From assembly GCA_028718945.1 (NCBI GenBank), contig JAQUKT010000007.1:1-40971 (forward strand): a stretch of DNA of 40,971 nt. The letters are read 5' to 3'. Source of the stretch: Actinomycetota bacterium (GTDB taxonomy: Bacteria > Actinomycetota > Geothermincolia > Fen-727 > JAQUKT01). Below the pieces are notes generated by a model, which searched no databases, was not told the origin of the DNA, and saw only the letters and a program-made list of their open reading frames with translations. Position 1 is the stretch's first letter; the number at the start of each line of letters is the position of its first letter. The position numbers and the translations under genes are program-made. This document shows positions 1 to 40,971 of this stretch, in pieces.

Positions 1-555
1 GAAACCATAGTCTATGCTGGCTCGGAGTGTCTGCAGAGGAACCCTTCCCTCCCGATACCACTCTCTTCTTGCCATCTCAGCTCCCCCGAGCCTCCCTGAA
101 CATTGAACTTTGATTCCCTGAGCGCCAAGTTTCATGGTATTCGATATAGCCTTTTTCATTGCCCTTCTATAAGAAATCCGCGCGGAAATCTGTTCGGCTA
201 TGTTTTGAGCCACAAGAGTTGCGTCTAATTCTGGCACAGGGACGTCCTTGATATTCACAACTACTTGATGTCCGCAGATCCTGGTAAGGTCATCTCTTAT
301 TCTATCTACCTCGCTCCCCTTTCTTCCAATAACTATTCCCGGCCTCGCAGTATAGACATCAACGGTGGCTTGCTTTAATTTCCTCTCTATCTCAATCCTT
401 GATACTGCTGCATTGGAAAGCCTTTCATGCAAGTAATTCCTGATTTTCAAGTCAGCCTGCACAAGTTCCGGGTAGTCTCTTTCTGCAATCCAGGAAGACC
501 TCCAATTATTCACTATTCCGATTCTCAAACAATATGGATGAACTTTCTGACCCAA
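1..555 (-). CDS. rpsC: 30S ribosomal protein S3 (partial, C-terminus beyond left edge)
   Basis: Small-subunit protein S3, which lines the mRNA entry channel of the 30S subunit. The 185 visible residues begin GQKVHPYCLRIG and include the KH-domain signature GIVIGRKGSEVDRIR near residues 98-112 and the segment GRLGGAEMARREWYREG that starts the C-terminal domain. Family members have about 210-240 residues, so roughly 30-50 are missing at the window edge. The start is TTG at 555, because no ATG or GTG lies near the conserved N-terminus; a GGCGGCGAG stretch just upstream may serve as ribosome binding site. It follows rplV by 13 nt in the S10 operon. Confidence 0.96.
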   Translation of the reverse strand, partial: MGQKVHPYCLRIGIVNNWRSSWIAERDYPELVQADLKIRNYLHERLSNAAVSRIEIERKLKQATVDVYTARPGIVIGRKGSEVDRIRDDLTRICGHQVVVNIKDVPVPELDATLVAQNIAEQISARISYRRAMKKAISNTMKLGAQGIKVQCSGRLGGAEMARREWYREGRVPLQTLRASIDYGF

Positions 556-568
556 ATTTCTCGCCGCC

Positions 569-1153
569 TTATTCCTTGAAATTGCCCTTTTCGGTTGACT
601 GGTCTCTGCCGCTTGCGGACGTTTTCTTCTTCGTTGCCGCAGTTGCTTTCTTCGGTGATTTCTCTTTCACCTCTTCACGCTCTTGCTTGTCTTCCTTGAG
701 AGTTTCCATCTTTTTCGATGAATCACCCTCAGACTTACTCCCCTTCCCTTCATTCTCAACTCCCCTATAAACACTCTTCTCCTTACCACGTCTCAAAACG
801 CGACGCTTCTTTTCTGCTACGAAGCGTTCATCAAGCACAACAGTAATGTGGCTTGTCCTTTTGTTTATTCTCGTCGCACGACCCATCGCCCTGGGACGAT
901 ACCTCTTGAGTGTAGGCCCCTCATCAACAAATGCCGACGCAACATACAGATTATCAGGATTCATCTTGTTGTTATTCTCCGCATTAGCAGCAGCAGACTT
1001 CAAAACTTTTGAAACAATTCTGGCCGCCGCTCTCGGGCTATATTCAAGTATCTTGCGAGCCTCATCAAGACTTTCCCCTCTAATGAGATCGATAACTGCT
1101 CTTGCCTTTCTTGGTGAAACTCTTACAAATCTTGCAACTGCTCTTGTCTCCAA
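569..1153 (-). CDS. rplV: 50S ribosomal protein L22 with long charged C-terminal tail
   Basis: Large-subunit protein L22, whose beta hairpin reaches into the peptide exit tunnel. Residues 1-115 are the standard fold ([17 protein letters not shown] near the N-terminus, [19 protein letters not shown] near 90-110). Typical L22 has about 110-120 residues; this one has 194. The extra ~75 residues are low-complexity and rich in Lys, Glu and Ser, presumably disordered and solvent-exposed. The start codon is TTG at 1153, giving [10 protein letters not shown], preceded by AGGAAGG. The gene sits 10 nt after rpsS and 13 nt before rpsC. Confidence 0.96.
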
Positions 1154-1163
1154 TATGACCTTC

Positions 1164-1454
1164 CTATTTCAGCTTCACGCGCTTTTCCTTCGCAAGTTTC
1201 CCGCCATGACCCCTGAACATTTTTGATGGGGTGAATTCTCCAAGCTTATGTCCAACCATGCTTTCCGTTACATATACAGGAACGTGTTTCTTGCCATCGT
1301 GAACCGCTATCGTGTGCCCAACCATATCGGGGAAAATGGCTGAGCCTCGGGACCATGTCCTGATGACTTTCTTTTCGCCACTATTGTTTAACTCCTCAAT
1401 CTTCTTGAGCAATTTCTGATCAGCGTATGGTCCTTTTTTCAACGACCTTGACAA
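1164..1454 (-). CDS. rpsS: 30S ribosomal protein S19
   Basis: Small-subunit head protein S19, which forms a complex with S13 and contacts the A site. The 96-residue product begins [11 protein letters not shown] after the start and contains the signature [18 protein letters not shown] near the C-terminus. The open frame extends far upstream into rplB, but the family start is the TTG at 1452-1454, with GGAGG five bases upstream; this gives the usual family length (90-96 residues). It lies 13 nt after rplB and 10 nt before rplV. Confidence 0.95.
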
Positions 1455-1467
1455 ATCTACCTCCCAC

Positions 1468-2298
1468 TTACTTTTCACGCCTCGTTCGCACGATGTACTT
1501 ACCCGAAGGTTTCTTTTCGTCACGGGTCCTGTATCCAAGCGTTGGCTTCCCCCACGGCGTAACTGGATTTCGCCCACATTTTGACTTACCCTCGCCACCA
1601 CCATGTGGATGATCCACTGGATTCATTGCCGCGCCCCTCGTTTGAGGTCTTACGCCCCTGTGACGCGCAGCTCCCGCTTTACCCATGCAAATAAGCTCGT
1701 GCCCAACGTTACCTACCACACCAATTGTCGCCCGACATTTCAATGGAATTCTTCGAACCTCTCCCGAAGGCAGTTTCAGGTGAGCGTAGCCACCCTCCTT
1801 TGCTATCAGCTGGGCACTCGCGCCGGCAGCTCTAACAATCTGTGCTCCGGCTCCTGGTTTTAGTTCAACTGCATGAACTACCATCCCAACCGGTATATTG
1901 TCCAGAAGCATTGCGTTCCCTATCTTTACTTCTGCATCAGGTCCTGACTGCACCGTATCGCCCACTTTCAAATCAACAGGACAAAGTATGTATCTCTTTT
2001 CCCCGTCAGCGTAGTGAAGCAACGCTATACGTGCAGACCTGTTTGGGTCGTACTCTATCTCCGCAACTTTTGCCGGAATCCCATCCTTATTTCGCTTGAA
2101 ATCAATGGTGCGATACAGCCTTTTCGCTCCTCCACCGCGGTGCCTCGCGGTTTTGCGCCCATACGAGTTACGTCCGCCAGTCTTATTGATAGAAGCTGTA
2201 AGTGCTTTCTCTGGTTCACATCGAGTAATTTCTGTGAAGTCCGAAACTAATGCAAATCTTCTTCCTGCCGATGTTGGCTTGTACTTTTTCACTCCCAT
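1468..2298 (-). CDS. rplB: 50S ribosomal protein L2
   Basis: Primary 23S rRNA-binding protein L2, close to the peptidyl transferase centre. The 276-residue length matches the family. The N-terminus [15 protein letters not shown], the central [20 protein letters not shown] and the C-terminal signature [15 protein letters not shown] (containing the His residue important for activity) are all present. The start is ATG at 2298, 11 nt after rplW. Standard S10-operon position between L23 and S19. Confidence 0.98.
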
Positions 2299-2309
2299 TT
2301 AACACCTGC

Positions 2310-2597
2310 TCACCTTGACTCGAAGAATTCTATTTTCTCCCCTTCCTCCAAAGTCACCACTGCCTTCTTACCGGATGGTGTCCTGCCAACTACCATCCCT
2401 CTTCTCCGTGGTTTTCCTTTTATTCGCATTGTATTGACACCCAAAACCTTTACATCAAATATTCTCTCAACGGCATCCTTTATCTCAGACTTGTTTGCTC
2501 GCGGGTCAACCATGAACGTGTATCTCCCTTGGTCAATCGCCCCGTAGCTTTTTTCACTTATAACCGGATATAGAATCACATCATGCGGGTCCTTCAC
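2310..2597 (-). CDS. rplW: 50S ribosomal protein L23
   Basis: L23 sits at the exit of the peptide tunnel and docks trigger factor and SRP. The 95-residue protein starts KDPHDVILYPVISEKS, the usual N-terminus, and carries the typical positively charged loop KGKPRRRGMVVGRTPSGKKA. I chose GTG at 2597 from family alignment, with GGGGG about 8-10 bases upstream; an in-frame ATG at 2606 is the alternative. It overlaps the end of rplD by 17 nt, suggesting translational coupling. Confidence 0.95.
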   Translation of the reverse strand: MKDPHDVILYPVISEKSYGAIDQGRYTFMVDPRANKSEIKDAVERIFDVKVLGVNTMRIKGKPRRRGMVVGRTPSGKKAVVTLEEGEKIEFFESR

Positions 2598-3216
2598 TAT
2601 CACCATCCCCCACAAGCGAAGAAAGGGCTCCTTTCAGAAAAAGAATATTTCCAAACCTCAAAATGTCATATGTATTCAATTCTTCGGGAAAAAATGCCTC
2701 AACGTCTTTTATGTTCCTGAAAGATTTTTCCACGCTTTCATCATCCTCAGAAACCACAACCATTGTGCTCCCAGTGAGCTTGAGTTTTGATAGGATTTCA
2801 ACCGCAACATGAGTGCTCGGTCTTTCAAGATAGAAATCCTCGAGCACTATGATTCTATTGTTCCTTGCTGCCTCAGAAAGGGCGGATTTGAACGCGAGTC
2901 GCCTTACCTTCCTGGGTACCCTGAAAGAATAGTCCCTTGGCTTTGGCCCGTGAACGGTCCCTCCTCCTCGCCAGAGAGGCGAACGGGTGCTTCCCGCTCG
3001 TGCACGCCCAGTCCCTTTTTGCCGCCAGGGCTTCGCCCCACCGCCTCTAACTTCAGACCTTGTTCGCGTTGAAGCAGTACCCGCTCTGGAAAGAGCCATC
3101 TCCAACCTCACGACCTGATGAATGGCATAAGGATTGGGAGTCACTCCGAAAAGCTTGGCTTCGAGTTCAATATCTCCAATTTTTTTGCCTTCTGTATCCA
3201 TTAGCGGTGCCTTCAT
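2581..3216 (-). CDS. rplD: 50S ribosomal protein L4
   Basis: L4 is an early-assembly 50S protein with a tunnel loop. In E. coli it also represses the S10 operon; no leader for such control is visible here. The 211 residues include the loop signature TRTRSEVRGGGAKPWRQKGT near residues 50-70 and GRARAGSTRSPLWRGGGTVHGP, both diagnostic. Its ATG overlaps the rplC stop as ATGA (3213-3216), so translation is likely coupled. Confidence 0.97.
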   Translation of the reverse strand: MKAPLMDTEGKKIGDIELEAKLFGVTPNPYAIHQVVRLEMALSRAGTASTRTRSEVRGGGAKPWRQKGTGRARAGSTRSPLWRGGGTVHGPKPRDYSFRVPRKVRRLAFKSALSEAARNNRIIVLEDFYLERPSTHVAVEILSKLKLTGSTMVVVSEDDESVEKSFRNIKDVEAFFPEELNTYDILRFGNILFLKGALSSLVGDGDSEGPA

Positions 3217-3878
3217 GACACTCTCTTTCCCGCTTTTCCTCTTCCAGATTTGACCGATTCTCTCAAGACCACTAACGAACCCTTCGGCCCAGGAACCGCG
3301 CCTCTCACCAAAATTAGATTTCGCTCGCTGTCAACACGAAAGATCTCGAGGTTCTGCGCTGTCACTCTCGCCCCACCAGCTCTGCCGGGAAGTTTTCTTC
3401 CTTTGAACACTCTCGAAGGAGTCGCGCATTGACCGATAGAACCCGGAGCCCGGTGAAAAGTTGAACCATGAGAAGCAGGACCTCCGCTAAAACCCCATCG
3501 CTTTACAACTCCTGAAAACCCTTTGCCCTTGCTAACCCCTGTAACGTCAGCGCGCTCACCCTCGTGGAAGATGTCGGCAAGAATTTTCTGTCCAACTTTG
3601 AACTCTTGAGGATTTAGTGGAACTTCAGCCAAAATCTCGAGCGGCATTGTCCCCGCCTTTCTAAAATGACCTTTCATCGGCTGGTTGACTCTCGCCTCTT
3701 TAACATCACCATATCCCAACTGAACCGCCTCATAGCCATCTTTCTCGTTCGACTTAAGCTGAGTAACATGACATGGACCCGCCTTTATCACGGTTACCGG
3801 AACCACAACATCACCAACGAACAATTGGGTCATTCCGAGTTTCTTACCGAGTATTGCTTTTTTTGCCATATTGCTCAT
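3213..3878 (-). CDS. rplC: 50S ribosomal protein L3
   Basis: L3 initiates 50S assembly and reaches the peptidyl transferase centre. The family signature FSGVVKRWGFSGGPASHGS, with the central tip region, is near residues 120-140, and KAILGKKLGMTQLF is at the N-terminus. The frame opens at ATG 3878 (MSNMAKK...); the second ATG at 3869 would give the more usual N-terminus, and the ribosome-binding sequence does not decide. Length 221 or 218, close to the family's ~210. Confidence 0.96.
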   Translation of the reverse strand: MSNMAKKAILGKKLGMTQLFVGDVVVPVTVIKAGPCHVTQLKSNEKDGYEAVQLGYGDVKEARVNQPMKGHFRKAGTMPLEILAEVPLNPQEFKVGQKILADIFHEGERADVTGVSKGKGFSGVVKRWGFSGGPASHGSTFHRAPGSIGQCATPSRVFKGRKLPGRAGGARVTAQNLEIFRVDSERNLILVRGAVPGPKGSLVVLRESVKSGRGKAGKRVS

Positions 3879-3900
3879 AGCCTGTCTTTCCCATCCCTTC

Positions 3901-4209
3901 CTACAGTTTTATCTCTATATCTACACCTGCAGGAAGATCCATGCTCGTCAAGGCATCTATCGTTTCTTGAGTCGGCCCGAGAATATCAATCAACCTCTTG
4001 TGTGTCCTTATCTCGAATTGCTCCCTCGAGTCCTTGTCAACATGAGGAGAGCGAATCACGCAATAAAGGCTTCGTTCGGTCGGGAGTGGAACAGGACCGG
4101 AGACTCCCGCGCCAGTTTTCCTTGCCGTCTCGATTATCATTCGCGCAGACTGGTCCACAACCTCATGGTCGTATGCCTTTAGCCTTATACGTATCTTTTC
4201 CATGTTCAC
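3901..4209 (-). CDS. rpsJ: 30S ribosomal protein S10 / NusE
   Basis: S10 has two roles: a 30S head protein and, as NusE, a NusG-bridging factor in antitermination. The 102 residues contain [21 protein letters not shown] at the start and the signature [10 protein letters not shown] around 36-45. The start is GTG at 4209 with GAGGG six to seven bases upstream; ATG at 4203 is the alternative. It is the first gene of the S10 group and follows tuf copy 1 by 43 nt. No separate promoter is evident in that gap, so it is probably co-transcribed with the str group. Confidence 0.96.
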
Positions 4210-4248
4210 AAGGCACCCTCTTGAAAAACTCTCTTCACACCAACATTC

Positions 4249-5468
4249 CTCACTACTTCAATACCTTGATAACTCTGCCAGCTCCCACTGTCCTTCCACC
4301 CTCACGGATGGCGAAACGAAGACCTTCTTCCATTGCAATGGGAGTTATCAGCTCAACCTCCATCTCCGTGTTATCTCCCGGCATCACCATTTCTATCCCT
4401 TCAGGGAGAGTGACCATTCCGGTCACATCTGTTGTTCTGAAATAGAACTGGGGTCGGTAACCGGAGAAGAAGGGGGTATGCCTTCCACCCTCCTCCTTGG
4501 ATAGCACATAGACCTGTCCACGAAAGCGGGTGTGGGGAGTTATGCTGCCGGGCTGAGCAAGAACCATCCCTCTCTCAATCTCATCCCTTCCTATGCCACG
4601 CAGAAGAACTCCTATGTTGTCTCCAGCCTGACCCTCGTCAAGGATTTTCCTGAACATCTCGACACCAGTGCAGACTGTCTTTCTGGTCTCCTTTATTCCA
4701 ACTATCTCCACCTCGTCCCCAACGTGTATCTTCCCCTGCTCGACTCTTCCGGTGCCAACCGTTCCCCTCCCGGTTATGGAGAACACATCCTCCACGGGCA
4801 TCAGGAATGGCTTGTCAATATCACGTACCGGGGTCGGGATGTAGCTATCGACCGCATCCATCAAATCAAGAATTGGCTTGCACCACTGGCACTCCTCTTT
4901 GGCACAGGAGCACTCAAGGGCCTTGGTGGCACTGCCCATTATCACCGGTATCTCATCCCCGGGGAACTCGTACTCGCTCAAGAGTTCGCGCACCTCCAGC
5001 TCAACCAGTTCAAGGAGTTCAGGATCATCCACCAGGTCTGTTTTGTTCAGGAAGACGACTATGGAGGGAACCTCTACCTGGCGGGCAAGCAGAATGTGCT
5101 CTCTTGTCTGAGGCATCGGTCCATCAGCAGCGGAGACCACCAGGATTGCGCCATCCATCTGGGCAGCCCCGGTAATCATGTTTTTTATGTAGTCGGCATG
5201 ACCGGGGCAGTCAACATGAGCGTAATGACGATTGGCAGTTTCATATTCCACATGGGCTATGGCAATGGTTATTCCTCTTTCCTTCTCCTCGGGAGCATTG
5301 TCTATGGACTCGAATGTTCTCACCTCAACGGGAAGACCGCCCTGATGCAGCACCTTCGTTATGGCAGCAGTGAGCATTGTCTTTCCGTGGTCAACATGCC
5401 CTATCGTTCCCACATTAATATGAGGTTTTGTTCTTTCGAACTTCTCTTTTGCCATGATTCCCTCCTTA
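4249..5468 (-). repeat. tuf repeat, copy 1 (direct repeat with 19575-20794)
   Basis: About 1220 bp appears identical between the two tuf loci, offset by 15326 bases. Identity starts four bases beyond the stop codon and ends just after the shared Shine-Dalgarno TAAGGAGG; flanking bases differ at once on both sides. Translations of three reading frames over this stretch match between copies, so silent positions are also conserved. This is the pattern expected from gene conversion. Confidence 0.93.
4253..5455 (-). CDS. tuf: Elongation factor Tu, copy 1
   Basis: GTPase that delivers aminoacyl-tRNA to the ribosomal A site. The 400 residues show all G motifs: GHVDHGKT (19-26), DCPGH (82-86), NKTD (137-140) and GSATKAL (174-180). 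The loop after G5 carries four cysteines, C182, C184, C189 and C192 ([12 protein letters not shown]), a possible metal-binding cluster. The ATG at 5455 is preceded by TAAGGAGG. It lies 14 nt downstream of fusA in the str group. The protein is identical to that encoded at 19579-20781, and the DNA appears identical from 4249 to 5468. Confidence 0.99.
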
Positions 5469-5469
5469 C

Positions 5470-7551
5470 CTAGTAACCCTTCACCCTTGAGATAATCTCA
5501 GAGGAAATGCCCCGCGGGACTTCCTCATATCTATAAAAATCCATATGATAAGTAGCTCTGCCCTGCGTCAGCGAGCGGAGGTCAGTAGCATATCCGAAAA
5601 GTTCCGCAAGAGGCACAAAAGCAACAATGTGCTGCCTCCCACTCCGTGTCCACATATCCTCGATCCTTCCCCGCCTCGAATTAACATCTGCTATGACCTC
5701 TCCGATGTATTCCTCTGGAACCATGATTTCAAGACGCATTATCGGCTCAAGAATCACCGGTTCAGCCTTCTTCAATGCATCCTTCAGGGCAATCGACCCG
5801 GCCACCTTGAAGGCAAGTTCCGAGGAGTCAACCTCGTGAAACGAACCACCCGCAAGTTCGACCTTGAGGTCCACAACAGGGTAACCAGCAAGAACTCCAT
5901 TTGAAGCAGCTTCCCTCAATCCCCTATCCACCGATGGAATGTATTCCTTTGGAATCTCGCCAGAATGTATCCTGTTCTCAAAAACATAACCACTGCCCCT
6001 GGGAAGTGGCTCAATATTGATAACGACATCTCCATACTGCCCCCTCCCACCTGTTTGTTTTACGAACCTGCTCCTTACCCCTTTTACAGCTGCCTTGATA
6101 GACTCTCTGTAAGAAACCTGTGGCTTCCCAACATTCGCGTCAACATTAAATTCCCTTAGCAGGCGGTCAACAGCAACCTCGAGATGAAGCTCCCCCATCC
6201 CGCTTATTATCGTCTGACCACTTTCCTCATCATACGAAACCTGGAACGTTGGGTCTTCTTCCATCAGCCTTGCAAGTGATTCATTCAAACGATCCTGGTC
6301 AAGCCTCGTTTTTGGCTCAATTGCCACGGAAATAACCGGCTCCGGAAACACTATCGGTTCAAGAAGAATAGGATGAAGCGGGTCACAGATTGTGTCCCCA
6401 GTCTTTGTTTCCTTTAGCCCAACTGCCGCTACTATATCGCCTGTTAACGCGAATTTAAGGTCCTCCCGGTGATTCGCATGCATTCTCAGTATTCTTCCGA
6501 TGCGTTCTTTCCCCCCAGCAGCGGTATTGATCACCGTTGTGCCAGTCTGAACTTCCCCGGAATATACCCGAAAATAAGTCAGCTTCCCAACATAGGGCTC
6601 AGACATAATCTTAAACGCAAGTGCGGAGAACGGCTCATCGTCACCTGCTGTTCTCTCTTCTATTTCATGAGTCAACGGGTTCTCTCCCGTAATCGGTGGC
6701 ACATCCAGTGGAGAAGGGAGAAACGAGACGATTGCATCAAGCAACGGCTGGATCCCCCGATTTTTCAGTGCAGAACCGCAAAGAACAGGCACAATCCTTG
6801 CTTTCAAGGTCCCATTTCTCAATGCCCCTGTCAACATTTCTTCGGTAATCTCGCTACCCTCGATGTATGCCTCTAAGAGCAATTCATCGAACTCAGCCAC
6901 CTGTTCAATCATCTTCTTTCGCTCATGCTCGGCAATTTCAACAAGGTCGCGAGGTATTTCTTCAAATCCATATTTTTCACCCAATTCGTCATGCCATATG
7001 ATTGATTTCATTCTTATCAGGTCAATAATTCCAGAAAAAGTCTCCTCTATTCCGATTGGTATCTGTATAGGAACTGGTTTCGCGTCAAGCCTCTCTCTTA
7101 TATTTTTTACTGAGCTTGAGTAGTTAGCCCCAACCCTGTCCACCTTGTTCATGAAACAGATTCTTGGAACACCATATTTATCAGCTTGCCTCCACACAGT
7201 TTCCGATTGAGGCTCTACACCTTCAACAGCATCAAAAATTGCTATTGCGCCATCGAGAACCCTCAGCGACCTCTCAACTTCTATTGTAAAGTCCACATGT
7301 CCGGGCGTATCAATAATATTTATTTGAAATCCATTCCACTGGCAAGTTGTAGCAGCCGACGTGATAGTTATCCCACGCTCCTGCTCCTGAACCATCCAGT
7401 CCATAACCGCCGAACCATCGTGCACTTCACCCATCTTGTAGGTCTTTTTCGTGTAATAAAGAATGCGCTCAGTCGTGGTTGTCTTTCCGGCGTCTATATG
7501 CGCCATAATGCCAATATTTCTCACCATCTCAAGAGGAATTTCTCTTTCCAT
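5470..7551 (-). CDS. fusA: Elongation factor G
   Basis: Translocase GTPase that moves tRNA and mRNA after peptide bond formation. From ATG 7551 the protein has 693 residues, the usual length, starting [20 protein letters not shown]. Visible motifs: [15 protein letters not shown] (P loop), [14 protein letters not shown] (G3) and [10 protein letters not shown] (G4), then domains II-V ending in the [16 protein letters not shown] region. The frame continues upstream to 7605, overlapping the rpsG stop; ATG 7596 or GTG 7605 would add 15-18 residues. I prefer 7551 on family alignment, although its ribosome-binding site is weak. Confidence 0.96.
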
Positions 7552-7598
7552 TGCACTTTCTGTCTCTAAATCATTCCCCACGAGGGTACTTCTCATTA

Positions 7599-8069
7599 CT
7601 ACCACCGGTAATGGGCAAAAGCCTTATTTGCCTCTGCCATCTTGTGAAGGTCTTCCTTACGCTTGATTGACGCGCCCGTTCTGTTGGTAGCATCAAGCAA
7701 TTCGCCCGCAAGTCTTTGCGCCATTGTCTTTTCGTTCCTCAGTCTCGCAAAAGAGACTATCCATCTTACCGCAAGTGTTCTTGAACGCGCTTGTCTAACC
7801 TCAACTGGCACCTGATATGTTGCCCCACCAACCCTCCTTGACCTGACTTCCAAGACGGGTTGGACATTCTCAATAGCTCTATGCAAAATCTCGAGCGGAT
7901 CACCGTCCTTCTTTTTGCCAATAACCTCAAGAGCGTCATAAACAATCTTTTCGGCCTTGCTTTTCTTTCCATCCTTCATAACTTTATTTATGAACTGCTC
8001 TACGAGGACGTCTGAATAGACATGGTCCGGTTCAGTTGACCTCTTTGGGGCAGGTCCCTTACGTGGCAT
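7599..8069 (-). CDS. rpsG: 30S ribosomal protein S7
   Basis: S7 nucleates assembly of the 30S head and contacts tRNA in the E site. The 156 residues start [20 protein letters not shown] and match the family length exactly. The start ATG at 8069 is preceded by AGGAGGAGG, which decides against the longer open frame that runs into rpsL. Signature [19 protein letters not shown] lies near residue 75-95. It lies 13 nt after rpsL, in the order rpsL-rpsG-fusA-tuf. Confidence 0.97.
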
Positions 8070-8082
8070 TCCTCCTCCTGAC

Positions 8083-8454
8083 CTATCTGTTTCTCTTCGT
8101 TCCGTATTTCGAGCGCCCCTGCGTCCGGTCTTCAACGCCGCCAGCATCCAGGGCACTACGAATAATCTTGTATCTCACACCGGGAAGGTCTTTTACCCTT
8201 CCCCCTCTCACGAGAACAATCGAGTGTTCCTGTAAGTTATGACCTATCCCCGGAATGTATGCTGTTATCTCTATTCCATTTGTCAATCTCACTCTCGCAA
8301 TCTTTCGGAGTGCCGAATTTGGCTTCTTTGGAGTGGTGGTCTTCACCTGAGTGCATACACCGCGTCGTTGTGGACATCCGTCAAGAGCCGGCGCTCCGGT
8401 CTTGCTCACTTTCTTCTTTCTCCCTATCCTTACCAGTTGATTGATTGTCGGCAT
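8083..8454 (-). CDS. rpsL: 30S ribosomal protein S12
   Basis: Decoding-centre protein S12, the classic streptomycin-resistance locus. The 123 residues begin [14 protein letters not shown] and contain [18 protein letters not shown] and [19 protein letters not shown]. The Lys of PKKPNSA and the Lys of GRVKDLPG, the positions usually mutated in resistant strains, are both wild-type. ATG 8454 is preceded by GGAGG, giving the correct start; the frame is open further upstream without family support. First gene of the str group. Confidence 0.97.
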
Positions 8455-8474
8455 ACACCCTCCGAAAATCAGGT

Positions 8475-8497
8475 GAAAAAAACGGCGCACTTGCGCC
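8475..8497 (-). terminator. Terminator-like hairpin between rpoC and rpsL
   Basis: On the minus strand GGCGC-AAGT-GCGCC forms a five-base GC-only stem with a tetraloop, followed by G and then seven T. This is the shape of an intrinsic terminator. It sits 18 nt after the rpoC stop and about 20 nt before the rpsL start, with no room for a strong promoter after it. It therefore either ends part of the rpoBC transcripts or acts as an attenuator controlling read-through into the str group. Confidence 0.7.
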
Positions 8498-8514
8498 TGT
8501 GCTTGAATTTACCA

Positions 8515-11500
8515 TCACTCAGAAGTAGTGTCAACATCTTCCTCTATTTTCTCGAGCCCCTCATTATCAATCTCATTAAATATATCCACTGTGCCAATTT
8601 GCTGGCTCACAGAGGCAGTTTCCTCGCCCGTATAAAGCGGCTCCCACTCTTCTCCAACAGGCTTTACCTTTATCTTGCGATATCTTGGCATTCCCGAACC
8701 GGAAGGAATTAATTTCCCGATTATCACGTTCTCCTTGAGCCCTCTCAAATAATCAATCTTGCCTGAAATAGCAGCATCCGTGAGTACTCTTGTAGTTTCC
8801 TGAAATGATGCCGCCGCAAGGAATGACTCAGTGGCAAGGCTTGCTTTCGTGATGCCTAAGAGCACTTCCTTGAACTTGGGGGGCTCGCCGCCCTCCTCAG
8901 AAACCCTTCGTGCCTCCTCTTCGAATTCCATGTAATCAACAAGCTTTCCAGGAAGAAATTCAGAATCGCCCGGGTCGGTAACACTAACTCTTTTGAGCAT
9001 CTGCCGAACAATAATCTCGATGTGCTTGTCGTGAATATCAACTCCCTGGTCCTTGTACACTTTCTGAACTTCGTCAACGAGGTAAAGCTGTACAGCCTCA
9101 CGGTTTCTTATTTCTAAGAGATCCTTCGGGTCCGCAGAACCGTCTGTCAGCAGGTCTCCGGCGGCCACTTTCTGCCCATCTTCAACCAGAAGCTTCAACC
9201 CTGCCGGTATTTGATACTCATAGGTATGTGCAACCATTTTTCCCTCTTCGTTCAGAATCTCCCCTTTGAGTATCACAGTGTTATACTTATCGCCCCTCTT
9301 CACCTGAACTCTCCCGCGGCTCTGAGCAAGAAACGCCTGCCCCTTTGGCTTTCTCGCCTCAAACAGTTCCACAACTCGTGGAAGACCATGAGTTATGTCT
9401 CGTCCAGCACCCATGTATATCCCCCCAAGATGAAACGTTCTCATTGTAAGCTGAGTTCCAGGTTCACCTATGGATTGGGCAGCAATTATTCCCACCGCCT
9501 CACCTATATCGACCTTCTTCCCTGTGGCAAGGTTCCTGCCGTAACAGGAAGCGCATACTCCATACTTCGTCCTGCAGGTAAGAACTGACCTCACGCGAAC
9601 TTCATCAACTCCTGCACGGACAAGTTTCTCTGCCTTTTCCCTTGTTATGTCTTCGTTTGCGTCAAGTATTTTTTCTCCGCGTGCCTTAACCGCTTTGAGG
9701 GTGTTCCTGCCAACCAATGATGGATTTACCTCGCCCTCTACAAGAACTTTGCAAGGAATCCCACCTTCGGTCCCACAGTCTTCCTCCCTTATGACCACAT
9801 CCTGTGCTACGTCAACAAGTCTCCTCGTAAGATATCCTGAATCAGCGGTACGAAGCGCCGTGTCCGCAAGCCCCTTTCTTGCTCCATGAGTGGAGATAAA
9901 ATATTCGAGAACCGAAAGCCCATGCCGGAAATTCGAGGTTATGGGAACACTGATTATTTCTCCCTTCGGGTTTTCCACAAGACCTTTTACCCCGGCAAGC
10001 TGCTTGATCTGCTTTATGTCCCCTCGAGCTCCAGAGAGTGCCATCATATAGATTGGATTCAAGTCATCGAAGTTCTCTTCCATCTTCTCAGAAATCAAAT
10101 CGGTTGCCCCATGCCAGATATCAACAGTTCTCTCATGTCGCTCACTATCAGTATAGAAGCCCTCTCTATAGCGCTTCTCCACAGAATCAACTTCCTTGCT
10201 TGCTTTCTCGATTATCTCATCTTTTTCAGGAGGAACCTCTATGTCGTCAATCCCTATCGTCAAGCCAGCAACTGTCGCATAATGGAACCCGACCTCCTTT
10301 ATGCGATCAAGAGTGGCTGCAATCTCGCCTGAATCATACTTCTCTGTAATCCTTTCAACTATTTCAGAAAGTTCTTTCTTTCCTATCACCCTGTTCTGGT
10401 ATGGGAAATCACCAGGGAGCGACTCATTTATGATTATTCTCCCAACTGAAGTCTCGATAATTTCCCCATTCATCCTCACCTTTACCCGTGCCTGCAGGTC
10501 CACCATTCCAAAATCGTTTGCAAGCAGAGCTTCCTCGGAATTCGCGAAAAGTTTCCCTTCTCCCTTTTTCCCGTCGCAGACATAGGAAAGAAAATACCAT
10601 CCAAGGACCACATCCTGCGTTGGCGTAACAATTGGCTTCCCATTTGCCGGAGACAGTATATTGTGAGATGAAAGCATTAGTATTCGAGCCTCTGCCTGAG
10701 CTTCAAGAGAAAGCGGAAGGTGAACTGCCATCTGGTCACCATCGAAGTCAGCATTAAAAGCAGTGCAAACAAGTGGATGTATTCTTATTGCCTTCCCCTC
10801 GACCAGTTGTGGCTCAAAAGCCTGAATTCCAAGGCGGTGAAGGGTAGGTGCCCTATTGAGAAGAACAGGATGTTCCGCGATTACCTTCTCCAAGACATCC
10901 CAGACAACTGGGACCATCCTGTCTATGATACGCTTTGCCCCCTTGATGTTATTCGCAAAACCAAGGTCCACAAGCCGCTTCATAACAAAAGGTTTGAAAA
11001 GTTCGAGTGCCATTTGTTTTGGAAGTCCACACTGGTGAAGTTTTAGCTCGGGTCCCACCACAATTACCGAACGTCCTGAATAATCAACCCTTTTGCCCAG
11101 TAGATTCTGGCGGAACCTTCCCTGCTTTCCTTTGAGCATGTCGGACAGAGACTTCAAGGGTCTGTTTCCTGGACCTGTAACAGGTCTTCCTCTTCTTCCG
11201 TTGTCAAACAGAGCGTCAACCGCCTCCTGAAGCATCCTTTTCTCATTGTTTACAATTATCTCGGGGGCTCCGAGGTCAAGAAGCCTCTTTAAGCGATTGT
11301 TTCTGTTGATAACTCTTCGGTAAAGATCATTCAAATCTGAAGTGGCAAATCTCCCGCCATCGAGTTGAACCATCGGGCGAAGATCAGGAGGGATGACAGG
11401 AATTACATCCATAATCATAGACTCGGGCTTGTTACCAGTCTTCAAAAAGGCGCTGACTACTTTCAACCTTTTGGTTGCCTTGCTTCTCTTCTGACCTTTG

Positions 11501-12513
11501 GATGTCCTTATGACCTCTCGAAGTTCGCGTGCTTCTTTCTTTATGTCAAAGTTACGAAGCAGTTCACCAATTGTCTCCGCTCCCATACCGCCACTGAAGT
11601 ATTCCCCGTACCTTTTCCTCAAGTCGCGGAATTTCTGCTCCTCATCGATGAGCTGCTTGACCTCTAATTTCTTGAATTCGTCAAAGAGGCTCCTGAGATA
11701 TTCGGAGTGTGCCTCAAAGGAGGCACGAAGCTCCTCTCTTTTCTTCTCGAGTTCCCTCTGGAACTTACTTATCTTCTTCTCAAACGAAGGATTCTCGCGT
11801 TTGATTCTTGCCTGGCACTGCTTTTCAGCTTGGGCTATGCGCTCTTCCTTGTTTTTGGGATTTTCAGAAGCTTTCTTCTTCGGCTCTCTCTTGATGGCAT
11901 TTATGATTCTCTCTGTCTCCTCCTCGATCTCCTTTATCCTGTTCTTGAGCGCTTTCTTCTCCTCTGTTTCTTTTGTCTTATATGCTTTCTCTAACCCCCG
12001 CAACTCCTCTTCCAGTTCACCATGATGTTTGCTTATCTCCTCATTGAGTCTTTCTTCAAGTTTGGGAAGGTCTGCCTTGCGCTTTTCTTTTTTCACGTCA
12101 GTGATTATGTATGAAGCGAAGTAGAGCACTCTTTCAAGATTTTTCGAAGATATGTCAAGAAGATATCCCATTCTGGACGGCACCCCCTTGACAAACCAGA
12201 TATGCGCAACCGAAGCGGCAAGCTCGATATGGCCCATACGTTCTCTTCTCACCTTCGATCTTGTAACTTCAACTCCGCATCGCTCGCAAATCATCCCCTT
12301 AAACCTTATGCGCTTCTTGTACTTTCCGCACGCGCATTCCCAGTCATGGCTGGGCCCAAATATTTTCTCGCAGAAAAGGCCCTCCTTCTCCGGTTTCAAA
12401 GTGCGGTAGTTTATCGTCTCAGGCTTCTTCACCTCTCCTTTCGACCACGTTCTTATCTGCTCCGCCGAAGCAAGCCCGATTTTGACCGCCGAGAACTCAT
12501 TGACATCCAACAA
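8515..12513 (-). CDS. rpoC: DNA-directed RNA polymerase subunit beta'
   Basis: Largest catalytic subunit of RNA polymerase, 1332 residues. The N-terminal zinc site uses C60, C62, C76 and C79; the active-site Mg2+ loop NADFDGDQM is at 587-595 with its three aspartates. A second zinc site lies in the later region with [11 protein letters not shown]. Residues about 145-300 are a long charged helical insert ([20 protein letters not shown] and following), as in actinobacterial beta' subunits, which have similar total length. The start is TTG at 12513 with GGGGGG upstream (a TTG also follows directly). It lies 11 nt after rpoB. Confidence 0.98.
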
Positions 12514-12524
12514 ATAAATCCCCC

Positions 12525-15500
12525 CTATACAAGACTATCAAGGTCTGCGCTCTCATCTTCATCTGTGCCAGGGAAAGGCTGTATCGTCCTCAAATCCAGA
12601 CCCAATTCCTCCGCCGTGCGATAGGTATCTTCATCAGTTTCAAGTATCTCAACAGGTTCCCCCTCTTCACTGACAACCTGAACATCGAGCCCGAGTGACT
12701 GCATCTCTTTCACAAGAACCTTGAATGACTCAGGTATACCAGGCTCCGGTATGTTTTCGCCTTTTACTATCGCCTCATAAACTTTGACTCTTCCAACTAC
12801 ATCATCGCTTTTCACGGTCAGGAGCTCCTGGAGAGCATGAGCGGCGCCGTATGCCTCTAAAGCCCAGACCTCCATCTCTCCGAACCTCTGACCACCAAAT
12901 TGAGCCTTTCCTCCAAGTGGCTGTTGGGTGACAAGAGAGTATGGACCGGTAGACCTTGCGTGGATTTTATCGTCAACAAGGTGTATCAGTTTCATCGTAT
13001 ATACATAGCCAACAGTCACCTCTTGCCCAAACGGCTCCCCGGTCCGTCCGTCATAAACCTTCGTCTTACCATTTGAAGGAAGACCAGCTTTTTGAAGCCA
13101 GGACATTGTCTCGTCCTCTGTCGCTCCATCAAAAACGGGAGATTCGACATATACTGGTGATTCACCATCTACTCCCTCATGGGCAGCCCACCCCAAGTGA
13201 GCTTCGAGTATCTGACCAATATTCATTCGCGAAGGGACTCCAAGAGGGTTTAGAATGATATCCACCGGTGTCCCGTCCTCGAGGAATGGCATGTCCTCAA
13301 CTGGGAGCACCTTTGCAATAACACCTTTGTTCCCGTGTCTGCCACCAAGCTTGTCTCCCTCGCGAATCTTCCTTCGTTCAGCGACATGAACCCGTACAAG
13401 CCTGTTGACTCCAGGGGAAAGCTCGTCTCCTTTATCACGCGAAAAAACATTCACCCCTATTACCTTGCCCGATTCACCATGGGGAACTTTCAAAGAGGTA
13501 TCGCGAACCTCTCGAGCTTTCTCTCCAAATATTGCCCTCAGAAGTTTTTCTTCGGCGGTGAGTTCTGTTTCCCCCTTAGGGGTAACCTTCCCGACAAGGA
13601 CATCTCCTGCCTTGACCTTTGCGCCAATCCTGATTATTCCTTCTTCATCGAGGTCCTTCAGTACCTCTTCTTGAACATTTGGAATATCGGCGGTAATCTC
13701 TTCATCCCCAAGTTTGGTGCTCCTCGCCTCAACTTCGTGCTCATCTATATGAATCGAAGTGAGAACATCATCACGAACAAGGCGCTCAGAAACCACAATG
13801 GCATCTTCGAAGTTGTACCCTTCCCAGGGCATGAAAGCCACAAGGAGATTCTTACCCAAAGACAGCTCTCCCTGATCTGTTGAAGCACCATCCGCTATTA
13901 CCTGACCTTTCCGAACCTTTTCTCCTTCTTCCACAACCGGTCTCTGGTTTACGCAGGTCCCTTGATTCGAACGCCCAAACTTGATGAGTCTGTAAACTTC
14001 TGTTTCGCCAGAGTTGCCCTTTATCTCAATGGTTGAGGCATCGACATAAGTTACTACCCCGGAAGACTTTGATGTAACCACGTCGCCAGTATCCTTTGCA
14101 GCCCGGTATTCCATTCCGGTAGCAATTAATGGCGCTTCAGGCTCGATCAGCGGAACAGCCTGTCTCTGCATGTTGGCTCCCATCAGCGCCCTGTTTGCGT
14201 CATCGTTCTCGAGAAAAGGTATCAGAGCGGTAGCTATACTCACAGTTTGTCTGGGGGAAACGTCCATTAGGTCCACTTGCTTTGCCCCGACTGTTGCAAC
14301 CTCCTCACCGAGTTTTGGAGCGCGACACAGTACCCTTTCCTCCTTTATTTTCCCCTTTGGAGTCAGAGGAGTGTTGGCCTGCGCAATTATGTAGTTGTCC
14401 TCCTCGTCTGCAGTAAGATAAACAATTTCATCAGTAACTATCCCGTTCTTGACCTTCCTGTAAGGAGTTGTCAGGAAGCCGAGATCATTTAGTTTCGCAT
14501 ACGTTGAAAGATTCCCAATAAGACCAATGTTGGGGCCCTCGGGTGTCTCTATGGGGCACATCCTCCCGTAGTGAGAGGGGTGAACATCACGCACCTCGAA
14601 TCCTGCCCTTTCTCTCGAAAGACCCCCTGGGCCAAGCGCTGATAGCCTTCTCTTGTGAGTCAAACCTGACAGAGGATTCGTCTGATCCATAAACTGCGAC
14701 AATTGGCTCGACCCAAAGAATTCCTTGATTGCCGCAACCACAGGTCTTATGTTGATGAGAATCTGAGGCGTGATCGCTTCCATTTCCTGCGTTGTCATTC
14801 TTTCGCGGACGACTCTTTCCATCCGGGAAAGACCAATTCTTACCTGATTCTGCACCAGTTCGCCAACAGTTCTGATTCTTCTATTTCCAAAATGGTCTAT
14901 GTCGTCGATTCTCGGACACCTGCTTCCACATTTGAGACAAAATGCCTGGCTTGACTCCACTTCCTCGCCGCAGCCAAGGCACTTCCCCTCGTTGAGGTTC
15001 ACGATGTACCTTATTGCCTCAATTATGTCTTTTTCGGTAAGAACGGTTACTTTCAGCGGGATGTCGAGACCAAGTTTAGTATTCAGCTTATAGCGACCAA
15101 CCCTGGCAAGGTCATACCTTCGGCTATTAAAGAAGAGATTGTCGAGAAGAGCCCGAGCACTTTCAGGCGTTGGATGCTCTCCCTGGCGGAGCTTCCTGAA
15201 TATGTCAATCAGTGCTTCCTCTTTCGTGGAAGTGTGATCGCGCTCAAGAGTTGCCTCGATGCAGGCAGCGCCATTGAACAATTCGAGAATCTTCTGATCC
15301 TCTTCATATCCTAATGCCCTCAGAAGAACAGTGACGGGTTGCTTCCTCTTCCGGTCAATACGAACTCCAAGAGTATCTTTTTTGTCAAGTTCCAGCTCGA
15401 GCCACGCGCCGCGAAGAGGTATTATCTTCCCAGCAAAAATTTCACGGTCAGTTTCCTTATCAGTTTCCACATCGAAATAAGCCCCCGGAGAACGGACCAG

Positions 15501-15902
15501 CTGGCTTACAACAACTCTTTCCGTGCCGTTGAAGATAAATGTCCCTTTCTCGGTCATCATTGGGAAATCTCCCATGAAGACCGACTGTTCTTTTATTTCC
15601 CCTGTTTCTCGGTTTATGAGCCGCACCTCAACGAAGAGAGGAGCAGAATAGGTCATGTCCTTCTTCTTGCACTCCTCATCGGAAAATTTCGGATCCCCGA
15701 AGTAATGCTTGCCGAATTCAACCGCCATTGTCTGGGTAAAATCCTCAATTGGCGAAATGTCTCTGAAAACCTCACCAAGACCTTCTGTTTTGAACCAATC
15801 GTATGAATCACGCTGAATCCCAATCAAATCGGGAACTGGAAGGACCTCCGGAATCTTGGCGAAAGAAAACCTTTTCCTTTTTCCATGAAGCGCTATTGGC
15901 AA
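12525..15902 (-). CDS. rpoB: DNA-directed RNA polymerase subunit beta, with inserted zinc-ribbon-like motif
   Basis: Second catalytic subunit, 1125 residues. The rifampicin-binding region (398-430) has D406, H416 and S421, matching the sensitive-type residues of E. coli D516, H526 and S531. Other conserved blocks include [14 protein letters not shown] (449-462) and the C-terminal [20 protein letters not shown]. Unusual feature: residues 308-329 contain CLGC and CLKCGSRC between the usual helix ending NLNEG and the segment DIDHFGNRR. The start is TTG at 15902 with GGGGGG upstream. A promoter at 15986-16014 precedes it, so rpoBC can be transcribed separately from rplJL. Confidence 0.98.
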
Positions 15903-15985
15903 AGATAACCCCCCCTTGGCTCGTGAAATCGGTTAAAAAGAATAAACACAACGAGAAAAAATGACCTTATTCAAAGCAAACCTTA

Positions 15986-16014
15986 ATTTTATTTAATTTG
16001 AATTGTGAAGTCAA
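15986..16014 (-). promoter_or_regulatory. Promoter for rpoBC
   Basis: TTGACT (16009-16014) and TAAAAT (15986-15991) on the minus strand are separated by exactly 17 nt, a near-consensus sigma-70 promoter in an AT-rich stretch. Transcription would begin near 15979, leaving a leader of roughly 77 nt before the rpoB start. It lies in the 170-nt gap between rplL and rpoB. Confidence 0.8.
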
Positions 16015-16072
16015 TAGAATATTTGTGAAAAATAAACCTTTTACTCTCTCTTCCCTTAAACGCTATCCACCG

Positions 16073-16465
16073 TCACTTGATTTCTACCGTTGCTCCTGCT
16101 TCTTCGAGCTGCTTCTTCATCTTCTCAGCCTCTTCTTTTGTTATTCCTTCCTTGACAGGATTTGGAGCTTCCTCGACAAGTGCCTTTGCTTCCTTCAAAC
16201 CTAAGTTTGTAATTGCCCTTATTTCTTTTATCACGGGGATTTTCTTGTCCCCAGTAGAAACCAGTATCACGTCGTACTGAGTCTTTTCTTCTCCCGCTAC
16301 CTTTTCGTCCTCCGCGGTCTCAACCGGAACCGCTGATTGTACAGCAGGGGCTGCAGCAGAAACACCAAATTCTTCCTCCGCAAGCTTCACGAACTCGGAA
16401 AGTTCGAGTACCGTCCAAGACTTCATAACCTCAAGGACATCTTTCGGCTCAAGTTTCGATTCCAT
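16073..16465 (-). CDS. rplL: 50S ribosomal protein L7/L12
   Basis: Stalk protein that recruits translation GTPases, present in several copies on L10. The 130 residues show the N-terminal dimerization domain (residues 1-35, ending [16 protein letters not shown]), an Ala/Pro/Val-rich hinge, and the C-terminal domain with [24 protein letters not shown], which binds elongation factors. ATG 16465 is preceded by AGAGGTGA. It follows rplJ by about 39 nt. Confidence 0.97.
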
Positions 16466-16504
16466 CCATATCACCTCTCACCTTATCTCTTTCACGGCGT
16501 ACCG

Positions 16505-17092
16505 TTAATCGCCTGGCTCCTCCAATTGAGAAGTCTCCTCTTCATTTGTTTCCTTTTCAGAACTGTTTTCAGTAATACTCCCCTTGCTTTCAATTACTCC
16601 GTTCAAGACAGAAAGCATTCTTTTCAATGGCGCTGATGAAACAAAGACCATGCCAAATAGTGGAGAGCGGATAGCCCCAACCGCTTGAGAAACCAGCGTT
16701 TCCCTCGGTGGAATCAAGGCAAGGCTTTCAATCTGAGCGGCGCTCAACACGTTGCCCCTGAAAAGACCGCCCCGGAAAAAGAGCCCTTTGCGCTCTCTCA
16801 TGAAATTCCTGGTAACCCTTGCAACTTCCTGAGCACGGTCCCCTGAAAATATCACTGCTATGGGCCCCTCTAAGAATGGCAGGATCTCCTCCCTTCCTAA
16901 ATCCTTAAGGGCGATCCTTGTAAGAGTCTTCTTGAGTACCCTCATCCTTGCGCCATGGTCATCGAGTATCCTACGAAGCTCGCTTGATTCCGATACCCCG
17001 AGACCTGTGAAATTTATGAAAAAAAGAGAGTCCTCTCCCTCGAACATTTTTTTGAGGAGTTTCACTTTCTCTTCTTTTTCCTTGCTTGGCAA
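16505..17092 (-). CDS. rplJ: 50S ribosomal protein L10
   Basis: Stalk base protein that anchors L7/L12 dimers and, with them, regulates its own operon. The 195 residues include FINFTGLGVSESSELRR and VLKKTLTRIAL in the rRNA-binding domain. Family length is 165-180; the C-terminal tail here is extended by about 25 acidic residues (SSEKETNEEETSQLEEPGD). The start is TTG at 17092, with GGAGG seven to eight bases upstream. A leader with features of the L10-binding RNA precedes it. Confidence 0.96.
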   Translation of the reverse strand: MPSKEKEEKVKLLKKMFEGEDSLFFINFTGLGVSESSELRRILDDHGARMRVLKKTLTRIALKDLGREEILPFLEGPIAVIFSGDRAQEVARVTRNFMRERKGLFFRGGLFRGNVLSAAQIESLALIPPRETLVSQAVGAIRSPLFGMVFVSSAPLKRMLSVLNGVIESKGSITENSSEKETNEEETSQLEEPGD

Positions 17093-17099
17093 AAGTTCC

Positions 17100-17205
17100 T
17101 CCTAAAACATTTGGCCCCAGACGAGGCCAAATAAACAAAAGCCTCGGCAGGGCTATTGAGCCATAAGGCACCTGCTGTCTCGGGCAAAAATATTTTTCTT
17201 TTGTC
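17100..17205 (-). ncRNA. Ribosomal protein L10 leader (cis-regulatory RNA)
   Basis: The untranslated stretch between the rplJ promoter and gene contains, in order on the minus strand, GAGACAGCAGGTGCC, a small GGC-TCAATA-GCC hairpin, and CCTGCCGAGGC. The arms GCAGG and CCTGC pair around the small hairpin. This arrangement resembles the L10 leader family that binds L10-(L12)4 and represses rplJL. Recognition is by eye from the motif pattern and position between rplA and rplJ; a covariance-model search has not been run. Confidence 0.8.
17109..17132 (-). terminator. Attenuator hairpin in the L10 leader
   Basis: ATTTGGCC (17125-17132) and GGCCAAAT (17109-17116) form an eight-base perfect stem on the minus strand, followed by GTTTT, a terminator-like structure 17 nt before the rplJ start. 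GCCTCG at 17122-17127, within and next to its 5' arm, can instead pair with CGAGGC at 17141-17146, part of the L10-binding stem. The two states exclude each other, as expected for L10-controlled transcription attenuation of the type described in Bacillus subtilis. Confidence 0.65.
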
Positions 17206-17210
17206 TCAAC

Positions 17211-17239
17211 AACATAACAGAAAATTGACTTCCTGTCAA
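17211..17239 (-). promoter_or_regulatory. Promoter for rplJL
   Basis: TTGACA (17234-17239) is a perfect -35 element and TATGTT (17211-17216) a good -10 element, 17 nt apart. The -35 box lies just past the rplA stop codon. The transcript would start near 17204 and carry the whole L10 leader. Confidence 0.85.
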
Positions 17240-17252
17240 AATGTAGAAATGA

Positions 17253-17969
17253 TCAGGCAGCATCCTTGGGAGTGACATCCCGCGTCACAGAGGTATCAAC
17301 CGGCACACTGGGCCCCATTGAACTCGAAAAATTGATGCTCTTCAAATAACGACCCTTAGATGAGGCCGGCTTGGCCTTGATTACTTCCTCGAGAACCGCT
17401 TGATAATTCTCAAGGATATGCTCAACAGGAAAAGACGTCTTCCCGAGGACAAGGTGGAGGTTCCCCTGCTTATCAACCCTATATGAAACTTTGCCCCTTT
17501 TTGCGTCCTTTACCGCCTTTTCTACATCGAAGGTAACAGTGCCATTCTTCGGGTTTGGCATGAGTCCCCGCGGGCCGAGTATCTTTCCAAGTTTGCCCAC
17601 AACGCTCATCATATCCGGTGTTGCTATCGCGACATCAAAGTCGGTCCAACCCTCCCGGACCTTTTCGGCGAGTTCTTCACTACCCACATAGTCAGCGCCC
17701 GCTTTCTCAGCTTCAATAGCCTTCTCTCCTGTAGCAAAGACAACTACCCTAACTTCTTTGCCGGTTCCATTAGGCAGGACAACCGCTCCACGAACCATCT
17801 GGTCCGCATGTCTCGGATCAACTCCGAGCCTGAATGCTACTTCAAATGTCTCATTGAATTTTGTATCAGCGAGCTCCTTGATGAGCAATGCTGCCTCATA
17901 GGGGTGGTAAAGTTTTCCCTTCTCTATCTTTTCAACTTTTTCTCTATACCTTCTGCTTCTCGCCTTCAA
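17253..17969 (-). CDS. rplA: 50S ribosomal protein L1
   Basis: L1 forms the mobile stalk that releases deacylated tRNA from the E site, and represses its own mRNA in many bacteria. Conserved blocks: [41 protein letters not shown], and [18 protein letters not shown] near residues 130-147. I chose TTG at 17969, giving [10 protein letters not shown] and 238 residues, because AGGAGAGG lies at good spacing upstream; TTG at 17975 or 17987 are alternatives. It sits about 33 nt after rplK. Confidence 0.96.
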
Positions 17970-18002
17970 ACTCAAACCTCTCCTCAAATTAACTTTGTTA
18001 CC

Positions 18003-18431
18003 CTATTCTCCTACAACTTCCAACCCCATGCTCACAGCTGTTCCCTCAATGATTCGCTCCGCGGCATCAAGGTCTCTCGCGTTGAGGTCCGGAAGTTTGA
18101 CCCTTGCTATCTCGCGTATCTTCTCCTTCGTGATCCTTCCTACCGGTTGTCTGTTCGGCTCGGGGCTGCCTTTCTCAATTCCAGCGGCCTCCATGAGCAA
18201 GCGCGACGCCGGAGGAGTTTTAATCTCGAACGTAAAGGAGTGGTCCTCATAAACTGTAATCTTGACCGGCACTATCTGCCCAAGCTGGCTTACTGTCGCC
18301 GCATTGTAAGCCTTGCAAAACTCCATTATATTAACCCCGTGCTGCCCGAGAGCGGGCCCAACGGGAGGCGCAGGATTAGCCTGACCGGCAGGTATTTGAA
18401 GCTTGATGACCGTCAATACCTTTTTTGCCAT
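18003..18431 (-). CDS. rplK: 50S ribosomal protein L11
   Basis: L11 forms the GTPase-associated centre with 23S rRNA and is needed for RelA activation and thiostrepton binding. The 142-residue length is exact for the family. The N-terminal signature [20 protein letters not shown] is at 10-29, with the conserved proline-rich linker. ATG 18431 has GAGGTG upstream, 14 nt after nusG. Confidence 0.98.
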
Positions 18432-18445
18432 TCATAACACCTCAC

Positions 18446-18982
18446 CTAAATTTTGACAACCTGCTCGAATGAAAGTTCAATAGGCGTTTCCCTCCCGAAT
18501 ATCGAAACAAGAACTTTGAGTTTGCTCTGGTCGAGACTGACCTCGCTTACTATCCCGGTGAATTCAGCAAAAGGACCTTCCACCACTTTGACTCCATCGC
18601 CCTCGGAGAATTCAGCAGAAATCTTTGGTTTCTCAGCTTCCTGCCTTGCAAGAATCCTTTCAACTTCCTCATCAGAAATTGGGATTGGCTTCGCCTGCGA
18701 GCCCACAAATCCAGTGACACCCGGAGTATTCCTGACAACATACCAAGAATCGTCATCGAGGACCATGCGCACGAGAAGATAGCCAGGCAAAAGCTTTTTC
18801 TGTGTAAGTTGTTTCTTTCTTGACTTGTACTCAATAACATCCTCAACAGGCGCAATTACCTCGAATATTTTTTCTTCCATGCGCGTGGACTCTATGCGAT
18901 GCATGAGGTTGTCCTTCACCTTGTTTTCGTAACCCGAGTATGTATGTATTACATACCACTTCTTGTCTCTATTCGTTACCAT
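18446..18982 (-). CDS. nusG: Transcription termination/antitermination protein NusG
   Basis: RNA polymerase-associated elongation factor that also links transcription to Rho and to the ribosome through S10. The 178 residues show the NGN domain (KKWYVIHTYSGYENKVKDNL at 7-26; LLPGYLLVRM; NTPGVTGFVG) and a C-terminal KOW domain (EGDGVKVVEGPFAEFTGIV). There is no long acidic N-terminal extension of the kind seen in Streptomyces. ATG 18982 follows GAGGTTGAGG; a GTG at 18994 overlapping the secE stop is the alternative. Confidence 0.97.
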   Translation of the reverse strand: MVTNRDKKWYVIHTYSGYENKVKDNLMHRIESTRMEEKIFEVIAPVEDVIEYKSRKKQLTQKKLLPGYLLVRMVLDDDSWYVVRNTPGVTGFVGSQAKPIPISDEEVERILARQEAEKPKISAEFSEGDGVKVVEGPFAEFTGIVSEVSLDQSKLKVLVSIFGRETPIELSFEQVVKI

Positions 18983-18990
18983 CCTCAACC

Positions 18991-19302
18991 TCACACAATC
19001 AGCTGTAATATCTTCGTCAGGGCGAGATCAATCAAAAGAATGAAGGCAGACACAATGGACACCGTAATAATCACCACAACTGTGTAATTGACTACTTCGG
19101 ACCTGCTTGGCCAGATGACCTTCTTCATCTCGACCCGCACATCCTTGAAAAACTGAGAAACCCTTTTCGCGAGACCGATTTTTTCAGCCTTTTTCTCTAC
19201 TTTCTTTCTTTCTATTGCCCTTTTTCGCTGAGCAATCTTCTGCTGCTGCGACGAAGGTTTTAGTGCCTTTTCCTGCGCTCTTCTCAGCTCTCTGCTGACC
19301 AT
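18991..19302 (-). CDS. secE: Preprotein translocase subunit SecE
   Basis: Clamp subunit of the SecYEG channel in the cytoplasmic membrane. The 103 residues have a basic, helical N-terminal extension (1-45), the conserved amphipathic segment VSQFFKDVRVEMKKVIWPSRSE around 48-69, and one membrane span (72-92). The minimal bacterial form is about 60 residues; such N-terminal extensions are common in Actinomycetota. The gene precedes nusG, with a few bases between stop and start, the near-universal arrangement. Confidence 0.96.
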   Translation of the reverse strand: MVSRELRRAQEKALKPSSQQQKIAQRKRAIERKKVEKKAEKIGLAKRVSQFFKDVRVEMKKVIWPSRSEVVNYTVVVIITVSIVSAFILLIDLALTKILQLIV

Positions 19303-19338
19303 ACCAAAAAATCCCTTCTATTTGAATCTGATATCCAA

Positions 19339-19411
19339 CAGGCCCGGAGGGACTCGAACCCCCTGCCTCCGGTTTTGGAGACCGGCGCTCTACCGGTTGA
19401 GCTACGGGCCT
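19339..19411 (-). tRNA. trnW: tRNA-Trp (anticodon CCA)
   Basis: A full cloverleaf can be folded: acceptor AGGCCCG with CGGGCCT, anticodon stem CCGGT/ACCGG with loop CTCCAAA (anticodon CCA), and T arm GGGGG-TTCGAGT-CCCTC (mostly paired). The discriminator base is G and the 3' CCA is not encoded. It sits between rpmG and secE, the common position in many bacteria. Confidence 0.95.
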
Positions 19412-19421
19412 TCTACCACTC

Positions 19422-19571
19422 CTAACGAGTTTCCTTGTGAACCGTGTGCCTCCGGCACCACCTGCAATATTTCTTTACCTCAAGCCTGTCCGGGTCATTC
19501 GTTTTGTTTTTAGTAGTCGTATAATTTCGCCTCTTGCACTCGGTGCAGGCCATAGTAACAATTACTCTCAT
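19422..19571 (-). CDS. rpmG: 50S ribosomal protein L33
   Basis: Small 50S protein of 49 residues: begins [17 protein letters not shown], continues [19 protein letters not shown] and ends HTVHKETR. Two CxxC pairs (C9/C12 and C36/C39) form the zinc ribbon typical of the zinc-containing L33 type. It starts at ATG 19571, seven nt after tuf copy 2 and just outside the duplicated segment, and ends ten nt before tRNA-Trp. The tuf-rpmG-trnW-secE-nusG order is standard. Confidence 0.96.
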
Positions 19572-19574
19572 ATT

Positions 19575-20794
19575 CTCACTACTTCAATACCTTGATAACT
19601 CTGCCAGCTCCCACTGTCCTTCCACCCTCACGGATGGCGAAACGAAGACCTTCTTCCATTGCAATGGGAGTTATCAGCTCAACCTCCATCTCCGTGTTAT
19701 CTCCCGGCATCACCATTTCTATCCCTTCAGGGAGAGTGACCATTCCGGTCACATCTGTTGTTCTGAAATAGAACTGGGGTCGGTAACCGGAGAAGAAGGG
19801 GGTATGCCTTCCACCCTCCTCCTTGGATAGCACATAGACCTGTCCACGAAAGCGGGTGTGGGGAGTTATGCTGCCGGGCTGAGCAAGAACCATCCCTCTC
19901 TCAATCTCATCCCTTCCTATGCCACGCAGAAGAACTCCTATGTTGTCTCCAGCCTGACCCTCGTCAAGGATTTTCCTGAACATCTCGACACCAGTGCAGA
20001 CTGTCTTTCTGGTCTCCTTTATTCCAACTATCTCCACCTCGTCCCCAACGTGTATCTTCCCCTGCTCGACTCTTCCGGTGCCAACCGTTCCCCTCCCGGT
20101 TATGGAGAACACATCCTCCACGGGCATCAGGAATGGCTTGTCAATATCACGTACCGGGGTCGGGATGTAGCTATCGACCGCATCCATCAAATCAAGAATT
20201 GGCTTGCACCACTGGCACTCCTCTTTGGCACAGGAGCACTCAAGGGCCTTGGTGGCACTGCCCATTATCACCGGTATCTCATCCCCGGGGAACTCGTACT
20301 CGCTCAAGAGTTCGCGCACCTCCAGCTCAACCAGTTCAAGGAGTTCAGGATCATCCACCAGGTCTGTTTTGTTCAGGAAGACGACTATGGAGGGAACCTC
20401 TACCTGGCGGGCAAGCAGAATGTGCTCTCTTGTCTGAGGCATCGGTCCATCAGCAGCGGAGACCACCAGGATTGCGCCATCCATCTGGGCAGCCCCGGTA
20501 ATCATGTTTTTTATGTAGTCGGCATGACCGGGGCAGTCAACATGAGCGTAATGACGATTGGCAGTTTCATATTCCACATGGGCTATGGCAATGGTTATTC
20601 CTCTTTCCTTCTCCTCGGGAGCATTGTCTATGGACTCGAATGTTCTCACCTCAACGGGAAGACCGCCCTGATGCAGCACCTTCGTTATGGCAGCAGTGAG
20701 CATTGTCTTTCCGTGGTCAACATGCCCTATCGTTCCCACATTAATATGAGGTTTTGTTCTTTCGAACTTCTCTTTTGCCATGATTCCCTCCTTA
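19575..20794 (-). repeat. tuf repeat, copy 2 (direct repeat with 4249-5468)
   Basis: Second copy of the approximately 1220-bp tuf repeat. The left border is within four bases of the stop codon and the right border is just past the ribosome binding site; beyond these the sequence is unrelated to copy 1 (rpmG on one side, a short spacer and tRNA-Met on the other). Confidence 0.93.
19579..20781 (-). CDS. tuf: Elongation factor Tu, copy 2
   Basis: Second EF-Tu gene, encoding the same 400 residues as the copy at 4253-5455, including the four-cysteine loop at 182-192. Its place after a tRNA cluster and before rpmG and secE corresponds to the tufB locus of E. coli (tRNA genes followed by tufB). ATG 20781 has TAAGGAGG upstream. 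It is probably transcribed with the three upstream tRNA genes from the promoter at 21221-21249, since no clear promoter is seen in the short gap to tRNA-Met. Confidence 0.99.
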
Positions 20795-20838
20795 TGGACT
20801 AAAACCTCAAATCCACTATAAGCATAACATCAACTATT

Positions 20839-20913
20839 TGGTAGCGGTGACTGGATTCGAACCAGTGACCCCACGGGTATGAACCGTGTGCTCTACCACT
20901 GAGCTACACCGCC
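20839..20913 (-). tRNA. trnM: tRNA with CAT anticodon, probably elongator tRNA-Met
   Basis: Acceptor GGCGGTG pairs with CACCGCT (one G-U at position 1-72), anticodon stem CACGG/CCGTG with loop TTCATAC (anticodon CAT), T arm ACTGG-TTCGAAT-CCAGT. Base 1 pairs with 72, so it is not a typical initiator; elongator Met is most likely, and tRNA-Ile with lysidine-modified CAU is an alternative. The 3' CCA is encoded here, unlike the other three tRNAs in the window. Confidence 0.92.
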
Positions 20914-20935
20914 TCTATGAATCTGATTTCTCAAA

Positions 20936-21008
20936 AGCCCGGTGTCAGAGTCGAACTGACGACCCCATCCTTACCATGGATGTGCTCTACCAACTGAGCT
21001 AACCGGGC
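20936..21008 (-). tRNA. trnT: tRNA-Thr (anticodon GGT)
   Basis: Acceptor GCCCGGT pairs with ACCGGGC, D arm GCTC-AGTTGGTA-GAGC, anticodon stem CATCC/GGATG with loop ATGGTAA (anticodon GGT), T arm GTCAG-TTCGACT-CTGAC. The discriminator is T and CCA is not encoded. It is separated from tRNA-Tyr by 119 nt and from tRNA-Met by 22 nt. Confidence 0.95.
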
Positions 21009-21127
21009 TTCGAAGTCGCTCTCTTGCCATGATTCACTGCCATGGCTTGATATCAGGCTACCATTTCCACAAATTTATCTCAAACGCTCAAATGAACTTT
21101 TTTCAAATACGTGAACTCCAAAGGTAG

Positions 21128-21209
21128 TGGGGGAGGTAGGATTCGAACCTACGTAGGCTGCGCCAACGGATTTACAGTCCGCCCCCTTTAACCACTCGGG
21201 CACTCCCCC
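21128..21209 (-). tRNA. trnY: tRNA-Tyr (anticodon GTA)
   Basis: Class II tRNA with a long variable arm. Acceptor GGGGGAG pairs with CTCCCCC, anticodon stem GCGGA/TCCGT with loop CTGTAAA (anticodon GTA), T arm GTAGG-TTCGAAT-CCTAC. The discriminator is A and CCA is not encoded. It is the first gene of the tRNA-tuf transcription unit. Confidence 0.95.
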
Positions 21210-21220
21210 TATGGGCACAT

Positions 21221-21249
21221 AGAATAGCAGCACACGTATTGTTTATCAA
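21221..21249 (-). promoter_or_regulatory. Promoter for the tRNA-Tyr/Thr/Met-tuf unit
   Basis: TTGATA (21244-21249) and TATTCT (21221-21226) on the minus strand are exactly 17 nt apart. The predicted start near 21214 is about five bases before the mature tRNA-Tyr 5' end. It lies just after the stop of the DUF72 gene. Confidence 0.75.
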
Positions 21250-21253
21250 GGAA

Positions 21254-22111
21254 TCAAAAGGTATCAAAAAGTTTGCCTTCACCATCAAAGCCAGTAACCC
21301 CGCTAAGGGATGTGCTCCTCACCTCTTCTCCAAGCTCGTTCCTTAGCATCATTTCGAACGTTTTCGCGTTTGCTGGAGCCTGTCCTTTGTAGTGGTTATT
21401 GAAAACTACATAAACCCGCTTTGTCTTTCTTGCTATATCAACAACTCCGGGCAGCAAACTCTCGAGCTCCTCATCTGAATATTTATAGTTGTATCTCTCC
21501 CACGATTCTCTATCCCTGTCCCACCAAGTCTCGTAGTTCCTGCCATGAAACCTAAAATATCCAATGTCGCTCGTCACCTCGACCCGTCCATGCGGTAGTT
21601 TCTTCAATTTTGGCTCATCAACACAGCAGTAGCCAAGACCAAGTTCCCTCAAGAATTCGAATGTTTCCTCACTCTCCCAGGAATCATTTCTGAATTCAAC
21701 AACAGTATCAAAGCCCTCGAGCTCAGCAGATAGGAACCTGAGGTACTCGAAATTCTCAGGAAGACTTTTGAAACTCCACGGAAACTGGGCAAGCAAGCAA
21801 CCGAGTTTCCCATGGTCAGCCAATGGTCTCATGGTACGCCTAAAGCGTTCGAATACATCTTCTTTTTTGCCAATCTCATGCGTCATTTCCCTATTTGCTT
21901 TCACTGTGAATTGAAAATCGGTCGGCGTCCTCCTTGCCATCGACAAAATACTTTCAGGACGCGGAATATTGTAGAAAGTGGAATTTATCTCGACCACAGG
22001 AAAGTGTTTCGAATACTCCCCGAGCATTTCGCTCGAGCTTGTATTCTTTTCATAGAAATTACCTTTCCAGTCAGCATAACTGAACCCCGCAGTCCCAACA
22101 AAAACAGCCAA
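21254..22111 (-). CDS. DUF72 domain protein (YecE-like, TIM-barrel fold)
   Basis: Member of the widespread DUF72 family (YecE of E. coli). Its biochemical role is not established, although the fold resembles a TIM barrel. The 285 residues begin with GTAGFSYADWKGNFY, followed by VEINSTFYNIP, then VVEFRNDSWESEETF near the centre, YFRFHGRNYETW and VYVVFNNHYKGQAPANA near the end, all characteristic. The start is TTG at 22111. It follows the RsbW-like gene by 19 nt and may be co-transcribed with it; I see no functional reason for the linkage. Confidence 0.92.
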   Translation of the reverse strand: MAVFVGTAGFSYADWKGNFYEKNTSSSEMLGEYSKHFPVVEINSTFYNIPRPESILSMARRTPTDFQFTVKANREMTHEIGKKEDVFERFRRTMRPLADHGKLGCLLAQFPWSFKSLPENFEYLRFLSAELEGFDTVVEFRNDSWESEETFEFLRELGLGYCCVDEPKLKKLPHGRVEVTSDIGYFRFHGRNYETWWDRDRESWERYNYKYSDEELESLLPGVVDIARKTKRVYVVFNNHYKGQAPANAKTFEMMLRNELGEEVRSTSLSGVTGFDGEGKLFDTF

Positions 22112-22130
22112 ACCTGACCACCTTCATGCA

Positions 22131-22595
22131 CTATGAAGACAACATGTCCTGTTTGCTTTGACCTCGAGCTTCGTTTTTAGAGCCTCTTGTTTTTTCCATA
22201 CGCACAACAGTGCCATCCATACCACTGGATATTTCTACATCGTCCATCAAACCCTTCATTATCTGGATTCCTCTCCCGCGAAGAGCCATCGGGTCATGAG
22301 GCTCGCTTTTAACTATCCCGACGTCAAATCCATGCCCCTTATCCAGTACCTCGATTATGAGCCTGTCATCAAAAGGCGTTATCGTAAAACTCATTTTTTC
22401 ATCAGCGGGGCAAGCGTGCTGGATTATGTTTTTGAGTGCTTCCTGCATTGCAAGTTCTACGTCAGGGGCTTCTTCTTCAAGGCCATGCCTTGTTAGGTAT
22501 TTCCTCACAGTTGCGCGGGCTTTCTTTAGTGATTTCATCTTACACGGCAGGGTCACGACCAAAGGCTTTTCGCGAAGCCGCACTGGCATAATCAT
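22131..22595 (-). CDS. RsbW/SpoIIAB-like serine kinase or anti-sigma factor (HATPase_c_2)
   Basis: The 154 residues fit the GHKL-type ATP-binding fold of anti-sigma factor kinases. An N-box-like helix ELAMQEALKNIIQHA lies near residues 47-61, a G1 box DKGHGFD near 89-95 and a G2-type segment RGRGIQIMKGLMDD near 106-119. Family role: phosphorylates a STAS anti-anti-sigma partner and sequesters a sigma factor or another output protein. A STAS gene lies immediately upstream, supporting a partner-switching pair. No sigma factor or PP2C phosphatase is encoded nearby, so the output is unknown. Confidence 0.88.
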   Translation of the reverse strand: MIMPVRLREKPLVVTLPCKMKSLKKARATVRKYLTRHGLEEEAPDVELAMQEALKNIIQHACPADEKMSFTITPFDDRLIIEVLDKGHGFDVGIVKSEPHDPMALRGRGIQIMKGLMDDVEISSGMDGTVVRMEKTRGSKNEARGQSKQDMLSS

Positions 22596-22671
22596 AAAAC
22601 GCCGTCCACCAGACTCTATTGCGCCACAATCAATCCTGCGTCAAGCAATAGAAAACAAACCCAGGATTCGC

Positions 22672-23061
22672 CTATCTTCTCTCAATTTTGTCCGAGAAAA
22701 AATCCTCGTCAATGTATCCACTTGATACCCCAACAAACTGAAACGCCTTGCCGAGGTTAGAAAAGATATTGAACACGCTGTCGAGATTTACCATTTTCAA
22801 TATCTTCAATATTCTTGGATTTTCCACCACAAATACGATGCTTCCCTCGGAAGAAGTCACCTTCTGATATGTCTCGATGAGGCTACCAATCCCGCTCGAG
22901 TCGATAAAAGTCATCTTCGAAAGATCGAGAACGATATCGTGCTTTCTGTCTCCCTCGATTTTTAGCAAAACCTTTCTAAAAAGCGGAACAGTATAAACGT
23001 CCAGTTCTCCCACAACACTGACTATATTGAATCCTTCTTTCTCTTCAACCTCTAAGTGCAA
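22672..23061 (-). CDS. STAS-domain anti-anti-sigma factor (RsbV/SpoIIAA-like)
   Basis: The 129 residues contain one STAS domain with GELDVYTVPLFRKVL (residues 18-32) and the phosphorylation-loop motif MTFIDSSGIGSLIETY (50-65); one of the serines of DSSG is the expected phospho-acceptor. Typical members have about 110 residues; the extra ~20 at the C-terminus are polar. Start TTG at 23061, two bases after the stop of the preceding gene, with AGGG upstream. Expected partner is the kinase at 22131-22595, 76 nt downstream. Confidence 0.9.
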   Translation of the reverse strand: MHLEVEEKEGFNIVSVVGELDVYTVPLFRKVLLKIEGDRKHDIVLDLSKMTFIDSSGIGSLIETYQKVTSSEGSIVFVVENPRILKILKMVNLDSVFNIFSNLGKAFQFVGVSSGYIDEDFFSDKIERR

Positions 23062-23062
23062 A

Positions 23063-23449
23063 TTACGCCCTTTCCCTGAAATTTCTTCTTATCAGAAACG
23101 CAACAATAAGGATAACGACCAGCACGAAAATTGTAAATCTCTTCCTGCGGGCTTTCTTTCTTGCTCTCCTCCTCTTTTCCCTTTTTGAAAGACCCTTTTT
23201 TGCCTTTTCTCTCAATTCCTCGGGGACTTCTTTCCCTTTCTTGGTAAGTTTCCTGATTTTCTTCTCAGCCTTCCTTCTTTCTTCCTTGAGTTCCCTTTTT
23301 TCCTCTATCTTCCTCAAGGCAAAGTTAGCAAATAAACCGATGAGGGCTCTCGCAAGCTTCTCATAAATATCGCCGCTGTCCTTGCTTGACGGAATCTTGA
23401 AAGAACGGTGAAAGCGTTTGCTTTCATTCTCTCGAGCCTGCGCATCCAT
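23063..23449 (-). CDS. Small basic protein with C-terminal membrane anchor, function unknown
   Basis: I do not recognise a family. The 128 residues contain a polar N-terminus (1-25), a helix DIYEKLARALIGLFANFAL (27-45), a strongly charged Lys/Arg/Glu region likely to be coiled coil (46-104), and a single hydrophobic span at about 105-120 followed by RRNFRERA. This layout suggests a tail-anchored protein with a basic cytosolic part. ATG 23449 has a strong GGAGG upstream, which rejects the longer open frame. It precedes the STAS gene with no gap, so it could be part of the same signalling unit. Confidence 0.75.
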   Translation of the reverse strand: MDAQARENESKRFHRSFKIPSSKDSGDIYEKLARALIGLFANFALRKIEEKRELKEERRKAEKKIRKLTKKGKEVPEELREKAKKGLSKREKRRRARKKARRKRFTIFVLVVILIVAFLIRRNFRERA

Positions 23450-23480
23450 AAAAATACCTCCAATCAGCACGTTGAAAGGA

Positions 23481-24464
23481 CTATACAATAAATGGAAGGG
23501 TCTCGCCACAATATGCGCATCTATTGCCGTCGAGAGCATCAACAAAAGTACTATATCCCTGCCTTCGAACAATCACCTTACCGCAATTGTGACAGAAGGA
23601 TGTTGAGCCCTCTTCGTCCATCACATTTCCCATATAAACATAGTCAAGCCTCTCTTTTGCAACAAGCCAGGCATCCTTGAGAGTCTCAAACGGAGTTCTT
23701 GGTATTTTCATCTTGTAGCAGGGATAATAGGCAGAAAAATGAAGTGGGGTATCCTTCCCGAGGGATTCAACGAATTCCACTAATTTCAGAATATCCTCTT
23801 TCGAGTCATTGAGCGTGGGAATAACAAGATTTGTTATCTCTATATGGCATGATTGCTTAGCCCTCCGGCATGTGTTGAGGACCGGCGCAAGTTTTGATTT
23901 GCAAATCTTCTTATAGAATTCCTCACTCATCGACTTGACATCTATGTTCATCGCATCAATGAGTGGCAGAATTTCCTCGAGAGGTCGAGGATTTATCAAT
24001 CCATTCGTGACAAGAACATTCTTATACCCGCGTTTTCTCACTTTTTCCGCACATTCGAGCACAAACTCAAACCAGATAATGGGCTCATTGTAAGTGTATG
24101 CAACACCAATGGAGCCGCTCCTTCCTGCCATTTCAGCAATCTCAGATGAGGTGACATGGTTGCCAGTGAAATCAGCCTCAATCATTTCCCAGTTCTGGCA
24201 GAAATCGCACCGCTGATTGCAACCTCCTGTGCCTACTGAAAGTATCTGCTTCCCGGGATAGAAGTGGTAAAGGGGTTTTTTCTCCACTGGGTCGAGATTG
24301 ATGGCAAGAGCGCGCTCGTAGTTTTCGGAGTAAAGAATCCCTTCCTTATTACTCCTTACCCTGCAGATTCCACTCTTTCCTTCGGCAATAATGCACTCCT
24401 GAGGGCACAAGAGACACCTGACTTTCCCCCCATTCAACTTCTCAAAGTAAGACGCTTCTTTCAA
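23481..24464 (-). CDS. amrS: AmrS-like radical SAM protein (PflA-related)
   Basis: The 327 residues carry the radical SAM cluster motif CNQRCDFC (a CxxxCxxC pattern) in GTGGCNQRCDFCQNWE near residues 79-94, an N-terminal Cys-rich segment (CLLCPQECIIAEGKSGICRVR) and a C-terminal CHNCGKV...CAYCG region. This is the layout of the AmmeMemoRadiSam radical SAM component, related to pyruvate formate-lyase activating enzyme; its substrate is not known. The usual partner genes (Memo, AMMECR1) are not in the window. TTG start at 24464 with AAGGGG upstream. Confidence 0.88.
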   Translation of the reverse strand: MKEASYFEKLNGGKVRCLLCPQECIIAEGKSGICRVRSNKEGILYSENYERALAINLDPVEKKPLYHFYPGKQILSVGTGGCNQRCDFCQNWEMIEADFTGNHVTSSEIAEMAGRSGSIGVAYTYNEPIIWFEFVLECAEKVRKRGYKNVLVTNGLINPRPLEEILPLIDAMNIDVKSMSEEFYKKICKSKLAPVLNTCRRAKQSCHIEITNLVIPTLNDSKEDILKLVEFVESLGKDTPLHFSAYYPCYKMKIPRTPFETLKDAWLVAKERLDYVYMGNVMDEEGSTSFCHNCGKVIVRRQGYSTFVDALDGNRCAYCGETLPFIV

Positions 24465-24524
24465 GAAAAATTCCCCTTTGAAATGTAAAAAGCATCAGCA
24501 CACAAACACTGTCTCTATCAAAGG

Positions 24525-25397
24525 TCAAATTAACTTGAGTCCGTGAAGAACCCCTGAAATATCCTCCCTCGAGGCAGCTGAAACAGAAATCATCGGGAGT
24601 CTCAACTCATCCGATTCAATAATTCCCATCAATTTCATCGCAGCTTTTGCCGGCGCCGGGTTTGGCTCCTTGAACATGACCCCGATGAGCGGAAGCAAAT
24701 GATAGTGGAGACTTCGAGCCTCATCGAGCCTCCCCTCTTTCACTGACCCGTAAAGTTCAAGGAATCTATCCGGAAGGACGTGACCGCTTGCCATTATTCC
24801 TCCATGACCGCCAAGGCACGTTATGCTGAAAAGCAGGTGGTCTTCACCGGAAAGTACTGAAAAATCTTCCGTCCTTGCAATTATGTTCATCGTCTCATTC
24901 AAATCACCACTCGCGTCCTTCACTCCAACTATGTTCGGGACTCTTGAAAGCTCAACTATGGTCCCGGCCTCAATGTTTCGTCCAGTGCGCGAGGGGATGT
25001 TGTAAATCAATATGGGGCGCTCAGTCGCGTTCGAAATTTCCCTGTAATGCTCAATGATTCCCTCCTGACTCGGCCGGTTATAATAAGGTCCAACAACAAG
25101 ATATCCATCAACATCAATCCCCTCCGCCCTCTCAATGAGCTCGATTGTCTCGCTTGTTGAATTGGTCCCTATTCCGGCAATCACCGGACATCTCCCTTCC
25201 ACCTGCTCCACAGTTACCCGAATCACTTCTATGTGTTCATCGTGTGAAAGAGTGGCGCACTCGCCAGTTGTTCCGCAGGGAACAAGACCTGTCGCACCGC
25301 TGTCAACGAGATAATCAACAAGTCGCCTGAGGCTTCCTTCATCAACATCTCCGTTCTTGAAAGGAGTAATATTTGGAACGTATATGCCTTCAAACAT
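24525..25397 (-). CDS. dapA: 4-hydroxy-tetrahydrodipicolinate synthase
   Basis: Condenses pyruvate with aspartate semialdehyde in lysine/diaminopimelate synthesis. The 290-residue protein starts MFEGIYVPNITPFKNG and has the DapA signatures: PCGTTGECATLSHDEH (TTGE motif), VGPYYNRPSQEG, YNIPSRTG, and GVKDASGD, whose Lys should form the Schiff base with pyruvate. I chose ATG 25397 with GAGG upstream; a GTG at 25418 would add seven residues. Related NAL-family enzymes share these motifs, but length and the YNIPSRTG region favour DapA. Confidence 0.92.
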   Translation of the reverse strand: MFEGIYVPNITPFKNGDVDEGSLRRLVDYLVDSGATGLVPCGTTGECATLSHDEHIEVIRVTVEQVEGRCPVIAGIGTNSTSETIELIERAEGIDVDGYLVVGPYYNRPSQEGIIEHYREISNATERPILIYNIPSRTGRNIEAGTIVELSRVPNIVGVKDASGDLNETMNIIARTEDFSVLSGEDHLLFSITCLGGHGGIMASGHVLPDRFLELYGSVKEGRLDEARSLHYHLLPLIGVMFKEPNPAPAKAAMKLMGIIESDELRLPMISVSAASREDISGVLHGLKLI

Positions 25398-25664
25398 TAG
25401 CCTCGACAATTCCTTCACCCCGCTTCAATGCATCCTTTCTAAGCCTTGAGAAGTAATTTTACAATTCGCCATCTCGAACCGCAACAACCGGCGCGCTTCC
25501 ATGCTCTTGCCGCGAACCATTCTATTCGAAAGCAAGGCAAACAAAAGTTTGAAAAGTATTCACCCTTTCGGTTCCTGAGAAATAACCACAAAGACCTATG
25601 CTGCGCACTCTCATTCAAGTTCGATAAAAAAGAAAAAGATAGTTACCGAGAATTACATGAAAAA

Positions 25665-25883
25665 ATGAAAACATTTCTGAAGGTTATTGGTATTGGGTTT
25701 TCGATGTTGCTCATGAGCGATATCATATTGGTCACGGCGGGACACTTTTCAGGATTTGAACCTCTTATTTCACAGTTGCTTCGCATAAAGGGAATTATTT
25801 ATGGGATTTCAATACCTGTTTTCGTGATTCTATACGGGACCATCGAGCTTGCATTAAGTAGCCGAAAAAAAGCGCGCCAATAG
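25665..25883 (+). CDS. Possible small two-span membrane protein
   Basis: A 72-residue frame (MKTFLKVIGIGFSMLLMSDI...) with two likely membrane spans at about 4-26 and 43-64 and a basic tail SSRKKARQ. It is the only plus-strand candidate in this stretch and does not overlap another gene. The open frame extends upstream to 25446, but the upstream part looks non-coding (low-hydrophobicity, mixed sequence) and the ribosome binding site of the ATG at 25665 is weak. I do not recognise a family. It converges with the GT2-PilZ gene. Confidence 0.45.
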   Translation: MKTFLKVIGIGFSMLLMSDIILVTAGHFSGFEPLISQLLRIKGIIYGISIPVFVILYGTIELALSSRKKARQ

Positions 25884-25933
25884 CAGAAAGATTTTGATAG
25901 ACTGCTTTTGAAAATAATCTTTTCCCTATTTTT

Positions 25934-27538
25934 CTATGACTCATCTCGAACTTCAGGGTAAGGGTCGGCATAACCAAAATCGCTCTGCAATTGCACGGTT
26001 GGAGGGTTTCTGAACTGAATCCCCGCACAGATTTCGCCTCTTCCAAGTTTTGCTACCCAGACAACCACGCTATGCACCAATCGACCTGAAACAGGCGCCA
26101 TCACAATGACATGGTTCCCGGTCGAGACAATCTCCTTTGTTCTCCCCTGGAACTCGAGCCTCTTCATCCGCACCCCAAGTCCCCCAGCGGAGATGTCTCT
26201 TACATTGAGCTCTACCTCTTCTCCTTCCATAATTCTCACAGGACACCCGAACTCCACGCGCGGGTATGCCCTTCGCTCGGAAAATTCATCCACAGCGGCC
26301 CTCCCCGTCTTAGCCCAGGCTTTTTTACCACGCGCGAGATTAAAAAGACCAGCCATCGAGGAAGGTATCCAGAGCAACGTATAGAAAGCAAATACATGAT
26401 ACAGATACAGAAAATGAAACAAGGACGCCTTCTTTTCCCTCAAATAGGAAGAAACCATTCCCATTGAGATGATAAAAGAGAGAAGATAAGTTGCCGCAAG
26501 ATACAGGAGGAAATTTGTGTCCAAAAGAAAATCGCTAAAGGCGTTGGAGATAGTCAACACCTTCACCGCAGCAAAAAGAGAAAGCACTATACATGCAAGC
26601 ACTAATAATGGGGTCGAGCCCAGGATAAGATAAGCGGTGTTGTCAAGTCTCGTTCTTAATCGCAAGTTGCGGTTGGACAGAAGGCGGGGTACATATTTCC
26701 AGCAAGAGTAGTGCCCCTGCATCCAACGTGCGCGCTGGGTAATAAGCGGGCGAAATTTCCCAAGACCCTGTTGGGCAACATATGTATTGCTGCAAAATCG
26801 GACTTTCCATCCTGCCATTATTAACCTGAGTCCTATGTCAAAATCCTCTGTGAGGCTCCTGTTCCACGGAGACTCCATGGAAAGAGAACACAATGCAGAG
26901 AGTCTAACAAACTGACCATTTCCACCCAGCCCAACACTGCCAAGGCAATCACGTCCCTTTTGAACCAGACTGGAAAAACCTATGAACTCGATATCCTGGC
27001 ACTTTGCTACTATGTTTGAATCTGCGTTGGATATGCGAACCGATGTCTGAACTGCCCCAACCTCGGGATCATCGAAGTACGGCTGAACAGATTTCAGGAT
27101 ATCGGGTGCAACCTGCCCATCTCCATCAACCACACAAATGATGATGTTCTCATAGTTAGAAACTTCCTTTTTCTTAAGATCTCTTATTACATGTCTGAAC
27201 CCGTAGTTTAAAGCCTCTCCCTTCCCTTTCCCCGGCTCAATCGTACTCACTACCTGGACTTGATCGAATTGACGAGCAATATCCGCAGTTTTATCCCCTG
27301 AGCCGTCATCCACCACCAAAATTTCCTTCAAAGGGCAGTTAACTTCAAGCATGTGTCTCAGAGTGGCTGAAAGCACTTTCTCCTCGTTTCGGCAGGGGAC
27401 GAGAAAGATAAATCGGAAACGGGATTCTTCACTACAAGCTGGGATTGGTTTGACAAAAATTGCAAGAATGAATATATAGAAGTAATAAAGCGCTATGATC
27501 ATGAAAGCAATTGTAAGTAATGTCGAGTCAGCTCTCAT
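25934..27538 (-). CDS. Membrane GT2 glycosyltransferase fused to a PilZ domain
   Basis: The 534-residue protein resembles processive GT2 enzymes of the cellulose synthase and poly-GlcNAc synthase type. There is an N-terminal membrane span (8-29), then catalytic motifs VVDDGS (75-80), DGD (138-140), ED (231-232) and QRARW (268-272), then three to four spans between 300 and 400. Residues 420-515 form a PilZ domain: RRAYPR (422-427, the RxxxR signature) and DISAGG (448-453, the [D/N]xSxxG signature), which bind cyclic di-GMP. Known parallels (BcsA, Alg44) suggest that c-di-GMP controls polysaccharide synthesis and export. The polymer is unknown. ATG 27538 with AAGGTG upstream. Confidence 0.9.
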   Translation of the reverse strand: MRADSTLLTIAFMIIALYYFYIFILAIFVKPIPACSEESRFRFIFLVPCRNEEKVLSATLRHMLEVNCPLKEILVVDDGSGDKTADIARQFDQVQVVSTIEPGKGKGEALNYGFRHVIRDLKKKEVSNYENIIICVVDGDGQVAPDILKSVQPYFDDPEVGAVQTSVRISNADSNIVAKCQDIEFIGFSSLVQKGRDCLGSVGLGGNGQFVRLSALCSLSMESPWNRSLTEDFDIGLRLIMAGWKVRFCSNTYVAQQGLGKFRPLITQRARWMQGHYSCWKYVPRLLSNRNLRLRTRLDNTAYLILGSTPLLVLACIVLSLFAAVKVLTISNAFSDFLLDTNFLLYLAATYLLSFIISMGMVSSYLREKKASLFHFLYLYHVFAFYTLLWIPSSMAGLFNLARGKKAWAKTGRAAVDEFSERRAYPRVEFGCPVRIMEGEEVELNVRDISAGGLGVRMKRLEFQGRTKEIVSTGNHVIVMAPVSGRLVHSVVVWVAKLGRGEICAGIQFRNPPTVQLQSDFGYADPYPEVRDES

Positions 27539-27564
27539 AACACCTTAAGATTAACACTTTCTCG

Positions 27565-28662
27565 CTAAATACGGCCAACAAGCTCTTCGAGAATTCGCTC
27601 ACTTGCTTTCATATCCCCAAATGGACATGGTGTTGAAGAAAGCTTCTCGGTTACTTTGTCATAGTTTTCGTCAAGCTGCTTGACGGCACTTAGGATTCTT
27701 TCGGTTCTTCCGGCAAGTACCCCAAAGGTACCAAGTATCTCGGGGCGTTCTGTGTTTTCTCTCGCGATCACAACTGGTTTCTTATAAATAGAGCACTCCT
27801 CCTGAATTCCACCGGAGTCAGTGATAATGATTCGGCTACTTTGAGACAACCTTAGAAAATCCCAGTACGGAAGAGGGTCAATGAGTCTCAAGTTTGCTAT
27901 CGATTCCAGCCTTGAAAGCAATCCATACTCCACGAAACGTTCCATTGTTCGAGGATGTACCGGGTAAACCATCGGAAGTTCAATTTGCTCAAAAGCCGAG
28001 ACAAGGTCTTTTAGCCTTTGCCTGTCATCAACATTCTCCTGCCGGTGCGCGGTTATAACTAAATATCCCTTCGGTCTCAATCCAAGCAATTCGACTATTT
28101 TTGACTTTCCTTGTGCGATTTTCAGATTTTCGAAAACAACCTCAACTATAGTGTTCCCAACCGTTCGAATCCTTTCCTCGGGAATTCCCTCTCTTAAGAG
28201 ATTCTCAGCAGAAACTCTTGTTGGCGCAAAGCAGATACTGGACAGGCGGTCTGTTTCCTTGCGGTTTATTTCCTCCACCATTGTATTATCGAAGCAACGA
28301 AGACCTGCCTCAATGTGAACAACCGGTACTCCTTCCTCACTTCCAGCCAGAGCACTTGCAAGAGTGGAGTTTGTGTCGCCCTGAACCACAATAAAATCCG
28401 GCCTGCTATCTGTAAGTAGCAACTTTAGACTTTCACATATCTTTTGAATCTGGTCAGCACGCTCGAGAGACCCTACCTCGAGATTAATCGAAATTGAGGG
28501 CAGTCCCAAGTCTTTGAGGAATTGTTCGCTCAGATCGTGATTGTAATGCTGGCCGGTATGAACTATGGAAAGTTCAATATCTGGATGTTTATAAGCATAC
28601 TTAACGAATAGACTTAATTTGACGATTTCCGGCCTGGTACCGAAAACTACTACTATCTTCAT
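27565..28662 (-). CDS. wecB: UDP-N-acetylglucosamine 2-epimerase (non-hydrolysing)
   Basis: Interconverts UDP-GlcNAc and UDP-ManNAc for surface polymer synthesis. The 365 residues (usual ~370) begin VVFGTRPEIVKLSLF and contain VHTGQHYNHDLSEQFL, VQGDTNSTLASALA, HIEAGLRCFDNTMVEEINR, ITAHRQENVDDRQRL and ITDSGGIQEECSIYKKPVV, all diagnostic. It is 26 nt upstream of the GT2-PilZ gene, so ManNAc-containing precursors may feed that enzyme, an inference from proximity. Confidence 0.95.
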   Translation of the reverse strand: MKIVVVFGTRPEIVKLSLFVKYAYKHPDIELSIVHTGQHYNHDLSEQFLKDLGLPSISINLEVGSLERADQIQKICESLKLLLTDSRPDFIVVQGDTNSTLASALAGSEEGVPVVHIEAGLRCFDNTMVEEINRKETDRLSSICFAPTRVSAENLLREGIPEERIRTVGNTIVEVVFENLKIAQGKSKIVELLGLRPKGYLVITAHRQENVDDRQRLKDLVSAFEQIELPMVYPVHPRTMERFVEYGLLSRLESIANLRLIDPLPYWDFLRLSQSSRIIITDSGGIQEECSIYKKPVVIARENTERPEILGTFGVLAGRTERILSAVKQLDENYDKVTEKLSSTPCPFGDMKASERILEELVGRI

Positions 28663-28805
28663 CTATGACCAGACCTCAAAAGATGCTCAAGCTAACCTTT
28701 CCTAAATCCTGCCTCACCTGACAATATTCTATTTGTACCTTCAATTACTCACAATGAGCGAATTCTAAAGCGCGATTCCGTATGAGTTTCCATCGAATTC
28801 TCGAA

Positions 28806-29690
28806 TCAATCCCCCCAGTAGTCTTGCTGCTTGCCGGAAGAATAATCATAGAATCCCTTCTTTGTCTTTCGCCCCAGGCGACCCGCCGCCAACATTTTCT
28901 GAAGAAGCTCAGGAGGCCAGTACCTTTCATCCTTGGTTTCGTCATAGATTGCCTTCAAGGCATGAGTAAGAACATCGATGCCGGTAAGGTCAGCCGTTTC
29001 GCACGGACCCATTGCGTGACCGAATCCGAGTCTCATTGCCTTATCAACATCCGAAGGAGTCGCAACGCCAGACTCTACCAGATAAACAGCCACTGCTGTC
29101 ATTGCAAGACCGACTCTGTTCGCCACAAAACCAGCAATGTCCCTTTTTACAACAACTGGCTCTTTCCCGATTGATTTCACAAACTCAAACGCTGTATTCA
29201 AAGTCTCATCTGAGGTGTTATGACCTCGTATCACTTCGCATAACTTCATCATCGGAACGGGGCTGAAAAAGTGCATTCCCAAGACTCTTTCCGGGCGCTC
29301 TGTCGCCGCGGCAATTTTCGTTATTGAAATTGCGGATGTGTTTGTAGCAAGAATGCAGGTGGGTTTGGTCACCCCGTCGAGTTCGGCAAAAACTTTCCTC
29401 TTGATATCAAGGTCCTCGAATACTGCCTCAATAACAAGATCTACATCAGCAGCATCGGAAAGTTCCGTGGTTGGAGTAATATTTTCAAGAGCCTTCTCAG
29501 CCTCATCGCTTGAAATTTTTCCTTTGCCAGCAAACTTCTCAAGCGACCACCTGATTGACTCCATCGATTTTTCAAGCGCCACCTCATCAATGTCGCGCAT
29601 GACAACAGGGTAGCCAGCCATAGCAGTAACCTGAGAGATCCCTCCGCCCATGAGACCGGCACCCACCACGAATACCTTCTCAATTGCCAT
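28806..29690 (-). CDS. 3-hydroxyacyl-CoA (3-hydroxybutyryl-CoA) dehydrogenase
   Basis: NAD-dependent oxidation of 3-hydroxyacyl-CoA in beta-oxidation or butanoate metabolism. The 294-residue protein has the Rossmann motif VVGAGLMGGGISQV at the N-terminus, ATNTSAISIT, the catalytic-His segment GMHFFSPVPMMKLCEVI, GFVANRVGL and the C-terminal domain ending GRKTKKGFYDY. This length matches short-chain enzymes of the Hbd/PaaH type. ATG 29690 has GGAGGG upstream. No other fatty-acid genes are nearby; it interrupts a wecA-atpI-type neighbourhood. Confidence 0.94.
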   Translation of the reverse strand: MAIEKVFVVGAGLMGGGISQVTAMAGYPVVMRDIDEVALEKSMESIRWSLEKFAGKGKISSDEAEKALENITPTTELSDAADVDLVIEAVFEDLDIKRKVFAELDGVTKPTCILATNTSAISITKIAAATERPERVLGMHFFSPVPMMKLCEVIRGHNTSDETLNTAFEFVKSIGKEPVVVKRDIAGFVANRVGLAMTAVAVYLVESGVATPSDVDKAMRLGFGHAMGPCETADLTGIDVLTHALKAIYDETKDERYWPPELLQKMLAAGRLGRKTKKGFYDYSSGKQQDYWGD

Positions 29691-29821
29691 CGTTGCCCTC
29701 CTTTTTTCCTTCAATGTTCCCGATTGCAAAGTCGATCACATGTGGGCTAAGTTGGGTGCAAGCTTATGATTTCCCTCTCAACCACTCGCTCGAGACCTTA
29801 TCATCGGGCAATATCATCTTC

Positions 29822-30262
29822 TCATTGTTTTTTTGCCCCACCAAATTTAGACCCTCGAATTATGACACCGAATGTCCTGATTGTGCAGAAAATCTCAACC
29901 GCCGAATGGGATATGAAAAGAGCAAGAAAGCACCCGAGGAGAGCATACATATTTAGAGCCTTGATGAAATGCAGACCATATAAAGAACCGGCAACGAAAG
30001 CAATCCTGATAAAGTAACCAACACCAAGTACTGGTGAAAGAAATTCTGGCTTTCTCGTCCCGAAATCAAGAACAAATAGAAAAGCAAGAGAGTGAATACT
30101 TGCAACCGTAAACCCGGCAAAAGCCCCCGCAAACCCTTTCCATCCACACAAGATAGAGGAAACCACAAGCCCCGGAGGAATTATCGCCGAGCCAGCAATC
30201 ACCATGCCCTTTGCAAGGCTACGTTTGAAATTTTCACTCAAATCGTTTCCGCTTTGAATCAT
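29822..30262 (-). CDS. AtpI-like four-span membrane protein
   Basis: The 146 residues have about four hydrophobic spans (20-40, 46-66, 78-99, 104-126) with a polar N-terminus and basic C-terminus, resembling ATP synthase protein I, which assists F-type ATPase ring assembly or Mg2+ handling. The call rests mainly on context: in many bacteria the order is dCMP deaminase, WecA/TagO, AtpI, then atpB. Here the first three appear in that order, but an acyl-CoA dehydrogenase follows instead of the ATP synthase operon. ATG 30262 has AAAGG upstream. Sequence similarity alone is weak. Confidence 0.6.
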   Translation of the reverse strand: MIQSGNDLSENFKRSLAKGMVIAGSAIIPPGLVVSSILCGWKGFAGAFAGFTVASIHSLAFLFVLDFGTRKPEFLSPVLGVGYFIRIAFVAGSLYGLHFIKALNMYALLGCFLALFISHSAVEIFCTIRTFGVIIRGSKFGGAKKQ

Positions 30263-30387
30263 AAGAAACCTTTCCGCTCAATTCTGCCCGCACTTAAAAT
30301 CATAATCGCAGTTCTCCTTTTCCTGCCTATTTTTTACACCACGTCTCAAGAAAAATACCAGCCCCCGTGGCAAGGTCAAGTAAAAAT

Positions 30388-30540
30388 AGTGCACCGTCCC
30401 ATAGGCATGTTGACGCACCGAGAGTGACATTCCGCGCCGCGCCAGCAAGGCTCCTGACCAAGGCACGTCGAGGGAGCACTTTGAGGCTCGTGTGGACGCA
30501 GGGGCACTCGAATGCCAGGGTATCTATGGGACGGCGCACT
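30388..30540. mobile_element. REP/MITE-like inverted-repeat element
   Basis: AGTGCACCGTCCCATAG (30388-30404) is matched, with one mismatch, by the reverse complement of CTATGGGACGGCGCACT (30524-30540). The 153-bp element has higher GC than its flanks and no credible reading frame. Short ends of the GTGCACCGTCCC kind are familiar from REP-type elements mobilised by Y1 (IS200-like/RAYT) transposases; that link is from memory. No transposase is encoded in the window. It explains most of the 350-nt gap between atpI and the wecA-like gene. Confidence 0.65.
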
Positions 30541-30613
30541 GTAATTCCAGTTTCACCATGTCCTCCACATAGAAACAACAGCCCTCGAGGAGAATCGATA
30601 GCCGAACTCTTTC

Positions 30614-31735
30614 TTAAGTTTTCTCTTTTGCATTCGAGTTCTCATCTCTCAAGCCGGCGTCCCGATTTCTTCCCGCCCTGTGTTTCCCCTTCAAACGACC
30701 CCTCCTTGCGATTCTTGGCAAAGCCGTCAATGTAAATCCACCTATTGTAAGAGCAAGCATGAGCCATATAACCCTGTTAGAAGAGGAAAACTTGATCGCA
30801 AGGATCAAAACGCAAAGCAGGGCTGTCCAGAAATAAATCAGAAGAACTGCCTGTCTTTGTGAATGCCCCATGTCGAGAAGCCTATGATGAATGTGCTCCT
30901 TGTCAGCATGTGTTATGGGCGTTCCTCTGATTCCTCTCCGAACGATTGCCATTCCAGTATCAATAATTGGAATCGCAAGTGCTACAATTGGAACAAACAA
31001 AGCAATAGCAGCAATGCTTTTCAGCACGCCTTGAATTGTTACTGCGCCCAACATAAATCCAAGTAGCATACTCCCCGAGTCTCCCATGAATATGCTTGCA
31101 GGATGAAAGTTGTATCGGAGGAAGCCGAGGGTGCTCCCTGCGAGAACAATTGAGATAAGAGCGGCATCAACATAGGTCCTTCCAGCGCCGGTTTGAGTCG
31201 CATAGTAAAACATCGAGAAAGAAGCTATGCAGGTAATCCCAGCAGCAAGTCCATCGAGGCCGTCTATCAAATTTATTATGTTTATGAAAGCCACAACCCA
31301 GATGAGTGAGATCAACACGGATAGCTCAGGACTGAGAGAAATCAAAGCCATGCCAGGTACATGAATGTTCTGAATCTGCACCCCCATAATAACGAGAATT
31401 CCAGCAGCAAATATCTGTCCGAAGAGTTTTGTCAGTGGACCAAGAGTGCGAATATCATCTACAGCCCCGAATATGAATATTACGGTCGCGCCGATGAGTA
31501 TCCCCATAAGGTCGGTGGACATTCGATGCCCGGTAATCAACAGATAGACAGCGGTTCCGAGAAGAATGCTCACGTAAATCGCAACGCCCCCCATAGTGGG
31601 GGTATCTTTTACATGCACTTTTCGGTACTCGGGAACGTCAATTGCGTTCAGACGCAGGGCAAGCCTCCTTGCCAGTGGCGTCAAAAGAAGCGTTCCCGCA
31701 AGCGCAACTCCAAATGCAACAAAATACTTTGCCAT
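30614..31735 (-). CDS. Undecaprenyl-phosphate GlcNAc-1-phosphate transferase-like (WecA/TagO, MraY family)
   Basis: Polytopic membrane enzyme that transfers a sugar-1-phosphate from a UDP-sugar to undecaprenyl phosphate, the first step for wall or surface polymers. The 373 residues show KVHVKDTPTMGG, the GAVDDI Asp pair near 91-96, NIINLIDGLDGLAAG, FHPASIFMGDSGSMLLGF and ADKEHIHHRLLDMGHSQ, with about ten spans. The HIHHRL motif favours WecA/TagO-type GlcNAc transferases over MraY. The last ~40 residues are a basic, probably cytosolic tail. The neighbouring wecB fits wall-polymer linkage-unit synthesis. Confidence 0.92.
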   Translation of the reverse strand: MAKYFVAFGVALAGTLLLTPLARRLALRLNAIDVPEYRKVHVKDTPTMGGVAIYVSILLGTAVYLLITGHRMSTDLMGILIGATVIFIFGAVDDIRTLGPLTKLFGQIFAAGILVIMGVQIQNIHVPGMALISLSPELSVLISLIWVVAFINIINLIDGLDGLAAGITCIASFSMFYYATQTGAGRTYVDAALISIVLAGSTLGFLRYNFHPASIFMGDSGSMLLGFMLGAVTIQGVLKSIAAIALFVPIVALAIPIIDTGMAIVRRGIRGTPITHADKEHIHHRLLDMGHSQRQAVLLIYFWTALLCVLILAIKFSSSNRVIWLMLALTIGGFTLTALPRIARRGRLKGKHRAGRNRDAGLRDENSNAKEKT

Positions 31736-31778
31736 GATGCAAGAATTTTCTTATCGCCGACTTATAACCACTTTTGCT

Positions 31779-32225
31779 TCAATCAGCCCTGAACTTCAAC
31801 AATCTCACTTGAGCTTCCTCGCAAAGATTCTCAGCAAGAGGGTCGGGGTAGGACTCGAGGTAGTAGATCTCAGAAATTCCACAGTTGATGAGCATTTTTG
31901 TGCACAATACACACGGCTGGTGCGTGCTATATAGAATTCCACCCTCGATTGACACACCGTATGTTGCAGCCTGCACGATTGCGTTCTGCTCGGCGTGAAG
32001 CCCTCTACACATTTCATGACCGTGACCCGAGGCGACCTTCGCTTCCTCTCGCATACAACCAATGTCCAGGCAGTGTGCAAGACCTCGCGGGGCACCATTA
32101 TAGCCAGTCGCAAGTATTCTCTTATCTTTGACTATGAGAGCACCAACCTGCCTGCGCAGACAGGTCGAGCGCTCCGCCACCGCTTTAGCAATTCCAAAGA
32201 AATATTCTTCCCAGGATGGCCTCAC
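31779..32225 (-). CDS. dCMP deaminase (ComEB-like cytidine/deoxycytidylate deaminase)
   Basis: Zinc enzyme converting dCMP to dUMP for dTTP synthesis. The 148 residues contain [28 protein letters not shown], the catalytic HAEQNAI (His zinc ligand and Glu proton shuttle) and PCVLCTKM (two Cys zinc ligands). Extra Cys/His residues (CLDIGCMRE...GHGHEMC) fit the second zinc site often seen in this group. Start GTG at 32225 with GGAG upstream. Its place next to a wecA-like gene is common in Firmicutes and relatives. Confidence 0.94.
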
Positions 32226-32715
32226 TAATCACTCCAGTCATCAATGCTTATCCATCGCTGAAAGATTATAACCCAGAAGCCAGAGACTATTTCGAAATCT
32301 CAAAAAAGGAATCCTCACCGCACAAATCATTCTTTCCCAACGCGCTTCAAAAGATGCCCTGTCCTGCACTTTCAGCAAAAAGTATTGGACGAATATCGAG
32401 TTCTATTTCCGCTTTTTCCATGGGCTCACAGATGATTCCAAGCCTTCTTGAAAAAATCAACAAAGCCTCGTGTGAGCTTACGATATCTCAAGAGAACATC
32501 CTTCTGAAACTTTCTAATGGTAACCTGATGGAACTACTCTTTCCCCGCCTTTTCAACATTCTTTACCTCTTTGAAACTGTCTCACAGAAACTCGCACTTT
32601 CAATTCCGAATCCAAATGCTCTCAACAGGTTTGGGAGCCTCAAACTCATCCATGTGACTTTCTGATATGCTATTGTCTAAACGTTCAAAGAATAGGAATT
32701 CGGGGGTGCTTCGTT
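32226..32715. other. 490-nt divergent intergenic region
   Basis: The region separates dCMP deaminase (minus) from the amidohydrolase (plus). A plus-strand frame of 149 residues (32216-32665) spans it, but it overlaps the deaminase start head-to-head, resembles no family I know and has no clear ribosome binding site, so I do not call it a gene. TATAAT reading leftward at 32265-32270 could be the deaminase -10 box; its -35 is poor (GAAATA at 17 nt). I see no RNA structure or repeat. Confidence 0.35.
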
Positions 32716-33567
32716 GTGACAATAGACGCTCATACGCACATATTCCCACCCGACGTAATCGAACGTCGGGAATTATATGCAAGAAGGGATGCTTCTTTCA
32801 ATCTAATCTATGGGAACCCAGGCGCTCGCATGGTGAACTACGACAGGCTCCTTTCGGAAATGGAAGAAGCCGGCGTTGACCGTGCTATTGTTTGTGGTTT
32901 TCCCTGGAGAAGTCATGACCTGTGCCGCTATCACAACAACTATATGATTGAAGCTGTAAAAGCTTCGAGGGGGCGTCTCATCGGGCTTGCGACTGTCAAT
33001 CCACTCGCCAGCAAATCATGCGACAAGGAACTTGAAAGGGCGTTTTCTGAGGGGCTTTCCGGAGTCGGTGAGATATCCCCAGACGCTCAGGGTTTCAAGT
33101 TAGACGACGAGAACACAATGGGAAGAATTGCGAACGCGGTAGGAGAAGCAGGGTATTTCTTGCTCCTTCATGTCAATGAAGATGTAGGGCATGCCTATCC
33201 AGGCAAGACCAGAACAACACCGGCAGGTATATACAAGCTCTTAACAAAATTCCATGAAGCAAAGATCGTCCTCGCCCACTGGGGTGGAGGTCTCGTATTC
33301 TATGAACTCATGCCTGAAGTGGCAAAGGTTACCTCGAATGTTTTCTATGACACTGCAGCATCGCCGTTTCTTTATCGAAAAGAAATCTACAGGATTGCTA
33401 TTGATATTGCCGGACCAGCCCGGATCCTATTCGGAACGGACTTTCCCCTCCTCAGGATCAAGAGACACCTCGACGAAATCGAGCAAGCAGGTCTTAAAGA
33501 AACCGAAAAGAAAATGATATTCAGTCTGAATGCAAGGAACCTTCTTGGCGACGAATTTCAGGAATAA
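32716..33567 (+). CDS. Amidohydrolase family protein (amidohydrolase 2 type, metal-dependent TIM barrel)
   Basis: The 283 residues carry the metal-site pattern of the amidohydrolase superfamily: DAHTHIF at the N-terminus (two His), LLHVNED near 154-160, LAHWGGG near 183-189 and FGTDFPLL near 240-247 (the late Asp). This matches hydrolases and decarboxylases of the ACMSD-like branch; the substrate cannot be told. The start is GTG at 32716 with GGGGGTG upstream. It converges with the HAD gene, separated by only six bases. Confidence 0.88.
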   Translation: MTIDAHTHIFPPDVIERRELYARRDASFNLIYGNPGARMVNYDRLLSEMEEAGVDRAIVCGFPWRSHDLCRYHNNYMIEAVKASRGRLIGLATVNPLASKSCDKELERAFSEGLSGVGEISPDAQGFKLDDENTMGRIANAVGEAGYFLLLHVNEDVGHAYPGKTRTTPAGIYKLLTKFHEAKIVLAHWGGGLVFYELMPEVAKVTSNVFYDTAASPFLYRKEIYRIAIDIAGPARILFGTDFPLLRIKRHLDEIEQAGLKETEKKMIFSLNARNLLGDEFQE

Positions 33568-33573
33568 TAAGCC

Positions 33574-34290
33574 TTAGTGTTCGATTCCAAGAATCTCGAG
33601 AAGCCCGTAAAGGTCTGAAACTACAGGAACATCAGCCTTTGACCCCGAACAAGACCGGTCTATCATCACAGGATATATCCCGACGATCCTTGCCCCTAAG
33701 ATGTCCGCGTAGTACTGGTCTCCAACGTGAATGGTCTTTTTGGGAGAGACATCGAGCCTCTTGCAGGCAGCCTCAAAAATCCTCGGGTCAGGTTTCACCA
33801 ACCCAACGCTTGCTGAAGAAAGCACTGAGTCGAAGTAACGATAAATCCCCATTTCAAAGCAAATATTTGCGAGCCTCGAGTCCCAGTTGGACACAAGTGC
33901 GAGTTTCTTTTTATTAATTTTCAACATCTCGAGAACCGGTACAACATCGGGAAATGTTCGCCAGCGCTCTGCCGAGCCAAAATAGTCATATATTGCGCGC
34001 CCTATTGTGTAGCCGTCGTCATCAACCCCCATTTCCTCGAGAGCCCTTTCGTAAAGTTCCACCCACATCATGGAAGCGTCCTGTTCGCTTGCCCAGAAGG
34101 AATCGTCTTTCCAGTAGCGCTCCTCATAGTATCTATCCGCGGCAGCCATTCCCTTCCTCGCGCAGTCCTCCGAGAGGTAGTATCCAAACTTTTTCAATAC
34201 CTCGAGCGTAACCGCCTCCCAGGAAGGATGGGGCATGAGTAGTGTGTTACCCACGTCAAGAAAAACCGCTTCTATTTCTTTCTCAATCAT
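33574..34290 (-). CDS. HAD-superfamily hydrolase (HDHD3/YjjG-like phosphatase)
   Basis: The 238 residues contain the four HAD motifs: FLDVGNTLL (motif I, nucleophile Asp), SNWD (II), GLVKPDPRIF (III, Lys) and HVGDQYYADILGA (IV, Asp). In motif I the usual second Asp of DxD is replaced by Gly (DVGNT), as in some HDHD3-like proteins; this may lower or alter phosphatase activity. A helical cap lies between motifs I and II (about residues 20-115). The substrate is unknown. ATG 34290 with a weak ribosome binding site. Confidence 0.87.
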   Translation of the reverse strand: MIEKEIEAVFLDVGNTLLMPHPSWEAVTLEVLKKFGYYLSEDCARKGMAAADRYYEERYWKDDSFWASEQDASMMWVELYERALEEMGVDDDGYTIGRAIYDYFGSAERWRTFPDVVPVLEMLKINKKKLALVSNWDSRLANICFEMGIYRYFDSVLSSASVGLVKPDPRIFEAACKRLDVSPKKTIHVGDQYYADILGARIVGIYPVMIDRSCSGSKADVPVVSDLYGLLEILGIEH

Positions 34291-34473
34291 TCTTCAATCC
34301 TTTGGCAAACACTACATGACATCAAACAAGCTGTTGGTCTTCTCGTTTCATATTACCAGAACAATACGACAGATAAACACGATGTCACGAATCAATCGAA
34401 TAATCGAATAAGCGAAGATTGGCAAAAACTTTCTGCAGCAGGAAACGCTCAGTAGGTTACTTTTTCATAGATG

Positions 34474-34479
34474 TATAAT
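34474..34479 (+). promoter_or_regulatory. Perfect -10 box just upstream of the 50-residue Cys protein
   Basis: TATAAT at 34474-34479 ends six bases before the ATG at 34486, so a transcript starting seven bases downstream would begin at the A of the start codon. No convincing -35 box lies at 16-18 nt; a TG pair sits directly before the hexamer, one base out of register for an extended -10. Confidence 0.5.
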
Positions 34480-34485
34480 CGTGAC

Positions 34486-34638
34486 ATGAAATTTTTGAGA
34501 ACCATTTTGCTCAGATTCAGAAAATTCATTGGAAACCCGAAGTTTTTGTGCGACTCATGCGCATACGATTATGATTCCGCGTGCCGAAATCCCGAGCGCC
34601 CGAATGCCATCAACTGCCGTGATTATCGCAAGAGATGA
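34486..34638 (+). CDS. Small Cys-rich protein (50 residues), function unknown
   Basis: A short frame starting MKFLRTILLRFRKFIGNP, with a basic, partly hydrophobic N-terminal helix, followed by CDSCAYDYDSACRNPERPNA and ending NCRDYRKR. Four cysteines (C22, C25, C33 and C43) in a CxxC-x7-C-x9-C pattern suggest a small metal-binding knuckle. I recall similar short proteins with a C-x-RPERPNA-x-x-C-x-DY ending in genomes of this type, but know no function. There is no Shine-Dalgarno sequence; the -10 box position suggests leaderless translation. It converges with the decayed radical SAM gene. Confidence 0.65.
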   Translation: MKFLRTILLRFRKFIGNPKFLCDSCAYDYDSACRNPERPNAINCRDYRKR

Positions 34639-34643
34639 GGGAT

Positions 34644-35009
34644 TCAAAGGCACCTTATGGCCCTTGGTCTCAAGAAAGGATTATCTGGTTCAGAAAGAAC
34701 CGTTCCATAAACTGAAATTCTCCCAATCTCGGGGAAAGCCTGGCGAACGCGGTCAAGAACGCTTACAAGGTCATCTGTTCGCATTGCAATGGTGTTTCCA
34801 TCAGCAAGAAAAACAGAGGATGGATAAGGCCATATCGAGCGAGCCATCTCAATATCCTCTTCTATTTCCGAAATAGAGCGGACGCGATATTTTTTCGCCT
34901 TGTACATGCCACAAAAAGTGCATCTGTTGTGCGGGCGCCCGATCGTTGCCTGGATTATCAGGCTCTCAGCCTCGCAGGGAGGTCTGAAAGCCGGTTCCTC
35001 GTACCTCAA
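34644..35009 (-). pseudogene. Truncated, mutated radical SAM protein
   Basis: The first ~100 residues of a radical SAM protein of the kind with a GCxHNxCTFCGMY motif (normally about 280-300 residues) are followed by unrelated sequence and a stop at 121. In addition the first cluster cysteine is replaced: the codon is CGC (R25) in TIGRPHNRCTFCGMY where a Cys codon TGC is expected, one transition away. Loss of a cluster ligand plus loss of two thirds of the barrel makes an inactive remnant likely. The TTG start overlaps the stop of the Nudix gene as TTGA, so it was once in an operon with it. Confidence 0.8.
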
Positions 35010-35596
35010 ATTCCCTCTCCCTTTGATCCCGCTTCAATCTCCTTCAATGCAAGGTCCGTCAATGCAACCCTGTAAGCAAAAAGCGCAACGCCTGTTTTCA
35101 AAAGCGTATCCCTTATCTTCCCTTTCAAGTCTTCGATTTTCACCCACCTTGCCTCAGCAATCTCCTCGGTATCATGCGGACAAATAGAACCGCCTACTTC
35201 GCGAGCCTCGAATATGTGAGTCGTCCATTTGATGATACGACCATTATTTGTGAAAGTTGCGTTTATTCTTGCAAGATAACGCGTCAATTCAACATCAAGA
35301 CCAGTCTCCTCCTTGGCCTCCCGAATCGCTCCTTGTTCGAGGCTCTCACCAGGATATGCGGCACCGCTTGGCGCCCTGTACGCGCCAGGTGGGAAAAATG
35401 GCTTCTTGATCGCGGCGATGGTTTCGTCATCGTCCTTTTTCCTTATGAAAAAAGTAACGTCGTGAGCTCTTCCCTTTGCCATGCTGCTTTTTACCATATC
35501 GAACTCGCCCGTCTCGAGCTCATAGGTCATTTCAGTTACAAACGGCTCCCCCAACTTCTTTTCGAGTTGCTCGACATCAGATATTTTCGTGTACAT
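35006..35596 (-). CDS. Nudix hydrolase
   Basis: Hydrolyses a nucleoside diphosphate linked to another moiety; the substrate is unknown. The 196 residues contain a full Nudix box GAAYPGESLEQGAIREAKEETGL around 77-99, with the catalytic Glu residues of REAKEE present. The N-terminal ~75 residues form an extra region beginning MYTKISDVEQLEKKLGEPFV and FFPPGAYRAPSGA leads into the box. It is followed, with overlap, by the radical SAM remnant. ATG 35596 has no close ribosome binding site. Confidence 0.88.
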   Translation of the reverse strand: MYTKISDVEQLEKKLGEPFVTEMTYELETGEFDMVKSSMAKGRAHDVTFFIRKKDDDETIAAIKKPFFPPGAYRAPSGAAYPGESLEQGAIREAKEETGLDVELTRYLARINATFTNNGRIIKWTTHIFEAREVGGSICPHDTEEIAEARWVKIEDLKGKIRDTLLKTGVALFAYRVALTDLALKEIEAGSKGEGI

Positions 35597-35714
35597 CGTG
35601 ACCAGTCACACACTCCTTTCCGATATTCTTGCTCTCTCGATCGATGCTTTGCAAGCTAACCAAGAAGCGGTTAAACCGTACCAGGAAATAATCCTCAGCC
35701 CTATCAAGTAATTC

Positions 35715-36420
35715 TCACGTGATAACGCAGTCTGTTTCGAACTCGAGAGGCATCCCACATATAACCCCACCCAGCGTTTTTAGAAGTGTCGATGCGTTTG
35801 AATCCACTTTCATGAAATATACCGACAACACAACGAGAACCCGAAGCCATTTCAATGGAATAAGACGGCCGACCACATATTCAAGAAAGTAGATACGTGC
35901 AAAGAAGAGTCGGGTACTGTGCACTGAGTCGGCTTATCGCATCTCTTAAGGCGTTAGTCGAAGAGATCGTTTATCCCGAACGACGAATAGTAGCGGTTTG
36001 CCGTTGGATCATCAGACGCGTATTCAAACCAGGCGGACCGTGCACTCACTGCTTCTGGGGTTTCCCGGGAAGTAGCCACGGCTGCCGCGAGCCAACCTTT
36101 TCCTGGAAGGGAGTCATCGGCATCCATCAGCATGATGAAGTTACTGTTTGACTCCGCCGCTCCAATGGATTTTCCCGTTTGATGTTTTTAAGAAACGTTT
36201 CTAAGAATGACGGCTCCGAAGCCGGGCGAGACTTAGGCCGATCTATCCGTAGTGTCGTCGTTAACTACGACGACCTCCATCCTGCCTGGGGATAGCCCTG
36301 TGAGGCAATGCTTTCCAAGCACTTGCCGATAAGATTCTCCTCGTTGAAGGCGAGGGCAACGCAGGATACCAAAGGTAGGTCGTAATCTGAGGTCAATTAC
36401 CATCCACCCCTGGCACATGA
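35715..36420 (-). pseudogene. Decayed GT2 glycosyltransferase and adjoining remnant
   Basis: Reading the minus strand, pieces of one GT2 enzyme occur in different frames: LPLVSCVALAFNEENLIGKC (from about 36378), then after a frameshift MEVVVVNDDTTDRSA ending at a stop near 36233, then a third frame from 36175 with NFIMLMDADDSLPGKGWLAA and on to GINDLFD, stopped at 35954. These match the N-terminal, DDGSTD-like and DADD-like blocks of GT2 enzymes in the right order. A 69-residue frame at 35715-35924 (containing GRLIPLKWLRVLVVLSVYF) may be its C-terminus or a different remnant. At least two frame changes and stops rule out a normal product. Confidence 0.75.
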
Positions 36421-36443
36421 TCCAGAATGTCCGGGTAACCTGA

Positions 36444-37679
36444 TTAGTTGTCCAGGCCAATGCCCATTTCCTTGAGGGCAAAGGAAAAAGTCGCTTCCCA
36501 GGTGGATTTCTTCGCCTTGTCTATGACATTGTGCCTGAGTGTGAAAAGTGTCTCCTTATCCTGCAGGAGTCGCAGTATCGCCTCCGCGATCCGAGCCGCG
36601 GAATCGTCGGCTGTTACTATGCCAAGCGATTCTTGTTCAATTTCCCGCCAAACCGGTGGTACGGGAGTCGTGACGGTTACCAGGCCTGACTTGAAGTACA
36701 TCCTTATCTTGATGACGTCCCCGAAGGGTTTCCGGGAGCCGGGAGCGACCGGGTAAGGCGCCACGCCGATGGCGCCGCTGCTTTGGAGTTCGAGTACCTC
36801 CGATTCTTTAGCGATATAGCCGGTGAATGTCACCGATTCCTCTACCCCCCGGTCTTCTACGAAAGCGCGGAGTTCCCTCTCCTGCTGGCCACCACCTATG
36901 ACAAGCAATCTCGCTTTCGGGTAACGTTCGAGTACGAGGCAGAACGCCTCCAGTAGTAATGCGGGCCCGTTCTCAGGGATCAACCCGCCGGCGTATACTA
37001 CCAGATCGGAATCTACGTCGCTGTCAGGTCGTATCAGCTCCTCTGAGAAATCAGGCGAATAAGGGACATAGATTTGTGGCGACATCCTGCGCTCATCGTA
37101 GCCCAAGATTTCTTTTCTCGCCTCCCCGATCGTGTAGGTTATGTTCCAGGTCGCATCCGAATGGTAGGTCGCGATCCTGTCAAGGAATATATACAGTTTG
37201 TTGACCAGGGAATTCGGGTAACGGTCTGGGGCCCAGTCGAAGACGTAGTAGGCCACGGTTTCGACCAAACCAAGCTTCTTGAACACAAGCCCGCAGACCG
37301 CGTTGACACATTCGACACCGACAAACAGGTTCACAGGGTTCGATCTGAAGCGCCTGTAGTTTCTTAGCAGGGCCCAGAAGTTGCTTACTATGTCCCTGAA
37401 TTTTAGGCGCATATAGGTGCGGTTGGAGTCGAACGTTCTGGTTTTCCTGCCCAGTCGGAACGAGGCACCCATCACGGTTTTTTTTTCGCGGCCGCGGCGG
37501 TAGCAGGTCAAGAATGCTCGCAGATCGTCGCTTCCAGGCAGGGGCTGCTCCAGCAGGAACACGCTGCCGGATCTCTCCGTGAAGAAGCGCATCATCGGCA
37601 CGACAGGCCCCGAGTCATTGGTTCGAATGCCGTCTTTGATGAAGGTATATGAAGATATGAACACCGATTTGAGGTGCAT
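36444..37679 (-). CDS. GT4-type glycosyltransferase (GT-B fold)
   Basis: The 411-residue protein has the two-domain layout of GT-B enzymes. The C-terminal half shows DLVVYAGGLIPENGPALLLEA near 230-250, ARLLVIGGGQQERELRAFVE, VTFTGYIAKESEVLELQSS and APYPVAPGSRKPFGDVIKI, where the usual acidic donor-binding segment is less canonical (KPFGDVIK). It probably adds one sugar to a lipid-linked glycan. GTG at 37682 and ATG at 37679 are both possible. It follows the radical SAM gene by 14 nt. GC content and codon choice resemble the genes to its right, not the left. Confidence 0.88.
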   Translation of the reverse strand: MHLKSVFISSYTFIKDGIRTNDSGPVVPMMRFFTERSGSVFLLEQPLPGSDDLRAFLTCYRRGREKKTVMGASFRLGRKTRTFDSNRTYMRLKFRDIVSNFWALLRNYRRFRSNPVNLFVGVECVNAVCGLVFKKLGLVETVAYYVFDWAPDRYPNSLVNKLYIFLDRIATYHSDATWNITYTIGEARKEILGYDERRMSPQIYVPYSPDFSEELIRPDSDVDSDLVVYAGGLIPENGPALLLEAFCLVLERYPKARLLVIGGGQQERELRAFVEDRGVEESVTFTGYIAKESEVLELQSSGAIGVAPYPVAPGSRKPFGDVIKIRMYFKSGLVTVTTPVPPVWREIEQESLGIVTADDSAARIAEAILRLLQDKETLFTLRHNVIDKAKKSTWEATFSFALKEMGIGLDN

Positions 37680-37693
37680 CACCCACCGCGTTC

Positions 37694-39193
37694 CTAAAGC
37701 CCAATAAGGGCCCTGATCGGCTCAAGCACTGACTTGATACCGTAGTTTGTGCACAGCAAGTAGTTTCTCTTTGCGAACCTGACGATCCAGGCAGGGTCGA
37801 TTACCTTGTGCAATATCATCGACCTGATTGCCCGCCTTCGAAACTCCTCGATTTCGGCGCCCGTGAGGCCGTCCGTGCCAAAAACGCATGTCGTCGTACC
37901 GTCGAACGATTCCCACTTGTTTTCAACGATAAATCCCCTTTCCATCAGCTTTCTATAGAACCTGGTCCCGGGTAAAGGAGTGGCTATCGAAACTTGGGCA
38001 GTGTCGAATTTTATCCTGTTGGCGAGCCTCAGGGTATCTTCCATCGTCTGCCGGGTCTCGCCGTCCAAGCCTAAGGAGAAGGTGGCGTGGATCATGATGC
38101 CGTACTTGCGACCCCACTCTGCCACCTGCACAGCCTTGTCCGGATTCAGCGGCTTGCCAATATTCTTTAGTATCTCACGGTTTCCGCTCTCCACTCCAAA
38201 CTTCATGAATATGCAGCCGGAATCCGCCATCCCACGCATCATTTCTTCATCCACTGATATCGCGTCACCCATGCACGACCACTTTATCCGTAGGTTCCGC
38301 CTTCTGATCTCATCACAAATGCCGAGGACGTGTTTCTTTCTTATGCAGAAATCGTCGTCGTCGAAGTATATCTCTCTCGCCCCGAACCGCTCAATGACGT
38401 ACTCCATCTCGTCGACGACGCGGCAGGGGTCGAACGTGCGGTACGGCCCTTCTCCGTACATGACCTGATTCCATAAGCAGAAGTCGCATTTGAACGGGCA
38501 ACCCCGGGATGATTGAAGTGTGACGGCGGGCTTGTAAGTGCATACACCGTCGCCATAAACGGTGAGATCGGGACATTCGGAGGAAGGAAAAAGATCGAAT
38601 GCTGGATAAGGCAACGAGTTTATGTCGTCGACGAATCCCCTCTTGGAAGGCAGGAACACTTCGCCCTCGGCCCGGTACGCAAGACCAGGCACGGAAGTTT
38701 CCTTTTCGCCTGACTCGAGTGCCTCGACAAGGCCCAGAACCGTGTATTCGTACTCGCCCAGCGCGACATAGTCTATCTGGACATTCTCCTCCAGCAGAGT
38801 TCCTCCACACGCCGTGGCGTGCGCTCCGCACAGAAGAATCCTCGTATCCGGAAGGAGGCCCTTCAATTTGCCACACAGTGCCAGGTCCTGATTGATGGCG
38901 TGCGTAGCGGTCTCCACGACAATGAGCCCGGGCTTTATCTTCCCGGCGCGCTCAAGGAATTCATCCTCCTGCAGGTCCATCGCAACACCATCTATCACGT
39001 GGACGTCGTGGTTACGGTTCATGAGTACACTTGCCGTGTAGGCGAGGAAAAAAGGGAAAAAACAGGCGGTGTTCTTCCGGCCCTTTTTCTTGGCATAAGA
39101 CCAAGGCCACCGGCTTCCGGCCTTGATATAGTATTTCTCTTCGGTTTCGCTCATCGACTGGCGAGTCGCCGGATTTGCAAGCAAGACCTTCAT
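37694..39193 (-). CDS. B12-binding-domain radical SAM protein (class B type)
   Basis: The 499-residue protein has an N-terminal Rossmann-like domain of the cobalamin-binding type (KVLLANPATRQS... HDVHVIDGVAMDL... PDTRILLCGAHATACGG, about 1-135) and a radical SAM core with SSRGCPFKCDFCLWNQ near 233-248 (CxxxCxxC), then FGVESGNREILKNIGKP and SLGLDGETRQTMEDTLRLAN. Class B enzymes include methyltransferases and BchE-like cyclases; the substrate here is unknown. The cluster context suggests modification of a sugar or lipid-linked glycan. ATG 39193 with GGAGG eight bases upstream. Confidence 0.9.
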   Translation of the reverse strand: MKVLLANPATRQSMSETEEKYYIKAGSRWPWSYAKKKGRKNTACFFPFFLAYTASVLMNRNHDVHVIDGVAMDLQEDEFLERAGKIKPGLIVVETATHAINQDLALCGKLKGLLPDTRILLCGAHATACGGTLLEENVQIDYVALGEYEYTVLGLVEALESGEKETSVPGLAYRAEGEVFLPSKRGFVDDINSLPYPAFDLFPSSECPDLTVYGDGVCTYKPAVTLQSSRGCPFKCDFCLWNQVMYGEGPYRTFDPCRVVDEMEYVIERFGAREIYFDDDDFCIRKKHVLGICDEIRRRNLRIKWSCMGDAISVDEEMMRGMADSGCIFMKFGVESGNREILKNIGKPLNPDKAVQVAEWGRKYGIMIHATFSLGLDGETRQTMEDTLRLANRIKFDTAQVSIATPLPGTRFYRKLMERGFIVENKWESFDGTTTCVFGTDGLTGAEIEEFRRRAIRSMILHKVIDPAWIVRFAKRNYLLCTNYGIKSVLEPIRALIGL

Positions 39194-39293
39194 GCAACAC
39201 ACCTCCCTGACTCGCGGCCACGTTCAGCACCGCGCTGTGAATCAGAAATGATCACACTGCACCTCTCGGGTTCCTCCACTCCTGAACTCGGAA

Positions 39294-40388
39294 TCATGGC
39301 AACATTACTTGATACAGAGCTCTCTCATGGTCCCTGATCCAGCCAGTTACTATATCTACAACCTCGACAACATCCGTCCGCGGTTGCCATCCGAGGTTGC
39401 TCTGAGCCTTGGATAAGTCGGAGAGGTAAATCATAATGTCGCCGGGCCTGCCTTCAGGCTCGGCCGAGATGTTGATCCTGTTACCGGTTACTTCCTGACA
39501 TATACCAGTGAGCTCGAGTAGAGAGAAGCTCATGTCTGGCCCCCCACCGATATTGAAGACCTCACCGTCGCACGCATCCAGATTAGAGAGTTGAATCTTG
39601 AGCAACTCGAAGAGGTCATCGATGAAGACCAGGTCTCGGACTTGCTTCCCCTTGCCTCCGAAACCGATATACGAGAGGTCCCTCTTGAAAACATGTGCGG
39701 CCGCCCACAGGGCGACGATGCCCTGATCAACCTTGCCGAACTGCCATGGCCCGGCAATAACGCCGCAGCGGTTTATGACGCCCCGAATGCCGTACATGCT
39801 CATGTATTCGTTGAGGATTATCTCGGAGCAGAGCTTAGTTGCGCCGTACATCGTCTTCGCACCGGAGACGCTGAATTCCTCGGATATCCCCTTATCCGAG
39901 ATGCCGGGTATCGAAGTAAGCGCGGACTCATCCCACTCAAACCTGGTTACGGTTTCAACCGTTTCGACCCGGTTGATGGCTTCGAAAGGGTAGACCCTGC
40001 TGGTGCTCAGGAACAAGATATCGGCACCGTGGCGGCGGGCGAGCTCGAAACAATTTATCGCCCCGGTGAGGTTGGTATCCAGGACGTACCTGGGGCTTTC
40101 TCCCCAACCCGCCAGGACAGAAGCCTCCGCGGAGCACTCAATAATAACGTCTATCTGCTCCTTCAGCTTGAGATCCTCCGGGTTCCTTATGTCACCGTGG
40201 ACGAACCTGACGTCGTTGTCTTTTAGGCGATTTATGTTTAGCTCGGATCCCCTCCTCTTCAGATTGTCGAATGCGATTACCCTCGACCCGGGCCGACTCT
40301 TCTTGAAAGATATCGCCAAGTTGCTGCCTACGAATCCTGCGCCTCCGGTGACCAGCATCGTCTCGAACCCGACAGCTTCAGGCTCCAT
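39294..40388 (-). CDS. NAD-dependent sugar-nucleotide epimerase (CDP-paratose 2-epimerase-like)
   Basis: Extended short-chain dehydrogenase of 364 residues. The NAD motif is TGGAGFVGSN, near residue 14-23; the catalytic region has LSTSRVYP and MYGATKL (Ser and Tyr-x3-Lys). The blocks FDNLKRRGSELNINRL, ECSAEASVLAG, NRCGVIAGPWQFGKVDQG and IGFGGKGKQVRDLVFIDDL strongly resemble CDP-paratose/tyvelose 2-epimerases, which make 3,6-dideoxyhexoses for surface polysaccharide. The exact nucleotide sugar is inferred. Its ATG lies one base after the stop of the upstream epimerase gene. Confidence 0.9.
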   Translation of the reverse strand: MEPEAVGFETMLVTGGAGFVGSNLAISFKKSRPGSRVIAFDNLKRRGSELNINRLKDNDVRFVHGDIRNPEDLKLKEQIDVIIECSAEASVLAGWGESPRYVLDTNLTGAINCFELARRHGADILFLSTSRVYPFEAINRVETVETVTRFEWDESALTSIPGISDKGISEEFSVSGAKTMYGATKLCSEIILNEYMSMYGIRGVINRCGVIAGPWQFGKVDQGIVALWAAAHVFKRDLSYIGFGGKGKQVRDLVFIDDLFELLKIQLSNLDACDGEVFNIGGGPDMSFSLLELTGICQEVTGNRINISAEPEGRPGDIMIYLSDLSKAQSNLGWQPRTDVVEVVDIVTGWIRDHERALYQVMLP

Positions 40389-40389
40389 T

Positions 40390-40971
40390 TCAGACTACCT
40401 CTTTCTGGACATCGTAAATCTCCTCCAAGATGCTCCTCAAGTCGCGGGTGAAATCCCAGGAGGGAAAATGCTCTTTGAACTTTGTCACACTGCTTATCCA
40501 CCACATGTGGTCTCCCACACGGTTCTTATCGATGTACTCGTAGTCCAGAGTGCGCCCAGTTATCTCCTCGCAAAGCTCGATCGCCTCCAGGACGGAACAG
40601 CTGGATGCCCTTGAGCCCCCTGCGTTGTAGACCTCTCCCGGCCTGGGGTCACGGTAGAAATGCCAGAACATGTTGACGAGGTCGAAAGAGTGGATGTTGT
40701 CGCGGACCTGCTTGCCTTTGTACCCGTAGATATAGTACTTGCCGCCCGTGATACAGCATCTCATGAGATAGGACAGGAACCCGTGAAGCCTCGTGCCGGA
40801 GTGAGCCGGACCCGTGAGACAGCCACCCCTGAATACTCCGGTCTTCAGACCAAAGTACTTACCGTACTCCTGCACCATGACGTCGGCCGCGAGCTTCGAT
40901 ACACCGAACAGGCTATGCATGGACTTGTCGATCGACATCGTCTCGTCGATTCCTTCGTACCACCCGTGGTT
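40390..40971 (-). CDS. NAD-dependent epimerase/dehydratase, partial (N-terminus beyond right edge)
   Basis: The C-terminal 193 residues of an extended SDR sugar-nucleotide enzyme; the frame is open through the window edge. Visible blocks: [57 protein letters not shown] and GEVYNAGGS. The usual catalytic YxxxK reads F-G-V-S-K, with Phe in place of Tyr; my recollection is that a subgroup paired with CDP-paratose-type epimerases shares this change. It belongs to the same operon as the downstream epimerase. Confidence 0.88.

Follow-up and report, generated by a model that had tools for sequence, protein, structure and literature searches.

A 50-residue open reading frame in the window (the whole 40,971-nucleotide stretch of DNA analysed here) is a real gene, and not a chance frame. 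Its distribution is that of a single-copy core gene of the class to which the genome belongs, and comparison of the orthologues supports its transcription as a leaderless mRNA from a -10 box placed immediately before the start codon. The encoded protein carries four invariant cysteines and is most likely a single-site zinc (or Fe-S) microprotein. Our preferred explanation, to which we give an even chance of being correct, is that of a single-domain zinc microprotein of 50 residues, held at the membrane and made from a leaderless mRNA.

The organisation of the locus is given in Table 1. The initial annotation had drawn attention to a TATAAT six bases before an ATG that lacked a Shine-Dalgarno sequence, and both the coordinates and this description are correct by sequence. 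The sequence upstream of the ATG at 34486 was read and contains no Shine-Dalgarno-like string. Nor does the TATAAT have a -35 partner, the sigma-70 consensus scan of the region returning a single match that lies elsewhere and on the opposite strand. An alternative in-frame ATG at 34471 would extend the product to 55 residues. The orthologues point to 34486 as the true start instead, because seven of them have a TAA or TAG exactly at the position of the TATAAT hexamer. The A at 34486 is the predicted transcription start. The 50-residue product, MKFLRTILLRFRKFIGNPKFLCDSCAYDYDSACRNPERPNAINCRDYRKR, contains 4 Lys and 8 Arg versus 4 Asp and 1 Glu, and has a net charge of +7.

Table 1. Features of the leaderless candidate gene and its product (window coordinates).
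Feature	Position	Strand	Basis
-10 promoter box TATAAT, at -12 to -7 relative to the start codon	34474..34479	+	sequence
Six-base spacer CGTGAC	34480..34485	+	sequence; spacing conserved in class orthologues
Coding sequence of the 50-residue protein, ATG 34486-34488 to TGA 34636-34638	34486..34638	+	conservation, purifying selection, in-frame stops in relatives
Basic N-terminal segment (residues 1-21; helix predicted at 2-15; net charge +6)	34486..34548	+	AlphaFold2, charge, hydrophobic moment
Four-cysteine domain, residues 22-47, with C22, C25, C33, C44, R38, P39, N40 and Y47	34549..34626	+	exact Cys spacing in 81/81; invariant alignment columns

A match to the protein was found in 30 of the 31 genomes of the class, one per genome, and the only class genome without a match (G003) is rated 99% complete. 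When the phylum was sampled, 37 of 396 genomes matched. These consist of the 30 genomes of the class, six of a second family, whose start is the variant LCPSC (seen in the four that were read), and a single weak match (E 4e-4). Matches also occur in samples of the phyla of Heliobacterium chlorum (Bacillota; 5 of 398 genomes), of an Armatimonadetes MAG (Armatimonadota; 22 of 201) and of a Planctomycetota MAG (23 of 199). The genome of H. chlorum contains two matches. No homologues were found in plasmids, phages or viral contigs, using either the window protein or an Armatimonadota member as query. Comparison of 14 close orthologue pairs gave dN values of 0.04-0.17, with dS values of 0.29-1.78 in 11 pairs and saturated in the remaining three; judged by these rates, the open reading frame is under purifying selection. 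The existence of the cysteine-rich gene, as first proposed, is thus borne out by its presence throughout nearly all of the class, by selection on its sequence and by relatives in other phyla. No Pfam, NCBIfam or PHROG model matched the window protein at E values up to 1, no PDB family fits either, and a literature search that covered mostly papers outside subscription found nothing relevant on the family or its sequence motifs. The gene represents a single-copy core protein of a poorly known class, which has relatives in three or more other phyla and is covered by no family model searched.

The initial annotation had called for a search for homologues with conserved cysteine spacing. This was run, and the cysteines are preserved in the exact spacing C-x2-C-x7-C-x10-C in all 81 distinct domain sequences (those above 20 bits among the loci up to L171, leaving out a few listed matches without a locus). 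Nearly all 81 have an acidic residue (D/E) at the second and Y/F at the third place after the last cysteine, while R17, P18, N19, A20 and Y26 of the domain core are 89-100% conserved. In an alignment of 36 members, M1, C22, D23, C25, D28, C33, R38, P39, N40, C44 and Y47 are invariant. Neither this alignment nor the 81 domain sequences contain a conserved histidine that might serve as a ligand. Four invariant cysteines with no conserved histidine ligand are also what would be expected if the site held an iron-sulfur cluster or acted as redox thiols, the protein then sensing redox instead of having a structural zinc. We consider this unlikely, given that the very regular spacing and heavily conserved surroundings suit a structural zinc site equally well and that no conserved redox partner is found nearby.

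A relationship to the PHD finger was also considered. The PHD finger model (PF00628) gave weak matches in six of the 36 members (best E 3.4e-5) and none in the window protein, and alignments to PHD-containing PDB chains span only ~20-25 residues, at E 0.13 or worse, along the stretch LLCDxC...Y/H..C. PHD fingers use a set of eight ligands, Cys4-His-Cys3. Identity as a PHD finger is ruled out by the presence of only four cysteines in the whole protein versus these eight ligands, and the likeness is limited to the middle of the motif.

To compare the promoter regions, the 30 class orthologues were aligned by their shared start codon, which is ATG in 29 and GTG in L024. A TANNNT hexamer is found at a spacer of six bases in 19 orthologues and of seven bases in four, giving 23 of 30 in total, while any other spacer from 0 to 29 has the hexamer in at most two of the 30. 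The background frequency in the same sequences is 9 in 1140 (0.8%). Binomial values for such box counts assume an independence that is absent among related sequences; with each taxon counted once, a strict box at spacer 6-7 is present in 14 of 19 genera and six of seven families. The information content of positions -12 to -7 is 0.3-1.15 bits each and nowhere exceeds 0.38 bits between -45 and -13, and a weak TG at -15/-14 of the orthologues hints at an extended -10 element. In seven of the 19 orthologues with spacer 6, the hexamer is itself an in-frame TAA or TAG. Hence coding does not account for its conservation, and a start codon further upstream is impossible in those seven.

Seven of the 30 orthologues, from five of the 19 genera, do not have a strict box at spacer 6-7. 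Two of these five genera (g9 and g5) have near-boxes at spacer 6, namely AATAAT in L004 and GATAAT in L006, and a third (L003 and L005) has TATAAT at spacer 10. The genus of L014 and L024 has Shine-Dalgarno-like purine runs, and the region upstream of L008 contains no clear signal. In total, Shine-Dalgarno-like strings occur in three of the 30 class orthologues, that of L012 (GGTGA) directly preceding its -10 box. The seven exceptions, and the purine runs of L014 and L024 in particular, are what might be expected of an ordinary leadered gene that is transcribed from far upstream, with TATAAT as a chance A+T-rich hexamer. A box in 23 of 30 orthologues versus a background of 0.8%, a sharp peak at one spacing and the occurrence of the box as a stop codon in seven orthologues, where it is not kept for coding, make this highly improbable. 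Leaderless transcription of the 50-residue gene is thus supported by comparison. Of the earlier proposal that the mRNA begins at the initiation codon, the placement of the box is upheld by its retention across the class orthologues, the start itself being predicted from comparison. Among the relatives outside the class, TANNNT lies 5-8 bases from some candidate start in only two of 47, and the box-to-ATG arrangement thus belongs to this class.

The arrangement resembles those described elsewhere. The TA-led genes of Actinobacteria and Deinococcus-Thermus have TANNNT ~10 bp before the start codon and are read as leaderless (PMC3160421), and a -10 motif is located 6-7 bp before the open reading frame in Deinococcus radiodurans (PMC12340547). 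Two features of a TA-led gene are found here, the box 6-7 bp before the start and the lack of a Shine-Dalgarno sequence at the window gene; the third, a transcript that begins with the start codon itself, is predicted. The same sources describe leaderless genes in Actinobacteria and Deinococcus-Thermus as genome-wide, at ~1/5 to 1/3 of genes (PMC3160421, PMC12340547), with Zheng et al. placing more than one fifth of Actinobacteria genes in this category (PMC3160421); in contrast, no excess is seen here. A census of 441 kb of this genome found a box at spacer 6/7 in 20 of 321 open reading frames, the control spacers averaging 20.8. The census covers candidate starts of open reading frames of at least 150 residues, with crude calls of both frames and starts, and earlier versions agree with the final one. 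The premise of the initial annotation that leaderless genes are common thus fails as applied to this genome, which renders the 50-residue gene more unusual, not less.

The same census applied to four class relatives gave a box excess of 0.7%, 0.7%, 1.9% and 6.0% on 219, 204, 73 and 51 open reading frames, respectively. For the D. radiodurans plasmid MP1, used as a control (150 of 177 kb), a box was found in nine of 101 open reading frames compared to a mean of 2.1, an excess of 6.8%. One pair of control spacers reached eight in this control, and the census is hence validated only roughly. Two further genomes of the phylum, meant as positive controls, gave 3 versus 0.9 (G052) and 3 versus 2.8 (G041), corresponding to an excess of 1.7% and 0.2%. 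Leaderless genes look rare in this genome on these crudely called starts, and leaderlessness looks specific to the 50-residue gene and to the orthologues of one neighbour, and not a feature of the genome.

This neighbour is the NUDIX gene, which is the only one among 19 neighbouring gene families tested with a -10 box signature. The set examined comprises the window gene (35006-35596, minus strand) and those of L039, L041-L045, L048, L049, L053 and L056. A box is located at spacer 6 in seven of these 11 members, and in eight a box lies 5-8 bases from a candidate start. The window copy itself has no box, and has AAGGAG upstream. Comparison supports the NUDIX gene as a putative second leaderless gene.

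How the small protein might be held at the membrane was considered from its N-terminal segment and from its relatives. AlphaFold2, run on an alignment of eight sequences (the window protein and related loci), gave a mean pLDDT of 56.7 and a pTM of 0.26, with a helix at residues 2-15 and a mean pLDDT of 71 over residues 1-10. The basic helix noted from the DNA alone stands as regards the basic character of the segment (net +6), the helix itself being predicted at low to moderate confidence only. In only three of 30 orthologues is the hydrophobic moment of this segment higher than in shuffled versions of it (p<0.05), and hence a membrane-surface helix is not established. Class members have a charge of +3 to +8 over the 22 residues that precede the first cysteine, and no transmembrane segment is predicted in 19 class loci. 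Among the 47 relatives from outside the class, a predicted transmembrane segment is joined to the four-cysteine domain in ten (on the N-terminal side in seven, on the C-terminal side in three) and is absent in 37. In our reading, the putative metal domain would have been tied to the membrane independently in several lineages, with a basic surface helix serving this role in the class. In L150, L151 and L159, the four-cysteine domain is N-terminal and the predicted transmembrane segment C-terminal, the reverse of the usual order.

Two described proteins can be compared at this point. In the LITAF domain, a membrane helix sits between the two cysteine halves; unlike this, the helix or transmembrane segment is here located outside the four-cysteine domain, and no sequence relation was found or is claimed. 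The likeness lies in a zinc site of cysteines that is linked to a membrane-associated segment (PMC5142333). HVO_0758 from Haloferax volcanii (56 residues) is alike in its size, its one four-cysteine site and a positive N-terminal helix before the core (PMC10716476). It is unlike the present family in having two C(P)XCG motifs, compared to one CxxC and two single cysteines in 81 of 81 sequences here, and a PDB search with the family profile, carried to E 10, returned no HVO_0758 structure. The positive helix on a single zinc core of this haloarchaeal protein (PMC10716476), together with a net charge of +7 in only 50 residues, would be in keeping with a basic zinc microprotein that is soluble and attaches to RNA or the ribosome in the manner of small ribosomal zinc proteins, its N-terminal helix contacting nucleic acid. 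A ribosomal role is difficult to reconcile with the transmembrane-linked domain of ten of the 47 relatives outside the class, and we regard such a role as somewhat unlikely.

In the preferred model of a membrane-held zinc microprotein, RNA polymerase would recognise the stand-alone -10 box and start at the A of the ATG, and the ribosome would initiate on the resulting leaderless mRNA. The metal bound by the four cysteines, a single ion, would most likely be zinc. The basic N-terminal helix would most likely lie on the inner membrane face, its place presumably being taken by the transmembrane segment in some relatives. Furthermore, the compact CDxC-xDY-C-RPNA-C-DY surface probably serves as an adaptor or as the docking site of a partner protein, which is a more speculative element of the model. 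A further step, which we hold to be decidedly unlikely, is that the membrane-held metal microprotein, made leaderless by a class whose genome otherwise shows little sign of it, stays on as a metal or redox sensor. If true, the fixed -10 spacing would permit synthesis of the protein when Shine-Dalgarno initiation fails, as under stress or with antibiotics against leadered initiation. The gene also constitutes a natural test of leaderless expression: 14 of the 19 genera retain its -10-to-ATG spacing, in genomes that lack a clear leaderless signal overall. In other phyla, the starts of its relatives are arranged differently, making the question of why a gene is kept leaderless directly testable.

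The gene is flanked in the window by a divergent HAD hydrolase gene upstream, and by a convergent radical SAM gene and the NUDIX gene downstream. These neighbours are common to class loci (HAD in 10, radical SAM in 13 and NUDIX in 11 of 20, window included). Other phyla have different neighbours, for example ribulose-phosphate epimerase in eight Armatimonadota loci, and no neighbour common across phyla was found that might hint at a pathway. This difference argues against a fixed operon partner. In four Armatimonadota loci (L133, L135, L136 and L145), a conserved gene is located on the same strand 32-75 bases upstream of the four-cysteine gene; the one scanned, that of L133, contains a Peptidase_M78 / IrrE N-terminal-like domain (E 8.2e-7).

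The gene orientation also bears on whether the frame acts in cis, as a cysteine-rich uORF attenuating a downstream gene. Such a role has been proposed for leaderless mycobacterial uORFs, which the 50-residue gene resembles in being short, cysteine-containing and leaderless (Shell et al. 2015, PMC4633059). The next gene is convergent, on the opposite strand and six bases after the stop codon, and a convergent radical SAM gene is found at most 420 bases downstream in 10 of the 19 other class loci. Furthermore, conservation of the protein sequence itself extends across phyla. Orientation and sequence conservation thus largely refute a uORF role, which we find barely credible. Assignment to the mycobacterial uORF type was rejected, as the next gene is convergent and not a downstream target in the same direction.

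Two minor observations were made on other genes of the window. The radical SAM gene (34644-35009, minus strand) encodes 121 residues versus mostly ~290 in class relatives. Residues 1-102 and roughly the final 18 are retained, the part between them is absent without a change of frame, and the first cysteine of its cluster motif is replaced by arginine (GRPHNRC versus GCPHNRC). The gene appears decayed, although an assembly error is possible. The two elongation factor Tu genes (4253-5455 and 19579-20781, minus strand) are identical in all 1203 bases, an identity that stops within 4 and 13 bases of the gene ends and that may reflect either gene conversion or an assembly effect.
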